Source of the DNA: Micromonospora sp. NBC_01813
Lineage (GTDB): Bacteria > Actinomycetota > Actinomycetes > Mycobacteriales > Micromonosporaceae
Assembly (NCBI RefSeq): GCF_035917335.1
Contig: NZ_CP109067.1
Coordinates: forward strand, 3,037,001-3,101,000
Length of the DNA stretch: 64,000 nt
Direction: 5' to 3'
Under the pieces are notes generated by a model, which was not told the origin of the DNA, ran no database searches, and saw only the letters and a list, made by a program, of their open reading frames with translations. Both the position numbers and the translations under genes were made by a program. The stretch's first letter is position 1; every line of letters begins with the position of its first letter. This document shows positions 1-64,000 of the stretch, in pieces.

Positions 1-1252
1 CCCGTGCGCTGGTGCGGGTCAGCATGTTCAGGGCGGCCTTCGCCATGTTGGTGTGCGGGTGGCCGGCTCCCTTGTAGCCCCGGGCGAACACCCCTTCCAT
101 CGCCGACACGTTCACCACGTACTTGCGCCGGGCCGGCGCGGCGGCCATCGCCGGACGCAGCCGGCTGATCAGGATGAACGGCGCGACCGAGTTGCACAGC
201 TGCACTTCGAGCAACTCGACCGCGTCGACCTCGTGCACCCGTTGCACCCAGCTGTTGACCGGATCGAGGTCCGGCACCAGCCCGCCGGCGTCGATCGCCG
301 ACGCCAGGGCGATCCGCTCCGGTGAGGCTGAGCCACTGGTCAGCGCCAGCGCGGTGAGCGCGTGCGGCGAGATCGCCGAGGACTGCGGTCGCGGTGCGCC
401 GATCGCCGCCGCGGCCTCGCCTCGGCCGCCGGCCGACGAGAAGCTGACGATCTCCGGCAGCGGCCCGTCTGGCAGCGGTGCCGATTCGGCGGCCACCAGG
501 TGCGCGTACGCGCCGGGGCTGCGCCGGACGGTCTGGGCCGCGTTGTTGATCAGGATGTCCAGTGGCCCCTGTGCGGCGACCGAGTCGGCCACGGCGATCA
601 CCTGGGCGGGGTCGCGCAGGTCGACGCCGAGGATCCGCAGCCGGTGCAGCCACTGGTCGCTGTCGTCCATCGCGGCGAACCGACGGGCGGCGTCCTGCGG
701 GAACCGGGTGGTGATCGTGGTGTGTGCGCCGTCGCGCAGCAGCCGCAGCGCGATGTACATGCCGATCTTGGCTCGGCCGCCGGTGAGCAGCGCCCGCCGG
801 CCGGTCAGGTCGGTGCGGGCGTCGCGGCGCTCGTGGTTGAGCTTGGCGCACGCCGGGCAGAGCTGGTGGTAGAAGGCGTCCACCTCGCGGTAGCGCTCCT
901 TGCAGATGTAGCAGGCGCGGGGCTGGTGCAGGATGCCGGCGGTGGCACCGAGCGTCGTCGACGCCAGCGGGATGCCCTTGGTCTCGTCGTCGATGCGGCC
1001 TGGCGCCCCGGTTGCGGTCGCCGCCGTGACGGCCCGGTCGGCGGCGAGGATGGCGTCGCGTCGCTCCTCTCGCCGCCGCAGTTTCACCGATTTGTACAGC
1101 TTTGCGGTGGCCCGCTGCACCCGTACCACATCGGGGTGGTCGGACGGCAACGCCGACAGCGCCTCGATGACGTCGAGGCAGACCTGCAGCTGCGCCGGGT
1201 CGATCCCGGCCAAATCCAGATCAAGATCCGGTCGTACGTCGTCCACCGTCAT
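1..1252 (-). CDS. SDR-family oxidoreductase with N-terminal cysteine motif (3' end cut by window edge)
   Basis: About 417 codons are visible from the ATG at 1252; the gene runs off the left edge. The N-terminal third carries a CYICKERY...CPACAKLN pair of CxxC motifs about 20 residues apart, which looks like a small zinc ribbon. A short-chain dehydrogenase Rossmann domain follows: TGGRAKIGMYIALRLL is the glycine-rich cofactor motif and ILINNAAQT the NNAG-type motif. Where classical SDRs have YxxxK, this protein reads HPHTNMAKAALNML, with Thr at the tyrosine position (codon 50-52) and Lys at 38-40. The fold is clear, but substrate and even catalytic activity are unknown. I place it in the atypical SDR group from memory of similar HPHTNMAK proteins. 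Confidence 0.8.
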   Translation of the reverse strand, partial: MTVDDVRPDLDLDLAGIDPAQLQVCLDVIEALSALPSDHPDVVRVQRATAKLYKSVKLRRREERRDAILAADRAVTAATATGAPGRIDDETKGIPLASTTLGATAGILHQPRACYICKERYREVDAFYHQLCPACAKLNHERRDARTDLTGRRALLTGGRAKIGMYIALRLLRDGAHTTITTRFPQDAARRFAAMDDSDQWLHRLRILGVDLRDPAQVIAVADSVAAQGPLDILINNAAQTVRRSPGAYAHLVAAESAPLPDGPLPEIVSFSSAGGRGEAAAAIGAPRPQSSAISPHALTALALTSGSASPERIALASAIDAGGLVPDLDPVNSWVQRVHEVDAVELLEVQLCNSVAPFILISRLRPAMAAAPARRKYVVNVSAMEGVFARGYKGAGHPHTNMAKAALNMLTRTSAR

Positions 1253-1366
1253 ACCCGGTACCCGTCTCGTTCCTGTCGCCGCGGCGATGCGACCTGGAAC
1301 TCTACCCACCACCGCGGCTGCGCCGTGACGCCGCTGCGCCGAGCGGGTTCGGTCGGCCACGGCGGA

Positions 1367-1777
1367 TCAACCCGTGACCTGCTGCCACACCGGCACGATC
1401 CGGGCGTGGGTGAAGCGCCAGCCCTCAGGCGTACGGATGGCGGTGTAGCCGGCCTGCACGCCGGCCGTCCGATACGGCGCCTCGCCGGGTCGGAAGAAGT
1501 AGACGAGCTGATGGGTGCTGACCTCGGCCTGGTCGCGTTTTAGGTCGAGGTCGACCACGACGTCGGTGTTGAAGTGCTGGATGCCCTCGTCTGCCGGGCT
1601 GGTCCGCCGGATCCCCTCGACGATCTCGTCGATTCCGCGCAGCTCGCCGCGTGGGCTGCTGGTCTGCGCGTCCGGGGTGTAGATGCTCCGCAGGTCGTCG
1701 AAGCGACGTTGGTCCAGTGCCCGGGCGAGCCGGGCGACCAGCTCGGCGATCTCGACGCGGTCGGCAGTGGGTGACAT
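1367..1777 (-). CDS. SnoaL-like / NTF2-fold protein
   Basis: This 136-residue protein starts at the ATG at 1777, with GGAGG just upstream on the minus strand. The pattern ADRVEIAELVARLARALDQRRFDDL, an early Asp/Tyr pair (SIYTPDA) and a late TPEGWRFTHARIVPVW segment are typical of SnoaL_4/NTF2-like domains. The family includes small cyclases, isomerases and many proteins of unknown substrate, all forming a conical alpha+beta barrel. It is divergently transcribed from the MarR gene next to it, and two palindromes lie between them, so it is probably that regulator's target. No signal peptide is seen, so the protein is probably cytoplasmic. The fold is confident; the reaction is not. Confidence 0.75.
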   Translation of the reverse strand: MSPTADRVEIAELVARLARALDQRRFDDLRSIYTPDAQTSSPRGELRGIDEIVEGIRRTSPADEGIQHFNTDVVVDLDLKRDQAEVSTHQLVYFFRPGEAPYRTAGVQAGYTAIRTPEGWRFTHARIVPVWQQVTG

Positions 1778-1791
1778 TCAGATCCTCCATT

Positions 1792-1808
1792 CGTTGGCGC
1801 GGCCAACA
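1792..1808. promoter_or_regulatory. Palindromic operator 1 (MarR/SnoaL divergent promoter)
   Basis: The 17-bp inverted repeat CGTTGGCGCGGCCAACA has arms TTGGC/GCCAA. It sits 15 bp upstream of the SnoaL-like start, and it shares its outline CGTTGGCG-NNN-CCAAC with operator 2, whose centre is 29 bp away. Binding by the adjacent MarR protein is inferred from position. Confidence 0.6.
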
Positions 1809-1820
1809 ATAAGGCAGAAT

Positions 1821-1837
1821 CGTTGGCGACACCAACG
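1821..1837. promoter_or_regulatory. Palindromic operator 2 (MarR/SnoaL divergent promoter)
   Basis: The inverted repeat CGTTGGCGACACCAACG has perfect 6-bp arms CGTTGG/CCAACG around 5 bp. It lies 20 bp before the proposed GTG start of the MarR gene. Two copies of one palindrome in a short divergent intergenic region are typical of an autoregulating MarR repressor that also controls the opposite gene. Confidence 0.6.
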
Positions 1838-1856
1838 TCCTGTTACGGTGGTCACC

Positions 1857-2330
1857 GTGGAGTCCACGCCGCGCCGGCTCGCCACCAGAGCAAGCTGGTT
1901 GATCACTCAGACCGCCGTGCACTCCCGGCGACTCGTCGCCGAGGGATTCACCGCCGCAGGTGCCCGCGGCTACCACTACCGGGTGCTGGCCGCGTTGCAC
2001 GAATTCGGCCCGGCCAGCCAAGCGGACCTGGGGCGACGCTGTCAGATGGACCGCAGCGACGTCGTCGCCGCCGTCACCGAACTGGAGCGGGCCGGATTCG
2101 TCGCGCGCGGCACCGACCCGGCAGACCGCCGCCGCAACACCGTCACGATCAGCGATACCGGCGAGCGGCAGCTGCACCAACTGGACGACGCCCTCGACCA
2201 GGTGCAGGACGACCTGCTCGCCCCGCTGACGCCCGCCGAGCGCCAGACCCTCATCACCCTGCTCGGCAAGGTGCTCGACCACCACAGCACCCCGCCGACA
2301 GCCGGTGACCAACAACAGAACGTGACGTGA
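1857..2330 (+). CDS. MarR-family transcriptional regulator
   Basis: With the GTG start at 1857 this is a 157-residue protein. An in-frame GTG at 1848 is an alternative, and an open frame extends further upstream, but a longer start would overlap the operators. The winged-helix DNA-binding part is visible: VLAALHEFGPASQADLGRR, then the recognition helix MDRSDVVAAVTELERAGFV, then the wing RGTDPADRRRNTVTISDTG. The DPxDRRxxxVxLTxxG wing is the MarR signature. The C-terminal helices (LDDALDQVQDDLLAPLTPAERQTLITLLGKVLD) form the dimer interface. It faces the SnoaL-like gene across two matching palindromes, so I infer local repression relieved by an unknown ligand. Confidence 0.85.
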   Translation: MESTPRRLATRASWLITQTAVHSRRLVAEGFTAAGARGYHYRVLAALHEFGPASQADLGRRCQMDRSDVVAAVTELERAGFVARGTDPADRRRNTVTISDTGERQLHQLDDALDQVQDDLLAPLTPAERQTLITLLGKVLDHHSTPPTAGDQQQNVT

Positions 2331-2350
2331 CACGGGTCACACACGGGTCA
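2327..2350. promoter_or_regulatory. Direct and inverted repeats ahead of the ECF sigma gene
   Basis: ACACGGGTCA occurs twice (2330-2339 and 2341-2350), exactly one helical turn (11 bp) apart. The first copy is also part of the inverted repeat GTGACACGGGTCAC (2327-2340). The pair overlaps the MarR stop codon and ends 15 bp before the sigma-factor start. It could be a regulator site or part of the sigma promoter; the sequence alone does not decide. Confidence 0.4.
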
Positions 2351-2364
2351 AAACCGTCGCAGGG

Positions 2365-2937
2365 GTGTGGATCGTCTTGCCTGTTGTGAGACGGAGCCTG
2401 GACGCACTCGACGAGGGTGAACTGCTGCGCCGCATCGCCAAAGGCGACCGGCGGGCCTTCGACGAGCTGTACCGCCGTACGTCGCCCTGGTTGACCGCCC
2501 GGCTGCGCCGGCGGTGCGCCGACGACGACCTGGTGGCCGAGGTGCTGCAGGACACCTACCTGGCGGTGTGGCGCTCGGCCGGCAGCCAGGCACAGGACTC
2601 GGCCAAGGGCAGCGCCGTCGGCTGGCTGTGGACGATCGCCGCCCGCCGGCTGGTCGACGCGTTCCGTGCCCGGGCCCGCCGCGAGCGGGTCCCGGCGGTG
2701 CAGACCTTCGCCACCATCGCACCGGCCGCCGAGGACGAGGTGCTGGCCGACGGGATGGACGCCAACCTGGAACAGGCCCTGCTGGCGTTGCCAGCCAACC
2801 TGCGCCAGGTGCTGCGCGCGATGGTGCTCGACGGCCTGACCACCCGGGAGACGTCGGTACTGCTCGGCATGCCAGAGGGAACCGTGAAGACGTACGCGCG
2901 GCGGGCCCGGATCGCGCTACGGGAGGCATTGTCATGA
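2365..2937 (+). CDS. ECF-type RNA polymerase sigma factor
   Basis: This protein has 190 residues from a GTG start. Region 2 is visible as FDELYRRTSPWLTARLRRR...DDDLVAEVLQDTYLAVWRS (core binding and -10 recognition). Region 4 is near the C-terminus as ALLALPANLRQVLRAMVLDGLTTRETSVLLG then MPEGTVKTYARRARIALREAL, the helix-turn-helix that reads the -35 element. There is no region 1 or 3, as expected for group IV sigma factors. The stop overlaps the next start by four bases (ATGA), and that next gene is a zinc-type membrane anti-sigma factor, so the pair forms a standard signal-responsive unit. The ABC genes downstream are the likely regulon core. Confidence 0.9.
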   Translation: MWIVLPVVRRSLDALDEGELLRRIAKGDRRAFDELYRRTSPWLTARLRRRCADDDLVAEVLQDTYLAVWRSAGSQAQDSAKGSAVGWLWTIAARRLVDAFRARARRERVPAVQTFATIAPAAEDEVLADGMDANLEQALLALPANLRQVLRAMVLDGLTTRETSVLLGMPEGTVKTYARRARIALREALS

Positions 2938-3746
2938 ACACTCATCCCACCCCTGTTCTCATCTCCCGCTACGCCGCCGGTGACGCCATTGACGACGCCA
3001 CCGTCTGGGCGATCGAGGCCCACCTGGAGTCCTGCGCCGCCTGCCGGACGGTTCTCACCACGGCGGTCGACCCGGCCGCCCGGCAACTGCTGGACCGGGT
3101 GGCCGACGGCATCGCCGCCGGGATCGCCGCCGGCCCCGCGCCGGCCAGGCGCCGACGACTACGCCGCGCCGGGGTCACCGCCCGCATCCTGCCCTGGCTG
3201 GCCACGGCGGTCGCGCTGATGCTGGTGGCGGTGTTGTTCGAGTCGACGTTCCACAGCATGCCGTCACTGGTGCTGCTCATCGCACCGGTGGCACCCCTGC
3301 TGCCGGTGGCCGCCGCGTGGAGCCGGCGCACCGACCCGGCCTGGGAGCTGATCGCCTCGATGCCGCGCACCGGGCTGTCGTTGCTGCTTCGCCGTACCTT
3401 CGCCGTCCTGATGGCGGTCGTCCCGGTGCTGGCAGCGGCCGGCGGGGTGACCGGGCACTCCCCTGTCCGGTGGCTGCTGCCCTGCCTGGCCTTCACCGCC
3501 GGCGCCCTGGCCCTGGGTGGACTGGTCGGCGTTGACCGGGCTGCGCTCGGCCTGTCGGTCGTCTGGTCCGTCGGCGTGATCGCGCCGAGCCTGGCGGGTC
3601 AACGTCTGCCGGTCATTCTCGAGGCCGGCAGCTGGCCGGGCTGGGCGGCGGCCACCGCCGGGCTGGTCGCGGTACTGCTGATCCGGGCCGGCGATCACAG
3701 CCGGCCGGGCATCGGCTACGGCCAGCCAGGCATCGGCCGCAACTGA
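2934..3746 (+). CDS. Membrane anti-sigma factor with zf-HC2 domain
   Basis: This 270-residue protein is translationally coupled to the sigma gene (ATGA overlap). The first 40 residues hold the zinc anti-sigma motif H30-x3-C34-x2-C37 (HLESCAACR). After a basic linker (ARRRRLRRAG), hydrophobic stretches give about six membrane helices (ILPWLATAVALMLVAVLF; LVLLIAPVAPLLPVAAAW; FAVLMAVVPVLAAAGG; WLLPCLAFTAGALALGGLVG and two more). By family knowledge the cytoplasmic zinc domain holds the sigma factor at the membrane and releases it on a signal. The signal is unknown. The multi-helix membrane part, instead of a single pass, suggests direct sensing in the membrane. Confidence 0.85.
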   Translation: MNTHPTPVLISRYAAGDAIDDATVWAIEAHLESCAACRTVLTTAVDPAARQLLDRVADGIAAGIAAGPAPARRRRLRRAGVTARILPWLATAVALMLVAVLFESTFHSMPSLVLLIAPVAPLLPVAAAWSRRTDPAWELIASMPRTGLSLLLRRTFAVLMAVVPVLAAAGGVTGHSPVRWLLPCLAFTAGALALGGLVGVDRAALGLSVVWSVGVIAPSLAGQRLPVILEAGSWPGWAAATAGLVAVLLIRAGDHSRPGIGYGQPGIGRN

Positions 3747-3794
3747 CTCCGGCGCGCCGGCTCTGCCAGCCCGCGCCCGACCTGCTCACTTCAA

Positions 3795-3813
3795 CTGGCG
3801 GAACCTCCGCCAG
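3795..3813. repeat. Hairpin between anti-sigma and ABC genes
   Basis: CTGGCGGA-ACC-TCCGCCAG is a perfect 8-bp inverted repeat with a 3-base loop, 24 bp before the ABC ATPase start and 48 bp after the anti-sigma stop. No T-tract follows. It may be an attenuator, a processing site or an operator. Confidence 0.45.
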
Positions 3814-3836
3814 CTGTCCCGATGAACGGAGAGATC

Positions 3837-4636
<800 letters not shown>

Positions 4637-4640
<4 letters not shown>

Positions 4641-6040
4641 CCGGCCGAATCATGCGGACCGAGGTACGCCGGTCGGCGGTGCCCGGTCTCGCCGCACTGC
4701 TCCTGGTGGTCTGCGCGGGGCTCACGCTGACCTCGATCGAGTTCTTCTCCGGTCGGTGGACGCAGCTGGTGATGTACGGCCGCGGGTCACTGATCCTGCT
4801 GGTCCCGCTGGCGCTGGCCGGTGGCGCGTGGCTGGGCCGGCGTGACCGGCGGCACCGGGTCGGGGAGTTGTTCGCCACCACCGTACGGCCGCGCTGGCAG
4901 CGGACCTTCCCGCTCGCCGCCGGGTACGCCGGGGCTCTGGTCGCGGTCTACCTGCTGGTGCTGCTCATTGGCGCGGTGTGGGTGATCCCGACGGCCGGCT
5001 ACTTCCCCGTCGCGGTCCTCGGTATCACCGCGGTCGGTGTGCTGGCCGTGGTCGCCGCCGGTTGGCTGGGGATGGCCGCGGGCCGGGCTGTGCCTCGGAT
5101 CGTCACCGCGCCGGTCCTCGCGGTGGTCGGGTTCGCCGTGTTGGCCCTGCTGCCCGACTTCGTGTCGATGGCCGGCTTCGACGAGAACTTCGTCAAGATG
5201 CGCCCGGATCCGGCCGCGTTGCTGCTGAATCCGGCCGCTGTCAACGGCCTCGACGACTTCCAGACCATTCCCGGCTCGGTCACCCTGCTGCAGGCGGGGT
5301 GGTTGGTGGCGCTGGCCGGCACCGGCCTGCTGCTGATCGGCGCGGTACGCCGCAGCGTGCTCGCCCTGGCGGTGCTGCCCGCAGTGCTCGGTGCTGCCGT
5401 GGCGGTGCCGCTGCTGCCGACCGGTGGCTACACCGGGGCCGCCATCGTCGACCCGACCGCCGTCGAACTGGTCTGCGACGACAACGGCCCGCAGGTGTGT
5501 GTCCGCAAGGTACACGCGGCGCTGCTGCCCGACCTGGTCGAGCCGGCCCGGGAGGCGCTCGCGGTCATGGCGGCCAAACTTCCCGACGCACCAGTACGCG
5601 CGGTGCAGAGCGCGCGGCTGGCCGATTGGGCCGATCCGGACCAGACCCCGGCACGGCACGACGCGGACACGCTGACCTTCACGACGCCGAGCATCGACCG
5701 GTCCGGTAGGGCGGATCTCAGTGACGGGTACTTCGAGGCAGAACTGCTGCGGTCACCCTGGTCGCAGGAGTGCAGGCCCAGCGGCGGCAACAGCTACCAG
5801 GTATTCGAGTCGGCGCCCTACCTGGCGCAGGCGGTGGCCGCGGCCTGGCTGGTCGACGAGCCGCCGACGCCGGAGAGTTGGTGGAGCGCCGACGACCGGC
5901 AGTTGACCGAGACCGCGTACCAGACACTGATCGCGCTGCCGGTGGACCAGCAGCAACAGGTCGCCGGGCAGGCCCGCGCCGCCGCCCTCGACTGCGACTT
6001 CGACCGGTTCGAAGAGATCATGATGGCGGGTGTCCGGTGA
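4637..6040 (+). CDS. ABC-type membrane protein with large C-terminal soluble domain
   Basis: This 467-residue protein is coupled to the ATPase by an ATGA overlap. The N-terminal 270 residues contain about six hydrophobic helices (for example GLAALLLVVCAGLTL, SLILLVPLALAGGAWL, GALVAVYLLVLLIGAVWVI, VLAVVAAGWLGMAAG). From about residue 275 it becomes soluble, with paired cysteines (VCDDNGPQVCV, SQEC, LDCDF) that could form disulfides outside the cell. The layout resembles permease subunits of actinobacterial ABC systems with an attached extracytoplasmic domain. I cannot assign the family of that domain. It probably pairs with the membrane protein that follows. Confidence 0.7.
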
Positions 6041-6651
6041 GGTGGATCGGCCTGTACCTGCGCTCCCGCCGGGTGCCAACGGCCGCGGTCATCGTGTTCG
6101 GTTTCATCGCGCTGATCTGGGTCAGTTGGCCGAGCTTCTCCGACGGTGAAACCATCAACGCCCGGATGATCAGCATCACGGTGCTGATCGGGGCGGTCGC
6201 CCTCGGCACCACGCTGAGCGGCGCCGACGACGCACTCGACCACACCGCCGCGGTCAACTGGCCGGCCCGCCGCGCCGGACACCTGCTGCTCGCCACCGCC
6301 GCGATCATGGGGTTGTTGCTGCTCAGCACGGTCACCGACGCACGGTTCGAGCCGCTCGGCGTGGTGGCACGCAACACGGCGGGCCTGGTCGGGCTCACCG
6401 CGCTCGGGGCGACGCTGCTCGGCGCGGCGTTGTCCTGGATCGCGCCACTGACCTGGACCCTCATCGCGATCATGCCGTGGATGGGGCCGAGTGAGCAGGT
6501 GCGGACCCAGCTCGGTGCCTGGCTGATCCAGCCGGCGGACACCACCGCCGCCACCGTCTGCGCGACGGTGCTCGCGGCGGCCGGGCTGCTCGCGTACGCC
6601 CTGCGGGGCTGCCCCCGACGCCCAGCCGCCGAGACCGCCCCCGACCACTGA
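6037..6651 (+). CDS. Small integral membrane protein of the ABC operon
   Basis: The GTG start at 6037 overlaps the previous stop (GTGA), giving 204 residues with about five to six helices (VPTAAVIVFGFIALIWVSW; SITVLIGAVALGTTL; LLLATAAIMGLLLLSTV; TAGLVGLTALGATLLGAAL; TAATVCATVLAAAGLLAYAL). There are no soluble domains. It is probably the second membrane subunit of the transporter. The operon ends at the strong hairpin 24 bp further on. No family name can be supported. Confidence 0.7.
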   Translation: MRWIGLYLRSRRVPTAAVIVFGFIALIWVSWPSFSDGETINARMISITVLIGAVALGTTLSGADDALDHTAAVNWPARRAGHLLLATAAIMGLLLLSTVTDARFEPLGVVARNTAGLVGLTALGATLLGAALSWIAPLTWTLIAIMPWMGPSEQVRTQLGAWLIQPADTTAATVCATVLAAAGLLAYALRGCPRRPAAETAPDH

Positions 6652-6674
6652 CCTGGCCGCCGCCGGTTTCGTTC

Positions 6675-6719
6675 GCCGACGACGGCCTGCCGGGCAGTGC
6701 CCGGCAGGCCGTCGTCGGC
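6675..6719. terminator. Bidirectional terminator, 21-bp perfect stem
   Basis: A perfect inverted repeat with 21-bp arms (6675-6695 and 6699-6719) around an AGT loop lies between converging genes that stop at 6651 (+) and 6759 (-). The length and position fit a shared transcription terminator, although there is no T-tract. Confidence 0.8.
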
Positions 6720-6758
6720 ACGCAGCGGGTCAGGACCGGGCGCCACCGGGCGATCGGG

Positions 6759-7148
6759 TCAGCGGTAGCCGGCCAGGATCCGGGCGTTGTACTGCTCGAC
6801 GCCCCGCGCGGCCAGGATCGCCCCCACCGCGAGATAGGCCAGCCAGGTCAGCGGCATGGTGACCCAGCCGATGACGATGAAGATCAGCAGGAAGTTGATC
6901 CAGAACGTCACCCAGAAAGTCAGCATCAACACGATGCCGGTCGCCACCTTGCCGGCGTAGATGTTCCCGACCCCGAAGATCCCGAACAGGCCCAGCACGA
7001 TCTCCAGGACGATCGCCGCCCCGGCGGACTTGGGGGCCACGACGAGCTGCGGCGCGGGCGGGCCCCAGCCCTGCTGAGGATGGCCAGAGACCGGTGCCGG
7101 CAGGTACTGGCCCTGCCCTGGCTGATAGGGATCCGGATACGTCACCAC
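6759..7148 (-). CDS. TM2-domain membrane protein
   Basis: This 129-residue protein begins GTG GTG, so the start is at 7148 or 7145. A proline/glutamine-rich cytoplasmic N-terminus (YPDPYQPGQGQYLPAPVSG) precedes two to three helices with the TM2 signature GLFGIFGVGNIYAGKVATGIV. The C-terminal part continues with FWINFLLIFIVIGW and PLTWLAYLAVGAILAA. TM2 proteins are widespread small membrane proteins without a settled bacterial function. It lies in the same direction as the next membrane protein, 93 bp away. Confidence 0.7.
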   Translation of the reverse strand: MVTYPDPYQPGQGQYLPAPVSGHPQQGWGPPAPQLVVAPKSAGAAIVLEIVLGLFGIFGVGNIYAGKVATGIVLMLTFWVTFWINFLLIFIVIGWVTMPLTWLAYLAVGAILAARGVEQYNARILAGYR

Positions 7149-7241
7149 CGCAGTGTTCCAGGGCCTGAGCTGCGCTCGACACCGTACGTTCGGTCGGGCC
7201 CGGCGAGGCGACTGTCGAACGCCCGGACCTGGGCGGACTGG

Positions 7242-7655
7242 CTACCGGATCGAGATCAGTCGAATCGCCGTCCGCAGCAGGACGACCGCCCCGCCGGCGA
7301 CCATGACCATGCCGATGCCGGGAATCAGCTGGCCCCAGCTGTCGGTGGTGGAGCTGAGGTAGATCAGCCGGGCGATCTGCCAGCCGACGATGGCGGCGAC
7401 CCCGACGCCGGACACCAGGGCGTGGCCGATCGCCACCAGGCGGTACGGCAGCAGCGCGCCGGCGATAGCGATGAAGCCGGCGCAGAGGGTCCACAGTCCG
7501 GGTCCGGCGGTGCCGGACAGCGGCCCGAACGGTGTGATGACCCAGGGCAGCAGTGAGCCGACCGTTGCAAGCAGGCCGCCGATGATCATGCCGAGGCTGC
7601 CGGCGTGCAGGACGCGCCGACGAGCAGGTGCGGCGGTGGTTGCGGTGTCAGCCAT
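7242..7655 (-). CDS. Four-helix membrane protein of unknown function
   Basis: This 137-residue protein starts at the ATG at 7655. Four hydrophobic helices are visible: AGSLGMIIGGLLATVGSLLPWV, GLWTLCAGFIAIAGALLPYRLV, HALVSGVGVAAIVGWQIARL and LIPGIGMVMVAGGAVVLLRTAI. The short N-terminus is Ala/Thr/Arg-rich. The pattern GxLLxxxGSLLPW at the first helix is common in small actinobacterial membrane proteins, but I cannot name the family. It sits upstream of the TM2 gene and may be co-transcribed. Confidence 0.65.
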   Translation of the reverse strand: MADTATTAAPARRRVLHAGSLGMIIGGLLATVGSLLPWVITPFGPLSGTAGPGLWTLCAGFIAIAGALLPYRLVAIGHALVSGVGVAAIVGWQIARLIYLSSTTDSWGQLIPGIGMVMVAGGAVVLLRTAIRLISIR

Positions 7656-8059
7656 GACCGGATGTTAGGTCCGGGCACCCGCTGTGACCTAGCCGGCAAT
7701 CGGTGAATGGTCGGGCTGAGCCGTTGGGCGGCTAGTTGATCACGCGAAAACCCTACAAAGCAGGCAGGACCCGGCTGGTCCGCCCGCCCCGGCTACCGCT
7801 CACGGAACCCGGAAGACCGTTCACCGCCCCAACCCGCAGTCAAGCAGATCAACTCTTGCCTCAGCCGGCCCCGTCACGTTCTCTTCCCAGATTAAGGGTG
7901 TGACCGACCGCACAAGCCGCCGGGCGACAGACAGCACGTCGACCGCGCGGAGTGGGTGGATCGGGCAGCGGCACCGCCGCACCGAGGGCGACCAGCAGGT
8001 CACCGCGGCGCGGCCCGTCACCGGACCTGCCGTTCCCATAACGACTAGGAGGCCCCACA
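7656..8059. other. 404-bp intergenic region upstream of the symporter operon
   Basis: This divergent spacer must hold promoters for the membrane protein to the left and the DUF4212/SSS operon to the right. I see AGGAGG at 8047-8052, seven bases before the GTG at 8060. I could not support a -10/-35 pair, a riboswitch or a conserved operator. Short open frames here look non-coding (Arg/Thr-rich, no RBS). Confidence 0.5.
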
Positions 8060-8404
8060 GTGACCGAGGTAAGCCCCGATAGCAGCCCAGGTGGCGGGGA
8101 AACGCCACCACCGACCACGGCACCGCCAGACAACGGCTGGCGCCAGGAGTACTGGCGCCGGAACCTCCGGCTGATGGTGATCCTGCTGGCCATCTGGTTC
8201 GTCGTCTCGTTCGTTTGCGGCATCCTGCTCATCCAGCCGCTGAACAACATCGTGATCGCCGGATTCCCGCTCGGCTTCTGGTTCGCCCAGCAGGGATCGA
8301 TCTACGTCTTTGTGATCCTGATCCTGGTGTACGCCAAGATGATGGACCGCCTGGACAACGAATACGGCGTCAATGAGCAGCCCGCGGAAGGTGGTGCCAA
8401 GTGA
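8060..8404 (+). CDS. Sodium/solute symporter small subunit (DUF4212)
   Basis: GTG start with a strong AGGAGG seven bases upstream; 114 residues. After an acidic, proline-rich N-terminus comes YWRRNLRLMVILLAIWFVV and then PLGFWFAQQGSIYVFVILIL, the two helices and the FGFWFAQQGS core of DUF4212. The C-terminus KMMDRLDNEYGV is also typical. These proteins are always found next to a large SSS-family symporter and are taken as its small subunit. The stop overlaps the symporter start by four bases (GTGA). Confidence 0.9.
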   Translation: MTEVSPDSSPGGGETPPPTTAPPDNGWRQEYWRRNLRLMVILLAIWFVVSFVCGILLIQPLNNIVIAGFPLGFWFAQQGSIYVFVILILVYAKMMDRLDNEYGVNEQPAEGGAK

Positions 8405-10089
8405 GCGAGATCCAGGGCTGGACACTCGGCTTCATCATCGTCACCTTCGCCGTCTACCTGGGCATCGCCTGGCGCAGCCGGGTCAAGGAGACCACCGGCT
8501 TCTACGTCGCCGGCCAGGGCATTCCCACCGTAGCCAACGGTGCCGCCGTCGCCGCCGACTGGATGTCGGCAGCCTCGTTCATCTCGATGGCCGGCCTGAT
8601 CGCCTTCCTCGGATCGGACGGCTCCATCTACCTGATGGGCTGGACCGGTGGCTACGTGCTGCTGGCCCTGCTGATCGCCCCGTACCTTCGCAAGTGGGGC
8701 AAGTTCACGGTGCCGGAATTCGTCGGCGACCGGTACTCGGAAACTGTTCGGACGATCGCCGCGATCGCCGCGATCATCATTTCCTTCACCTACGTCGTCG
8801 GCCAGATGCGCGGTGGTGGCATCGTGTTCAGCCGCTTCCTCGGACTGGACATCACCGGCGGCGTGATCGTCGCGGCGCTCATCATCTTCGCGTACGCGGT
8901 GCTCGGCGGCATGAAGGGCATCACCTGGACCCAGGTGTCGCAGTACACGGTGCTCATCATCGCCTACCTCATCCCGGCGATCGCGGTGGCCCAGCAGGCC
9001 ACCGGTATTCCGATCCCGCAGGTCTCGTTCGGGCAGATCCTCGACGAACTCAACGCCATGAGCGTGCAGATGGGGCTGAGCCAGTTCACCGAGGCGTTCT
9101 CGGCCCGACCGCAGATCGACGTCTTCCTGGTGACGATGTCGTTGATGATCGGCACCGCCGGCCTGCCGCACGTGATCGTCCGGTTCTACACCACGAAGAC
9201 CGTCCGGGGCGCCCGCTACTCGGCATTCTGGGCGCTGTTCTTCATCGCCCTGCTCTACACCACCGCCCCGGCGGTCGGCGCGTTCACCAAGCTGAACGTG
9301 CTGGAGGCGGTCAACGGCGTCGCGGTGGACGCCCTACCCGCCTGGGTCGACAACTGGGCGGCGACCGGGCTGATCACGTTCGGCGAGAACGTGACGACCA
9401 TCGGGTCGGTCAGCAACAACCCGGCCTCCGGGGCCGACCTGATCGTCAACAACGACATCCTGGTGCTGGCCAGTCCGGAAATCGCCGGGCTACCCGCACC
9501 GATCGTCGGTCTGGTGGCTGCCGGCGGTATGGCCGCCGCGATGTCCACCGCCGCCGGTCTGCTGCTGGTCATCTCGTCGTCGTTCTCGCACGACCTGTAC
9601 TTCCGCCGGGTCAAGAAGGACTCGACGGACAAGCAGCGGCTGCTCGCCGGCCGGATCGCGATGGGCCTCGCGGTGCTGATCTCGGTGTACGCCGGCATCA
9701 ACCCGCCGGCGTTCGTCGCGCAGGTGGTCGCGTTCGCCTTCGGCCTCGCCGCAGCGAGCTTCTTCCCGGTCATCGTGCTCGGCATCTTCTGGAAACGATG
9801 TAACGCCACCGGCGCCGCCGCCGGCATGGTGTCCGGCATGGTGTTCACCGCCGCGTACATGATCTACACGCTGCCGGTCTTCGGCACGGCGGCGCACGCG
9901 CACATCTTCGACATCAGCCCGGAGGCCATCGGCACCATCGGCGCCATCGTCAACTTCATCGTCACGATCGTCGTGTCGAAGATGACGGCGCCACCGCCGG
10001 AGGAGATCTCCGAGATGGTGGAGAACATCCGCTACCCCGCCGCCACCCGGCGCACGGTGTCAGCCGGCACCACCGGCGACGCTGCCTGA
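8401..10089 (+). CDS. Sodium:solute symporter large subunit (SSS family, VC_2705 type)
   Basis: 562 residues, thirteen or so helices. The SSS family marks are visible: YVAGQGIPTVANGAAVAADWMSAASFIS (helix 1-2), RYSETVRTIAAIAAIIISFTYVVGQ, and GLPHVIVRFYTTKTVRGARYSA. Together with DUF4212 it forms the two-part symporter annotated as VC_2705 type. Relatives such as ActP carry acetate and other short carboxylates, so a monocarboxylate is the best guess for substrate, but specificity cannot be read from the sequence. A GC-rich hairpin 31 bp after the stop ends the operon. Confidence 0.9.
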   Translation: MSEIQGWTLGFIIVTFAVYLGIAWRSRVKETTGFYVAGQGIPTVANGAAVAADWMSAASFISMAGLIAFLGSDGSIYLMGWTGGYVLLALLIAPYLRKWGKFTVPEFVGDRYSETVRTIAAIAAIIISFTYVVGQMRGGGIVFSRFLGLDITGGVIVAALIIFAYAVLGGMKGITWTQVSQYTVLIIAYLIPAIAVAQQATGIPIPQVSFGQILDELNAMSVQMGLSQFTEAFSARPQIDVFLVTMSLMIGTAGLPHVIVRFYTTKTVRGARYSAFWALFFIALLYTTAPAVGAFTKLNVLEAVNGVAVDALPAWVDNWAATGLITFGENVTTIGSVSNNPASGADLIVNNDILVLASPEIAGLPAPIVGLVAAGGMAAAMSTAAGLLLVISSSFSHDLYFRRVKKDSTDKQRLLAGRIAMGLAVLISVYAGINPPAFVAQVVAFAFGLAAASFFPVIVLGIFWKRCNATGAAAGMVSGMVFTAAYMIYTLPVFGTAAHAHIFDISPEAIGTIGAIVNFIVTIVVSKMTAPPPEEISEMVENIRYPAATRRTVSAGTTGDAA

Positions 10090-10120
10090 TCCCGACCCGC
10101 TACCCGTACCGAGCAGCACC

Positions 10121-10160
10121 GGTGGGCGGGCCCTGACAATGACGTCGGGGCCCGCCCACC
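10121..10160 (+). terminator. Terminator of the symporter operon
   Basis: A 13-bp perfect stem (GGTGGGCGGGCCC, 10121-10133, with its complement 10148-10160) and a 14-base loop lie just after the symporter stop. No T-tract. Confidence 0.7.
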
Positions 10161-10252
10161 GGCCCGTCCACCGCCGGGGACGCCGCCGGTGGCCCGGACC
10201 CGGGATCGGCGATCCGCCACCACGCGGGGCAGGTCGTTGCCAGAGTTGAACT

Positions 10253-12709
10253 GTGCACGACGAAAGCCCGCACCCGCACCCGACCGCCGGCGGCTTCCGC
10301 CTGGTGCGGCGGAATCCGCTGGTCGCCGGCGACGTCAGCTGGATGGAACTCTTCGTCGACCTGTTCTTCGTGTACGCCTTCCTCAAGGTCACCGACCTGA
10401 TGGCCGCCGACCCCACCGCGCTCGGCACGATCCGCGGGATTCTGGTGATCCTGCTGCTGTGGCACTGCTGGACGGCGTGCGTCTGGCTCGGCAACGTCAT
10501 CCACGTCGATCGCGGCGGCATGCCGCTGATCATGGCGGGCATCGCCGTCGTGCTGCTGGCCATCGGGGTCTCGGTGCCCGAGACGTTCGTCGACCGGCCC
10601 GGCAGCCTGTCCAGTCCGCTCATCGTGGTGATCGGCTACCTGGTGGTCCGGGTGAGCATCCTCGCGGTCCTCACCCGCGCCCGCTGGAACGAGGGACCCG
10701 CCGGGCGGCAGCCGGCGGCCATCGCGTGGCTGACGCTCGCCGGATCGGCACCGGTGCTGCTCACCGCCGCGCTGCTACCGACCTGGCTGCTGGACTGGCT
10801 GCCGGCAAGCTTCGACCCCGACCTGGTACGGCTCGGGCTGTTCGCCCTCGCACTGGCGATCGACTTCCTCATCCTGGCGGCGGTCGGCCGGGGAACCTGG
10901 CAGATGGTCTCGCCGTGGCACCTGACCGAACGGCACGCGCTCGTCGTCCTGATCGCCCTCGGGGAGACGATCATCTCGGTCGGCTCCGGCGGCGGTCCCG
11001 GCACCAACGTCCCGGCCACCTGGGCGCTGATCGCCGCCGCCGCACTGAGCATGGTCGTCGTCACCGTGCTCTGGTGGAGCTACTTCGACCTCGCGAAGAT
11101 CCTCGCCGAACACGCCCTGGCCCGCCTGCGCGGCGTCGACCAGACCAGGATGGGCCGCGACGCCTACAGCGGGCTGCACCTGCCGATGATCGGTGGCCTG
11201 ATCGTCCTCGCCCTCGGCCTCAAACAGGCGGTCGCGGTCACCTCCGACGGGTCCGAGCATCCCTGGGACGCGGCAAACGTGCTGACCCTCTACGCCGGCG
11301 TCCTGCTCTACCTGGTGGCGCTGGTCGGCTTCGAATGGCAGACGGTGCGACTGCTGGGCCGCAGCCCGCTCCTCGGCATCGCCCTGCTGCTGGGCGTACT
11401 CCCGCTGGCCAGCCGGCTGTCGGCGCTGGGCTCGCTGACGCTGCTGGCCGGCTGCCTCGTCGCGATGCTGATCGCCGACCGCACCGTGTTCCACCGCCGG
11501 CACCGGCACCTGCACCGGCTGGTCGAGTCCGACGCGTCCCGGCTGCACGGCGTCACCCCCCGGGAACTCTTCCTCGATCTGGTCTTCGTCTTCGCGTTCA
11601 TCCAGGTCACCTCGCTGATGACCCGGCAGACCTCACCGTTGGGCATCGTCCGGGGGTTGACCCTGCTCGCGCTGCTGTGGTGGTCCTGGACGTCGTACTC
11701 CTGGCTGACCAACGCCGTGCGGACCGAGACCATGCTGGTCCGGTTCACCACCACCGGGATCGCCACCTCGATCCTGGTGATCGGTATCGCCATCCCGCAT
11801 GCGTTCCAACCGTCACCCGGCAGCCTGCCCGGCTCGCTGCTCATCGTGGCCTGCTACCTCGCCGGGCAACTGCTGCAGACCGTCCTGCTGTGGCAGGCGT
11901 CGCGCGCGGATCCGGTGTTGGGCTCCCTCGCCAAGGAGAACGCGGTCCCGTCCACCGCCGCCATGCTGCTGCTCGTCGGCTTCGCGGTCGTCGAACTGGT
12001 GTCGCCGGACCGGCTGGCCCCGCTGCCGGCGGTGACGTTCCTGTGGGTCGCCGCGCTGGCCATCCAGTTCGTCGGCAGCTATCCGACCGGGGTACGCCGC
12101 TGGCGTCCCCGGTCGACCCGACACTGGGTGGACCGGTACGCGCTGATCCTGCTGATCGCGTTCGGTGAGGCGATCATCTCGGTCGGCCTGGCCGTCGACG
12201 GAAGTCCGATCACCGGCACCGTCATGGTGGTGGTCACCGTCGCCGCGACCGCGATCGGCCTGCTGTGGTGGGCGTACTTCACCACCATCGACTCGTCCCG
12301 CCTCGCGCTGGAGGCGAGGACCGGGGTCGACCGGGCCAAGCTGGCCCGCGACGCCTTCACCTACCTGCACCTGCCAATGATCGCCGGCATCGTCATGGTC
12401 GCGTACGGCCTGCATCAGGTCGTCGCCTCGCACGACGAGACCGCGATCAGGTACGGGCACTTCGCTGTCTACTGGGGAGTGGCGTTCTACCTGCTGGCCA
12501 ACCAGGTGTACTGGTGGCGGATCTGGCGCACGGTCAGCTGGTGGCGGATCGCCAGCGCGGTCGTGGTTGTCGGGCTGGCGTTTCCGACCGCCGCGCTGCC
12601 CGCCGTCTGGACGCTGCCGGCGCTCACCACCTTCGGTCTGGTCTGCGCCGCCGCCGAGTTGCGGCGCGGCGGTGATCCCCGCACCCACCAGCCCGGGTTG
12701 ACCGGCTGA
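10253..12709 (+). CDS. Tandemly duplicated low-temperature-requirement A (LtrA) membrane protein
   Basis: At 818 residues this is about twice the usual LtrA length (near 400). The family motif appears twice: WMELFVDLFFVYAFLKVTDLM near residue 30 and PRELFLDLVFVFAFIQVTSL near residue 432. ALGETIISVGSG near 235 is matched by AFGEAIISVGLA near 635. The constant offset of about 400 residues shows a head-to-tail duplication within one open frame. Each half has about ten to eleven helices. LtrA was named from a Listeria cold-growth mutant; its biochemical role is unknown. The GTG start at 10253 has no strong RBS. The gene stands alone after a terminator. Confidence 0.85.
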   Translation: MHDESPHPHPTAGGFRLVRRNPLVAGDVSWMELFVDLFFVYAFLKVTDLMAADPTALGTIRGILVILLLWHCWTACVWLGNVIHVDRGGMPLIMAGIAVVLLAIGVSVPETFVDRPGSLSSPLIVVIGYLVVRVSILAVLTRARWNEGPAGRQPAAIAWLTLAGSAPVLLTAALLPTWLLDWLPASFDPDLVRLGLFALALAIDFLILAAVGRGTWQMVSPWHLTERHALVVLIALGETIISVGSGGGPGTNVPATWALIAAAALSMVVVTVLWWSYFDLAKILAEHALARLRGVDQTRMGRDAYSGLHLPMIGGLIVLALGLKQAVAVTSDGSEHPWDAANVLTLYAGVLLYLVALVGFEWQTVRLLGRSPLLGIALLLGVLPLASRLSALGSLTLLAGCLVAMLIADRTVFHRRHRHLHRLVESDASRLHGVTPRELFLDLVFVFAFIQVTSLMTRQTSPLGIVRGLTLLALLWWSWTSYSWLTNAVRTETMLVRFTTTGIATSILVIGIAIPHAFQPSPGSLPGSLLIVACYLAGQLLQTVLLWQASRADPVLGSLAKENAVPSTAAMLLLVGFAVVELVSPDRLAPLPAVTFLWVAALAIQFVGSYPTGVRRWRPRSTRHWVDRYALILLIAFGEAIISVGLAVDGSPITGTVMVVVTVAATAIGLLWWAYFTTIDSSRLALEARTGVDRAKLARDAFTYLHLPMIAGIVMVAYGLHQVVASHDETAIRYGHFAVYWGVAFYLLANQVYWWRIWRTVSWWRIASAVVVVGLAFPTAALPAVWTLPALTTFGLVCAAAELRRGGDPRTHQPGLTG

Positions 12710-12784
12710 CCACGGACCCACGGTGACCGGGACCTGCCATCGGGCCGGCCAGCCGATGTCGCAGCGACCTGTGATGCTGACCGC

Positions 12785-13087
12785 GTGATCATCGACTTCG
12801 ACGCCGAGCTGTGGCTCTGGGCGGCCCGACGGGGCGACAGTTGGACCTTTGTCAGCCTGCCGGCCGAGACGTCCGAGGAGATCCGGGAACTCACCGCCGG
12901 CACCCGCCGCGGCTTCGGCTCGGTCCGGGTCCAGGCGACCATCGGCGCGAGCTCGTGGACAACGTCGATCTTCCCGGACAGCGCCAAGGGCTGCTACGTA
13001 CTGCCGGTAAAGCGGGCGATCCGGGTGGCCGAGGACCTGCACCAGGGCGACCTCGTCGCCGTCACGGTCGAGTTGATCGCCAGCTGA
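12785..13087 (+). CDS. DUF1905-domain protein
   Basis: This 100-residue beta-rich protein starts at GTG 12785. The pattern FDAELWLW...WTFVSLPAETSEEIRELT...GFGSVRVQATIGASSWTTSIFPDSAKGCYVLPVKRAIRVAEDL matches DUF1905, small proteins of unknown function that are sometimes fused to YdeI-like domains. It lies 76 bp after the LtrA gene in the same direction, with the MerR promoter following. It may belong to the LtrA transcript. Confidence 0.75.
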   Translation: MIIDFDAELWLWAARRGDSWTFVSLPAETSEEIRELTAGTRRGFGSVRVQATIGASSWTTSIFPDSAKGCYVLPVKRAIRVAEDLHQGDLVAVTVELIAS

Positions 13088-13122
13088 CGACCCTGCCCAT
13101 CTCACGGTGGACGCGCCAGGGC

Positions 13123-13154
13123 TTGACCTTGGAGTGCGCTCCAAGGTCTACCGT
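13123..13154 (+). promoter_or_regulatory. MerR-type promoter with 10-bp-arm palindromic operator
   Basis: TTGACC (13123-13128) is the -35 element. The palindrome GACCTTGGAG-TGCG-CTCCAAGGTC fills 13125-13148. A weak -10 follows as TCTACC (13147-13152) or TACCGT (13149-13154), giving an 18-20-bp spacer. The long spacer filled by a dyad is the hallmark of MerR-activated promoters, where metal binding twists the DNA. Either -10 puts the RNA start within a few bases of the ATG at 13162, so the mRNA is predicted to be leaderless. Confidence 0.85.
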
Positions 13155-13161
13155 CGTCGCC

Positions 13162-13605
13162 ATGGCCACCGACATCGCCACCGACAGTCGCGGCGGCACC
13201 GGAATGCGGGTCGCCGAACTCGCCGCCGCCGTCGGGCTGTCGCCGGACACGATCCGCTACTACGAGCGGGCCGGGCTGCTGCCACCACCGGGGCGGACCG
13301 CCGCCGGATACCGGATGTACCAGTTCGACGCGGTGGACCGGCTGCGGTTCGTTCAGGGCTGCCAGCGACTCGGGCTACGGCTGCGGGAGATCGCCGACCT
13401 GCTCGCCGTACGCGACACGGGGGTGTGTCCGTGCGAGCCGGCCGAGCAGTTGCTGCGTCGCCGGATGGCGGAGGTCGACGCGGAGTTGGCCCGGTTGTCG
13501 GCGCTGCGGGCGGAGATGGCGGCGATGGCGGCGGCGTTGCCGTCGGCTGGCTGCCCGCCGCCGGAGCCGGGCCGCTGGTGCCCACCAGGTGACGAGGGGA
13601 GGTGA
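13162..13605 (+). CDS. MerR-family metal-responsive transcriptional regulator
   Basis: 147 residues from the ATG at 13162. The winged helix is MRVAELAAAVGLSPDTIRYYERAGLLPPPGRTAAGYRMY; the dimer helix is EPAEQLLRRRMAEVDAELARL. Three cysteine positions match metal-sensing MerR proteins: C89/C91 at the start of the dimer helix (GVCPCEP), and a C-terminal C131-x8-C140 loop (CPPPEPGRWC), the same spacing as the C-x8-C loop of MerR and ZntR. So it should bind a soft or transition metal (Hg, Zn, Cd or Pb class). SoxR-type and CueR-type spacings do not fit. No metal pump or reductase is adjacent; the only downstream partner is a cysteine-rich mini-protein. Confidence 0.88.
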   Translation: MATDIATDSRGGTGMRVAELAAAVGLSPDTIRYYERAGLLPPPGRTAAGYRMYQFDAVDRLRFVQGCQRLGLRLREIADLLAVRDTGVCPCEPAEQLLRRRMAEVDAELARLSALRAEMAAMAAALPSAGCPPPEPGRWCPPGDEGR

Positions 13606-13610
13606 TCACG

Positions 13611-13673
13611 ATGCTGGAGCCGACCACGCGCTGCGACTGCGAGCCGGACTGCTGCGGACCGGGCTGCTGCTGA
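13611..13673 (+). CDS. 20-residue cysteine-rich mini-protein (putative metal-binding peptide)
   Basis: The ATG at 13611 is preceded by GGGGAGG (13596-13602) with eight bases of spacing, one of the best ribosome sites in the region; the site overlaps the end of the MerR gene. The peptide is MLEPTTRCDCEPDCCGPGCC: 6 of 20 residues are cysteine, as CxC, CC and CC. The stop at 13671-13673 is followed 16 bp later by a terminator, so it would be the last gene of a two-gene metal operon. I infer a chelator or metal chaperone like a very short metallothionein. It is too short for ordinary gene callers, and I know no named family. Confidence 0.6.
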   Translation: MLEPTTRCDCEPDCCGPGCC

Positions 13674-13689
13674 CCCGCGCAACACCACC

Positions 13690-13722
13690 GTGGGTGCCGC
13701 CGAGCGCGCCGGCGACACCCAC
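13690..13722. terminator. Bidirectional terminator between MerR operon and cellulase gene
   Basis: GTGGGTG-C-CGCCG pairs with CGGCG-A-CACCCAC around a 7-base loop (12 paired bases, one internal mismatch). It lies between converging genes whose stops are at 13673 (+) and 13736 (-). Confidence 0.7.
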
Positions 13723-13735
13723 TGTGGGGACGGCG

Positions 13736-15895
13736 CTACGAAACGGTGCCGGTCACCGACGAGCCGCTGCGACGCACCGTGTAGGTGACGGTGGCCCCGC
13801 TCCAGAAGTGGAAGGTGAGCGTCACCGGGGCGTTGTCGTTGACCTCGGCGAAGAAGGTCGACGTCAACGAGATGTTGTTGGCGCCGTAGTTCGGCGCGAA
13901 CGTCACGTCGAACTCCTTGTACGACGTCCAGTTGTGCGGGCCGGCGTTGGATCCGTCCGCGTACCGGGCCTCCATGGTGGCCAACTGGTCGCCGTTGAAG
14001 GCCGTCGGGATGGTGAACGCCGAGGTGGTGCCGGTCGCGTTCTGCAGCACCGGCCGGTCGGACGAGACGATGTTGATCCGCCACGGCACGCCGGCCGAGA
14101 AGTGGGCGTGCAGGGTGGCGTTCACCCCGTACGCCCGGTTGCCGGCCAGTCGGGTGACCGCCGACGCGGTCAGCGTCAGCTGGTTGCCGCTGATTGTGTA
14201 GTCGGTGCCCTGCACCAGGTTGGTGTTGCCCTGGCGCAGCGACTGGAAGGTCAGTCCGTTGAGGTTCAGCGCGAGGGACTTGGCCGTGATGGCGCCGGTC
14301 CGCGGCACGAAGATCATGTCGCTGGCGGCGGTGCCGCTCCGGGTGGTCCACGCGGACTTGATCTGCGCGATCAGCTCGGGGTCGCTCCACTGGAAACTGG
14401 TCCGGCCCAGGTGCTGGCCGTTGTCCCAGAGCTGGATGGCGATGTTGCGGGTACGGGTGTGGTAGCCGAAGAACTCGAAGAACTTCAGCTTCTCACCCTG
14501 CTGGATGGTGCCGGTGTGCCGGTCGAAGCCGAGCAGACCGAATTCGCCGATCACGACCGGGATGCCACGCGAGACGAAGGTGCTGTGCACCCGGTTGAGC
14601 GAGTCGACCACGTCCTGCTGGGCGGTGGCGTCGAAGCGGTAGCCACCGGCCACGTTGACGCTGAACGGCCAGTATCCGTAGTAGTGCACGGTGGCGATCA
14701 GGTTGGGGTCGTTCAACGCGGTGAAGGTGCTGGCCAGTTCGGTGAGCCGGGCCTGGTCCGACGAGGTGTGCAGGGTCGGCAGGATCAGCAGCCGGGTGGC
14801 GTTGTTGCCGCCGGAGCCGCGCACGATCTGGTGGAACCGGCGGTTCAGCTCGTCGAGCAGTTGGGCGTTCTGGGCGTCGCCGGAGCTGCCGGTGAACTGC
14901 GGCTCGTTGACGCTCTCGAAGTGCAGCTTCGGTGACGAGTCACGGAACGTGGTGGCCAGCTGGGTCCACAGTGCGCTGTAGCGGGCCAGCACGGTGGCCT
15001 GGTTGCTCGGCATGTAGTTGATCCACTGCCACGAGTCGTGATGCAGGTTGATCATGACGTAGAGGTCCTCGGCGAGGGCCCAGTCGACGACCTGCTTGAC
15101 CCGGGCCAGCCGGGTCGGGTCGATCGTGTAGTTGGGGGCACCGCCGTGGTGGTGGGTCCAGGTCGTCGGGATCCGGATGCTCTTGAAGCCCTGCGCCTTG
15201 ATGTTGCGGATCAGCGCCTGGGTGACCAGCGGGTTGCCCCAGGAGGTCTCGCCGCTGCCGGCCAGGTTGTCGCCGGTCGAGTCGAGGGTGTTCCCGAGGT
15301 TCCAGCCCGGCTGCATGTCGTCGACGATCGCTTGCGGGTTGCCCGGCGGGCGCGGGGTGGTGGTCGGTGTCGGGGACGGCGGCGCGGTGGTCGGTGGTGC
15401 GGTGGTCGGTGGGACCGTCGGCGACGGCGAACCGGTGGGCGGCGCGGTGGGCGGGCCGACGCTGCCGGTGCAGGTGACGCCGTTCAACGCGAACGAGGTC
15501 GGGGCGGTGTTGCTGCCCGTCCACGATCCGTTGAAACCGAAGGAGACGGTCGCGTTGGTGCCGAGGTTCGCGTTGTAGCTGACGTTGGTCGCGGTGACCT
15601 GGCTGCCTGAGCTGGTGACGTTGGCGTTCCACGCCTGGGTCACCTGCTGGCCGGACGGGAACGTCCAGGTCAGCCGCCAGCCGTTGATCGGGTCACCGAG
15701 GTTGGTGACGTTGACGTTCGCGGTGAATCCACCGGGCCACTGGGACGGCGCCGAGTACACCACGCGGCAGCCGGTCGCCGCGTGGGCACTGGCGGCGATG
15801 GCGAAGCTGCCGCCGAGTAGGGCCGCGGTGACGCCACCGGCGACCAGGCCGGCGCGCCACCGCCGGCCGCGGCCCGTCGTTGTCTGTTGGGTCAT
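13736..15895 (-). CDS. Secreted endo-glucanase: CBM2 - GH5 - X2 - CBM46
   Basis: The ATG at 15895 has GAGGAG six bases upstream; 719 residues. A Sec signal ([19 protein letters not shown], cut after ASAHA near residue 39) leads to a CBM2 cellulose-binding domain (about 41-145, [19 protein letters not shown]), then a Pro/Thr linker, then GH5 (about 190-510). Catalytic residues are in SVNEPQF (acid/base Glu) and VIGEFG (nucleophile Glu), with MINLHHDSW supporting. The C-terminal 200 residues look like the Ig-like X2 domain plus CBM46 known from Bacillus Cel5B-type enzymes (GH5 subfamily 4). Probable activity is on beta-1,4-glucans, possibly including xyloglucan. It has its own promoter. Confidence 0.92.
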
Positions 15896-15985
15896 GTCGC
15901 TCCTCGCCGTGGACTGCCTGCGGGCAGGCATGAAGGACGGGCACCGCCGGTCGCAGCGGGCAGCCAGCGCCAGCGAAGTGGCCGC

Positions 15986-16015
15986 AGACTAAGTCGGGAG
16001 CCTAAACTTTGTCAA
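15986..16015 (-). promoter_or_regulatory. Promoter of the cellulase gene
   Basis: On the minus strand TTGACA (16015-16010) is followed after 18 bp by TAGTCT (15991-15986). This is a close match to the housekeeping consensus and unusually AT-rich for this genome. The transcript would have about an 84-base leader before the ATG at 15895. I did not find a CebR-like palindrome. Confidence 0.65.
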
Positions 16016-16068
16016 TCGGTGTCGGCCTATGTAGACAGCTGGCGATACCCCTGTTCGGGCCGGTCACG

Positions 16069-16112
16069 AAAAAAATGATCCCGTCAGAGGATCAGAGTCC
16101 TCCGACGGGATC
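16069..16112 (-). terminator. Intrinsic terminator after ispG
   Basis: GATCCCGTC pairs with GACGGGATC and AGGA with TCCT around a 6-base loop (16077-16112). On the minus strand it is followed directly by A and seven T residues (16075-16069). This is a textbook rho-independent terminator, the only one here with a clear T-tract. Confidence 0.92.
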
Positions 16113-16136
16113 ACCACAGGCGAGCGGACGGGTGCG

Positions 16137-17309
16137 TCAGTGCACCGTCACCGTCGGCCCGGAAACCAACTCACGCAGCTCCGGCGGCAACTCGGTGCCC
16201 ATCTCGTCGGCGAGCCGCAGCGCCTCCTCCACCAACGTCTCCACGATCTGGGACTCAGGTACGGTCTTGATCACCTCGCCACGGACGAAGATCTGACCCT
16301 TGCCGTTGCCGGACGCCACCCCGAGATCGGCCTCGCGCGCCTCACCCGGCCCGTTGACCACGCAACCCATCACCGCGACCCGCAGCGGCGCCGGAAAACC
16401 CTCCAGCGCGGCGGTCACCTGGTCGGCGAGGGTGTAGACGTCGACCTGCGCCCGGCCGCACGACGGGCAGGAGACGATCTCCAGGCCACGCTCACGCAGC
16501 CCGAGCGACTCCAGGATCGCCGCGCCGACCTTGATCTCCTCCACCGGCGGCGCGGACAGCGACACCCGGATCGTGTCACCGATCCCCTCGGCCAGTAGGG
16601 CGCCGAACGCCACCGCCGACTTGATCGTGCCCTGGAACGCCGGACCCGCCTCGGTCACCCCGAGATGCAGCGGGTAGTCGCAACGCTCGGCGAGCAGCCG
16701 GTACGCCCGGATCATCACCACCGGGTCGTTGTGCTTCACCGAGATCTTGATGTCCCGGAAGCCATGCTCCTCGAACAGCGAACACTCCCACAGCGCCGAC
16801 TCGACCAGCGCCTCGGCGGTCGCCTTGCCGTGCTTGGCCAACAGCCGCTTGTCCAGCGAGCCGGCGTTGACCCCGATCCGGATCGGCGTACCGGCCGCCG
16901 ACGCCGCCCGGGCGATCTCCGCCACCTTGTCGTCGAACTGCCGGATGTTGCCCGGGTTGACCCGCACCGCCGCGCAACCGGCGTCGATCGCCGCGAAGAC
17001 GTACTTGGGCTGGAAGTGGATGTCGGCGATCACCGGGATCTGCGACTTGCGGGCGATCGCCGGCAACGCGTCCGCGTCGTCCTGCGACGGCACCGCCACC
17101 CGCACGATCTGGCAACCGGACGCCGTCAGCTCGGCGATCTGCTGCAGTGTGGCGTTGACGTCCGAGGTCAAGGTCGTGGTCATCGACTGTACGGAGACCG
17201 GCGCACCGCCGCCCACCGGCACCGAACCGACCATGATCTGCCGGCTGACCCGGCGCGGCGCCAACGGCGGCGGCGGCACCGCGGGCATGCCCAGACTGAC
17301 AGCGGTCAC
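16137..17309 (-). CDS. ispG: 4-hydroxy-3-methylbut-2-en-1-yl diphosphate synthase
   Basis: 390 residues. I chose the GTG at 17309 because GAGGTGA lies about eight bases upstream; a TTG at 17315 is too close to it. IspG makes HMBPP from methylerythritol cyclodiphosphate in the MEP isoprenoid pathway, using a [4Fe-4S] cluster. The TIM-barrel start [20 protein letters not shown] and the cluster cysteines in [10 protein letters not shown] and [12 protein letters not shown] are visible. It is the short bacterial form without an insert. It follows rip1 and dxr in one operon, as in mycobacteria, and the transcript ends at a T-tract terminator 25 bp downstream. Confidence 0.97.
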
Positions 17310-17316
17310 TTTCAAC

Positions 17317-18564
17317 TCACCTCGTGAACAGCGTGATCGGGTTGACCACGTCCGCGGTGACGGTCAGCAGCGTGAACGCGCCACCGACCAACAGGACCAC
17401 GTACGTGAGGGGCATCAACTTGAAGTAGTCGACCCGGCCCGGATCGGGACGGCCGATGGCGGCGTACAGCCAGGACCGTAGCTTCTCGAACCAGATGATC
17501 GCGATGTGGCCGCCGTCGAGTGGCAGCAGCGGCAGCAGGTTGAACACCCCGACGAAGAAGTTCAACGAGATGAACAGCAGGACGAACAGCTCCCAGGCGT
17601 CGTTCGCCACCGCCTCCCCGCCGAGCCGGCTGGCGCCGACCACGCTGATCGGGGTGTCGATGTCCCGCTCGGCGCCGGTGATCGACGCCCACAGCGCGGG
17701 GATCTTCTCCGGGATCCGCATCATCGCCTCGACGGTGCCGATCGCCATTTCCCGCAGGTAGTCGCCGGTCGCGCCGAACGCCTCCAGCGGCCCGTACGTC
17801 ACCAAGCCGGGCTTCTCGATGCGCAGCCCGACACCGAGCGCGGCGACCGTGCTCACCGGCCCGTCGTCGCTGCCCAACGCCGGCCGCTGCACCGCCGCGA
17901 GATCCGCCTCGACGGTCCCGGTCGTGCCGTCGCGCTCGTAGGTGATCGTCGCCGTTCCCGGCTCCGCGCCCCGGACGACCTCCAGCATGTCGCCCCAGGT
18001 CTGCACCGGGGCACCGTCGACCGCGAGGATCCGGTCGCCGTCGCGCAGGCCGGCCTCGGCGGCAGGGCTGGCCGGGTCGGTCGCCGCGCACACCCGGGAG
18101 ACGTTCTCGACGACGACACAGTCGGTGACCGCGACGACCGCCGGCTCCTCACGGGCCTGCTCCTCCGAGGAGGGGAAATCCGGGTTGGGCAGACCCATGA
18201 AGACCGCGGCCAGCCACAGGGCGACGATCGCCAGCCCGAAGTGGGTGATCGACCCGGCGGACATCACGATCGTCCGCTTCCACACCGGGAAACGCCACAT
18301 CACCCGGGACTCGTCCTCGGGTGCCACGTCGTCGTCCTGCGGGGTCATCCCGACGATCTTGCAGAAGCCGCCCAGCGGGATGGCCTTGAGGCCGTACTCG
18401 GTCTCGCCACGCCGAAACGACCAGATGGTCGGGCCGAAACCGACGAAGTAGCGGGTGACCTTCATCCCGAACTTCTTCGCGGTCACCATGTGACCCGCCT
18501 CGTGGAGGCTGACCGAGACGAGAATCGCAAGGGCGAAAAGAACCACCCCGAGCAGGTACGCCAT
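17317..18564 (-). CDS. rip1: Site-2 intramembrane zinc metalloprotease (RseP/Rip1 family)
   Basis: 415 residues from the ATG at 18564, overlapping the dxr stop by one base (TGATG). Zinc motif HEAGH is in the first helix ([16 protein letters not shown]); the third ligand lies in [11 protein letters not shown] near the C-terminus. A PDZ domain lies between ([25 protein letters not shown]). Four membrane segments are expected. The family cleaves membrane anti-sigma factors and other single-pass proteins. In mycobacteria Rip1 sits in this same place between dxr and ispG. Whether it acts on the anti-sigma factor of this window is not known. Confidence 0.95.
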
Positions 18565-19778
18565 CAAGCTCCCTCCGCCGACGCACCGATGAACTCCTGC
18601 GCCCGGGACCGGGCCCAGGATTCCGCAGCGAGCACATCCTCGACCGTACCCGGTTCCCCGAAGTCGGGCGCCGACTGCAGCACCCGTTCCACCGTGTCGA
18701 CGATGCCGAGAAACGGTAGCCTGCCGGCCACGAACGCCGCCACGCACTCCTCGTTCGCCGCGTTGTACACCGCCGGACGGCACCGCCCGTCCGCGCCGAC
18801 CTGCTTGGCCAACGCGACCGCCGGGAACGCCGCGTCGTCGAGCGGGGCGAACTCCCAGGTATGCGCCCGGGTCCAGTCCACCGGCACGGTGGCCGCCGGC
18901 ACCCGGGCCGGCCAGCCCAGGGCGAGCGCGATCGGCAGCCGCATGTCCGGCGGGCTGGCCTGGGCGATCGTCGAGCCGTCCACGAACTCCACCATCGAAT
19001 GGATCACCGACTGTGGGTGGACCACCACCTCGATACGCGGGTACGGGATGCCGAACAGTTCGTGCGCCTCGATGATCTCCAGGCCCTTGTTGACCAGGGT
19101 CGCCGAGTTGATCGTGATGACCGGCCCCATGTTCCAGGTCGGGTGGGCCATCGCCTGCTCCGGGGTGACCCCGGTCAACTCGGCACGTGCACGGCCCCGG
19201 AACGGGCCACCGCTGGCGGTCACCACCAGCCGGCCCACCTCGGCGGCCGATCCGGACCGCAGACACTGGGCGAGCGCCGAGTGCTCCGAGTCGACCGGCA
19301 CGATCTGGTCCGGGCGCTGCATCGCGGCCCGCACGATCGGCCCACCGGCGATCAGCGACTCCTTGTTCGCCAACGCCAGGGTCCGGCCCGCCCGCAACGC
19401 CGCCAGGGTCGGCGCCAGCCCACGCGAGCCGTCCACCCCGTTGAGCACCACGTCGCACGGCCACTGCGCGAGCTCCGCCATCGCCGATGGACCGGCCAGG
19501 ATCTTCGGGATCTTGAAGCCGCCGGTCGGGTAGCCGCGCCGGGACGCCTCGGCGTAGAAGGCGAGCTGCAGATCCTGGGCGGCTGAGGCACGGGCCACCG
19601 CCACCGCTTCGACCCCCAGTTGCAGCGCCTGGGCGGCCAGCAACTCGACGTTGCCGCCACCGGCGCCGAGCGCGACGATACGGAACCGGTCCGGGTTGCG
19701 GGTGACGATGTCGACCGCCTGGGTGCCGACCGATCCGGTCGAGCCGAGCAGAACGATCTCGCGCGGGGAGGAAGTCAC
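18564..19778 (-). CDS. dxr: 1-deoxy-D-xylulose 5-phosphate reductoisomerase
   Basis: 404 residues from a GTG at 19778, with GAGG overlapping the stop region of the upstream gene. Dxr converts DXP to MEP with NADPH, the committed step of the MEP pathway. Visible marks are the cofactor motif [16 protein letters not shown], the substrate and metal site in [14 protein letters not shown], and ASGGPFRG with [20 protein letters not shown]. The length is normal. It forms an operon with rip1 and ispG. The only unusual point is the Uma2-type gene directly upstream, five bases away. Confidence 0.97.
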
Positions 19779-19782
19779 CGCC

Positions 19783-20403
19783 TCATTCTGGCGCAGCCTC
19801 GTCGAGCAGATCCGCCGGGTCGATCGAGAACTCGAACGGCTCCTTCATCACGAACGTGGTGCCCGCCGCAGCCGCCGCCACCGGCCGGTACTCACCGTCG
19901 GCCAACTCGTGCAACACCAACGCCGGCACCCGGTTGCGCAGATCGACCCGTAGGAACCACGGGACACCCGCCGCCGCGTACTCCCGAGGACGGTCGATGA
20001 CATCCTTGCGGCGGTTGCCGCGTGAGACGATCTCGCCCAACAGGACAGCGTCGACCGCGTCGACGGTTGTCCTGCCGCCACCGGAGATGCGGAGCACAGC
20101 GAGATCCGGAATGAACAGGTTGGTCCCGGAGACGACGTTGATTTCCGGGTAGGCCCACAGGCCCGCCCGCCGCGCAGCACGATGGAGCAGGTACGACAAC
20201 TCCCGCTCGACCGACTGGTGGTCAACTCCGGCATGTGGTGTCACGATCACGCTCCCGCTGAGAACCTCGACCTTGGGACCATTGGTCTCCGGCAACAGGT
20301 CAAGGGCGAGCTGCGCGGTCCACGGCTCGTCGAAATCCCCGAGCACGTCGAACGACGGCTCGCGCGGTGGCTGCGGATCGGATACGAACGCCGGCAGTGC
20401 CAT
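19783..20403 (-). CDS. Uma2-family putative restriction endonuclease (DUF820)
   Basis: 206 residues from the ATG at 20403, with AAGGGG upstream. The Uma2 PD-(D/E)xK nuclease-like core is visible: [18 protein letters not shown] (first acidic residue), [10 protein letters not shown] (PD), and [35 protein letters not shown], the most conserved stretch of the family. Such genes are numerous in actinobacteria and cyanobacteria, and their function is unproven. It is the first gene of the dxr operon by spacing (4 bp to the dxr start), which is probably an insertion rather than a pathway link. Confidence 0.8.
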
Positions 20404-20626
20404 CGTGCTCACCCCTTCCCGCGGGACATGATGCACCGACCAGCCTAGCCGCGTTGGCCCGCCACGGCGGCGCGCCGGGCCATGTCGCCAACCCGACGGT
20501 TGCCCCCACAGACTGGCCGCCACCGCAGATCGGCCGCCGACGCGCCGAAACCCGGCGCGGCGACCCGCCGATACCCCCGCGCGGTAACGGGAGTGACGGT
20601 TGCCCCGGTGGGGAAAGGTAAGGGCC

Positions 20627-21589
20627 ATGGTCACCCGAGGTCGCCGACTGGTCCGGGCCGCGTTCCGGCCGCTACGCGGGCAGGACCTGTCGCTGCACGC
20701 CGCCTCGATCACCTTCTTCGGCGCGATCGCCGTGGTCCCGGTGGTGCTGCTGGCGATCTGGCTGACCGGGCTGTTCGCCGGCGCCGACCGGGTCCGCCGG
20801 CTCACCGACCCGGCGATCGACACCCTGCCGGGACAGATCGGCGCCGACCGGGCCGCCGCCGCGCTGATCGACGCCGGACTGCACCTCACTCCGCTGCTGG
20901 CGTTGGCCGCCCTGCTGCCCGCCTCGCTCTACGGCGAAGGGCTGCGCCGGGCGTTCGTGTCGGTGGCACCACCACCGGAGCCGGCCGAGTCGATGGTCGG
21001 CTGGCGGGGCCGCGTACTGCTGCTGCCGTTGCTCGGCGCCGCACCCGCGCTGATGCTGCTGGTCCTGCTGGCGCTGCCGTCGGCCGCCGGGCTGTTCGTC
21101 CGGGGCGGCTGGGCCGGAGCCCTCGGGGTGGTCGTGTCGTTCCTGGCCGTCTGGCTGGGGCTGAGCCCGGTGTTGGTCTGGGTCTACCGGGTGGTCGGGC
21201 CGGGCAAACCGGACTGGCTGGCCACCGTCGCGGTCGGGTCGTTCACCGCAGCCAACCTAGCCGGCTTCCTGCACGGCTTCATCCTGTTCTGCTCACTGCC
21301 GCTGGACCTCGGCCTGCCGTTCGGCGGACTCGACCAGGTCGGTGCGGCGGTCGCGGTGCTGCTCTGGCTCTACCTGCTGCACGTCATCGTGCTGGCCGGC
21401 TACTCGGCGACGCTGGTGTTCAGCCGGTGGCGCCAGCGCCGCCGGCCGGTGAATCAGCCGGAAGGCCGGCCTGCGGGCCCACCGACGCCGGCTGCGGCGA
21501 CGGCGGTGCCTCGTGCAGACCGAACCGGCGGTAAAGCCGGCCCAACGGACCCGGCGCCCACCAGTTCCACCGGCCCAGCAGCCGCATAG
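20627..21589 (+). CDS. YihY/BrkB-type membrane protein
   Basis: 320 residues from the ATG at 20627 (AAGG upstream). About six to seven helices; SLHAASITFFGAIAVVPVVLLAIWLTGL and VRRLTDPAIDTLPGQIG fit the YihY family (once called RNase BN). Later helices include VLLWLYLLHVIVLAGYSATLVFS. The function of the family is not established. The last 57 residues are a low-complexity Pro/Ala/Gly tail lying antisense to the C-terminus of the MMPL gene; an earlier end is impossible because there is no earlier stop. Confidence 0.75.
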   Translation: MVTRGRRLVRAAFRPLRGQDLSLHAASITFFGAIAVVPVVLLAIWLTGLFAGADRVRRLTDPAIDTLPGQIGADRAAAALIDAGLHLTPLLALAALLPASLYGEGLRRAFVSVAPPPEPAESMVGWRGRVLLLPLLGAAPALMLLVLLALPSAAGLFVRGGWAGALGVVVSFLAVWLGLSPVLVWVYRVVGPGKPDWLATVAVGSFTAANLAGFLHGFILFCSLPLDLGLPFGGLDQVGAAVAVLLWLYLLHVIVLAGYSATLVFSRWRQRRRPVNQPEGRPAGPPTPAAATAVPRADRTGGKAGPTDPAPTSSTGPAAA

Positions 21590-23651
21590 TCGCCGGCACC
21601 AGCAGCACCCGGACCAGGGTGGCGTCGACCACGATCGCCACGATCATGCCGACACCGATCAACTTGATGAACGAGATACCGCCGGTGGCGAACCCGGCGA
21701 CCACCACGATCAGCAGCAACGCGGCGGCGGTGATGATCCGCCCGGTGTGCTGCAGCCCGGCGGCCACCGACGCCGTGTTGTCGCCGGTGCGGTCCCACTC
21801 CTCGCGCACCCGCGACAGCAGGAACACCTCGTAGTCGGTGGCCAGCCCGAACAGCACCGCCAACATCAGGATCGGGTTCGTCGGGTCGATGAACCCGGTC
21901 GGGGTGAAACCCAGCAGATCGGCGAAGTGCCCGTCCTGGAACACCCAGACGACCACCCCGAACGAGGCGCCGATCGACACCAGGTTCATCAGCACCGCCT
22001 TGATCGGCAGCACCACCGAGCCGAACGCCAGGAACAGCAGCACCATCGTCGCGGTCGCCATCAACAGCGCCATCCAGGGCAGGTAGGTGCCGAGGCTGTC
22101 GAGCATGTCGATGTCGGCGGCGGTCCTGCCACCGACGAGGACCTCGGCACCGGCCGGCGGGGCCAGGCCCCGGACGGCCCGGACCAACGCCTCGGCCTCG
22201 TCGCCGGTCGGCTCGCCGAGGTAGCTGACCCGGATCAGCGCCGAGGTGTCGCGTACCGCGGCGATCTGGGCGCCGGTCGCGCCCGGCAGCCCGGCGATCT
22301 CGTCGGCGAAGGCCTGCGCCACCTGCGGGTCGGCGCCGGAGAGCAACACCTCGACCGGGCCGACGCTGGCGCCGTCGGGAAACTCCTCGGCGATCGCCTC
22401 GGCGACCACCCGGGACTCGGCGCCGGCCGGTAGCACCCGCTCGTCGAACCCGCCGAACTCCACCCGCAGGAACGGGGTGGCCAGCAGAAGCAGACCGACC
22501 ACGACGACGACGGCGTAGCGCACCGGGCGGCGCATCACGCTGCGGGCGATCCGCGCCCAGGCCCCGGCGGTCGCCGCCGTGGAGACCGCCGTCGCCGCCG
22601 CCGGGTCGGCCCGGCGACGGCGCCACGGCAGCGGTACGGCGAGTGCGTTGATCCGGGGGCCGAGCACCGCCAGCAGGGCCGGCAACGCGGTCACCGACGC
22701 AAGCATGGCGACCAGCACGGCGGCCATCCCACCGAATCCGATGCCGGTCAGGAACGGCTGCGGGAAGATCAGCAGGCTGATCAGCGAGGTGCCGATGATC
22801 AGACCGGACACGGCGACGGTACGCCCGGCGGTGGCCACCGTCCGTACCAACGCCTCGTCGCTGGGATGCCCGGCGGCCAGCTCCTCCCGGAACCGGCTGA
22901 CCACGAACAGCGCGTAGTCGATCGCCATGCCGAGCCCGATCAGGGTGATCACGTTGATGGCGAACACCGACACCTCGGTGACCAGGGTCAGCGCCCGGAC
23001 CGCGACGAACGCGCCGAGAATGGCGAGGACGCCCACCAGCAGTGGCATCGACGCCGCCACCAGCCCGCCGAAGATGAGCACCAACAGCACCAGCAGGATC
23101 GGCATGGCGATCAGCTCGGCCCGGGTGATGTCCCGGATGGTCTGCTCGTTGGCCTGGTCGAGGAACGGCACCGGGCCGCCGGCCTGCGTGGTCAGCCCGG
23201 GGGTGGCCAGCAGTGGACGGATCTGGTCGTAACCGGCGGTCTTGGCGTCCTCGTCCTCCCCGGCGAGCTGGACCAGGGCGTAGGTGGCCTGCCGGTCGGT
23301 GGCGACCAACGCCGGGGACTGGGTGTCGTAGAAGCTGGTGACGTTGGTCACCTCGGGATGTGCGGCCAGCTCGGCCAGGGTGTCGGTGACCGCTTCCTGG
23401 AACGCCGGGTCATCGACAGTGACGGAGTCGCTGCGGAACAGCACCAGTACGTCGACCGCCTGGCTGCCCAGCTCGGCGTCGATCCGTTCCTGTGCCTGCG
23501 TCGACTCGGCGTCCGGATCGGCGAAACCGCCGCCGGACACCGCCCCGAACAGGCCGAGACCCCAGGTCGCGCCGACCACCACCAGCAACGCCGCCGCGGC
23601 CAGCACCACCCACCGCAGCCGGACCACGGTCCGTCCCCACCATGCGAACAC
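21420..23651 (-). CDS. MMPL/RND-family transporter
   Basis: 743 residues from a GTG at 23651. Two copies of the helix-loop-helix set are present, each starting with a large outside loop (after residue about 35 and about 400). Family marks are GLGMAIDYALFVVSRFREEL and GLATDYEVFLLSRVREEW, in which the paired Asp/Tyr residues carry protons. The substrate is probably a lipid or drug-like molecule; the subfamily is the short actinobacterial MmpL-like type, not the large mycobacterial lipid exporters. The C-terminus overlaps the convergent YihY gene by 170 bp. It is divergent from the FAD oxidoreductase with a 54-bp gap. Confidence 0.9.
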   Translation of the reverse strand: MFAWWGRTVVRLRWVVLAAAALLVVVGATWGLGLFGAVSGGGFADPDAESTQAQERIDAELGSQAVDVLVLFRSDSVTVDDPAFQEAVTDTLAELAAHPEVTNVTSFYDTQSPALVATDRQATYALVQLAGEDEDAKTAGYDQIRPLLATPGLTTQAGGPVPFLDQANEQTIRDITRAELIAMPILLVLLVLIFGGLVAASMPLLVGVLAILGAFVAVRALTLVTEVSVFAINVITLIGLGMAIDYALFVVSRFREELAAGHPSDEALVRTVATAGRTVAVSGLIIGTSLISLLIFPQPFLTGIGFGGMAAVLVAMLASVTALPALLAVLGPRINALAVPLPWRRRRADPAAATAVSTAATAGAWARIARSVMRRPVRYAVVVVVGLLLLATPFLRVEFGGFDERVLPAGAESRVVAEAIAEEFPDGASVGPVEVLLSGADPQVAQAFADEIAGLPGATGAQIAAVRDTSALIRVSYLGEPTGDEAEALVRAVRGLAPPAGAEVLVGGRTAADIDMLDSLGTYLPWMALLMATATMVLLFLAFGSVVLPIKAVLMNLVSIGASFGVVVWVFQDGHFADLLGFTPTGFIDPTNPILMLAVLFGLATDYEVFLLSRVREEWDRTGDNTASVAAGLQHTGRIITAAALLLIVVVAGFATGGISFIKLIGVGMIVAIVVDATLVRVLLVPATMRLLGRWNWWAPGPLGRLYRRFGLHEAPPSPQPASVGPQAGLPADSPAGGAGATG

Positions 23652-23705
23652 GTCTCGACTATCGCAGGCCCATCATGGACGCCGCGCGGCGACTAGGGTC
23701 AACAC

Positions 23706-25358
23706 ATGGGTACGTCACAACCTCCGGCGGCCGACCTCGACGCGCTGCCGGCCCGCGCGGACGTGATCATCGTCGGCGCCGGGCACAACGGGCTGGTCTC
23801 GGCGATCCTGCTGGCCCGCGCCGGGCTGGACGTACTGATGTTGGAAGCGGCCGACGTGATCGGCGGCGCCACCCGCACCGAGCGGCCGTTCGTCACGGTG
23901 CCGGGGCTGTCCCACTCCACCGGGTCGTACCTGCTCGGGCTGATGCCGCCGGAACTGCTTACCACCCTCGACGTCGACATCCCGGTGCTGCGCCGCGACC
24001 CGCACTACTTCCTGCCCACCCCGGGCGGGCCCGGGTCGCCGTACCTCCTGTTCGGTGCAGACCGGGCGGCCACCCGGGCGCAGATGGCGGCGGCCTTCTC
24101 CCCCGCCGACGTGGCCGCCGACGACGCCATGCAGGCCGAGCTGGCGGCGCTACGCGACGACCTGGCACCGGCCTGGCTGACCGAGCCGCTGCCGGTGGAG
24201 CAGACCGCGCAGCGCTACATCCGGCCGGCGCTACGGCAGGTCTTCGTCGACCTGGTCCGCGGCTCGGTCGCCGACTACCTGGCCCGTTTCGAGTTCCGCT
24301 CCGAGCTGCTGGTCGCCATGTACGCCGTCACCGACGGGCTGAGCGGGCTGACCGCCGGGCCGGACGACCCCGGCACCGGCCACAACTTCCTGGCCCACAA
24401 CATGTGTCGACTGCCGGGCTCGGACGGCACCTGGATGATCGCAGCCGGCGGGATGGGCACCGTGTCGCGGACCTTCGCCGACGCCGCCCGCGCCGCCGGG
24501 GCCCGGATCGTCACCAGCGCACCCGTCACCTCCGTCACGGTCTCCGGGACTGCCGCGAGCGGCGGCGCCGTCACCGGGGTCGTCGTCGCCGGCGACCGCG
24601 AGGTGACCGCGAGCGTGGTGCTCGGCGCCGGTGACCCGTACCGGTTGCTGGCGCTGGTCCCGGACGGGGTCCTGCCGGCGGAGCTGACCGACCGGATCGC
24701 CGCCACCCGCCGCCCCGGCAGCACCCTGAAGGTCAATCTGGCGCTGACCGGGCTGCCCCGGTTCAGCTGCCTGCCGGAGGCCGCGCCCAGCCCGTTCGGC
24801 GCCACCATCCACCTACTGCCCGGCTCGGCTTCGCTGCTGCCCGGTGGCGGTGGCGGTAGCGGTAGCGAGTCGCCGATGGCGGCGCTGCGGGCGATGTGGG
24901 CCGACGTACAGGCCGGCCGGTTGCCCGCCGAGCCCACCATCGAGTGGTATCTGCACACCACCGTCGACCCGTCGCTGCGCGACGCCGCCGGGCATCACTC
25001 GTCGGCGTTGTTCGTGCAGTCGGTGCCGTGGGCACCGACCGGTTCGTCCTGGGCGGCCGAACTGCCCGGGTACGTCGACCGGCTACTGGCCATCTGCGAC
25101 CGGTACGCCCCCGGCACCAGCTCGCTGGTCGCCGAGGCGGTACCGCTCGCCCCACCCGGTATCGAGACGCACTTCGGCATCACCGGTGGGCACATCCACC
25201 ACGTCGACAACACCGTGTCGTTCACCGATCGGATGCCGTACGCCACCGGGCTGGACGGGCTGTACGCCGGCAGCGCCGGCTGCCATCCGGCGGGCAGCGT
25301 GATCGGCGCCGCCGGGCACAACGCGGCCCGACGGATCCTCGCCGATCTGGGTCGGTGA
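23706..25358 (+). CDS. FAD-dependent oxidoreductase (phytoene desaturase / PYROXD2-like)
   Basis: 550 residues from the ATG at 23706. The dinucleotide fold is at residues 20-60: VIIVGAGHNGLVSAILLARAGLDVLMLEA. A C-terminal FAD motif GLYAGSAGCHPAGSVIGAAGHNAAR closes the flavin site. TGGHIHHVDN and GSYLLGLMPPELL point to the phytoene-dehydrogenase-related group that includes human PYROXD2, rather than to true carotenoid desaturases. No crtB or crtE is nearby. The substrate is unknown. It stands alone between the MMPL gene and the MBL-Rieske gene. Confidence 0.85.
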   Translation: MGTSQPPAADLDALPARADVIIVGAGHNGLVSAILLARAGLDVLMLEAADVIGGATRTERPFVTVPGLSHSTGSYLLGLMPPELLTTLDVDIPVLRRDPHYFLPTPGGPGSPYLLFGADRAATRAQMAAAFSPADVAADDAMQAELAALRDDLAPAWLTEPLPVEQTAQRYIRPALRQVFVDLVRGSVADYLARFEFRSELLVAMYAVTDGLSGLTAGPDDPGTGHNFLAHNMCRLPGSDGTWMIAAGGMGTVSRTFADAARAAGARIVTSAPVTSVTVSGTAASGGAVTGVVVAGDREVTASVVLGAGDPYRLLALVPDGVLPAELTDRIAATRRPGSTLKVNLALTGLPRFSCLPEAAPSPFGATIHLLPGSASLLPGGGGGSGSESPMAALRAMWADVQAGRLPAEPTIEWYLHTTVDPSLRDAAGHHSSALFVQSVPWAPTGSSWAAELPGYVDRLLAICDRYAPGTSSLVAEAVPLAPPGIETHFGITGGHIHHVDNTVSFTDRMPYATGLDGLYAGSAGCHPAGSVIGAAGHNAARRILADLGR

Positions 25359-25365
25359 TCCGGGC

Positions 25366-25399
25366 GTCGGCTCGGGGCCGTGACCCCGACTAGCCCGAC
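25366..25399. terminator. Hairpin between converging genes
   Basis: TCGGGG-CCGTGA-CCCCGA (25372-25389) with an outer pair GTCGG/CCGAC forms an imperfect stem in the 51-bp gap between genes stopping at 25358 (+) and 25410 (-). Confidence 0.55.
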
Positions 25400-25409
25400 G
25401 ACCGGCGGC

Positions 25410-27017
25410 TCAGGCCTGTGCCGCCGGCTCGGCGACGGTGGACTCGCCCGGCGCCGGGGTGCCGGCGCGGCGCGCCCGGATCTCGTGCCCGACGCTGGTC
25501 AGGCAGCGTCCGCTGTTGAGGTCGAACCGCCAGCCGTGCAGTTGGCAGGTCAGCTGGTCGCCGTCGACGATGCCGAACCGGGTCAGGTCGGCCTTCAGAT
25601 GCGGGCAGCGCCGCTGCACGATCCAGTCGCCGATCTTGACGTCCTCGGCGTCCGGGCGCTGCTCGGCGTACCACCCCTCGGCGTACTGCATCCGTTCGGT
25701 GGACAGGCACTTGAAGAACGCATACACGAACTCGTTGTACTGGCCGATCCGGGCCGCCGAGAAACGGCAGGAGAGGAAGAGCGAGTTGACCCAGTCCACC
25801 TCGCCGATGTGCAGCAGGTGCTCCACCAGCGCCCGGTCGGTACGGAACCGGTAGCGGACCTTCTCGTCGGCGTACGGGCGGACCTGCTTGCCGGGGAAGT
25901 CGACCACGATCGACTCGACCGACTCGCCGGCGTAGTCGACCAGGTCGAAGCGGACCGGGCCACCGACGCCCTTGGCCAGGTAGACCGACTCCTCCAGCAG
26001 CGGCTCGATGCGACGCTTCATCTCGCCGAGGACGTCGATCTCCGGGTGCCGCCAGGACGCCTTCTCCGCTTCGATGACCGGGCGCTTGCGCTCACGCATC
26101 TCGACCAGGTGGGCTTCCTTCGCGGCGAAGAACTCGTCGACCGGCTGCGGGTGGGTCGCCCGGCAGTCGTCGGTGGTCACCTCGGCGACCGAGCCGGGCA
26201 GCAGCACCACCGCGTTGGTCCCGCCGACCTTGGCGTACTCGGTCAGGAAGACCTGCTGGTCGGGGAAGATGTTGCCCTCGTCGCCGTGGATGTCGTTGAA
26301 CTGCCACAGTTCGTCGTCGAGGAAGCAGGGCGGGCCGGCGATCGGGAACACGTGCGACGCCTTGAGGTCGTCGATGTAACGCCAGGTGCGGTCGAACTGG
26401 CGGTCCCGCTTCTGCTTGCCGAACGCGGTCTTGGCGGTGGCGGGCAGTTCGTAGACCATCGGGTACCAGATCGCCCCGGAGAACTGCAGCATGTGTGCGT
26501 GCACGTGGCCGAGGGCGGCGAAGACCGACAGGTCGGTGGGGCGGGCGTCGTTCTGGTTGAGCAGCCGTACGCCGTCGTGCTCGACCCAGAGCGAGGAGTC
26601 GCCGATCGGGCCGTCGGTGGGGCTGGTCAACGCCTGGATCATCACGTTGAGTCCGCCGTCGAGCTCGACGACCTCGTTGGTCTTCGTCCGCAGGAAACTG
26701 CTGAAGCCCAGCTCGCGCAGTTCGTCCTCCAGCTCGGAGGTCGGATACTCCGGCAGCAGCACGGTCGCCTTCTTCGACACGAACCGCTTCAGATGCGCCG
26801 CGTCGAAGTGGTCCCGGTGCAGGTGGGAGACGTACAGGTAATCCACCTGGCCGAGCGTCTCCCAGTCGAGCTGGGAGTTGTCCGGGAAGGGGAACCACGA
26901 GGCGAAGTAGGCAGGATTGACCCACGGGTCGCAAAGGATGCTGCCCGCGGACGTGTCGATCCGCATGCTGGCGTGCCCGGTACCCGTCACTCGCACCGCA
27001 CAGACCCCCTCGGTCAC
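25410..27017 (-). CDS. Metallo-beta-lactamase fold protein fused to a C-terminal Rieske [2Fe-2S] domain
   Basis: 535 residues from the GTG at 27017; a GTG at 26996 with a G-rich stretch upstream is an alternative. The N-terminal half has the MBL zinc or di-iron motif H65-x-H67-x-D69-H70 (SHLHRDHFD) in a UlaG-like context (GTGHASMRIDTSAGSILCDPW). The C-terminus has a Rieske centre: CPH near 468-470 and CQLH near 488-491, 17 residues apart. The same two domains, in the other order, make up CMP-sialic acid hydroxylase (CMAH). A monooxygenase or hydroxylase on an activated sugar is possible, but the ferredoxin partner and substrate are unknown. Confidence 0.88.
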   Translation of the reverse strand: MTEGVCAVRVTGTGHASMRIDTSAGSILCDPWVNPAYFASWFPFPDNSQLDWETLGQVDYLYVSHLHRDHFDAAHLKRFVSKKATVLLPEYPTSELEDELRELGFSSFLRTKTNEVVELDGGLNVMIQALTSPTDGPIGDSSLWVEHDGVRLLNQNDARPTDLSVFAALGHVHAHMLQFSGAIWYPMVYELPATAKTAFGKQKRDRQFDRTWRYIDDLKASHVFPIAGPPCFLDDELWQFNDIHGDEGNIFPDQQVFLTEYAKVGGTNAVVLLPGSVAEVTTDDCRATHPQPVDEFFAAKEAHLVEMRERKRPVIEAEKASWRHPEIDVLGEMKRRIEPLLEESVYLAKGVGGPVRFDLVDYAGESVESIVVDFPGKQVRPYADEKVRYRFRTDRALVEHLLHIGEVDWVNSLFLSCRFSAARIGQYNEFVYAFFKCLSTERMQYAEGWYAEQRPDAEDVKIGDWIVQRRCPHLKADLTRFGIVDGDQLTCQLHGWRFDLNSGRCLTSVGHEIRARRAGTPAPGESTVAEPAAQA

Positions 27018-27211
27018 AGGAAATGGTGTACGCCTGAAACGCTACCGGAGCCCGTTGTCGCCCCGGCTGGCGACGCCCGGATCGGACCTGGCGAGCCCGG
27101 GTTACCCGAGCTGGCCTGCGGGGTCCCCGGCACCGGTCTCCCCGGCGTCATGCCAGACTGGTCGGGTTCCGTTCAGACTGAGCGGGTGCCGCTCGAGAAG
27201 GAGGACGACCC

Positions 27212-27433
27212 GTGGCCGGAACCGAGCCGGTGACCTCGCCCGACCAGCGCAAGCCGGGCCACCGCAAGCTGGGGCAGATCGGTGCCGTCGTCTCGGCGTT
27301 GGTCATGCTGTCGATGCTGATCGGCAACCACGAAGGCCGTATCGAGAACATCTGGCTGATCGCGTTGGCCGTCGGGCTGCTGGCGATCGTCGTGGGCGAC
27401 ATCGTGCTGCGCCGCAACGGCCTGCGTTCCTGA
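27212..27433 (+). CDS. Small two-helix membrane protein, probably DUF2631
   Basis: 73 residues; GTG start with AAGGAGG (27198-27204) seven bases upstream. A polar basic N-terminus (TSPDQRKPGHRKLGQ) is followed by two helices, IGAVVSALVMLSMLIGN and NIWLIALAVGLLAIVVGDIVL. Position between the dxr region and rlmN matches the small DUF2631 membrane proteins of mycobacteria. The family assignment is from context and shape and is moderate. The function is unknown. Confidence 0.65.
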   Translation: MAGTEPVTSPDQRKPGHRKLGQIGAVVSALVMLSMLIGNHEGRIENIWLIALAVGLLAIVVGDIVLRRNGLRS

Positions 27434-27484
27434 CCGACTGCCCGGGCTGGTCACCGGGCTGCCGATGATGGCTGCCCGACCATG

Positions 27485-27526
27485 AGTGGCCTGCCAGACC
27501 AGCTGCCGGTCTGGCAGGCCGCCACT
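27485..27526. terminator. Bidirectional terminator
   Basis: CTGCCAGACC (27491-27500) pairs with GGTCTGGCAG (27508-27517), extended by AGTGGC/GCCACT around a small bulge. It lies between converging genes that stop at 27433 (+) and 27531 (-). Confidence 0.8.
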
Positions 27527-27530
27527 GCGA

Positions 27531-28670
27531 TCAGCGACCTCGATGCAGGATGTCCTGCACTTCCTTGAGCGCCGCGTCGACCTCTGCCTCGAAGTATCCC
27601 CCGGTGACCAGGCCGAACTGCATCGTGTCGAGATCCGCCGTGTTGACCGGCATCGGACCCCGGCCGGACATCGCCGTCAGGATGTCCTCGAACAACCGGT
27701 CCACCTGCGCCGGGTCGTAGCCGCTACCGAACCGGCGGACCTGGAAGGTGCGCCGGATCTGGTCGACCCGATGCAGATCACCACCGCCGCCGCCACCCGG
27801 CCCCGGCGGTCCCCCCGGCATCCCGCCACGGCCGCCCGGCCCCGGTGGTCCGCCTGGCATCGCGCCGTGCCCGCCCATCCCCGGACCAGATCCGGGGTGA
27901 CCGCCCATCCCCGGGTAGCCGCCGGCACCCGGATGGCGCTGTCCGCCCATGCCGCCGGGCCCGCCCGGCCCGGGCATTCCAGCAGGGTTCGGCATGCCAC
28001 CTGGACCCGGTCCGGGGTGACCACCGGGTGGCGGACCTGCCTGGCCGGACCGACGATCGGGAAAATAGATCTCTGCCGTCATATCGGCCTTACCGTGCCG
28101 CCCCTGCTCGAATCCGTCGAACCGGCCTTCTGGACCAGGGCCGAAGCCACGGTGCGGCGCGGCCGGGACCGGCGCAGGAGGTTGACCGCCCGGCGCGCTC
28201 TGCGGATAGCCTCCGGTGCCGCGCGGGTCTTCGTACCGGGCATACCCGCCGGTCGGCTGCTCCGCGTAGTTGCCGTACGGGTCGGGTGCCGGCCCTGACT
28301 GCGCCGGCAGCGGCCGGGGCGGCAGTGCCGCAGCGGGCGGCGGCCGCTCGTCGCGCATCGGCGGATTCGCCCTGTCCGGCGGGGGCACGGCGGTTCTGGC
28401 ATCGGCGCCGCGACCTACGGCCGGCCCACGCTCCTCCAACTCGGTGAGTTGCCGTTCCACCCGGTCCAGATGCAGGTCGACCTGCCATTCGTCGTATCCG
28501 TTGAAGCGGACCCTGAATACGACATCGTGCACTTCCTGTGCGGAAACCGGTGATCCGACGGGCTCGCCAGCGAGCGTGGCCTCGACACGGTCGAGGAAGG
28601 CATCCACCTCGTCGACCTTGTAGCCCCGACGAAGCGCCTTGCGCCGGAAGCGCTGTCCCTGACTCGCCAC
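27531..28670 (-). CDS. DivIVA-domain protein with glycine/proline-rich centre
   Basis: 379 residues from a GTG at 28670 (GGAGA upstream). Residues 1-75 form a DivIVA-like repeat pair: FRRKALRRGYKVDEVDAFLDRVEATL then VVFRVRFNGYDEWQVDLHLDRVERQL. A second pair is at the C-terminus: RRTFQVRRFGSGYDPAQVDRLFEDIL and MQFGLVTGGYFEAEVDAALKEVQDIL. Between them lie about 200 residues rich in Gly, Pro and Met with no coiled coil. The GYDxxxVDxxLDRV motif binds curved membrane in DivIVA/Wag31. The long disordered centre instead of a coiled coil makes this different from Wag31. Perhaps a scaffold of polar growth; not proven. Confidence 0.85.
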   Translation of the reverse strand: MASQGQRFRRKALRRGYKVDEVDAFLDRVEATLAGEPVGSPVSAQEVHDVVFRVRFNGYDEWQVDLHLDRVERQLTELEERGPAVGRGADARTAVPPPDRANPPMRDERPPPAAALPPRPLPAQSGPAPDPYGNYAEQPTGGYARYEDPRGTGGYPQSAPGGQPPAPVPAAPHRGFGPGPEGRFDGFEQGRHGKADMTAEIYFPDRRSGQAGPPPGGHPGPGPGGMPNPAGMPGPGGPGGMGGQRHPGAGGYPGMGGHPGSGPGMGGHGAMPGGPPGPGGRGGMPGGPPGPGGGGGGDLHRVDQIRRTFQVRRFGSGYDPAQVDRLFEDILTAMSGRGPMPVNTADLDTMQFGLVTGGYFEAEVDAALKEVQDILHRGR

Positions 28671-28707
28671 TATGTCTCCTGACTCACTCGCTGATCACAC
28701 CGGTAGC

Positions 28708-29835
28708 TCATGACGCCATCTCGGCGGCGGCGAGCTGCCCGCATGCACCGTCGATCTCCCGACCGCGAGTGTCGCGGACGGTGACCGCGACACCGGCCGC
28801 GCGCAGCCGACTGACGAATTCCCGCTCGACCGGCTTGGGACTGGCGTCCCAGCGGCTGCCCGGAGTCGGATTGAGCGGAATGAGATTCACATGGGCCATC
28901 CGACCGGCCAGCAATCGACCCAGCAGATCGGCTCGCCATGGTTGGTCGTTCACATCCCGGATCATCGCGTATTCGATGGAGACCCGCCGACCCGTGCGGT
29001 CCGCGTATTGCCACGCGGCGTCCAGGACTTCAGCGACCTTCCACCGTTGGTTGACTGGTACGAGTTCGTCGCGCAGATCATCATCGGGTGCGTGCAACGA
29101 CAGCGCAAGAGTCACGGAAAGGTCTTCTCCGGCGAGTCGTCGCATCGCGGGCACCAGGCCGACGGTCGAGACCGTCAGGTGGCGCTGCGACAGCCCGAGG
29201 CCCTCCGGCGCCGGCGCGCAGAGCCGCCGGACCGCGGCGATCACCCGGCCGTAGTTGGCCAGGGGCTCGCCCATCCCCATGAACACGACATGTGACAGAC
29301 GCGGCGGTGACCCGGTGACTCCGCCGGCAGCCGCCACCGCGGCCAGGTAGACGACCTGGTCGACGATCTCCGCGGTAGAGAGGTTGCGGGTGAGCCCGGC
29401 CTGACCGGTGGCGCAGAACGGGCAGGCCATCCCGCAGCCGGCCTGGCTGGAGACGCAGACGGTGACCCGATCCGGGTAGCCCATCAACACGCTCTCGACC
29501 AGGGCACCGTCGTGCAGCCGCCACAGCGCCTTTCGGGTGGCTCCTTCGTCACAGGCGCTCTCGCGTACCGCGGTGAGCAACGGCGGCAGCAGGCGTTCGG
29601 CGATCCCGGCCCGGGCCGACGCCGGAAGGTCCGTCATCGCCGCCGGGTCCCGGACCAGCCGGCTGAAGTAGTGGGTGGAGACCTGCTTGGCCCGGTAGTC
29701 CGGCTGGCCAAGCCCGGCCAGTAGCTCCTGTCGCTGGGAGAGATCCAGATCAGCCAGGTGTCGGGGTGGCAGGGCCGGGCGACCAACGGATGTCGGGGTC
29801 GCCGGACGGGTTGGGGTCAGAGGCAGACTTCTCAT
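28708..29835 (-). CDS. rlmN: 23S rRNA (adenine2503-C2)-methyltransferase, radical SAM
   Basis: 375 residues with the ATG at 29835, whose product starts MRSLPLTP as in other actinobacteria; an upstream GTG at 29907 is open but lacks family support. The enzyme methylates A2503 of 23S rRNA (and A37 of some tRNAs) using two SAM molecules. The cluster motif C-x3-C-x2-C is [29 protein letters not shown] and the C-terminal catalytic cysteine in [10 protein letters not shown] are present. It follows cdsA, as in mycobacteria. Confidence 0.95.
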
Positions 29836-29887
29836 GGCAGATCCAGTCTCCCACGATCCCACCGAAACCGGCTCGCCCCGGGGCCGG

Positions 29888-29905
29888 GATCGGGACATCC
29901 CGATC
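29888..29905. repeat. 18-bp palindrome between cdsA and rlmN
   Basis: GATCGGGA-CA-TCCCGATC is a perfect palindrome in the 91-bp spacer between cdsA and rlmN. It could be a weak hairpin or a regulator site. If the longer rlmN start were real it would lie inside the coding region. Confidence 0.35.
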
Positions 29906-29926
29906 ACTGAACGAGGAATCAGCGAC

Positions 29927-31288
29927 TCAGCCCGTCGACCCGATCAGGGTCAACACCAGGTAGGAGACGGGTAGGGCGAACAGGATCGAGTCCAGCCGGT
30001 CCATCAGGCCACCGTGTCCGGGGAGCAGGTTGCTCATGTCCTTGACCCGGAGGTCCCTCTTGATCATGGACTCGCCGAGGTCACCGAGGACAGCGGCGAC
30101 CGACACCGCGACGCCGAACACGGCACCCCACAGCGGCATCACGTCGAGCAGGAAATAGAGCAGCAGCGCACTGCCCGCGCCGGCGGCGGCCACCGAACCG
30201 GCGAAGCCCTCCCAGGACTTCTTCGGGCTCACCGTCGGGGCCATCGGATGGCGACCGAGGAACACCCCGGCGGCGTACCCACCGGTGTCGGACAGGATCA
30301 CCGCGGCGAGCGTCACCAGGATCTGCAGGTCGCCGTCCGGACGGTTGGCCAGCAACGCGGCGAACCCGCCGAGGAACGGCACGTACACCGCGATCAACGT
30401 CGCCGTCGCCGCGTCCCGCTGGTAGCCGGCGGGCCCGTCACCCAACCGCCAGATCAACATGGCGAGAATCGTCAGCAGCAGCCCCAACGCCAGAGCGTCC
30501 GGACCCACCCGCCACGCGAGCACCGCCATCAGGACGCCACCGGCAAGCAGCGGCGGCAGCGGCGGCCGGGCTCCGCTACCGCGTACCGCCCGGGTCATCT
30601 CCCAGGTGCCGAGGCCAACCGCCACGACGAGGACGGCGAGGAACGCCGGTCGCCACACGAACAGCGAGGCGAGGATCACCACGACCAGACCGACGCCGAC
30701 GCCGATCGCGGCGGGAAGATCTCGCCCGGCCCGGCCCGGTGCCGGCGCGCCGGTGCCGGACTGGCCCGCTGTCTCCGCCGGCTCCTGGTCGACCGGCGGA
30801 TCGGCCGGGCCGTCGCGATCCGGGCCCGGGTCCGCCGAGGCGGTGGATCCCGGCCTGCCGGCACGACGACGACGTGCGCCGGCCCGCCGACGCGCCGAGG
30901 AATCCGACTCCACCCGGGGCAGCGACTCGGTCGGGGTGTCCGGTGCAGCCAGACCGGGTCCGCTGCTGTCGGCCGGCGCGGAATCGGCCAGCGACCAGCC
31001 ACCCACGCCGGTGCCGGTGCCGGTGCCGGGATACGGGAACTCGCCGGTACCGGTGTAGGGCCCGCTGGGGGCCGGACCACCGCCGTACCCGGACAGGTCA
31101 GGTCCGGGTACGGCGTACGCGGTACCGCCGTGCGTCGAGCCAGCCATGTTGCCGTACTGGTCGGGTCGATCCACCGCCGGATGGCCGTTGCGGTGTTCCG
31201 GGGCTACGGGCTCAGGCGCGGCATCGCGGTGCCACGCCCTGGTTCGAGCGTCCGGGTGATCGCCGCCAGCGGTCTCGGGGTAGGACAT
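29927..31288 (-). CDS. cdsA: Phosphatidate cytidylyltransferase with long proline-rich N-terminus
   Basis: 453 residues, ATG at 31288 sharing one base with the frr stop (TGATG). The enzyme makes CDP-diacylglycerol from phosphatidate and CTP at the membrane, the branch point to phospholipids. The signature region [13 protein letters not shown]...[33 protein letters not shown] is complete at the C-terminus, preceded by about eight helices. The first 190 residues are disordered (Pro/Gly/Ser/Asp-rich with a basic [12 protein letters not shown] patch), which roughly doubles the cytoplasmic part compared with E. coli CdsA. Long N-termini occur in actinobacterial CdsA, but this one is large. Confidence 0.95.
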
Positions 31289-31845
31289 CAGACCTCGAGC
31301 AGCTCGGTTTCCTTGTGTTTGACCAGGTCGTCGATGCTGGAGACGTACCGGTGGGTCACGTCGTCCAGTTCCTTCTCTGCCCGTCGCCCGTCGTCCTCGC
31401 CGGCCTCGCCGTCCTTGACGATGCGGTCGAGCTCTTCCTTGCCCTTGCGCCGGACGTTGCGGATGGCCACCTTCGCGTCCTCGCCCTTGCCGCGCGCCAC
31501 CTTGATCATTTCCCGGCGACGGTCCTCGGTCATCTGGGGCAGCAGGATCCGCAGCTGGCTGCCTTCGTTGTTGGGGTTCACCCCGAGGTCCGAGTCACGG
31601 ATCGCCCGCTCCATCGCGGCGAGCTGTGACATGTCGTACGGCTTGATGATGGCCATGCGCGGCTCGGGCACCGCGATGGACGCCATCTGGGTGATCGGCG
31701 TCGGGGTGCCGTAGTAGTCGAGCATGATGCGGGAGAACATGGCCGGATTGGCCCGCCCGGTCCGGATCGCGCCCAGCTCCTCTTTGGCGTGCTCGACCGC
31801 GCGTTCCATCTTCTCCTCTGCTTCGAGCAGAGTCTCCTCGATCAC
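31288..31845 (-). CDS. frr: Ribosome recycling factor
   Basis: 185 residues, the normal length, from a GTG at 31845 with AAGGAGG about eleven bases upstream. RRF splits post-termination ribosomes together with EF-G. The three-helix-bundle sequence is clear: [42 protein letters not shown] and [31 protein letters not shown]. It lies between pyrH and cdsA with a one-base overlap to the latter. Confidence 0.97.
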
Positions 31846-31921
31846 CTGTTCCGTCGCCTCCTTCTGAGGATCCCTGTCTTGCTGACACCTTGATCGCCGT
31901 CGGCGCCCACGGACGACTCGG

Positions 31922-32689
31922 TCAGGTAGTGATCAAGGTGCCGATCCGCTCACCGGCGACCGCACGTACGATCGTGTCGTCGCCCTGCGCGCCGAACACC
32001 AGCATCGGCAGATCGTTGTCCATGCAGAGGCTGAAGGCCGCAGCGTCGGCGACCCGCAGCCCGCGCCGCAGCGCCTCGGCGAAGGTGACCGTGTCCAGCT
32101 TGCTGGCGGTGGGGTCGGTCCGCGGGTCGGCGGTGTACACCCCGTCCACCCCGTTCTTGCTCATGAGCACGACATCGGCATGGATCTCCAGCGCCCGCTG
32201 GGCCGAGACGGTGTCGGTCGAGAAGTACGGCATCCCGGCACCGGCACCGAAGATCACCACGCGGCCCTTCTCCAGGTGTCGGATGGCCCGCAACGGAATG
32301 TACGGCTCAGCGACCTGGGCCATGGTGATGGCGCTCTGCACCCGGGTCTCCACACCTTCCTTCTCCAGGAAGTCCTGCAACGCCAGGCAGTTCATCACGG
32401 TGCCGAGCATGCCCATGTAGTCGGCGCGGGCCCGATCCATGCCGCGCTTCTGCAGCTCGGCGCCGCGGAAGAAGTTGCCGCCGCCGACCACGACCGACAC
32501 CTGGACACCGAGTCGGGTGACGGTCGCGATCTGCCGCGCGATGTCCTGGACCACGTCCGGGTCGACGCCGATCGCCCCGCCGCCGAATACCTCACCGGAG
32601 AGTTTCAACACCACACGACGGGACCGACCAGGTGGGGGTGCGGTGGGGTCGTCCGCCGCCAGCGGATGTCCACTCATTAGCTGCGTCAT
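31922..32689 (-). CDS. pyrH: UMP kinase
   Basis: 255 residues from the ATG at 32689; a second ATG at 32677 is possible since the first 20 residues are poorly conserved. PyrH phosphorylates UMP to UDP, a hexameric amino-acid-kinase-fold enzyme. [13 protein letters not shown] is the phosphate-binding start; [11 protein letters not shown] and the nucleotide region [22 protein letters not shown] are present. The gene follows the rpsB-tsf unit after a 235-bp gap that has a terminator, so it likely has its own promoter. frr is 76 bp downstream. Confidence 0.97.
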
Positions 32690-32796
32690 CCGACCCGCCC
32701 TTCCCTAGCTGTCGTCTGCGCCGTCGTGTCGGGATCCGGCGTCGGGCGTCCCACCCGCACACCCGCATCCGCGCTGGTGCCCACCCTACGGAACGA

Positions 32797-32834
32797 GGAG
32801 GCCGTGGTGCCTGTCACGTACACCAACGGCCTCC
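32797..32834 (-). terminator. Terminator after tsf
   Basis: GGAGGCCGT-GGTG (32797-32809) pairs with CACCAACGGCCTCC (32821-32834), 13 bp with one bulged base and an 11-base loop. It is 91 bp past the tsf stop and 108 bp before the pyrH start, separating the two transcripts. Confidence 0.7.
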
Positions 32835-32924
32835 CTGTCGATCGAGCTTGTCCGTCCCCCGGCCAGACGCCGCACGGCGCCGACGCGGACGACCCGCCGG
32901 TACGCCGCGGGCGCCCGCCGTGAC

Positions 32925-33755
32925 TCAGGCCTGGCCGACCTCGAACCGGACGAAGCCGGTGGCTTCGATGCCGGCCTCGGCGAGTACCTGCTTGACGGTC
33001 TTCTTGTTGTCCGCCACCGATGCCTGCTCCAACAACACGAAGTCCTTGAAGAAGGCGTTGACCCGACCCTCGATGATCTTCGGCATGGCCGCTTCCGGCT
33101 TGCCTTCCTCGCGGGCGGTCTGCTCGGCGATCCGGCGCTCCGACTCGACGGTCTCCGCCGGCACCTCGTCACGGGTGAGGAAGCGCGGGCGCATCGCGGC
33201 GATCTGCATCGCCACGCCCCGGGCGTCGGCGTCGCCGGCCTCGTCGTTCTTGCCGGCGTACGCCACCAGGACACCCACCTGCGGCGGCAGGTCCTGTGCC
33301 TTGCGGTGCAGGTAGACGGCGATGGTGCCGTCGAGGCGGGCGAACCGGTTGAGCACCAGTTTCTCGCCGATCTTGGCCGACTGCTCCTGCACCGCGTCGG
33401 CGACCGGACGGCCGTCGGGCAGCGTGGAGCCGAGCAGGGTCTCGGCGTCGGTGGCCTTGATCTCATCGCCGTGCTCGACCAGCAGCTGGGCGAAGTCGAT
33501 GAAGTCGGTGTTCTTCGCGACGAAGTCGGTCTCGCAGTTGAACTCCAGCAGCGAGGACCCGGCGTGGGCGACGAGGCCGTTCGCCGCCGTACGCCCGGCC
33601 CGCTTGCCGACGTCCTTCGCGCCCTTGATCCGCAGGATCTCGACGGCCTTGTCGACGTCGCCCTCGGCCTCCTGCAGCGCCTTCTTGCAGTCCATCATGC
33701 CGGCGCCGGTGAGGTCGCGGAGCTTCTTGACGTCCGCGGCGGTGAAGTTGGACAT
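32925..33755 (-). CDS. tsf: Elongation factor Ts
   Basis: 276 residues, ATG at 33755 with a GAAGAGAG ribosome site. EF-Ts exchanges GDP on EF-Tu. The N-terminal UBA-like module [27 protein letters not shown] is followed by the core with [14 protein letters not shown] (Phe of the TDFV motif that displaces Mg in EF-Tu) and the dimer/coiled part. It lies 39 bp after rpsB, the usual pair. Confidence 0.98.
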
Positions 33756-33794
33756 GACTCTCTCTTCAGTCTCGTCAGACGGCTTGGGTGGTCG

Positions 33795-34655
33795 TCATTC
33801 CGCGGCGGCGGCAGCAGGGGCGGGGGCCGCCGGCGCGGCGGCTGCGGCTGCCGGCTCGGCTTCCTTGTTCGCCGGACCCTCGAGCAGCTCGCGCTCCCAC
33901 TCGGGCAGCGGCTCGTCGGTCGCGACGGCACCCGGCTCAGGCTTGGCCTCGGCACCGCGCGCCTTGCCGGACCGCGCGATCAGCCCGTCGGCGACAGCCG
34001 TCGCCACGACGCGGGTGAGCAGCTCGGCCGACCGGATGGCGTCGTCGTTGCCCGGGATCGGGAAGTCGACCTCGTCCGGGTCACAGTTGGTGTCGAGCAC
34101 CGCGATCACCGGGATGCCCAGCTTGCGGGCCTCATCGACGGCGATGTGCTCCTTCTTGGTGTCGACGACCCAGATGGCCGCCGGCACCTTCTGCATGTCC
34201 CGCAGACCGCCGAGAGTCCGGCTGAGCTTGTCCTTCTCGCGGGACAGCTGCAGGGTCTCCTTCTTGGTGTAACCCTGAGCGGTACCGGTCAGGTCCAGCG
34301 CCTCCAGCTCCTTCATCCGCTGCAGCCGCTTGTACACAGTCTGGAAGTTCGTCAGCATGCCGCCGAGCCAGCGGTGGTTGACGTAGGGCTGGCCTACCCG
34401 GGTCGCCTGCTCCGCGATGGCTTCCTGCGCCTGCTTCTTGGTGCCGACGAACAGGATGTGGCCGCCGTTGGCGACGGTGTCCCGGATGAAGACGTACGCC
34501 GCCTCGATGTAGTCGAGGGTCTGACGCAGGTCGATGATGTAGATGCCGTTACGCTCAGTGAAGATGAACCGCTTCATCTTCGGGTTCCAGCGCCGGGTCT
34601 GGTGCCCGAAGTGCACACCGCTTTCCAGCAGCTGACGCATGGTGACGACGGCCAT
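33795..34655 (-). CDS. rpsB: 30S ribosomal protein S2
   Basis: 286 residues, ATG at 34655 with AGGGAGA upstream. [40 protein letters not shown] and [31 protein letters not shown] are typical. S2 binds the head/body junction of the 30S subunit late in assembly. The C-terminus is extended by about 40 residues, almost only Ala/Pro/Glu, as in other high-GC actinobacteria. It is the first gene of the rpsB-tsf unit. Confidence 0.98.
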
Positions 34656-34957
34656 GAGGCTTGTCTCCCTAGGTGTCCCTGGTTGTCACGCCGGCCGGGA
34701 TGGCCGGGCGTCCTAGCGCCCGGTCGGCGGTCATGGTGGGCCCGAAAGGATCGGGACCAGGGGACCGTCGCCCCCACGGCAACTGCCGGAGAGAAGGGCG
34801 CGCGAGGTCGGCCGCGCAGAGCGGTCGCCAGTTGCCAAGTGTACGCCCTGCGCCCGGCCGGGACCCCGGCAGCCCGAGCAACGACCACCACCAGCCGGGT
34901 GGCGCAGGCCGAGCCGGGTATCGCAGACCCCGCGCCGGGCCGCCGCCGAGCCTGAGC
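34656..34957 (-). promoter_or_regulatory. rpsB upstream region with structured leader
   Basis: This 302-bp spacer has no gene. On the minus strand TACACT (34843-34838) is a -10 candidate; no good -35 is seen. The RNA that would start near 34836 begins GGCAACTGG and can pair over about 43 bases with CAGTTGCC-type sequence ending at 34778. A second hairpin CCGGGCG-N6-CGCCCGG lies at 34704-34723, near the start codon side. The layout suggests a structured leader, perhaps for S2 feedback, but this is inference. Confidence 0.4.
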
Positions 34958-35860
34958 TCAGCTGGCGGCGAGGCCAGCGACGACGAACAGCACCAACCCG
35001 ACCAGCAGGTACGCCGTCGGCGGTCGCAGCCAGGCCTCGACCGGGTCACCGACCTTCGTCGCCCCGGTGGACAAGCCGAGCATGCCAAGGGCCAGAAGGG
35101 GCAGACCGATCATCAACGCAGTACCGGCGACGACCGCGCCAACCTGAACCGGGTCAGCCAACGCACCGTCGAGCAACACCCGCAACGCCGGCACCTCGAA
35201 GATCATCACCAGCGCGGCGTAGAGGATCGTCAGCGCCGGCCGGCTGCTGCGGTAGACGCCGTCACCGATCGGACCGACCGAGGGAGACCTGCGGCCGTAC
35301 TCCCCGGCCGGTGGCCCGTCGCCCGCCGGTCGCGGGGCCGCCGGCGTCACCGGTGGCATCGGCCCGGTCGGCACGTCGATCGAACTCCGCCGGTCGGCCG
35401 ATCTGCCCGGATCGGCGGTACGCGCCGATTCCGCGCTCACCCCCCACTCCGGCGGCCGCTCAACGGACGGTATCCGCTGCTCCAGGTCGGCCGATGGCGG
35501 CCCGCTCACCGACTCCGACCCGTGCGACGGTGGGGCCGACACCGCGCCCGGCGGCGCGAACGGAGGCCGTGGCGGCGGACCCGGCGGCGCGAACGGGGGC
35601 CGCGACGACGAACCCGGTGCGGCGAACGGCGGAGTCGACGTCGGCTCGGCGGCGGCTCGCCGGCCGGACTCCGCGTACCGGCCGGCCAGGCCGAGCGGGT
35701 CGTCACCAAAACGGTCGGTCGCCGGCTCGGCGCCGCCGTCCTGCGGATCGGCACGCGGGTAGCGCTCAGCCGAGCTTGACTGCCACGGCTTGTCGACATA
35801 CGTGCGCTCGGAGTACCACCGCGGATCGGAGTCGTCCGAGTGGTTTCGGTTCGGGTCCAC
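34958..35860 (-). CDS. Proline-rich protein with C-terminal membrane helices
   Basis: 300 residues from a GTG at 35860. The first 205 residues are low-complexity Pro/Ser/Arg/Glu with short repeats of PPFAPPG type (residues about 75-110). The last 90 residues make three helices: ALTILYAALVMIFEVPALRVLL, VVAGTALMIGLPLLALGMLGLS and AYLLVGLVLFVVAGLAA. No enzyme motif is present. It could tether something at the membrane. Many actinobacteria have an unnamed gene like this beside rpsB or yraN. Confidence 0.65.
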   Translation of the reverse strand: MDPNRNHSDDSDPRWYSERTYVDKPWQSSSAERYPRADPQDGGAEPATDRFGDDPLGLAGRYAESGRRAAAEPTSTPPFAAPGSSSRPPFAPPGPPPRPPFAPPGAVSAPPSHGSESVSGPPSADLEQRIPSVERPPEWGVSAESARTADPGRSADRRSSIDVPTGPMPPVTPAAPRPAGDGPPAGEYGRRSPSVGPIGDGVYRSSRPALTILYAALVMIFEVPALRVLLDGALADPVQVGAVVAGTALMIGLPLLALGMLGLSTGATKVGDPVEAWLRPPTAYLLVGLVLFVVAGLAAS

Positions 35861-36042
35861 GGTCAGGCACCGTATGCCACCCGTACCACCGCCGCCACCG
35901 ATCCCTGTCCGTACCCCGACAGTCTGGCACGCATCGAGGGCCTATTTCCTATTTGTCGAACGACCCGTCGCGGGACCGTCGGGTTGTCCACAGGGTGCTC
36001 CTGGGGTCGGCGGGAACCGCCGCCAAGGTGGGACGGTTCGGC

Positions 36043-36405
36043 ATGGGCAACAGCAGACAAGCCGTCGGGGCGTATGGCGAGCGTTGCGCCGTACGGCATC
36101 TGACCGACGCCGGCCTCGTCGTGATCGAGCGCAACTGGCGCTGCGCGGCCGGAGAGATCGACATCATCGCCCGGCAGGGCGACACCATCGTGTTCTGCGA
36201 GGTGAAGACCAGGCGCAGCAGTCGATACGGGTCGCCGGAAGAGGCGGTCACCCCGGCCAAGGCACGTCGGATTCGTCGGCTCGCCGCGGGTTGGCTCGCC
36301 GAGCACCCCGACCAGCGTCGTCGTGAGGTGCGCTTCGACCTCGTCTCGGTGCTGGCCGGCGGTGCCGGCGCGGCGCGGGTACGGCATCTGCCCGCGGCGT
36401 TCTGA
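36043..36405 (+). CDS. YraN/UPF0102 nuclease-fold protein
   Basis: 120 residues from the ATG at 36043. The family core is GAYGERCAVRHLTDAGLVVIERNWR then GEIDIIARQGDTIVFCEVKTRR, a PD-(D/E)xK-type active site with E, D and ExK in order. The role of YraN is not settled; it is regularly next to yifB and dprA, suggesting work on DNA. The divergent 182-bp spacer upstream contains a TTGTCCACA (35984-35992) that matches a DnaA box. Confidence 0.9.
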   Translation: MGNSRQAVGAYGERCAVRHLTDAGLVVIERNWRCAAGEIDIIARQGDTIVFCEVKTRRSSRYGSPEEAVTPAKARRIRRLAAGWLAEHPDQRRREVRFDLVSVLAGGAGAARVRHLPAAF

Positions 36406-36706
36406 TCGGCGGTTGGCTGGCTGGCGGGCTGGCGGAGGTGGCCACGGTCGGCACAGCCGGGACCACCAGGTTGCTCACCGGCGGACCCGCAACGGCCGAT
36501 AGCACACATCGTCGACGGATCGGGCGTTGTCCACAGCCGCGCCGCTCGTCCACAGCCAGACGCCGACGGCCCCACAGGCGCGGCGAAAGTGGCGATCGTC
36601 GAGGTATGACCAGTGACAGGCAAAGCCACGATCAGCGGCCCCGTCCACGCCCAGCCGGTGCCCGCCCACCCGCCATCGCTGAGGCGTGCCGACCGGGCGC
36701 CACGCG
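36406..36706. other. 301-bp spacer between yraN and yifB with two DnaA-box-like sites
   Basis: No open frame here looks coding. It contains TTGTCCACA (36527-36535) and TCGTCCACA (36546-36554), same orientation, 19 bp apart. These match the actinobacterial DnaA box TTGTCCACA fully and at 8 of 9 positions. The site may be chance, a titration site or a promoter element for yifB-dprA-xerC. Confidence 0.4.
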
Positions 36707-38224
36707 ATGAGCTACGCGAAAGTGCTGTGCGTCGGTCTGGTCGGGGTCACCGGACACCTGGTGGAGGTCGAGGCCGACCTCGCCGCAGGGCTCCCGGCGG
36801 TGATCATCTCCGGGCTTCCGGACGCCACCCTGCACGAGGCCCGGGACCGGGTCCGGGCGGCCATCGTGAACTCCGGGCAACAGTGGCCCAACCGGCGGAT
36901 CACCCTCAACCTGCTGCCGGCGACGCTGCCCAAGATCGGCTCCGGATTCGATCTCGCCATCGCCACCGCGATGCTCGGCGGCACGGGCGAGTTGCCGCTG
37001 GCCCCGGTCGACGGCGTCGCCCTGCTGGGTGAGCTCGGCCTGGACGGCACCGTCCGGCCGGTCCGGGGGATGCTTCCGATGGTGGCGGCCGCCGCCCGGG
37101 CCGGGGTGACCCGGGTCGTCGTACCAACGGCCAACGCCGCTGAGGCTGCCGTCGTGCCAGGGGTACGGGTCCGGGCCGTCGACACGCTGCACCGGCTGAT
37201 CTCGTACATCCGGGGTGAGGCACCGCTGCTCGACCCCCCGGCCGAGCCACCGGCCGCACCGCCCTGCGGACCCGACCTCGCGGACGTGGCCGGCCAGGCA
37301 TTCGGCAAACGGGCACTGGAGATCGCCGCCGCCGGGGGCCACCACGTGGCCCTGCTCGGGCCACCCGGAGCCGGCAAGACCATGCTGGCGGAGCGATTGC
37401 CCGGCCTGCTGCCGCCGCTGGACGACGCGGCGGCGCTGGAGGTCTCGGCGTTGCATTCCATCGCCGGGGTACTGCCACCGGGTAGCCCGCTGCTGCGCCG
37501 GCCCCCGTTCCAGGCGCCACACCATTCGGCGACGGTGGCGTCGCTGGTCGGCGGCGGCACCGGACTGGCCCGGCCCGGAGCGGTGTCGCTGGCCCACCAC
37601 GGTGTGCTCTTCCTCGACGAGGCCGCAGAGTTCCACGCCCGTGTCCTGGATTCACTTCGGCAGCCGCTGGAGAAGGGCCGGGTGCTCATCACCCGGGCGC
37701 TCGGCGTCACCGAGTACCCGGCCCGATGCCAGTTGGTGCTGGCCGCCAATCCCTGCCCCTGCGCGAAACCCGCCGGCGATCAGTTCTGCGACTGCCCGTC
37801 GGCGGTCCGGCGCCGCTACCGCAGCCGGTTGTCCGGTCCGCTGCTGGACCGCATCGATCTGCACGTGAGTCTTCCCCCGCTGCGGGCCGCCGAGCTGATG
37901 GCCAACAACGCGCCGGCCGAAACGTCCGCGGCGGTCGCGGCCCGGGTGACCGCCGCCCGTGGCGCCGCCGGACAGCGGTGGGCCGCGAGCGGATGGCGGA
38001 CCAACGCCGTCGTGCCCGGGCCGGCGCTGCGGCGACCACCGTGGCGGCTGCCCACGGCGCACACCGCGGCGCTGCGGCATCGGTTGGACATCGGGGCGAT
38101 CTCCGCCCGTGGCTTCGACCGGATCATTCGGCTGGCCTGGTCGATAGCCGACCTCGACGGGCGCGACCGGCCCGACGGCGACGACATCGAAGAGGCGATC
38201 CAACTGCGTACGGGGGATCTGTGA
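36707..38224 (+). CDS. YifB-family Mg chelatase-like AAA ATPase (ComM-like)
   Basis: 505 residues with the ATG at 36707, which fits the family start (SYAKVLCVGLVGVTGHLVEV); a GTG at 36686 would add seven residues. An N-terminal Lon-like fold (VEADLAAGLPAVIISGLPDA, GFDLAIATAML) is followed by the AAA domain with Walker A GPPGAGKTMLAERL, Walker B VLFLDEAAEF and arginine finger region, then a C-terminal Mg-chelatase domain with CPCAKPAGDQFCDC cysteines. The Haemophilus and Vibrio relative ComM is a branch-migration helicase in natural transformation. It overlaps dprA by one base. Confidence 0.92.
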   Translation: MSYAKVLCVGLVGVTGHLVEVEADLAAGLPAVIISGLPDATLHEARDRVRAAIVNSGQQWPNRRITLNLLPATLPKIGSGFDLAIATAMLGGTGELPLAPVDGVALLGELGLDGTVRPVRGMLPMVAAAARAGVTRVVVPTANAAEAAVVPGVRVRAVDTLHRLISYIRGEAPLLDPPAEPPAAPPCGPDLADVAGQAFGKRALEIAAAGGHHVALLGPPGAGKTMLAERLPGLLPPLDDAAALEVSALHSIAGVLPPGSPLLRRPPFQAPHHSATVASLVGGGTGLARPGAVSLAHHGVLFLDEAAEFHARVLDSLRQPLEKGRVLITRALGVTEYPARCQLVLAANPCPCAKPAGDQFCDCPSAVRRRYRSRLSGPLLDRIDLHVSLPPLRAAELMANNAPAETSAAVAARVTAARGAAGQRWAASGWRTNAVVPGPALRRPPWRLPTAHTAALRHRLDIGAISARGFDRIIRLAWSIADLDGRDRPDGDDIEEAIQLRTGDL

Positions 38225-39480
38225 TGGCGCAACCCACTGCCGAACCTACCCGGCTCCAACTCGCCAGGGTGGCTCTGACCTGGCTCGCCGAGCCCGGTAA
38301 CGAGAACGTCCACCGGCTCGTGGCAGCGGTCGGCCCGGTGGCGGCGCTGGAGCGGGTGTGCGACGGGCGCTGGGGGGACGATTCGACCCGGGGCGCGGTG
38401 GTGGCGCGGTTGGCCATCGCGGATCCGTGGGAGGTCGCGGCCGGCGCCGTGGACCGGGCCACCCGGGCCGGTGCCCGACTGGTGACGCCGGAGGATCCGC
38501 ACTGGCCGCACCAGGTCGAGGACCTGACCCGGCTGGCCCGCCGTGGCCACCACCACGACGGGGTGCTGGCGAGCCACCGCGACAGCGCACCGCCGCTGCT
38601 GTTGTGGGTACGCGGGCCGTGGCCGCTCGGCGAGACGCTGGCCAACTCGGTCGCCGTCGTCGGCACCCGGGCACCGACCGAGTACGGACGGCACGTGGGC
38701 GGGGAGTTCGGCCACGGACTCGCCGAACGGGGCTGGACGATCGTCTCCGGGGGCGCGTACGGCATCGACACCTGCGCCCACCGCGGCGCGCTGGTGGCCG
38801 GCGGTCGGACCGTGGCGGTGCTGGCTGGCGGGGTCGACCGTCCCTATCCGACCGGTAACGCCGCGCTGTTCGACCAGATCGCCGAGACCGGACTGCTCGT
38901 CAGCGAGTGGCTGCCCGGTGCCGAGCCGCTGCGCCACCGGTTCCTGACCCGCAACCGGCTGATCGCGGCCGCGACGGCGGGCACGGTGGTCGTGGAAGCC
39001 GGTGCCCGCAGCGGTGCGGCCCAGACCGTTCGGCGCGCGCTGGCGCTCGGCCGGGCGACGATGGTGGTGCCCGGCCCGATCACCTCGGCGACGTCGGTCG
39101 GCTGTCACGAGATCCTGCGTGACCATCCGCAGGCCCGTCTCGTCGCCGGCGTCGCCCACGTGCAGGAGGAGATCGGCCGGATCGGTGTCGACCTGGCACC
39201 GCCACCGCGCGGCCCGCAGCGGCCGCGCGACGGGCTCGATCCACCGGCCATGCGCATTCTGGAGGCGGTGCCCGGCCGGGGCGGGATCGGGCTGGACGAG
39301 CTCGCCGGCCGGGCCGGTGTCGACATCCGTACCGCCATGCGGACGGTTTCCGCGCTGCAGACGCAGGGGCTGCTGGTCGGCGCCGACGGGCGTTTCCGGT
39401 TGCCGCCGCGCACCGCTGCCGGCTCCGATCGGCGTGGCGGCTTGACCGATCCGGGCGGCGAACCGATGGTCGAGGCGTGA
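38224..39480 (+). CDS. dprA: DNA-processing protein DprA
   Basis: 418 residues from the ATG at 38224 (TGATG junction with yifB). The Rossmann core has VAVVGTRAPTEYGRHVG, SGGAYGIDTCAHRGALVAGG, AVLAGGVDRPYP and ISEW-like LLVSEWLPG. A C-terminal winged helix (AVPGRGGIGLDELAGRAGVDIRTAMRTVSALQTQGLL) is present. DprA loads RecA on incoming single strands in transformation; it is also kept in species with no known competence. Next to yifB and yraN as in mycobacteria. Confidence 0.95.
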   Translation: MAQPTAEPTRLQLARVALTWLAEPGNENVHRLVAAVGPVAALERVCDGRWGDDSTRGAVVARLAIADPWEVAAGAVDRATRAGARLVTPEDPHWPHQVEDLTRLARRGHHHDGVLASHRDSAPPLLLWVRGPWPLGETLANSVAVVGTRAPTEYGRHVGGEFGHGLAERGWTIVSGGAYGIDTCAHRGALVAGGRTVAVLAGGVDRPYPTGNAALFDQIAETGLLVSEWLPGAEPLRHRFLTRNRLIAAATAGTVVVEAGARSGAAQTVRRALALGRATMVVPGPITSATSVGCHEILRDHPQARLVAGVAHVQEEIGRIGVDLAPPPRGPQRPRDGLDPPAMRILEAVPGRGGIGLDELAGRAGVDIRTAMRTVSALQTQGLLVGADGRFRLPPRTAAGSDRRGGLTDPGGEPMVEA

Positions 39481-40427
39481 GCAGGGGTGGCAGCCGGAGC
39501 ACCGCCGGTCGGCACGCTGGGCTGCCACCGGAGATGCGGGAGGCGGCGGACGCCTTCGCCACGCATGTCGCGCTGGTCGACAACCGCTCCGCCAACACGG
39601 TCCGGGCCTACCTCGGCGATGTCGTCTCGCTGCTCGACCACGCCTGTCGGATGGGGGTGCGGGCACCGGCGGGGCTGGACATCACGGTGCTGCGCAGCTG
39701 GCTCGCCCGGCAGCGGACGCTCGGCGCGGCGCGGACCACACTCGCTCGTCGGGCCGCCGCCGCCCGCGCCTTCAGCGCCTGGGCGCATCGTGGCGGCCTG
39801 ATCGACGCCGATCCGGGTGCCGCCCTGGCCAGCCCGAAACCGCACCGGGAGTTGCCGGTGGTGCTCCGGGCCGATCAGGCCGCCCAGTTGATGACCGGGC
39901 CGGCGACCGACGACCCCGGGGAGCGGTTGCGGCTGCGTGACCGGTTGGTCCTGGAGCTGCTGTACGCCACCGGCGTGCGGGTCGGCGAGCTCTGCGGCCT
40001 CGACGTCGGCGACATCGACCACGGCCGCCGGGTGGTACGGGTGCTCGGCAAGGGTGCCCGGGAGCGCACCGTGCCGTACGGCGAGCCGGCGGCGGCGGCG
40101 TTGGACGCCTGGCTGCGGCGTGGTCGACCAGCGGTGGCGCTGCCCCGCTCGGCGGACGCGCTGCTGCTCGGGGCCAAGGGTGGCCGGTTGCAGGCCGCGG
40201 TGGTTCGTCGCATCGTGGCGGCGGCGGCCCGCGACGCCGGTGTCCCCCGGATCACCCCGCACGGGCTGCGTCACAGCGCCGCGACACATCTGCTGGAGGG
40301 CGGCGCGGATCTCCGCGCGGTGCAGGAGTTGCTCGGACACGCGTCGCTGTCCAGCACCCAGCTCTACACGCACGTCTCGATGCAGCGGCTGCGGGCGGCG
40401 TACCAGCAGGCTCATCCACGGGCGTGA
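39477..40427 (+). CDS. xerC: XerC-type tyrosine recombinase
   Basis: 316 residues; GTG start overlaps the dprA stop (GTGA). An N-terminal SAM-like DNA-binding domain (HVALVDNRSANTVRAYLGDVVSLL) is followed by the catalytic domain: Arg in YATGVRVGELCGL, Lys in VLGKGARERTVP, HGLRHSAATH, GHASLSSTQLYTHVS with the nucleophile Tyr. It resolves chromosome dimers at dif with XerD. Length and synteny (yifB-dprA-xerC) fit the housekeeping protein, not a mobile integrase. Confidence 0.92.
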   Translation: MSRGGSRSTAGRHAGLPPEMREAADAFATHVALVDNRSANTVRAYLGDVVSLLDHACRMGVRAPAGLDITVLRSWLARQRTLGAARTTLARRAAAARAFSAWAHRGGLIDADPGAALASPKPHRELPVVLRADQAAQLMTGPATDDPGERLRLRDRLVLELLYATGVRVGELCGLDVGDIDHGRRVVRVLGKGARERTVPYGEPAAAALDAWLRRGRPAVALPRSADALLLGAKGGRLQAAVVRRIVAAAARDAGVPRITPHGLRHSAATHLLEGGADLRAVQELLGHASLSSTQLYTHVSMQRLRAAYQQAHPRA

Positions 40428-40465
40428 CGGCTCCGGCGGCCGCGGCGGCCGCCTAGGATCCACGG

Positions 40466-41683
40466 ATGAACGCCGGTCTGGTCCCACCCGATCCCCTACC
40501 TGGCGCGCGGATGTTGTTCTCCCTGGATCCCGCGAAGTCCCACCTCAACCATGGCGCGTTCGGCGCGGTGCCGCTCACCGTGCAACGCACCCAGCAGCGG
40601 CTCCGCGACGAGATGGAGACCAACCCGCAGCGGTTCTTCACCCAGGGTCTGCTGGAACGGCTCGCCCACACCCGTCGGCACCTGGCGGGGTTCGTCGGGG
40701 CCGATCCGGCGGGCGTGGCCCTGGTCGACAATGTCACCGTCGGCACCGCGATCGTGTTGCGGACCCTCCGGCTGGCGGCCGGCGACGAGGTGCTGCTGAC
40801 CGATCACGGGTACGGGGCCGTGGCCCTCGCCGTGCGGCACGAGTGCGCCCGGACCGGGGCGGTGCCGCGGGTGGTCGACGTGCCGCTGGCGGCATCGGCG
40901 GCGGCGATCGTCGAGACGCTACGGTCGGCGCTGCGGCCCGGGCGTACCCGCCTGTTGATCGTCGACCAGGTCGCCTCGCCGACCGCGCAGCTGTTTCCGG
41001 TGGCGGAGATCGCGGCGGCCGGGCGGGCGGCCGGCGTGCCGGTGCTGGTCGACGCGGCACACATGCCCGGAATGTTGGCGGTCGAGGTGGACCGGATCGG
41101 CGCCGACTTCTGGGTGGGCAATCTGCACAAGTGGGCGTTCGCGCCGCGTGGCACGGCGCTGCTGGCGGTCGCAGCGCAGTGGCGGGACCGGCTTGAGCCA
41201 CTCGGCGTCTCCTGGGAGCATGCGTCCGGTTTTCCGCAGCGGCTGGAGTGGCAGGGCACCCGTGACTACACCGCCTGGTTGGCCGCGCCGGCCGGCCTGT
41301 ACGCGCTGCGTGCTCTCGGGCTGGATCGGGTACGGGCGCACAACGCGGCGCTGGTCGGCTACGGGCAGCGGGTCATCGCCGAGGCCCTGGGGGTGCCGGC
41401 CGACCGGCGGCCGGTCCCGGACCCGGGCCTGCCCGAGTCGGCCGACCTGGCGATGCGCCTCCTCCCATTGCCCGACGGATCGGCCGGCGACATGGGGCAG
41501 GCGACGCGACTGCGCCAGCGGATCGCCGACGAGTTGGCCGCAGAGGTTTCGGTGAGCTGGTGGTCCGGTCGGACCTGGCTGCGGATCTGCGCCCAGGTCT
41601 ACAACCGGGCAGCGGAGTACGACCGCCTCGCCGAGCTCCTGCCTGCCATGTTGCGCGGATCAGCCGGACGCGCCGGTGGGTAG
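40466..41683 (+). CDS. Class V aminotransferase (isopenicillin N epimerase-like)
   Basis: 405 residues from the ATG at 40466. PLP-fold type I, class V: SHLNHGAFGAVPLTV at the start, DNVTVGTAIVLRTL, VLVDAAHMPGML, and the Schiff-base lysine in WVGNLHKWAFAPRGTALL. This subgroup is annotated as isopenicillin N epimerase-like, but relatives include cysteine desulfurase-like and ergothioneine-type enzymes, so substrate is open. It lies 38 bp after xerC and converges on the M23 peptidase, overlapping by 24 bp. Confidence 0.88.
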   Translation: MNAGLVPPDPLPGARMLFSLDPAKSHLNHGAFGAVPLTVQRTQQRLRDEMETNPQRFFTQGLLERLAHTRRHLAGFVGADPAGVALVDNVTVGTAIVLRTLRLAAGDEVLLTDHGYGAVALAVRHECARTGAVPRVVDVPLAASAAAIVETLRSALRPGRTRLLIVDQVASPTAQLFPVAEIAAAGRAAGVPVLVDAAHMPGMLAVEVDRIGADFWVGNLHKWAFAPRGTALLAVAAQWRDRLEPLGVSWEHASGFPQRLEWQGTRDYTAWLAAPAGLYALRALGLDRVRAHNAALVGYGQRVIAEALGVPADRRPVPDPGLPESADLAMRLLPLPDGSAGDMGQATRLRQRIADELAAEVSVSWWSGRTWLRICAQVYNRAAEYDRLAELLPAMLRGSAGRAGG

Positions 41684-42229
41684 TAGCCGGCTGCGTCCGT
41701 GACCGAGCAGCAGCATCGGGTCCAGGTAGGTGCCATCCGGCTGCCGTAGACCCCAGTGCAGGCAGGCGGCGGTGGGACAGCCCGGGTGACCGCTGGCGAG
41801 GACACCGATCGGGTCGCCCGACCGGACGGTGGTGCCGACCGGCGGAGCGCCGTCGACCGGCTCGTACGTGGTGCGCAGCCCGCCGGGGTGGCTGATGCTC
41901 ACCACCCCACGGCCGGCTATCCGTCCGGAGTGATGGACCGTGCCGGGTCCGGCCGCCACGACCACTGTCGTGGCCCGACCGGCGACGAGGTCGACACCAC
42001 GGTGGCCGGTCGCCCAGGGCACCGGTGGCGGGTCGAAGCGCCGGCCGATCCGCACTTGGCCGGGCAGCGGCGCGACGAACTGGCGTTCAGCGGCCGACCA
42101 GCCGGCGGCGGCGGCCGTACCGGTGGTCGGCGGTTGACCGGCCGGGGGCACCGCAGGGACTGCTGCCGCCGAGGCGGGCAGGCTGGCGGTGAGGGCGACG
42201 GCCAGGATCGCCGGCAGGAGAGTTCGCAT
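41660..42229 (-). CDS. Secreted M23-family peptidase domain protein with altered HxH motif
   Basis: 189 residues with the ATG at 42229 (MRTLLPAILAVALTASLPASAAA signal peptide); an earlier start at 42265 would spoil the signal. LytM fold: metal ligands in GHRGVDLVAG, the GRGVVSISHPGGLRTTYEPV strand, and SGDPIGVLASG. The terminal motif reads ACLHWGL, where classic M23 has HLHF; the first His is Cys. This form is common in actinobacteria and may or may not hydrolyse peptidoglycan. It overlaps the aminotransferase end by 24 bp. Confidence 0.85.
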   Translation of the reverse strand: MRTLLPAILAVALTASLPASAAAVPAVPPAGQPPTTGTAAAAGWSAAERQFVAPLPGQVRIGRRFDPPPVPWATGHRGVDLVAGRATTVVVAAGPGTVHHSGRIAGRGVVSISHPGGLRTTYEPVDGAPPVGTTVRSGDPIGVLASGHPGCPTAACLHWGLRQPDGTYLDPMLLLGHGRSRLLPTGASG

Positions 42230-42396
42230 CCCGGCAGGGTCGCAGCGAGCGGTGCCAGCCGTCACCTGCCCGGCGGCGGGCTGTGGACGGACGGCCGCGC
42301 TGTGGAGAGTGCGTCACTTGCGCCGGCGATCTGCTATGGGCACGCGGCCGGGGCACCGCTTGCCGGCGGTGCGACTCTGTCGCCGGCGCGGCGGGG

Positions 42397-42720
42397 TCAG
42401 CCGCTGAATCCAGAATCTGCCGGTAGTGATATCTCCGGCTTGTCCAACTCTTCGACATTGACGTCCTTGAACGTCATTACTCGGACATTCTTCACGAAAC
42501 GGGCAGGACGGTACATGTCCCACACCCAGGCGTCGTGCATCTCCACCTCGAAGTACACCTCGCCGTCAGAATTGCGTACGTGCAGGTCGACCTGATTCGC
42601 CAGATAGAAGCGACGCTCGGTCTCGACGACGTACGAAAACTGGCGGACGATGTCGCGGTACTCCCGGTAGAGCTGCAGCTCCATCTCTGTCTCGTACTTT
42701 TCGAGATCCTCGGCGCTCAT
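42397..42720 (-). CDS. DUF2469 protein
   Basis: 107 residues, ATG at 42720 overlapping the rnhB stop (ATGA). MSAEDLEKYETEMELQLYREYRDIVRQFSYVVETERRFYLAN and EVYFEVEMHDAWVWDMYRPARFVKNVRVMTFKDVNVEEL mark the strongly conserved actinobacterial family DUF2469 (homologue of Rv2901c). Function unknown. It is always next to rnhB, so it is one of the core conserved hypothetical genes. Confidence 0.93.
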   Translation of the reverse strand: MSAEDLEKYETEMELQLYREYRDIVRQFSYVVETERRFYLANQVDLHVRNSDGEVYFEVEMHDAWVWDMYRPARFVKNVRVMTFKDVNVEELDKPEISLPADSGFSG

Positions 42721-43562
42721 CGCCGTCCGCCTTCCATGACCACATCTTCCCCCAGTAGCGCCTGTTGGCGAAGCTGCTCGTCCAACGCCACGCCGACGGT
42801 ACCGCGTGCCGGGACCGGACGCCCCATCGGCTCACGGATGCCAATGTCGTCGGAGCCGACCGAGTCGTCGGAGCCAGGATCGGCCGGCCGACGGGCGCGC
42901 GGCGGCAGTTGCGCCGCGCCAGAGACCGCCGCCACGTTGGCATACGAGAACCGGTGGTCGACACAGGGACCCAACCGGTCCAATGCGGCCTGATGCTCCG
43001 CCGTGGCATAGCCCTTGTGCTCGGCGAACCCGTACCCCGGGAACCGGCCGTCCAGTTCGACCATCAGCCGGTCCCGGGTCACCTTGGCCATCACGCTGGC
43101 GGCGGCCACGCACGCGGACACCCGGTCACCCTTCCATACCGCCAGGCCGGGCACGCCCAGCCCGTCGACCCCGAACCCATCGGTGAGCACGTAGTCCGGA
43201 GACACCTCCAGCCCGGCCAACGCGCGCCGCATCGCGGCGAGGTTGCACACGTGCAGGCCGCGCCGGTCGATCTCCTCCGGGCCGATCACCACCACCCGGT
43301 ACGCCAGGGCCTGGGCGTGCACCGCGGCGAAGACCCGTTCCCGGGCCAACGGGGTGAGCAGCTTCGAATCGGCCAGTCCGGCGATCTCTCCGCGCCGGCC
43401 GGGTGCCAGTACGACCGCAGCCGCCACCAAGGGCCCGGCGCAGGCACCCCGGCCGGCCTCGTCCGCGCCGGCCACCCGGGCGAATCCGCGCCGCTGCAGA
43501 GCCTGCTCCAGCGCGTACAGGCCGGCGTCACGTCGGATCACGGTCCGCGGCGGCGTCAGCAC
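42717..43562 (-). CDS. rnhB: Ribonuclease HII
   Basis: 281 residues from the GTG at 43562, which overlaps the Nudix stop by seven bases; a GTG at 43541 is an alternative. RNase HII removes ribonucleotides from DNA-RNA duplexes. GADEAGRGACAGPLVAAAVVL carries the first acidic ligands (DE), ADSKLLTPLARERV and the later SVMAKVTRDRLM with Asp follow. A C-terminal 60-residue tail after HRFSYANVAAVS is acidic/Pro-rich and not part of the enzyme. Confidence 0.92.
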   Translation of the reverse strand: MLTPPRTVIRRDAGLYALEQALQRRGFARVAGADEAGRGACAGPLVAAAVVLAPGRRGEIAGLADSKLLTPLARERVFAAVHAQALAYRVVVIGPEEIDRRGLHVCNLAAMRRALAGLEVSPDYVLTDGFGVDGLGVPGLAVWKGDRVSACVAAASVMAKVTRDRLMVELDGRFPGYGFAEHKGYATAEHQAALDRLGPCVDHRFSYANVAAVSGAAQLPPRARRPADPGSDDSVGSDDIGIREPMGRPVPARGTVGVALDEQLRQQALLGEDVVMEGGRR

Positions 43563-44065
43563 GGCTCGACCTGCTCCGACACGCGCCGCAACAGGACCGA
43601 CAGGTCGGGCGGATAGACCCGCTGCGGCGTCACGGCAAGCTCCCCCCGCGTCCACCAACGATGGGCATCGATGGTACGGCGTTCGATCTCGTCGAATCCA
43701 CTGGTGTCGACCTGCCAGTCGGCAACTCGTAGCAGGAAGAACCGCTGCTCCTGCCGGTACCGCTGGCCGTCGAACGGGAACTCCACGATCTCCTGCCACA
43801 CCGGCTCGCCCAGGTCCGCCGCCGACACCTGAAGTCCGGTCTCCTCAGCGAGTTCCCGGGCCGCGCCGGCGGCGAACTCCTCGCCCGGTTGCAGTCCTCC
43901 GCCCGGGGTGAACCAGTACCGGTGACCGGGGCGCCCCGGATCGTGGCCGTGCAGCAGCAGCACCCGATCGGCCGAGTCGATCAACAGGACCCGGGCGGCT
44001 CGCCGGGCACGCACCGACCGGCTGGCCGGATCTGCCAGTTCGACCCTCTCCTGAGCGTCCGTCAC
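43556..44065 (-). CDS. NUDIX hydrolase
   Basis: 169 residues. The Nudix box is GGGLQPGEEFAAGAARELAEETGL, matching GX5EX7REUXEEXGU exactly. RVLLIDSADRVLLLHGHD and YWFTPGG lead into it. Substrate unknown (a nucleoside diphosphate linked to X). It is inserted between rnhB and lepB, with a 7-bp overlap to rnhB. Confidence 0.92.
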   Translation of the reverse strand: MTDAQERVELADPASRSVRARRAARVLLIDSADRVLLLHGHDPGRPGHRYWFTPGGGLQPGEEFAAGAARELAEETGLQVSAADLGEPVWQEIVEFPFDGQRYRQEQRFFLLRVADWQVDTSGFDEIERRTIDAHRWWTRGELAVTPQRVYPPDLSVLLRRVSEQVEPC

Positions 44066-44108
44066 CCAACCAGACTAGGGCCTGTGTCGAGGCCGTGTCC
44101 GGCCCCGG

Positions 44109-44741
44109 TCACGACGTCGGGACGCTGTCGAACGGCTCCGGGACGGTGAGCCAGGTCGCCCGGTCGAGCGGCCAGAAGACGGTGAAGGCCCGACCCACCA
44201 CCCAGTCCTCGGAGATCGTCGCGATGTCGATCTCACCGGTGCGGTCCCAGTGCTCCAGCGAGTCACCCGAGGCCGAGCGGTGATCGCCCATCACCCAGAG
44301 CCGCCCGGGCGGCACCGTGATGTCGAACGGGCCGACGGCCGCCGGATCCTGGATGCCGCCCTCGGAGAAGATGTACGGCTCGTCGAGCGGCTGCCCATTG
44401 ATGATCAGGCGTTCCTCCGGGTCGCAGCACTGGACCCGGTCTCCCTCGACGCCGATCACCCGTTTGATGAAGTCCTCGCCGTCGGGGTTGCTGCTCCACT
44501 CGGCCGGCGCCTTGAACACGATGATCTCGCCACGATCGGGTGACCGGAAGTGGTACACGACCTTGTTGACCAGCACCCGGTCGTTGATGTCCAGGGTGTG
44601 CTCCATCGACGGCGACGGGATGTAGAAGGTCTGCAGGACGAAGGCCCGCACCAGGACGGCGACCAGGACCGCCACACCCAACAGGATCGGTAGTTCGCGC
44701 CAGAAGGAGTTGGGCTTCTTGTCGGTCTGCTCGTCGATCAC
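44109..44741 (-). CDS. lepB: Signal peptidase I (second copy)
   Basis: 210 residues, ATG at 44741 overlapping the upstream signal peptidase stop (ATGA). One N-terminal helix (ELPILLGVAVLVAVLVRAFVLQTF), catalytic Ser in IPSPSMEHTL, catalytic Lys in DFIKRVIGVEGD, and GDHRSASGDS. It lacks the long N-terminal cytoplasmic part and C-terminal helix of the neighbour. It removes signal peptides on the outer face. Tandem copies probably divide substrates. Confidence 0.93.
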   Translation of the reverse strand: MIDEQTDKKPNSFWRELPILLGVAVLVAVLVRAFVLQTFYIPSPSMEHTLDINDRVLVNKVVYHFRSPDRGEIIVFKAPAEWSSNPDGEDFIKRVIGVEGDRVQCCDPEERLIINGQPLDEPYIFSEGGIQDPAAVGPFDITVPPGRLWVMGDHRSASGDSLEHWDRTGEIDIATISEDWVVGRAFTVFWPLDRATWLTVPEPFDSVPTS

Positions 44742-45721
44742 AAGCGGAGCCTACGACGTTCGGCTGGCGACGACCGCACGGAGCGCGAGGCGAACAGCAA
44801 CGGAATCAACACCGGAAGCACCACCACCAGGTCACCGGAGGTGTCCGGCACATTGTCCGGACGATCGACCGCAGCCGGTGTCGCGCTGGACGGCGGCAGG
44901 CCGTCGAAGGTGCCCGGTACGGGCAGACCGTCCCATCTGTTCTGCGGCCAGACGATCACGAATGCCCGGCCGATGACGTTCTCGATCGGCACCGAGCCCT
45001 GGCACCGGGAATCCTGTGACACCAGCCGATGGTCGCCCATCACGAACAGGTGTCCTGGCTCGACGACGATCTCCCCGAAGCGACGCGATCGGCATTCGTT
45101 CGGGTTCGGTGGGACGTCCAGCGGCGAATCCACGTACAGGTAGGAGGACTCGTCCAGCGCCTGGCCGTTCACTGTCAGCCGGCCCTGTTCGTCGCAGCAG
45201 AGGATCCGGTCGCCCGGCACGCCGACGACCCGCTTGATGAAGTCCTTCTCGCCTGGTCGGCCGAATCCGATCAACTCGCCGACCGTCCGGCTGAGTTTGG
45301 CGGCGAACCCCAGGTTGGGATCTTCGATGTTCTCCGGAGCCCAGTCGTCGGTCCCCCGGAAGACGATCACCTCGCCCCGGATCGGATCCCGCACGTCGTA
45401 GACGACCTTGTTGACCAGCACCCGGTCGCCGACCAGCAGCGTCTCCTCCATCGACCCGGAGGGAATGAAGAAGGCCTGCAGCAGAAACGACCGGATCAGC
45501 ACGGCCAGGCAGAACGCCACGATGAGCAGCAGCGGGAGTTCCTGCCACAGCGGCATCTGCCGGCGTCTGCGCTGCACCATCTGCATGCTGGAGCGGCTGG
45601 CCCGGCGCGGCCGGGGCCGCGCCGCTGGTCGACTCTCCCGACGGCTCCGCTGCGCTCCGCCGACGGGCTCGGCGCGCCGCTGCCAGGGGTCCTGCTCTTC
45701 CTTCGGATACACGCTACGCAT
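44738..45721 (-). CDS. lepB: Signal peptidase I with basic N-terminus and C-terminal helix
   Basis: 327 residues, ATG at 45721. A basic cytoplasmic stretch (RRESRPAARPRPRRASRSS) precedes the first helix (ELPLLLIVAFCLAVLIRSFLLQ). Ser in IPSGSMEETL, Lys in DFIKRVVGVPGD, and GDHRLVSQDSR are complete. A second membrane segment near the end (DLVVVLPVLIPLLFASRSV) is seen in actinobacterial SipX-like enzymes. First gene of the lepB-lepB-Nudix-rnhB-DUF2469 operon, downstream of rplS. Confidence 0.93.
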   Translation of the reverse strand: MRSVYPKEEQDPWQRRAEPVGGAQRSRRESRPAARPRPRRASRSSMQMVQRRRRQMPLWQELPLLLIVAFCLAVLIRSFLLQAFFIPSGSMEETLLVGDRVLVNKVVYDVRDPIRGEVIVFRGTDDWAPENIEDPNLGFAAKLSRTVGELIGFGRPGEKDFIKRVVGVPGDRILCCDEQGRLTVNGQALDESSYLYVDSPLDVPPNPNECRSRRFGEIVVEPGHLFVMGDHRLVSQDSRCQGSVPIENVIGRAFVIVWPQNRWDGLPVPGTFDGLPPSSATPAAVDRPDNVPDTSGDLVVVLPVLIPLLFASRSVRSSPAERRRLRL

Positions 45722-45743
45722 CTCCCCGGTCCCGAGACACGGC

Positions 45744-45787
45744 GCTACCGCCCACGGCGCCTCTTGTCAGGCGCCACGGGCGGTAGC
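45744..45787. terminator. Long hairpin between rplS and lepB
   Basis: An 18-bp stem (45744-45761 with 45770-45787; two mismatches) and 8-base loop lie in the 191-bp gap after rplS. A small hairpin ACTACC-GCAAG-GGTAGT (45844-45860) is closer to rplS. The large one likely ends the rplS transcript; no T-tract. Confidence 0.65.
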
Positions 45788-45912
45788 ATGGTCCACTCCC
45801 GCCGCCGCGGCAGGTGCCGCAGATGTAGCGCTCCTCATCGGTCACTACCGCAAGGGTAGTTCGCGCGCGCCCGCAGCGGCAGTCCTCGAATCGGGATCCG
45901 GGACGAACAGGC

Positions 45913-46269
45913 TCAACTGACCTGCTTTTCCCGCTTCTCCTTGATCTTGGCGGCCTTGCCGCGGAGGTCCCGCAGGTAGTAGAGCTTGGCGCGTCGCACG
46001 TCACCACGGGTCACCATCTCGATCCGGTCGATGGCCGGGCTGTTGACCGGGTAGGTCCGCTCGACCCCGACACCGAAGCTGACCTTGCGGACGGTGAAAG
46101 TCTCCCGCAGGCCGGCGCCCTGCCGGCGGATCACCACGCCCTGGAAGATCTGGACCCGGGAACGGTTACCTTCGATAACTCGGGCGTGCACCTTGAGCGT
46201 GTCGCCGGCGCGGAAGTCCGGAAGATCGGTCCGCTGCGACTGGGCGTCTAGAGCGTCCAGCGTGTTCAT
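45913..46269 (-). CDS. rplS: 50S ribosomal protein L19
   Basis: 118 residues, ATG at 46269. [60 protein letters not shown] and [21 protein letters not shown] are typical of L19, which sits at the 30S-50S interface. The ribosome binding site AAGGA (46281-46277) is inside a predicted hairpin (see next entry). Confidence 0.98.
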
Positions 46270-46277
46270 CGCTGCAT

Positions 46278-46314
46278 CCTTGGGCTACTCAAGGCGCACC
46301 GAGTCCCGGTGCGC
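46278..46314 (-). promoter_or_regulatory. Two adjacent hairpins before rplS, one masking the ribosome binding site
   Basis: On the minus strand an 8-bp stem GCGCACCG-N5-CGGTGCGC (46314-46294) is followed at once by CCTTG-AGTAGCC-CAAGG (46294-46278). The second stem contains the AAGG of the ribosome site, seven bases before the ATG. Such pairing of the Shine-Dalgarno sequence suggests translational control of L19, or a trmD terminator that doubles as leader. Inference from base pairing only. Confidence 0.45.
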
Positions 46315-46411
46315 GGATGGATGATTCTGATCCCCGGGCGGGAGGCGTCGACACCGACCCGCCGGTTGGATCCTCGCAGCCGGGCACGCGCGCCTGGCTG
46401 CGGCAACCTCA

Positions 46412-47290
46412 CTACTCTGCCATATCAGCGGCCGAGACTTGAAATCCGGCCGCCAGCAACAGTGCAATGTCTTTTTTGTCGAGTTTTTCGGGAGCCAGCT
46501 TCGCGATCAGATCCGGTCGGCGGGTCACGGTACGCCGCAGCCCCTGATCACGGCGCCAGCGGGCGATCCGCCCATGGTCACCAGAGCGCAGGACCTCCGG
46601 CACCTCGTGCCCGCGCCACTGCGGCGGCTTGGTGTACATCGGCGCCTCCAGCAGTCCGTCCGCGTACGACTCCTCGTCCAGCGAACCGGCGTTGCCGAGA
46701 ACCCCCGGGATCAACCGGGTCACCGCCTCCAGGATGACCAGGACGGCGACCTCACCGCCAAAGATCACGAAGTCGCCGAGCGACACCTCGGTCACCGGCA
46801 TCCGGGTCGACGCGTGATCGATCACCCGCTGATCGATCCCCTCGTACCGACCACAGGCGAAGATCAACCTGGGCTCGGCCGCGAGGCGCTGCGCCATCGC
46901 CTGGTCGAACCGCTCACCGACCGGGGTCGGCACCACCAACCGGGCCGGCGGTCGCCCCGGCGCGGTCAGCTCGTCGAGCGCCGCACCCCACGGCTCCGGG
47001 CGCATCACCATCCCCGCACCGCCGCCGTACGGCGTGTCGTCCACCGTACGGTGGACATCGTGCGTCCAGTTCCGTAGGTCGTGCACCGCGATGTCCAGCA
47101 GGCCCGCCCGACGGGCCCGCCCGACCAACGACAGCTCCAGCGGCGTCAGGTAGTCCGGAAAGATCGTGACGACATCCACGTGCAGACCCGCGGAGTCGGC
47201 CTGATCACCGGGCCGGCCGAGAGACTCACCGGGCCGACCAGGAGAGTCACCGGGCCGGTCGAGAGAGTCCGACCCCACCGGGTTGCTCAC
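46412..47290 (-). CDS. trmD: tRNA (guanine37-N1)-methyltransferase
   Basis: 292 residues with the GTG at 47290 (GTGA overlap with rimM). TrmD makes m1G37, preventing frameshifts. The knot and SAM-binding parts are clear: [49 protein letters not shown] and [13 protein letters not shown]. The first 35 residues ([16 protein letters not shown] repeats) are absent in other TrmD proteins; a GTG at 47179 would give the normal 255 residues, but it lacks a ribosome site. Confidence 0.95.
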
Positions 47291-47856
47291 AGGTCGAACA
47301 GGCCGGCTGGTGCGTCGACCACCACCCGGCCACCCGGCAGATCGACCTCAGGGACGATCGCGCGGACGAACGGCACCAGCACGCTCTGGCCCCCCGGCCG
47401 ACGCAGCACCAGCAAATCCGAGGCCGGAGCGTGCTCGACCCGGGTCACCTCGCCGAGAACCTCACCGGCCGGCGAGACCGCGGTCAGCCCGACCAACTGC
47501 TGGTCCCGGTACTCGTCGGGGTCCTCCGGATCGGCCACCTCGCTGCTCTCCACACAGAGCAGCACGTCGCGGAAGGCCTCAGCGACGTTGCGGTCGGTGA
47601 TGCCGGCGAAGTGGATCAACGGGCGGCCCTGATGCCAGCGGAGCGACTCGACGGTCAGCCGCTGCGGGATTCGCACCTGGACCGCCCCGGGCAGCGGCTC
47701 GTCCGGCACCTCGCGGCCGGCCGGCGCCGCCGCCGGATCGGTGATCAACACCGATCCGACGGCGAACCGAAGCTCCGGCTCGTCGGTCCGGACCTCGACA
47801 GTGACCTCGCCGTGGATACCGTGCGGTCGGCCGATCCGGCCGACGATCAACAGCAT
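47287..47856 (-). CDS. rimM: 16S rRNA processing protein RimM
   Basis: 189 residues, ATG at 47856 overlapping the khpA stop by one base (TGATG). [26 protein letters not shown] is the RimM N-domain; the C-terminal PRC barrel includes [25 protein letters not shown]. It binds S19 and helps 30S head assembly. Always between khpA and trmD in this group. Confidence 0.96.
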
Positions 47857-48089
47857 CAGTACGAGTCGACGATGTCGACCCGCACGCCGCGGCCACCGAT
47901 CGAGCCGATGACCTGGCGCAACGCCTTGGCGGTACGCCCGCCCCGACCGATGACCGTACCCAGGTCCTCCGGGTTCACCCGGACCTCCAGGCGCTTGCCG
48001 CGGCGCGAATCGACCAGCCGGACACGCACGTCGTCGGGGTGGGTGACGATCCCCTTGACCAGGTGCTCCAGCGCGGGCCGGAGAACCAT
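47856..48089 (-). CDS. khpA: KH-domain RNA-binding protein KhpA
   Basis: 77 residues with the ATG at 48089, which gives the family start VLRPALEHLVKGIVTHPDDVRV and leaves a single base after the rpsP stop. A longer open frame starting at 48116 would overlap rpsP. The KH motif is EDLGTVIGRGGRTAKALRQVI (GRGG loop). In firmicutes KhpA with KhpB affects cell-size genes; here it is part of the rpsP-rimM-trmD set. Confidence 0.94.
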   Translation of the reverse strand: MVLRPALEHLVKGIVTHPDDVRVRLVDSRRGKRLEVRVNPEDLGTVIGRGGRTAKALRQVIGSIGGRGVRVDIVDSY

Positions 48090-48090
48090 G

Positions 48091-48606
48091 TCAGGCCTGC
48101 TCGGTGGAGCCTGCACCGGCTGACTCCTCGGTCGCGGCCGGTGCCTCGGCGGCCGGCGCCTCGGCAGCGGGGGCCTCGGCGACCGGCTCGGCCTTCGCCT
48201 CGGCCTTCGCGTCCGCCTTGGGCTCGGCCTTCTTCTTGGCCGGCTTGGCCGGGGCGTCGGCGATACCGGCCGAGGCCTTCGCCTCCGCCTCGTACACGGC
48301 CGTGCGGTCGGCCCGCTCCGGTGCCATCAGCAGCGGCGGCGGCGCGGGCAGGCCCTTGAACTTCTGCCAGTCGCCGGTCTTCTCCAGCAGACGCTGGACG
48401 GCCTCGCTCGGCTGGGCGCCGACCGAGAGCCAGTACTGGACGCGGTCCGAGGTCACCTCGATGACCGACGGGTGCTCCTTCGGGTGGTAGATCCCGACGA
48501 ACTCGATCGCCCGGCCGTCGCGCTTGGTACGCGAGTCGGCGACGACGATGCGGTACTGCGGGTTGCGGATCTTGCCCATCCGCAGAAGCCGGATCTTTAC
48601 GGCCAC
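48091..48606 (-). CDS. rpsP: 30S ribosomal protein S16 with long Ala/Glu/Lys tail
   Basis: 171 residues from the GTG at 48606 (AGGAG about eleven bases upstream). [25 protein letters not shown] and GIYHPKEHP are the S16 core (first 80 residues). The tail from about residue 100 is nearly all Ala, Lys, Glu and Pro with a repeated AAEAP unit, much longer than the E. coli protein (82 residues). First gene of the rpsP-khpA-rimM-trmD operon. Confidence 0.97.
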
Positions 48607-48630
48607 GGTTTGTTCGCTCCTGTTGCGATC

Positions 48631-48663
48631 TTCACCGGCCCCCTGGGGCGGTGCGCGGGTGAA
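48631..48663 (-). repeat. Hairpin in the rpsP leader
   Basis: TTCACC (48631-48636) pairs with GGTGAA (48658-48663), with an inner CCCC/GGGG pair. It ends about 25 bases before the rpsP start codon and just upstream of AGGAG. Possibly a leader structure; weak evidence. Confidence 0.3.
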
Positions 48664-48826
48664 CGCCGACCGGCACAGTGGGGTTGGGCCAGAGGCAGCT
48701 CGGGTGGACTGGTTGACGTGCCCGGGTAGAGGGCGCCGGACACGCACCGGATACCAACATGTCATTGTGCCAGACGGACGGCGTACCGCCACACCCGGTG
48801 GCCCCGGCGGGTCACCGCGCCCGTCT

Positions 48827-48850
48827 GCCGGCGGTCAGTCGACCGCCGGC
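48827..48850 (-). terminator. Hairpin spanning the stop codon of the DUF402 gene
   Basis: GCCGGCGGTC-AGTC-GACCGCCGGC is a perfect 10-bp stem with a 4-base loop. It contains the stop codon of the DUF402 gene (48837-48835) and probably ends its transcript ahead of rpsP. Confidence 0.6.
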
Positions 48851-49485
48851 GGCCGGTCCCAGCCGGTCGGCAATTCGGCCGGAAGCGCCCAGCCAGGGTC
48901 AGGCCGGAAGCCGCACCAGGTGCCGTCGAACGGGAACTCTCCCGCTTCGGCGATCTTGATCACCCGCCGGCCCTCGGCCCGGACCGCCGCCTCGTCGCGC
49001 ACCCAGTAGTGATCGGGAAAGGCCAGCCGCTCGACGAACTCCTCCTCGTCCTTCCAGGTCCAGCTGCGGTCCGGGCGTACCACGACGTCCAGGTCCTGAT
49101 CGACCACGTCGACGCCGGCGAGTTCGCCGTCGGCCCAGCGCACCCCGGGCTCCTCGAGGTTGACGTACCAGTTGAGGAACCGCCCGCTGTCGTCGCGGAA
49201 CCACCAGACCGAGTGGGCCGCGCCAGCGGGCAGGAACTTCAGCACCGGCGGGCCGAGCCAGAAGCCGTGCTTGCTCCGGTACGACCGGGTGATCCACTCG
49301 GTGAACGGCATGGCTCGCATGCCGCGGCCGTCATCGGCGACCTCGTTGACCACCGGACTTCCCCGGTCGACCCAGACCAGCAGGCCACGCTCGTCGTCGG
49401 CGACCACGCGGGCGGGACGGACCCAACCGAGCCGGCCGCGCCGCACGTTCCGGTGCATGATCAACTGCCCAGGCTGGAACCGCAT
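48835..49485 (-). CDS. DUF402 protein
   Basis: 216 residues, ATG at 49485. The C-terminal two thirds hold the DUF402 barrel: SVWWFRDDSGRFLNWYVNLEEPGVRW, GVDVVDQDLDVVVRPDRSWTWKDEEEF and the basic/acidic AGEFPFDGTW end. The family includes FomD and Ntdp, phosphohydrolases acting on nucleotides. Conserved acidic residues in VDQDLDVVV and KDEEEF are present. It lies between rpsP and proS, same strand. Confidence 0.85.
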   Translation of the reverse strand: MRFQPGQLIMHRNVRRGRLGWVRPARVVADDERGLLVWVDRGSPVVNEVADDGRGMRAMPFTEWITRSYRSKHGFWLGPPVLKFLPAGAAHSVWWFRDDSGRFLNWYVNLEEPGVRWADGELAGVDVVDQDLDVVVRPDRSWTWKDEEEFVERLAFPDHYWVRDEAAVRAEGRRVIKIAEAGEFPFDGTWCGFRPDPGWALPAELPTGWDRPPAVD

Positions 49486-49613
49486 GTCTCATCCCCCTCG
49501 CTCACCAAGCCCAACGACGATGGCGGCCACCAGCGGCGCACGCCGACTCCGTCTGGGACCGGGTGGCCCGGCCCGCAGCGATCCGGGAGCCGGCGCGACC
49601 GGCCGGGTGGCGC

Positions 49614-51020
49614 TCAGTACGACCGGGCCAACACCGCCACCAGATCGGGCTCGTCGTCGCCGTCGGGCACCGAGCCGTCGGGGCGCACCAGGCAGCGCAC
49701 GGTGACACCGCGCCCGTTCGCCTCGGCCTCGCCGGCCGGCCCGACCTCGGACCAGGGCACCCGGGCCCAGCCGGTGGCCGCCGCGGCGATCGCGTCGGCC
49801 AGGTTGCCCACCTCGACGGTGTGCGACTCGCGCAACGCCAGCGCCTCGTCGTGCAGAGCCTGCTGGTCGGCTTCGAGCGCGTCGCGGACCGCGCCGACCA
49901 CGTCGGCGACCGGCACCGGGGTCTTCGACCCGTCGGTACGCCGGACCAGCACCGCGTTGCCGACGGCCAGATCGCGCGGGCCGACTTCGATGCGTACCGG
50001 GTAGCCCTTGAGCTCGGCGTCGACGGCCCGGCGGCCGAACGGGGTGTCCACCCGGTCGTCCAGGCCGACCCGCAGCCCGGCGTCGCGCAGCGCGTCGCGC
50101 AGCTTGGTGGCCGCCTCGGCGACACCGTCACCGGCCTTGACGATCATCACGTACGCCTGGATCGGTGCCAGCCGGGGCGGCACCCGCAACCCGTTGTCGT
50201 CGCCGTGCACCATGATCAGTCCGCCGAGCATCCGGGTGGAGACACCCCAGGAGGTGGTCCAGGCGTGCTGCACGGTGCGCTCGGCGGAGGTGTAGGTGAT
50301 GTCGAAGGCTCGGGCGAAGTTCTGGCCAAGCTCGTGCGAGGTGCCCAACTGCAGCGCCTTGCCGTCGCCCATCATCCCTTCCAGGGTGTACGTGCTGGTC
50401 GCCCCGGCGAAGCGTTCCCGGGCGGTCTTGCGCCCGACCAGCACCGGGATCCCGAGCACGTTGACCATGAAGTCCTCGTACACCTCGTGCAGGATGCGCC
50501 GGGCGTACGCGCGGGCGTCGGCGAAGTCGGCGTGCGCGGTGTGCCCCTCCTGCCAGAGGAACTCGCTGGTCCGCAGGAACACCCGGGGGCGCAACTCCCA
50601 GCGCACCACGTTGGCCCACTGGTTGAGCAACAGTGGCAGGTCCCGGTAGGAGTCGACCCACTTGGCCATGAACTCGCCGATCACCGTCTCACTGGTCGGC
50701 CGGACCACCACCGGCTCGGCGAGCTGCTTGCCGCCGCCGTGGGTGACCACCGCGAGCTCCGGCGAGAAGCCCTCGACGTGCTCGGCCTCCCGGCGCAGGT
50801 AGCTCTCCGGGATGAACAGCGGAAAGTACGCGTTCTCGGCGCCGGCAGCCTTGATCCGGGTGTCCATCTCGGACTGCATCCGCTCCCAGATGGCGTAGCC
50901 GGCCGGGCGGATCACCATGGTGCCGCGCACCGGTCCGTTGTCGGCCAGCTGCGCCTTGGCGATCAGATCCTGGTACCAGCGGGGAAAGTCCTCCGCACGA
51001 GGTGTGAGCACGCGGGCCAT
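49614..51020 (-). CDS. proS: Prolyl-tRNA synthetase, archaeal/eukaryotic-type
   Basis: 468 residues from the ATG at 51020. Class II motifs: motif 2 around WELRPRVFLRTSEFLWQEGHTAH; motif 3 in GGLIMVHGDDNGLRVPP. It lacks the bacterial insertion (editing) domain, and ends with the C-terminal Tyr (VLARSY) found in the archaeal/eukaryotic form. The zinc cysteines of the archaeal C-terminal domain are not all present (only one Cys in the last 33 residues). Such short ProRS occur in several bacteria; whether the genome has a second, bacterial-type one is not visible. Confidence 0.93.
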   Translation of the reverse strand: MARVLTPRAEDFPRWYQDLIAKAQLADNGPVRGTMVIRPAGYAIWERMQSEMDTRIKAAGAENAYFPLFIPESYLRREAEHVEGFSPELAVVTHGGGKQLAEPVVVRPTSETVIGEFMAKWVDSYRDLPLLLNQWANVVRWELRPRVFLRTSEFLWQEGHTAHADFADARAYARRILHEVYEDFMVNVLGIPVLVGRKTARERFAGATSTYTLEGMMGDGKALQLGTSHELGQNFARAFDITYTSAERTVQHAWTTSWGVSTRMLGGLIMVHGDDNGLRVPPRLAPIQAYVMIVKAGDGVAEAATKLRDALRDAGLRVGLDDRVDTPFGRRAVDAELKGYPVRIEVGPRDLAVGNAVLVRRTDGSKTPVPVADVVGAVRDALEADQQALHDEALALRESHTVEVGNLADAIAAAATGWARVPWSEVGPAGEAEANGRGVTVRCLVRPDGSVPDGDDEPDLVAVLARSY

Positions 51021-51114
51021 GACCGGACATCCTATGCGGCGACGGTGGCGGCCGTGCGCCGCACCCGCCGACAACGGCCGAGCGCGGTGCCCGCCCGCGA
51101 ACAGCACGGGGGGC

Positions 51115-52212
51115 TCAGCGCAGTACCCGCCCACGCAGGATGATCCGCTGCGGCGCGCGGACCACCCGCAGGTCGGTCCGGGGGTCGGCCGGGTAGGCGA
51201 CCAGGTCGGCGAGCCCGCCTTCGACCAGGCCGGGGAAGCCGAGCCAGTCCCGGGCCGCCCAGGAGGCCGCGGCGAGCACCGCGTCGGCCGACATGCCTGC
51301 CTGGGTGTGCAGGGTGAGCATCTCGTCGGCGGCCCGGCCATGGTCGATCCCACCACCGGCGTCGGTACCGACGAAGATCGGCACGCCGGCGTCGTACGCG
51401 GCGCGGACCACCTCGGGGAAGCCGTCGCGCAGGGCGAGCATGTGCTCGGCGTACCGGGGGAACTTCTCCCGGGCCCGGTCGGCGATCCCACCGAACGTGG
51501 CGATGTTGATCATCGTCGGGATCAGCGCGGTCCGGTGCCGGGCCATCTCGTCGATCAGGTCGAGGCTCAGCCCGGTGCCGTGCTCGACCGAGTCCACGCC
51601 GGCCCGGACCAGGATCTCGACCGCCGCCTCGTCGAAGGTGTGCGCGGCGACCCGGGCCCCGGCGCGGTGCGCGGCCGCGATCGCCTCGGTCATCGCGTCG
51701 GCGTCCCAGGCCGGGGCGAGGTCGCCGGTGGAGCGTTCGATCCAGTCGCCGACCATCTTGACCCAGCCGTTGCCCGCCTTGGCCTGCTCGGTGACCGCGT
51801 CGGCAAGCCGCTCGGCCGGCACCTCGACGCCGATGTCGCGCAGGTAGCGCCGGGGCGGCGCGACGTGACGACCGGCCCGGGCCAGCCGGGGCAGCTCCGG
51901 CTCGTCGTCGAGCTGTGGATACGGGTACGGCGACCCGGCGTCGCGCAGCGCCAGCACTCCGGCGTCGCGGTCGGCGTAGGCCAACTGGCGGGCATCGTCG
52001 AGGGAGCCGATCGGCGCCCCGCCCCGGGCGATGCCGATGTGGCAGTGCGCGTCGACCAGCCCGGGCAGGATGAACCCGCCGTCGACCACGGTGGTCGCGC
52101 CCGGTACCGGGGTCAACGTGACCCGGTCACCGACCAGCCACAGGTCGCGGGTCTGGTCGTCGGGCAGCACGACGCCACGTACGTGCAGCGGGGCAGGCAC
52201 CGGCACGGTCAC
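51115..52212 (-). CDS. Amidohydrolase (imidazolonepropionase-like)
   Basis: 365 residues from a GTG at 52212. Metal-dependent hydrolase fold: GGFILPGLVDAHCHIG (HxH), Lys in GWVKMVGDW, His in RVAAHTFDEAAVEI and DSVEHGTG, Asp in VGTDAGGG. The C-terminal beta sandwich VEGGLADLVAYPADP closes the barrel. The substrate is unknown. It is downstream of ffh with an 8-bp gap, so likely co-transcribed. Confidence 0.88.
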   Translation of the reverse strand: MTVPVPAPLHVRGVVLPDDQTRDLWLVGDRVTLTPVPGATTVVDGGFILPGLVDAHCHIGIARGGAPIGSLDDARQLAYADRDAGVLALRDAGSPYPYPQLDDEPELPRLARAGRHVAPPRRYLRDIGVEVPAERLADAVTEQAKAGNGWVKMVGDWIERSTGDLAPAWDADAMTEAIAAAHRAGARVAAHTFDEAAVEILVRAGVDSVEHGTGLSLDLIDEMARHRTALIPTMINIATFGGIADRAREKFPRYAEHMLALRDGFPEVVRAAYDAGVPIFVGTDAGGGIDHGRAADEMLTLHTQAGMSADAVLAAASWAARDWLGFPGLVEGGLADLVAYPADPRTDLRVVRAPQRIILRGRVLR

Positions 52213-52220
52213 GACCGTAC

Positions 52221-53774
52221 TCAGTCCTTTTCCCGCTTGTTCAGCTTGTTGAAGTCGATCTTCGGAAGCTTGAAGCCGGGCGGCAGACCGCCGCCGCCAC
52301 CACCGAGCGCGTTCGGGTCGAGGCCCGGCGGCAGCTGCGGCATCCCGCCGGGGAAGCCGGCCGGCATCCCACCGGCGCGGGGCCGGGCACCGCCACGGTT
52401 GCCGCCCTTGGTGCCCTTGCGCTTGTTCTTCGGCGACTTGGTCGCCTTGCGCCGCCCGCCGGGCAGGCCCATCATGCCGCCCATCTGCTTCATCATCTTC
52501 TGCGCCTCGGTGAAGCGGTTGAGCAGCTGGTTGACGTCCATCACGGTGACGCCCGAGCCGTTGGCGATCCGGGCCCGCCGGGAACCGTTGATGATCTTGG
52601 GGTTGGTCCGCTCCCCCGGCGTCATCGACCGGATGATTGCGGTGACCTTGTCGAAGTGCTTGTCGTCGACCTCGGCCAGCTGGTCCTTCATCTGCCCCAT
52701 GCCGGGCATCATCGCCAGCACGTTGGCGATCGGACCCATCCGGCGGACCGCGATGAGCTGGTCGAGGAAGTCCTCCAGGGTGAACTGCTCGCCGCCCATC
52801 AGCTTGGCGGTCATCTTCTCCTTCTGATCGGCGTCGAAGGCCTGCTCGGCCTGCTCGATCAGAGTGAGAACGTCGCCCATGCCGAGGATCCGGCTGGCCA
52901 TCCGGTCCGGGTGGAAGACGTCGAAGTCGCTGAGCTTCTCGCCGGTGGAGGCGAACAGGATCGGCTCGCCGGTGACCTGCCGGACCGACAGCGCCGCGCC
53001 ACCACGGGCGTCGCCGTCGAGCTTGGACAGCACCACGCCGGTGATGCCGACGCCGTCACGGAAGGCCTCGGCGGTGCGCACCGCGTCCTGCCCGACCATG
53101 GCGTCGATGACGAAGATGATCTCGTCGGGGTCGACCGCGTCGCGGATCGCCGCCGCCTGGGCCATCATCTCGGCGTCGATGCCGAGCCGACCGGCGGTGT
53201 CGACGATGACGATGTCGCGGGCCGACCGACGGGCGTGCTCGATCGACGCCTTCGCGACCGCGACCGGGTCACCGACGCCGTTGCCCGGCTCCGGGGCGTA
53301 GACCTCGACACCGGCCCGGCCACCGAGCACCTGCAACTGGCCCACCGCGTTGGGCCGCTGCAGGTCGGCGGCGACCAGCAGCGGCTGGTGCCCCTGGGAC
53401 TTCAGCCAACTGGACAGCTTGCCGGCGAGCGTCGTCTTACCGGAACCCTGCAGACCGGCCAGCATGATCACCGTCGGCGGCTGCTTGGCGAACCGCAACC
53501 GGCGCTGTTCGCCACCGAGGACCGCGACCAGCTCCTCGTGCACGATCTTGATGACCTGCTGGGCCGGGTTGAGCGCCTGGGACACCTCGGAGCCGAGCGC
53601 CCGTTCCTTGATCCGGGCGATGAAGGACTTGACGACCGGCAGCGCGACGTCCGCCTCCAGCAACGCCAGCCGGATCTCCCGGGCCGTGGCGTCGATGTCG
53701 GCGTCGGTGAGCCGGCCCTTGCCGCGGAGCTTGCCGAAGATCCCGGACAGCCGATCACTCAAAGTGTCAAACAC
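52221..53774 (-). CDS. ffh: Signal recognition particle protein Ffh
   Basis: 517 residues from the GTG at 53774 (AGGATG upstream). The N/G domain has P-loop AGLQGSGKTTLAGKL, DTAGRLGID and TKLDGDARGGAALS; the methionine-rich M domain follows from about residue 325 (GGEQFTLEDFLDQL, MMPGMGQMKDQL, GSGVTVMDVNQLLNRF) and binds 4.5S RNA and signal sequences. The tail is glycine/methionine/proline-rich with basic stretches. Partner FtsY is in this window. Confidence 0.97.
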   Translation of the reverse strand: MFDTLSDRLSGIFGKLRGKGRLTDADIDATAREIRLALLEADVALPVVKSFIARIKERALGSEVSQALNPAQQVIKIVHEELVAVLGGEQRRLRFAKQPPTVIMLAGLQGSGKTTLAGKLSSWLKSQGHQPLLVAADLQRPNAVGQLQVLGGRAGVEVYAPEPGNGVGDPVAVAKASIEHARRSARDIVIVDTAGRLGIDAEMMAQAAAIRDAVDPDEIIFVIDAMVGQDAVRTAEAFRDGVGITGVVLSKLDGDARGGAALSVRQVTGEPILFASTGEKLSDFDVFHPDRMASRILGMGDVLTLIEQAEQAFDADQKEKMTAKLMGGEQFTLEDFLDQLIAVRRMGPIANVLAMMPGMGQMKDQLAEVDDKHFDKVTAIIRSMTPGERTNPKIINGSRRARIANGSGVTVMDVNQLLNRFTEAQKMMKQMGGMMGLPGGRRKATKSPKNKRKGTKGGNRGGARPRAGGMPAGFPGGMPQLPPGLDPNALGGGGGGLPPGFKLPKIDFNKLNKREKD

Positions 53775-53910
53775 GACGCAACATCCTGTATGTCGATCCG
53801 GCAGGGCCACTCGCAGCGGCATCGGGCAATGGCGCACCCCGACCTCGCAAGCCTAACCGTCGACCCCAACGCCCGCTCCCGCCGCTCCGCCGCCGTGCCA
53901 TGGCGCAGGG

Positions 53911-56166
53911 TCAGCCGGCGGCGGTGAGCACCGCGCTCTGCAGCCGGTCCCGCTCGGCGTCGTCCGGCCAGCCGCCCACCAGATAGAAGGCGTCCACCAC
54001 GTCACCACCGAGGGTGGAGATCCGCGCAGCGCGCACCTGGGCGCCGGCCTCGTCCAACGCGCTGGTCACCCGGTACAGCAGGCCGGCCGAGTCCGCCGCC
54101 CGCAGCTCCAGCACCACCGCGTCGGTGGCGGCCTCCCGATGCCAGACCACCCGCGGATCGGCACCGCCCCGACGGGCCGCCAGCGCCCGCCCACGCAGCC
54201 GCTGGGTGACCGAGATGTCGCCGGTCACCGCCCGACGCAGGTCGGCGGTGAGCGCGATGGTGTCCGGCGGGGTGCCGTAGCGCGGCTGCACCCGGAACTC
54301 GACCAGGGCCCGCCCGTCGACCGTGGATGCATCCGCGGTCAGCACGTCGAGCCGGTGCAGGGACAGACATCCGGCGACCGCGGCGAGCAGGCCGTGCCGG
54401 TCGGCGGCGGCCACCGCCACCCGGTCGTCACCATCGATGTGTACGGCCGGCAGTGGGCCGGCAACCAGTGCCGGATCGGGCTGCGGCGGGTCCGGCAGCA
54501 CCCCGGTGTCCAGCGCGGTGTGCACCCGGCGGACCAGCTCGGCGATCAGCCGACCCTTCCAGTGCGACCAGGCGGCCGGCCCGGTGGCCTGGGCGTCGGC
54601 CCGGGCCAGCCCGTGCAGCAGCCCGAGGGTGGTGGTGTCACCGACCGCCGTGGCCACCTGCGAGATGGTCACCGGGTCGCTGAGGTCGCGGCGGGTGGCC
54701 ACCTCGGGCAGCAGCAGATGCAGCCGGACCAGTTTCCCGATCAGGTCGACGTCGGCCGGCGGCAGGCCGATCCGGGCGGCGATCCGGGCGGCGATCGGTG
54801 CGCCGACCGTACTGTGGTCGCCGGGCAGCCCCTTGCCGACGTCGTGCAGGAAGGCGCCGAGCAGCAGCAGGTCCGGCCGGTCCACCTCACGGGTGTACGC
54901 GGTCGCCTCCTGCGCCGCCTGCACCAGGTGCCGGTCGAGGGTGAACCGGTGCACCGGGTTGTGCTGCGGCAGGCTCCGCATCCGGGGCCACTCCGGCAGC
55001 CAGCCGTCGACCAGCCCGTACCGGTCGCAGGTTTCCCAGGTGGGCACCAGGCCGGGGCCGGCACCGAGCAGGGTGACCAGTGCCGCGCGGGCCTGGTCCG
55101 GCCAGGGTGCCGGCAACGGCGGGCAGTACGCGGCCAGCCACTCGCAGGTCGCCCGCGCGATCGGCAACCCGCTGGCGGCCGCCGCCGCGGCGACGCGCAG
55201 CGACAGGCTCGGATCGGGGCGGGCACCGATCGCGGTGCGGGCCAGCACCAACTCGCCGTCGTGTTCGACGACGTCGCGGGCGACCGGGCGGCGCACCGGC
55301 GGCCCGCCACCGCGCCGCCGTCCGGACCGCAGCCGCTCGGCCGCGCGCCAGGCGTCGTCGAGGGCGTGGGTGATGGTGCGGGCGTCGGAGGCGACCCGAC
55401 GCAACAGGGTGTCCGGGTCGTCCAGGTCGAGCAGCCGCGCGACGGTGGTCCGCTCCTGGGCGACCAGCCGGTCCACCCGGCGGCCGACGGCGACGTGCAG
55501 CGCGTCGCGGGTGTCCAGCAGCCGCAGATGCGCGGCGCGGGCCGCCGGGCGCATGCTGTCGGCGATGCCGGCGAGGGCGATGCCGCGCAGGATTCCCACG
55601 TCGCGTAGCCCGCCGGCGGCTTCCTTCAGGTCGCCTTCGAGGAGGAAGGCGAGCTCACCGTGGGTGCGCCAGCGGGATTCGGTGACCTCGCGCAGCGCCG
55701 GCAGCTGGCGGATCGCGGTCCGCCGCCACTGGTCGGTGGCGGCGGCCTGCAGGTCGGCGGTGAGTGCGCGGTCGCCGGCGACGTGCCGGGCGTCGAGCAG
55801 CCCGAGGGCGACCTTGACGTCGTCGTGGGCGACGGACAGCGCCTCCGGCAAGGTCCGCACCGAGTGGTCCAGCCCGAGGCGGGCGTCCCAGATCGGGTAC
55901 CACATCCGGGCGGCGATCTCGTCCATCCCGGCGACGCCGCGGTGCATCAGCACCAGGTCGAGATCGCTGTACGGGGAGCACTGCAGCCGGCCGAGGCCAC
56001 CGACCGCCACCAGGGCGATGCCGGTGAGCCCCGGCGGCATCAGGGTGGTCAGCCAGACGTCGAGCGCCGCCGCACGCTCCACGCGTGCGGCGGCGCCGAT
56101 GCCGTCCGACAGCGACGGGCCGGGGCCGGACGATTGCTGCCGCCGAACCCCGACTCCGTCTGCCAT
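53911..56166 (-). CDS. glnD: PII uridylyl/adenylyl-transferase and removing enzyme
   Basis: 751 residues from the ATG at 56166. Nucleotidyltransferase domain: VAVGGLGRLQCSPYSDLDLVL; HD domain: LLLGAFLHDVGKGLPGDHSTVGA; two ACT domains at the C-terminus (VAVAAADRHGLLAAVAGCL and LELRAADSAGLLYRVTSAL). It modifies the PII protein from the gene upstream (uridylylation in enteric bacteria, adenylylation shown in actinobacteria). Third gene of amt-glnB-glnD, 19 bp after glnB. Confidence 0.95.
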   Translation of the reverse strand: MADGVGVRRQQSSGPGPSLSDGIGAAARVERAAALDVWLTTLMPPGLTGIALVAVGGLGRLQCSPYSDLDLVLMHRGVAGMDEIAARMWYPIWDARLGLDHSVRTLPEALSVAHDDVKVALGLLDARHVAGDRALTADLQAAATDQWRRTAIRQLPALREVTESRWRTHGELAFLLEGDLKEAAGGLRDVGILRGIALAGIADSMRPAARAAHLRLLDTRDALHVAVGRRVDRLVAQERTTVARLLDLDDPDTLLRRVASDARTITHALDDAWRAAERLRSGRRRGGGPPVRRPVARDVVEHDGELVLARTAIGARPDPSLSLRVAAAAAASGLPIARATCEWLAAYCPPLPAPWPDQARAALVTLLGAGPGLVPTWETCDRYGLVDGWLPEWPRMRSLPQHNPVHRFTLDRHLVQAAQEATAYTREVDRPDLLLLGAFLHDVGKGLPGDHSTVGAPIAARIAARIGLPPADVDLIGKLVRLHLLLPEVATRRDLSDPVTISQVATAVGDTTTLGLLHGLARADAQATGPAAWSHWKGRLIAELVRRVHTALDTGVLPDPPQPDPALVAGPLPAVHIDGDDRVAVAAADRHGLLAAVAGCLSLHRLDVLTADASTVDGRALVEFRVQPRYGTPPDTIALTADLRRAVTGDISVTQRLRGRALAARRGGADPRVVWHREAATDAVVLELRAADSAGLLYRVTSALDEAGAQVRAARISTLGGDVVDAFYLVGGWPDDAERDRLQSAVLTAAG

Positions 56167-56185
56167 CTATCCTCCTGTTGCCGGA

Positions 56186-56548
<363 letters not shown>

Positions 56549-57865
56549 TTAACCGGCGACCTTCTCGCTGACCGGAGCGGACTCACCCGTCGCGGCGGGC
56601 GCCTTCCCGATACCTGCGGCGGCGAAGCCACCACCTGAGGTGCTACCGAACTCGTAGGCACTCTCCGCGTGCTCGGCGGTGTCGATTCCCTCGACCTCGG
56701 CGTCGGGCTTGAGCCGGAAGCCGATGGTCTTGTCGATCGCGAAGCCGATGATGTAGGCGACGACGAACGAGTAGACCAGCACCGCGACCACACCGAGCGC
56801 CTGCAGGCCGAGCAGGTCGAGCCCACCGCCGTAGATCAGTCCGGCGTTGCCCTCACCCGCGAGGACCTCGACGGCCAGGAAGCCGATGAGCAGCGAGCCG
56901 ATGATGCCGCCGACCATGTGCACGGCGACGACGTCGAGCGAGTCGTCGTAGCCGAGCTTGTACTTCAGGCCGACAGCCAGGGCACAGACGGCACCGGCGA
57001 TGATGCCGAGCGCGATGGCGCCGAGCGGCTCCAGGAACGCACAGGCCGGGGTGATCGCGACCAGACCGGCAATCGCGCCGGAGGCCGCGCCGAGGGTGGT
57101 CGGCTTGCCGTCACGCAGCCACTCGACCACGATCCAGCCGAGGACCGCGGCGGCGGTGGCCACCTGGGTGTTGATGAAGGCGACGGTGGCGGTGCCGTTC
57201 GCGGCCAGGGCCGAGCCGGCGTTGAAGCCGAACCAGCCGAACCACAGCAGGCCGGCGCCGAGCAGGACCATCGGCAGGTTGTGCGGCTTGAACTTGTCCT
57301 TCGGCCAGCCGACCCGCTTGCCGAGGACGAGGGCAAGCGCCAGGGCTGCCGCACCGGCGTTGATGTGCACCGCGGTGCCGCCGGCGAAGTCCAGCACGCC
57401 GAGCTCGAAGATCCAGCCGCCGCCCCATACCCAGTGCGCGACCGGGAAGTAGACCAGGGTGGCCCACAGACCCGCGAAGAGCAGCCACGGACCGAACCTG
57501 GCCCGGTCGGCGATCGCGCCGCTGATCAGGGCGACGGTGATGATGGCGAACATCATCTGGAAGACGACGAACAGCAGGTCCGGGATGCCGCCCTCGGTGC
57601 CGGACTCGAGCATCCCGCGCAGGCCGGCCATCGACAGGTCACCGGTGATGCCCGCGACGTCGTCGCCGAAGGCGATGCTGTAGCCGTAGAAGACCCACAG
57701 CAAGCTGACCAGGCCGATTGCCCCGAAGCTCATCATCATCATGTTGAGCACGGACTTGGACCGCGTCATGCCACCATAGAACAGCGCCAATCCGGGCGTC
57801 ATGAGCAACACCAGGGCGGCTGAAGTCAAAATCCAGGCGGTGGCACCAGAATCTAGTTCCGGCAC
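56549..57865 (-). CDS. amt: Ammonium transporter
   Basis: 438 residues from the GTG at 57865 (GAGGAGG five bases upstream); a longer open frame to 58045 is not supported. Eleven helices. Twin histidines of the channel are in FAGGTAVHINAGAAAL and DVVAVHMVGGIIGSL, with Phe gate region MTRSKSVLNMMMMSFGAIG. A short C-terminal tail (FRLKPDAEVEGIDTAEHAESAYE) contacts PII. First gene of the nitrogen operon, preceded by GlnR boxes. Confidence 0.97.
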   Translation of the reverse strand: MPELDSGATAWILTSAALVLLMTPGLALFYGGMTRSKSVLNMMMMSFGAIGLVSLLWVFYGYSIAFGDDVAGITGDLSMAGLRGMLESGTEGGIPDLLFVVFQMMFAIITVALISGAIADRARFGPWLLFAGLWATLVYFPVAHWVWGGGWIFELGVLDFAGGTAVHINAGAAALALALVLGKRVGWPKDKFKPHNLPMVLLGAGLLWFGWFGFNAGSALAANGTATVAFINTQVATAAAVLGWIVVEWLRDGKPTTLGAASGAIAGLVAITPACAFLEPLGAIALGIIAGAVCALAVGLKYKLGYDDSLDVVAVHMVGGIIGSLLIGFLAVEVLAGEGNAGLIYGGGLDLLGLQALGVVAVLVYSFVVAYIIGFAIDKTIGFRLKPDAEVEGIDTAEHAESAYEFGSTSGGGFAAAGIGKAPAATGESAPVSEKVAG

Positions 57866-58204
57866 GCTGCCTCCTCTCAGTTGGAAACAAAACCGGCACC
57901 AAGAGGCAGCATCGCCTGCTCGCCGGTTGCGCGAAGCTTGCTGGCCAGCTGTTTCACCCACGGTGCCCGAGGGGTTTCCAAAAGGTGACGGGTTGTTTCC
58001 AACATGTGAAGAACACTTCACTGTCCGGAGATCAGTCAGGGTCATATCAGCCGAATAGCCGCCCCAGACTGTCCGGAAGGCGACAGTTCCTTGCGGCTCG
58101 TCGCATCGACGCTACCGAGCGGCGCGGATCGCCGGCCGTCCACCGCGCGGCGGCCACCCTGACGTGCCGGCTTCACCAGCCACAGCGACGTGACCGACCC
58201 TCGA
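57866..58204. other. 339-bp spacer holding the nitrogen-operon promoter region
   Basis: It contains the GlnR-type boxes at 57974-58010, and GAGGAGG close to the amt start. The amt leader is about 100 bases. On the far side is the 3' end of the APH-like gene, which has no evident terminator hairpin. No gene seen. Confidence 0.6.
57974..58010 (-). promoter_or_regulatory. Two GlnR binding boxes (a-site and b-site)
   Basis: On the minus strand: TTCAC-N6-GAAAC, five bases, then GTCAC-N6-GAAAC. The actinobacterial GlnR consensus is gTnAc-n6-GaAAc repeated. The downstream unit (57989-57974) matches perfectly, the upstream one (58010-57995) at all but the first base. It is about 110 bp before the amt start, the usual position for activation under nitrogen limitation. 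Confidence 0.85.
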
Positions 58205-59035
58205 TCAACGCAGCGCGTACTCCAGGATGTGCCGTTCGTAGTCGAGCAGCCGAAGATCCCGCATTGGGCGACGAAGGTGCCCTTTATGCACGATCCGGAC
58301 AAAGGCCGGGTCACCGGCGGCAGCCATCCGACGGATCCCCTCGACGTGATCGACCACCCGTTTGCGGATGGTACGCACCAGGCGGTGCCGGTCCCGGGGG
58401 ATCAGCCCGTAGGCGTCCGCGAACAGCCGCAACCGACGCGGCCGGTCCGGCTGACGCCAGCCGAGCGTGTACGAATCCCGGTCCGAGAAGAGCGGCACCC
58501 AGGTCCAGGCCGCGTAGGCGACGTCGTAGATCCGCGCGCCGGGCGAGGCCAGGTCGAAGTCGATCAGCGCCAGGGTGCCGTCCGGCCGCCAGATGACGTT
58601 GTGCGGCGCGGCGTCGTGATGGCAGATCACCTCGGTGTCCGGCGGCGGTGGACCGAACGACCGCCACACCGCGCTACGCGGCGGGTTGAAACCGTACTGG
58701 GCGTCGTGGAACATCCGGAGCATCGTCGCGACCGTGACCAGCGCCTCGTCGCTGACCCAGTGCGGTGCCAGCGGATACTCCCCGCACTCACCCTCGACGT
58801 ACGAGAGCACCTCACGGTTGCGCTCGTCCATCCCGAGCACCTGGGGTGAACCGGTGAACCCGACGTACTCCAGGTGGCGGAGCAGCGCGTGCACCGAGGG
58901 GGTCCACGGACCGACGTTACGCCGTACGGTGTCACCGACCCGCACCACGGTGCTGACGTTGCCCCCGCGCAACGGAATCTCATGCTGGGTCACGTACGGT
59001 CTCCCGAGACGTGGCTCCTGGTTGCGGTACGTCAC
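58205..59035 (-). CDS. Aminoglycoside-phosphotransferase-fold (APH) kinase-like protein
   Basis: 276 residues from a GTG at 59035; a GTG near 58993 is an alternative. The kinase core is DTEVICHHDAAPHNVIW (catalytic HxDxxxxN) and GTLALIDFDLASPGARIYDVA (metal Asp). An N-terminal lobe with VSTVVRVGDTVRR and a hinge near EVLSYVEGE are present. Substrate unknown; resistance should not be assumed. It is seven bases before ftsY's stop, same strand, so downstream of ftsY. Confidence 0.82.
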   Translation of the reverse strand: MTYRNQEPRLGRPYVTQHEIPLRGGNVSTVVRVGDTVRRNVGPWTPSVHALLRHLEYVGFTGSPQVLGMDERNREVLSYVEGECGEYPLAPHWVSDEALVTVATMLRMFHDAQYGFNPPRSAVWRSFGPPPPDTEVICHHDAAPHNVIWRPDGTLALIDFDLASPGARIYDVAYAAWTWVPLFSDRDSYTLGWRQPDRPRRLRLFADAYGLIPRDRHRLVRTIRKRVVDHVEGIRRMAAAGDPAFVRIVHKGHLRRPMRDLRLLDYERHILEYALR

Positions 59036-59041
59036 CCGAGG

Positions 59042-60250
59042 TTACGCATCCGTTCCACGTGGTTCGACGCCCATCAGGGCATCGACGAACTGCGCCGGAT
59101 CGAAGGGGGCAAGGTCGTCCGGGCCCTCCCCGAGACCTACCAGTTTGACGGGAATGCCGAGTTTACGCTGCACCGCGATGACGATACCTCCCTTGGCGGT
59201 ACCGTCGAGTTTGGTCAGCACCACCCCGGTGACCTCGACCGCCTCGGTGAACACCCGGGCCTGTTCCAACCCATTCTGACCGGTCGTCGCGTCCAGCACG
59301 AGCAGTGTCTCGTGCACCGGACCGAGCTTGCCCACCACCCGCTTGACCTTGCCGAGCTCGTCCATCAGCCCGACCTTGTTCTGCAGCCGCCCGGCGGTGT
59401 CGATCAGAACCGCGTCCACCTTGGTGTCGATGCCCCGCTTCACCGCGTCGAATGCCACGCTCGCCGGATCGGCGCCTTCCGGACCGCGCACCACCTCGGC
59501 ACCCACTCGCGACGCCCAGGTGGTCAGCTGGTCGGCGGCGGCCGCCCGGAAGGTGTCCGCCGCGCCCAGCAGCACGCTGCGCCCGTCGGCGACCAGCACC
59601 CGGGCGATCTTGCCGCAGGTGGTGGTCTTACCGGCACCGTTGACGCCGACCACCAGCAGCACGCTGGGCTCGCCGGTGATGTTCAGTGTTCGGTCCAGCT
59701 GCGGATCCAACGCCGCGACCAGCTCCTCGGTGAGCAGCGTCCGCAGCTCAGTGGCGCTACGGGTGCCGAGCACCCGGGTCCGCTCCCGCAGCCGGTCGAC
59801 GATCTCCCGGGTCGGGTCGATACCCACGTCGGCGGAGATGAGGCTCTCCTCGACCTCCTCCCAGACCTCCTCGTCGAGCCGGTCCCGCGACAGCAGGTTC
59901 AGCAGGCCCTTGCCGAGCAGACCCTGCGATCGCGACAGCCGGGTCCGGAGCCGGACCAACCGCCCGGCGGTCGGCTCGGGGCGCTCCAGCACCGGAGCCG
60001 ACGGCGCGACCGGCTCAGCCGGTGCCTGGTCGGGCTCGGCGGGCGGAGCCACCGGCCGATCCTCGACCGCGATGCCGACCGGTCGGTCGCCCTGCTCGAC
60101 CGGCGGGCGCTCATCCGGCTGCAGGCCACCGGGCGGAGTCGGCGGTGCCGGGGGCAGCGGTGGCTGTCGGCGTAGCCGAGGCACCACCAGCCCCACGCCG
60201 GCGAGCAGTAGCACACCGAGCAGGATCGCGGCGAGGACGAGGTAATCCAT
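59042..60250 (-). CDS. ftsY: Signal recognition particle receptor FtsY
   Basis: 402 residues from the ATG at 60250; a longer open frame upstream has no family support. An N-terminal helix (LVLAAILLGVLLLAGVGLVV) anchors it, followed by an acidic/Pro-rich A domain and the NG domain: VGVNGAGKTTTCGKIARVL, GAADTFRAAAADQL, DTAGRLQNKVGL, VLTKLDGTAKGGIVIA. Partner of Ffh. As in mycobacteria, it neighbours smc, but here a PhoD-like gene is inserted between them. Confidence 0.97.
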   Translation of the reverse strand: MDYLVLAAILLGVLLLAGVGLVVPRLRRQPPLPPAPPTPPGGLQPDERPPVEQGDRPVGIAVEDRPVAPPAEPDQAPAEPVAPSAPVLERPEPTAGRLVRLRTRLSRSQGLLGKGLLNLLSRDRLDEEVWEEVEESLISADVGIDPTREIVDRLRERTRVLGTRSATELRTLLTEELVAALDPQLDRTLNITGEPSVLLVVGVNGAGKTTTCGKIARVLVADGRSVLLGAADTFRAAAADQLTTWASRVGAEVVRGPEGADPASVAFDAVKRGIDTKVDAVLIDTAGRLQNKVGLMDELGKVKRVVGKLGPVHETLLVLDATTGQNGLEQARVFTEAVEVTGVVLTKLDGTAKGGIVIAVQRKLGIPVKLVGLGEGPDDLAPFDPAQFVDALMGVEPRGTDA

Positions 60251-60445
60251 GCCGGAAATCCTGACAGATGGCTGCCGCCGCGTCCCGCCCACCGCGCCCA
60301 TCGACCCCCGGCCCCGGCCGGTACCCTGTCGCGGCCAGGCGACCCATGCGTGATCGGACACTGGCGCGGGTAGAAACGGGGAACAGTCCGCGCCCCTTCG
60401 CGAAAGGTCGATCATGTCTCGACGCCCCGCCGGTACGGCCCACCG

Positions 60446-62209
60446 GTGACCGAAAACGCCGGTGCGGCCGCTGAAGGCGACGAACCGCTGGAAACCCTCG
60501 TGAACGGGAACAACGACCCGATAGCGGGCACCGAGCTTTTGGTCGGGCCGCTGCTGCGTCGGGTGGTCGGCGATCGGGCCACCATCTGGGTGGAGACCAG
60601 CGCCCCGACCACCGTACGGGTCGAGACGTCGGACGCGGCGGGAGGAACGGCAGCCACCTTCAGCGCGTTCGGGCATCACTACGCACTGGTCGTCGTGACC
60701 GGACTAACCCTCGGCACCAGCACCAGCTACCGGGTGTTCCTCGATGACCGGCCGGTATGGCCGGAGCCGGACTCGCCGTACCCGCCGAGCGTCATCCGCA
60801 CCCGTCGGGCCGACGACGCCGATCAGCCCGTACGGCTGCTGTTCGGTTCCTGCCGGGAGACCACCCAGCACTCGACGACCCGCCGGCTCCCACCGGACGC
60901 GCTCGACGCGTACGCCCGGCGGCTGGTGGACCTGGACCCGGCCGGTGACGGCTGGCCGGACCTGCTGCTGCTGCTCGGCGACCAGGTGTACGCCGACGAG
61001 ACCTCGCCGGTGATCCGCCGGTTCCTGCGCCGTCGGCGCCGCCACCGCGGGTTGCCGCCCGGTGCCCCCGACGACCAGGTGGTCAGCTTCCCGGAGTACA
61101 CCAAGCTGTACCTGGAGTCCTGGCGGGATCCGGAGATCCGCTGGCTGCTGTCGACCGTGCCCAGCGTGATGATCTTCGACGACCACGAGGTGATCGACGA
61201 CTGGAACACCTCCGCGCGGTGGCGGGCCGGGATGCGCCAGGAAGCCTGGTGGACCGAGCGGATCAGCAGCGGGCTCGCCTCGTACTGGGTCTACCAGCAT
61301 CTGGGCAACCTCGACCCGGACGAGATCGCCGCCGACCCGGTCTACCGCGCGGTCACCGCCGCCGAGGACGCGACCGAGGTGCTGCGCGAGTTCGGCACCC
61401 GGGTCGACACCGAAGCGGACCTGGCCCACGACCAGCAGCGGTGGGCCCAGGTGCAGTACCAGTGGAGCTACTCGTTGGATCTCGGCCGGACCCGGGTGAT
61501 CGTGCTGGACAACCGGTGCAGCCGGGTGTTGCGGCCCGGCGCCCGCAGCATGTTGCCCGCCGGAGAGTGGGCCTGGTTCACCGACCGGGTACGCGGCCGC
61601 TACGACCACCTGGTCGTCGGCTCGTCGCTGCCCTGGCTGATGCCGCCGGGCATCCACCACCTGGAGTCGTGGAACGAGCGGCTCGCGGATTCACCGCGCC
61701 GACCAGTGGCAGCGGTGTCGGAGTGGCTGCGCCAACTGGTGGATCTGGAGCACTGGGCCGCCTTCCGGCGCTCGTTCGACGACCTCGGGCAGGTGTTCGC
61801 CCGGCTCGGAACCGGCGATCGGCCGCCCGCCTCGATCAGCGTGCTCTCCGGCGACGTACACCACTCCTACGTCGCCCAGGCCGAACTTCCTGGCGACGTG
61901 CGTACGCCGGTGCATCAGCTCACCTGCTCACCCATCCACAACCAGGTGCCGGCACCGATGCGGCCGCTGATGCGGCTTGGCTGGTGGCGTGGACCCGCCG
62001 CCGCGATGCGTGCGCTCGCCCGGACCGCCGGGCTGCCCGCCCCCTCGGTCCGGTGGCGCAAGCTCGACGGACCGTACTTCGGCAACGCGGTGAGCACCCT
62101 GCTGCATGACGGGGCGTCGGCCGAGGTCGTGCTGGAGGGCACGACGAAGGACGGTGAGCTCCGTGCGGTGGCCCGCCGCCGACTCACCCCGCCGGGTCCG
62201 CCGGACTGA
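60446..62209 (+). CDS. PhoD-like metallophosphatase
   Basis: 587 residues from a GTG at 60446. N-terminal Ig-like domain (LLRRVVGDRATIWVETSAP), then metallophosphatase motifs: LFGSCRETT, LLLLLGDQVYADET, SVMIFDDHEVIDDWN and SVLSGDVHHSYVAQ. These match alkaline phosphatase D, which uses Fe/Ca. No Tat or Sec signal is seen, so it would act inside the cell, unlike secreted PhoD. It converges on smc with a 26-bp overlap. Confidence 0.88.
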   Translation: MTENAGAAAEGDEPLETLVNGNNDPIAGTELLVGPLLRRVVGDRATIWVETSAPTTVRVETSDAAGGTAATFSAFGHHYALVVVTGLTLGTSTSYRVFLDDRPVWPEPDSPYPPSVIRTRRADDADQPVRLLFGSCRETTQHSTTRRLPPDALDAYARRLVDLDPAGDGWPDLLLLLGDQVYADETSPVIRRFLRRRRRHRGLPPGAPDDQVVSFPEYTKLYLESWRDPEIRWLLSTVPSVMIFDDHEVIDDWNTSARWRAGMRQEAWWTERISSGLASYWVYQHLGNLDPDEIAADPVYRAVTAAEDATEVLREFGTRVDTEADLAHDQQRWAQVQYQWSYSLDLGRTRVIVLDNRCSRVLRPGARSMLPAGEWAWFTDRVRGRYDHLVVGSSLPWLMPPGIHHLESWNERLADSPRRPVAAVSEWLRQLVDLEHWAAFRRSFDDLGQVFARLGTGDRPPASISVLSGDVHHSYVAQAELPGDVRTPVHQLTCSPIHNQVPAPMRPLMRLGWWRGPAAAMRALARTAGLPAPSVRWRKLDGPYFGNAVSTLLHDGASAEVVLEGTTKDGELRAVARRRLTPPGPPD

Positions 62210-64000
62210 TCTCCGCCGGAGCCGGCGCGATCGGGGCTGGCTCCTCGGCGGACTTGAGCCGTTGGCTGATCACCTGGGTGACGCCGTTGCGCATCGTGAC
62301 GCCGTAGAGGGCGTCGGCCACCTCCATGGTGCGCTTCTGGTGGGTGATGATGATCAGCTGGCTGCGGTCGCGCAGCTGCGCCATCAGGGTGATCAGCCGG
62401 CCGAGGTTGACGTCGTCGAGCGCCGCCTCCACCTCGTCCATGATGTAGAACGGGCTGGGCCGCGCCCGGAAGATGGCCACCAGCATGGCCACCGCCGTCA
62501 GCGACCGTTCACCGCCGGAAAGCAGTGACAGGCGTTTGATCTTCTTCCCGGGCGGCCGCGCCTCCACCTCGACCCCGGTGGTCAGCAGGTCGTCCGGGTC
62601 GGTCAGGACCAGCCGGCCTTCCCCACCGGGGAACAGCACCGTGAAGACCTGCTCGAATTCGCGGGCGGTGTCGGCGTACGCGCTGGCGAAGACCTCCAGG
62701 ATCCGGTTGTCCACGTCCGAGACCACGGTGAGCAGGTCCTTGCGGGTCGCCTTCAGATCCTCCAACTGGTCGGAGAGGAACTTGAACCGCTCCTCCAGCG
62801 CGGCGAACTCCTCCAACGCCAACGGGTTGACCTTGCCCAGCAGCGCCAACTCCCGCTCCGCCTTCGCGGACCGCTTCTCCTGGGTGGCCCGGTCGAACGC
62901 CACCGGCTGCGGTTCTGGTCTGCCCTCGGCGGCCGCCGCCGCGATCTGGGGTTGCGTCGGCGGCACCGGCTGATGCGGGCCGTACTCGGACAGCAACGTG
63001 TCGACATCGAGGGAGAAGTCCTCGGCCGCCTTCGCCTCCAACTGTTCGATACGCAGCCGCTGCTCCGCGCGGGCCACCTCGTCACGGTGCACCGCGCTGG
63101 TCAGCCGCTCCAGCTCGGCGCCGAGGCGCTTCGCCGCACCGCGTACCTCCTGCAGCTCGGCCTCCCGCGCGGCGCGCGCCCCGGCGATCTCGTCGCGGGT
63201 CCGGGCCGCGTCGACCAGCGACCCGGTGAGCCCGGTCAGCGCGGCGCGGGCACCGACGGTGACCGCCCGGGCGATCTGCGCGCCCCGCGCCCGCGCCGCC
63301 CGCCGGGCGGCGGCCCGTTCCCGCGCCGCCCGCTCGGCCGCCGCCTGACGCAGCAGCGAATCGGCCCGGCCGGCGATCGAGGAAACCCGTTCCTCGGCGG
63401 TACGGACCGCGAGCCGCACCTCCATCTCGTTCTGCCGGGCCCCGGGCAGCATCGCCGCCAGTTGGTCGCGTTCGGCCGTCGAAGGGTCCTCGTCGATCGG
63501 CGTCGCCTCGGCGAGCCGCAGCCGCTCGGCCAGCTCCTCCAGGGTCGCCAGGTCACGTTCCCGGGCCTCGGTGGCCTTGTCGCGGGAGGCGCCGAGCCGG
63601 TCCGCCTCGGCGCGGGCCGACCGGGCCGCCGCACCCAGCTCGGCCAGCCGGCGGGCGGCGGCGTTACGTTGCCCCTCGGCTTGGCGGCGGGCGGCCGCGG
63701 CCTCCGCGACCTGCTCCTTGAGCGTCGCCGCCGTCTCCCGGGCCTCGCCCAGCTGCTCGCGCAGCTCGGCGACGGTCGCCTCGGCGGTGAGCCGGTTGGC
63801 GCGGGCCTCCTCGACCGCCGCCTGCACCTCGATGAAGCTGGGCGCCTTGGCGGAGCCGCCGGCGGCGGCGTAGGTGCCGACGATGTCGCCGTCGGGGGTG
63901 ACCGCCCGCAGCTGCGGATGGTCGACCACGGCCTGGGTGGCGGCGGCGAGGTCACCGACCAGGATCACGTCACGCAGGGCCAGGTGCAGTGCCGGGCGTA
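62184..64000 (-). CDS. smc: Chromosome segregation protein SMC (C-terminal half; N-terminus beyond window)
   Basis: About 605 codons are visible. It starts in the hinge (ALHLALRDVILVGDLAAATQAV), continues through a long coiled coil rich in Ala, Arg and Glu, and ends in the ABC head: GEGRLVLTDPDDLL, LSLLSGGERSLTAVAMLVA (signature) and YIMDEVEAALDDVNLGRL (Walker B). ScpA/B are not in the window. SMC organizes and separates chromosomes. The gene is cut by the right edge; no break is seen. Confidence 0.97.
   Translation of the reverse strand, partial: RPALHLALRDVILVGDLAAATQAVVDHPQLRAVTPDGDIVGTYAAAGGSAKAPSFIEVQAAVEEARANRLTAEATVAELREQLGEARETAATLKEQVAEAAAARRQAEGQRNAAARRLAELGAAARSARAEADRLGASRDKATEARERDLATLEELAERLRLAEATPIDEDPSTAERDQLAAMLPGARQNEMEVRLAVRTAEERVSSIAGRADSLLRQAAAERAARERAAARRAARARGAQIARAVTVGARAALTGLTGSLVDAARTRDEIAGARAAREAELQEVRGAAKRLGAELERLTSAVHRDEVARAEQRLRIEQLEAKAAEDFSLDVDTLLSEYGPHQPVPPTQPQIAAAAAEGRPEPQPVAFDRATQEKRSAKAERELALLGKVNPLALEEFAALEERFKFLSDQLEDLKATRKDLLTVVSDVDNRILEVFASAYADTAREFEQVFTVLFPGGEGRLVLTDPDDLLTTGVEVEARPPGKKIKRLSLLSGGERSLTAVAMLVAIFRARPSPFYIMDEVEAALDDVNLGRLITLMAQLRDRSQLIIITHQKRTMEVADALYGVTMRNGVTQVISQRLKSAEEPAPIAPAPAEISPADPAG

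Follow-up and report, generated by a model that had tools for sequence, protein, structure and literature searches.

Small bacterial metallothioneins and compact units controlled by MerR-type regulators are the described systems closest to the locus presented here. In the account of PMC12193353 the metallothioneins SmtA and PmtA comprise 56 and 70 aa, respectively, and SmtA is paired with the repressor SmtB. In Pseudomonas aeruginosa the MerR-type sensor CadR induces Zrd, a small metallothionein-like protein encoded by a previously uncharacterised frame; Zrd consists of two zinc-ribbon domains, lies between two converging genes and is described as an addition to the CadR regulon (PMC12301328). 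A 'minimal autoregulated' unit of the MerR type is also described for TipAL/TipAS, where one gene gives both a sensor and an abundant ligand sink (PMC7762955), and in the Gram-positive mer operon, as presented in PMC12193353, merR is the first gene behind the operator. The layout of the locus analysed here is comparable to that of TipAL/TipAS, and its merR gene is likewise the first behind the operator. Leaderless short ORFs with poly-Cys stretches in mycobacteria are, going by the title of Canestrari et al. 2020, said to attenuate operonic genes.

The locus is located in a window (the whole stretch of DNA analysed, 64,000 nucleotides) which corresponds to positions 3037001–3101000 of the single 7.63-Mb contig of Micromonospora sp. 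NBC_01813. An earlier note, made from the letters of this DNA, had proposed a minimal sensor-chelator operon at this place.

Genetic organisation of the locus

The MerR-type promoter named in the earlier note was found on the forward strand at 13123–13154, with a -35 box (TTGACC, 13123–13128) and a -10 box (TACCGT, 13149–13154) separated by a spacer of 20 bp. Read directly from the sequence, the spacer is occupied by an operator dyad (13125–13148, no strand assigned) with 10-bp arms, GACCTTGGAG at 13125–13134 and CTCCAAGGTC at 13139–13148, a palindrome inside a 19–20-bp promoter spacer being characteristic of metal-sensing MerR regulators. The ATG of the regulator, at 13162, lies 39 nt from the beginning of the -35 box and, since transcription would start 7–8 nt after the -10 box, the start of the RNA is predicted at 13161–13162, i.e. 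at the ATG itself.

The gene for the MerR-type metal sensor, recognised by Pfam domains and alignments and predicted to be leaderless, occupies 13162–13605 on the forward strand (coding 13162–13602, stop 13603–13605) and encodes 147 aa. Its TGA stop codon is included in a 10-nt Shine-Dalgarno sequence, GGAGGTGATC (13598–13607, forward strand), in front of the Cys-rich micropeptide gene MLEPTTRCDCEPDCCGPGCC (13611–13673, forward strand, stop 13671–13673), and translation of the two frames is probably coupled. The peptide consists of 20 aa, six of them Cys, with an in-frame GTG at 13602 as an alternative start, and both the strong ribosome binding site and the frame are as the note had described them. 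No match to Pfam or NCBIfam was obtained for this peptide and none to Pfam for that of a related locus (L076), queries of 20–32 aa having little power in such searches, and an assignment to a known peptide family was rejected since no family model matched.

The hairpin that had been suggested to end the unit was found at 13690–13722 on the forward strand, between the operon and a convergent gene (-22.0 kcal/mol, z = -2.85, equalled by 2 of 200 shuffles); it is terminator-like in form and is not followed by a U-tract. For the longer stretch 13674–13735 the z-score is -2.07 and 5 of 200 shuffles were equally good. The convergent gene is the next long frame downstream and appears cellulase-like when its frame is read. 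Upstream of the unit a DUF1905 protein (12785–13087) ends 36 nt before the -35 box and is preceded by an LtrA-like gene (10253–12709), relatives of which were placed upstream of the module by clustering in three loci of the genus.

This order of elements bears on the idea that the Cys codons act as an attenuator responding to cysteine supply, as in the mycobacterial poly-Cys short ORFs. A Cys-rich short frame in an actinobacterium together with a leaderless mRNA would suit such a function, but the Cys frame is here the last one, is led by a Shine-Dalgarno sequence and is followed by the hairpin and the convergent gene, and therefore nothing is left downstream to attenuate; in the window no regulated genes lie behind the Cys frame. 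In addition, the leaderless frame is that of the regulator, and we regard an attenuator as extremely improbable.

The MerR-type regulator

The window MerR matches PF13411, PF00376 and PF09278 above the Pfam gathering scores and thereby contains both the helix-turn-helix and the MerR-DNA-bind domain. All four Cys claimed for the regulator in the earlier note (C89 and C91 in a C-P-C pair, and C131-x8-C140) are present in the 147-aa product. In alignments C91 coincides with a Cys of 5crl, 4ua1 and CadR and holds the position of the first metal ligand in the mercury sensor MerR (5crl) and in CadR; we take this to be the Cys located where the dimer helix starts (C82 in MerR, C79 in ZntR and C77 in CadR). 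In CueR-type copper sensors the place is taken by a Ser. Both C91 and the CPC pair are invariant among 32 aligned relatives (32/32), and so is C131 (32/32). C140 is kept in 27 and absent in five, four of which retain the peptide. As the HMMER alignments end before C131 and C140, that loop was matched by spacing only, its C-x8-C having the spacing of C117-C126 in MerR.

When run against the NCBIfam equivalogs, the regulator stayed below the curated cut-offs of MerR(Hg) (89.9 against 150.85 bits), CadR-PbrR (86.3 against 151.45), ZntR (75.9 against 167.95) and CueR (70.0 against 147.4), and these four named identities were thus rejected. One of the soft divalent ions Zn, Cd, Hg and Pb is weakly favoured as a guess for the metal sensed, because C91 aligns with the Cys of Hg and Cd sensors. 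A metal gene shared among the neighbours was also sought as a means of naming the metal, but clustering gave no neighbour cluster extending across families.

Occurrence and conservation of the peptide

At an E-value of 1e-36 the MerR was found in at least nine of 41 genomes, the own genome included, with at least five of the seven belonging to the genus. At this threshold it is present in at least 33 of 200 genomes of the family, at least 29 of 298 of the order and at least 6 of 394 of the class, and at 1e-30 in at least 38 of 396 genomes of the phylum, these counts being lower bounds as 10–20 candidates per genome were scored with an alignment. Since only 33 of 200 family members carry it at the threshold used, the regulator is dispensable.

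The species-genome scan gave 71 loci, of which 70 (L012–L081) were counted and L082 (34% identity) was left out. The search for short Cys-rich frames behind the regulator in relatives, which the earlier note had proposed as a check, was performed with a strict detector (Shine-Dalgarno sequence; start at -30 to +60 of the MerR stop; 10–45 aa; at least 4 and at least 15% Cys) and identified such a frame in 63 of the 70 MerR loci against none of 127 control gene ends taken from these loci, a stronger pattern than the note had claimed. Without the Shine-Dalgarno rule the frame was found in 66/70 loci, against 8 of 3500 mono-nucleotide-shuffled downstream stretches, and a looser rule (start at -60 to +140, up to 60 aa) likewise gave 66/70 against 0/127. 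With the looser rule the peptide also appeared in all nine loci of the relatives search, in 29 of 30 loci fetched from the family search (the exception, L165, is identical to L073) and in 14 of 30 fetched from the phylum search; the 16 remaining ones in the latter include three fusions (L084, L098, L103) and two longer Cys-rich frames (L097, L105).

The seven loci that escaped the strict rule were read by eye. Three (L034, L045, L051) contain the peptide with a weaker Shine-Dalgarno sequence, in L057 it overlaps a longer MerR frame, in L065 it forms an in-frame tail of MerR and in L073 it is degraded, having lost its stop, which leaves L044 as the one clear absence; 69 of the 70 loci thus hold the peptide, a fused tail or (L073) a degraded peptide. 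Altogether 128 unique modules were collected, among which the CPC[EG] type accounts for 113; the peptide is carried by 97 modules of that type, with L008 and L101 to be added. The species-scan loci with a peptide represent 22 named genera and conservation confined to close relatives was rejected on that ground. In two loci (L008 and L079) the MerR frame is broken while the Cys-rich micro-ORF behind it is still open.

Composition was analysed for 87 peptide loci, a few duplicates being kept. The peptides range from 12 to 32 aa (median 20; a single 40-aa reading comes from inside the longer frame of L100), with 11 aa as the shortest among the later loci, and contain 5–10 Cys (median 6), the overall composition being 33.7% Cys, 15.6% Asp and 10.3% Gly. 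Complementarity of at least 8 nt between the Shine-Dalgarno sequence and the 16S tail was observed in 75/87 loci and a GGTGA within 22 nt upstream of the peptide in 65/87.

In six codon-aligned clusters of about 20 codons, pN/pS was 0.50, 0.24, 0.40, 0.66, 0.71 and 0.39, and columns with a majority of Cys were 0.86–1.00 identical compared to 0.31–0.84 for other columns. Three of the four rows from the own genus begin, in these alignments, at in-frame codons further upstream. They supersede an earlier unaligned tally, in which one group had pN (0.246) above pS (0.220), and L005 and L056 were dropped from them as duplicates. Between clusters the peptides share little besides Cys, Asp and Gly. 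Being small, Cys-rich and little conserved outside the Cys columns, they have the general character of metallothioneins.

With only 20 codons and no family match, the short frame could be suspected to be an untranslated by-product of GC-rich sequence. Such an origin is hard to reconcile with the strict and the looser detector counts, with the shuffled stretches, with a pN/pS below 1 in all six clusters and with the conserved Shine-Dalgarno sequence, and has a negligible probability in our view; a chance frame was rejected by the control gene ends and the shuffles. Absence of conservation of the frame or of its ribosome binding site, which the earlier note had named as counting against its proposal, is accordingly not what was observed.

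In three deeper-branching loci (L091, L092, L094) two micro-ORF candidates each were noticed, one of the CPCCGCPCGDCGG type and one of a PCDC/CGPEC type. Longer Cys-rich proteins with CGCGC-like clusters follow a related MerR in L097, L100 and L105, and those of L097 and L105 include a helix-like stretch.

Promoter geometry and operator sites

The distance between promoter and start codon was compared in 109 peptide modules, both detector-found and hand-read, using a stricter -10 rule. In 93 of them the MerR frame has a start codon 38–40 nt from the beginning of the -35 box (38 nt in 58 cases, 39 nt in 33 and 40 nt in two), leaving 16 without the leaderless pattern by that rule. Under a laxer -10 rule the geometry was counted in 95 of 108 peptide modules (87 ATG, 8 GTG) against 2 of 18 without a peptide. 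Modules that lack the peptide can have the leaderless promoter too, which was seen by the stricter rule in 4 of 17 (L088, L089, L090, L104). Across 98 loci 17 to 53 aa separate the start from the RYYE motif, while in most modules the -35 box is 38–40 nt away; the start codon is therefore tied to the promoter and not to the protein, and the mRNA is predicted to start at the MerR ATG.

The self-contained nature of the unit, another point of the earlier note, is in line with the operator scan. When up to three mismatches were allowed, a single place in the own 7.6-Mb genome, this promoter, matched the operator pattern, but the result is at the edge of chance because a reversed control pattern also matched once at the same stringency. 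In 25 further genomes scanned with a similar pattern, the module's own promoter was among the matches in 23. Single extra sites with three mismatches were seen in three genomes (G436, G440, G441), one (G439) holds two modules, in G448 the only site lies at another MerR, and G449, where the module promoter has an extra base, gave no operator match. With few sites besides those of the modules themselves across the scanned genomes, a larger regulon was rejected. There is good support for the operon as such, for its conservation and for its near-isolation as a regulon.

Probable replacement of the peptide and its fusion to MerR

A plasmid search returned five records, three of which were opened. 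The Rhodococcus plasmid pGA1 harbours the module with the peptide MHDCCEDPMCPPELCGCGC, and the plasmid's gene table, which describes itself as incomplete, has no entry at the peptide position. In Streptomyces pFRL4 and in a Mycobacteroides plasmid, whose MerR is that of L044, no such peptide follows MerR; the same kind of operator, on the other strand, faces a divergent P-type ATPase. The corresponding loci (L138 and L139/L044) thus lack the peptide and have the operator directed at the ATPase.

The ATPase of L044 is of the heavy-metal type (NCBIfam TIGR01525, 562 bits) and passes both the Cd-family (465 against 313.5) and the Cu-family (417 against 397) models, so that the metal could not be named by this route, its kin carrying CSC. 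This motif was seen in the ATPases of L138 (3847–5856) and L139 (2860–4875), CPC being the usual motif, and both proteins have a short Cys-rich N-terminus (CGCDDAC and ECGGCGDSC, respectively). A literature search for CSC in place of CPC gave nothing useful.

The two ATPase-linked MerRs form a group in the phylogenetic tree (99/85), which is joined by a peptide-bearing neighbour (98/83) and falls within a larger group of peptide rows (100/92). The tree is midpoint-rooted, has few columns, leaves out L009, L079, L080, L082 and L101 and predates the peptide reading of L101 and the reading of L105. As the ATPase-linked MerRs nest among peptide rows, the peptide was probably replaced by the ATPase in that lineage, and the swap links the slot to metal handling on independent grounds. 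P-type ATPases are also found beside some members of a distant peptide-less clade (L109–L111), as in L044.

The other peptide-less loci are diverse. No operator was seen in L187, L191 and L195, another gene comes next in L089, and L088 has a frame of 19 aa with two Cys. In the two basal relatives L090 and L104 the slot behind the leaderless MerR contains a Thioredoxin_3-like gene (30.5 and 25.0 bits, gathering score 24.8), the product of which carries CPVC, CPDC and a CC pair.

Together with the invariant CPC pair, this gene invites the view that the unit senses thiol-reactive or redox stress (electrophiles, arsenicals or nitrosative agents), with the peptide as a sacrificial thiol or reductant. 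The alignment of C91 with metal ligands and the exchange for a heavy-metal P-type ATPase both point away from redox sensing, to which we attach a low probability.

In four rows (L065, L084, L098, L103) the MerR frame runs through the Shine-Dalgarno-like stretch and the ATG into the Cys-rich part. On the tree the fusion rows need four changes, and there are three or four fusion events, because L098 and L103 are close with the unfused L102 between them. As reported for TipAL/TipAS, a fused gene could yield a sensor with a tail as well as the peptide on its own, the likeness being one of analogy and not of descent.

A Cys tail on the sensor itself raises the question of whether the peptide is chiefly a regulatory partner that strips metal from MerR or delivers it, sets the threshold and serves as off-switch with little effect on bulk metal. 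Its very small size would agree with this, as would the operator being hardly found except before the module, the only evident output of the sensor being itself and the peptide. Yet an efflux ATPase taking the place of the peptide behind the same kind of operator fits an effector better, and the peptides of different clusters share little beyond the three residues mentioned above. A mainly regulatory role is for these reasons unlikely, while being the most plausible of the alternatives considered.

Putative function and comparison with known systems

We consider it probable that the locus is an autonomous metal-response operon in which a self-regulated MerR sensor is combined with a metallothionein-like sink, the role of the peptide as a chelator being inferred from its composition, its control and the ATPase swap. 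Apo-MerR would keep the promoter with its 20-bp spacer shut, and the promoter would be untwisted when C91, C131 and C140, together with C89, take up a thiophilic metal ion. From the resulting leaderless mRNA little MerR would be made, and, through the coupled strong Shine-Dalgarno sequence, much peptide, which may bind metal via about six thiolates and lower the free metal, and the lowered level would in turn reset MerR. The unit would thereby function as a gene-encoded minimal metallothionein under closed-loop control.

The sensor-chelator operon of the earlier note holds as far as the conserved frame, the Shine-Dalgarno sequence, the promoter geometry and the single operator site are concerned, but it is neither peculiar to the strain nor always built with a separate micropeptide: the unit occurs across Actinomycetota, and some loci have the Cys-rich part as a longer protein or as a C-terminal tail of MerR. 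On balance we lean towards the wider view that minimal metallothioneins, mostly of 11–32 aa, undescribed and widespread, form with a leaderless MerR a one-operon homeostat with its own sensor and sink as the only output, which has during evolution been exchanged for a metal-efflux ATPase or fused onto the sensor.

If so, gene-encoded peptides some 20 residues long would commonly buffer metal in parts of Actinomycetota. Such short frames are seldom called, and the micropeptides have probably been overlooked for that reason. The unit would also be an extremely small natural sensor-plus-sink circuit and a clear case of closed-loop control, yield metal-binding peptides and biosensors and allow a direct test of how the MerR switch is reset. 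The exchange of peptide and ATPase under one operator type makes sequestration and efflux directly comparable.

When searching open-licence papers, no description of a unit of leaderless MerR and Cys-micropeptide was found. SmtA, PmtA and MymT are, like the window peptide, gene-encoded and Cys-rich, and the metal-induced sink with a sensor that is described for them in PMC12193353 is proposed here by inference; SmtA and PmtA are longer than the median of 20 aa found here, and SmtB is a repressor while the MerR would be an activator (PMC12193353). Unlike curated bacterial metallothioneins, the window and L076 peptides have no Pfam match. Compared to CadR-Zrd as described in PMC12301328, sensor and peptide here adjoin behind one promoter. 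TipAL/TipAS binds thiopeptides via the TipAS domain (PMC7762955), for which the window MerR has no Pfam match, and the peptide of most modules here has a frame of its own, being an in-frame tail only in the four fused rows. In contrast to the Gram-positive mer operon, as outlined in PMC12193353, the unit contains no transport or reductase genes, is predicted to be leaderless and has a micropeptide in their place. With the mycobacterial poly-Cys short ORFs it shares Cys-rich short frames, leaderless mRNA and an origin in Actinomycetota, but its Cys frame comes last and is led by a Shine-Dalgarno sequence. Relative to the open-licence papers searched, what is new is the minimal, predicted leaderless form in which a putative metallothionein-like sink and a MerR sensor are combined.
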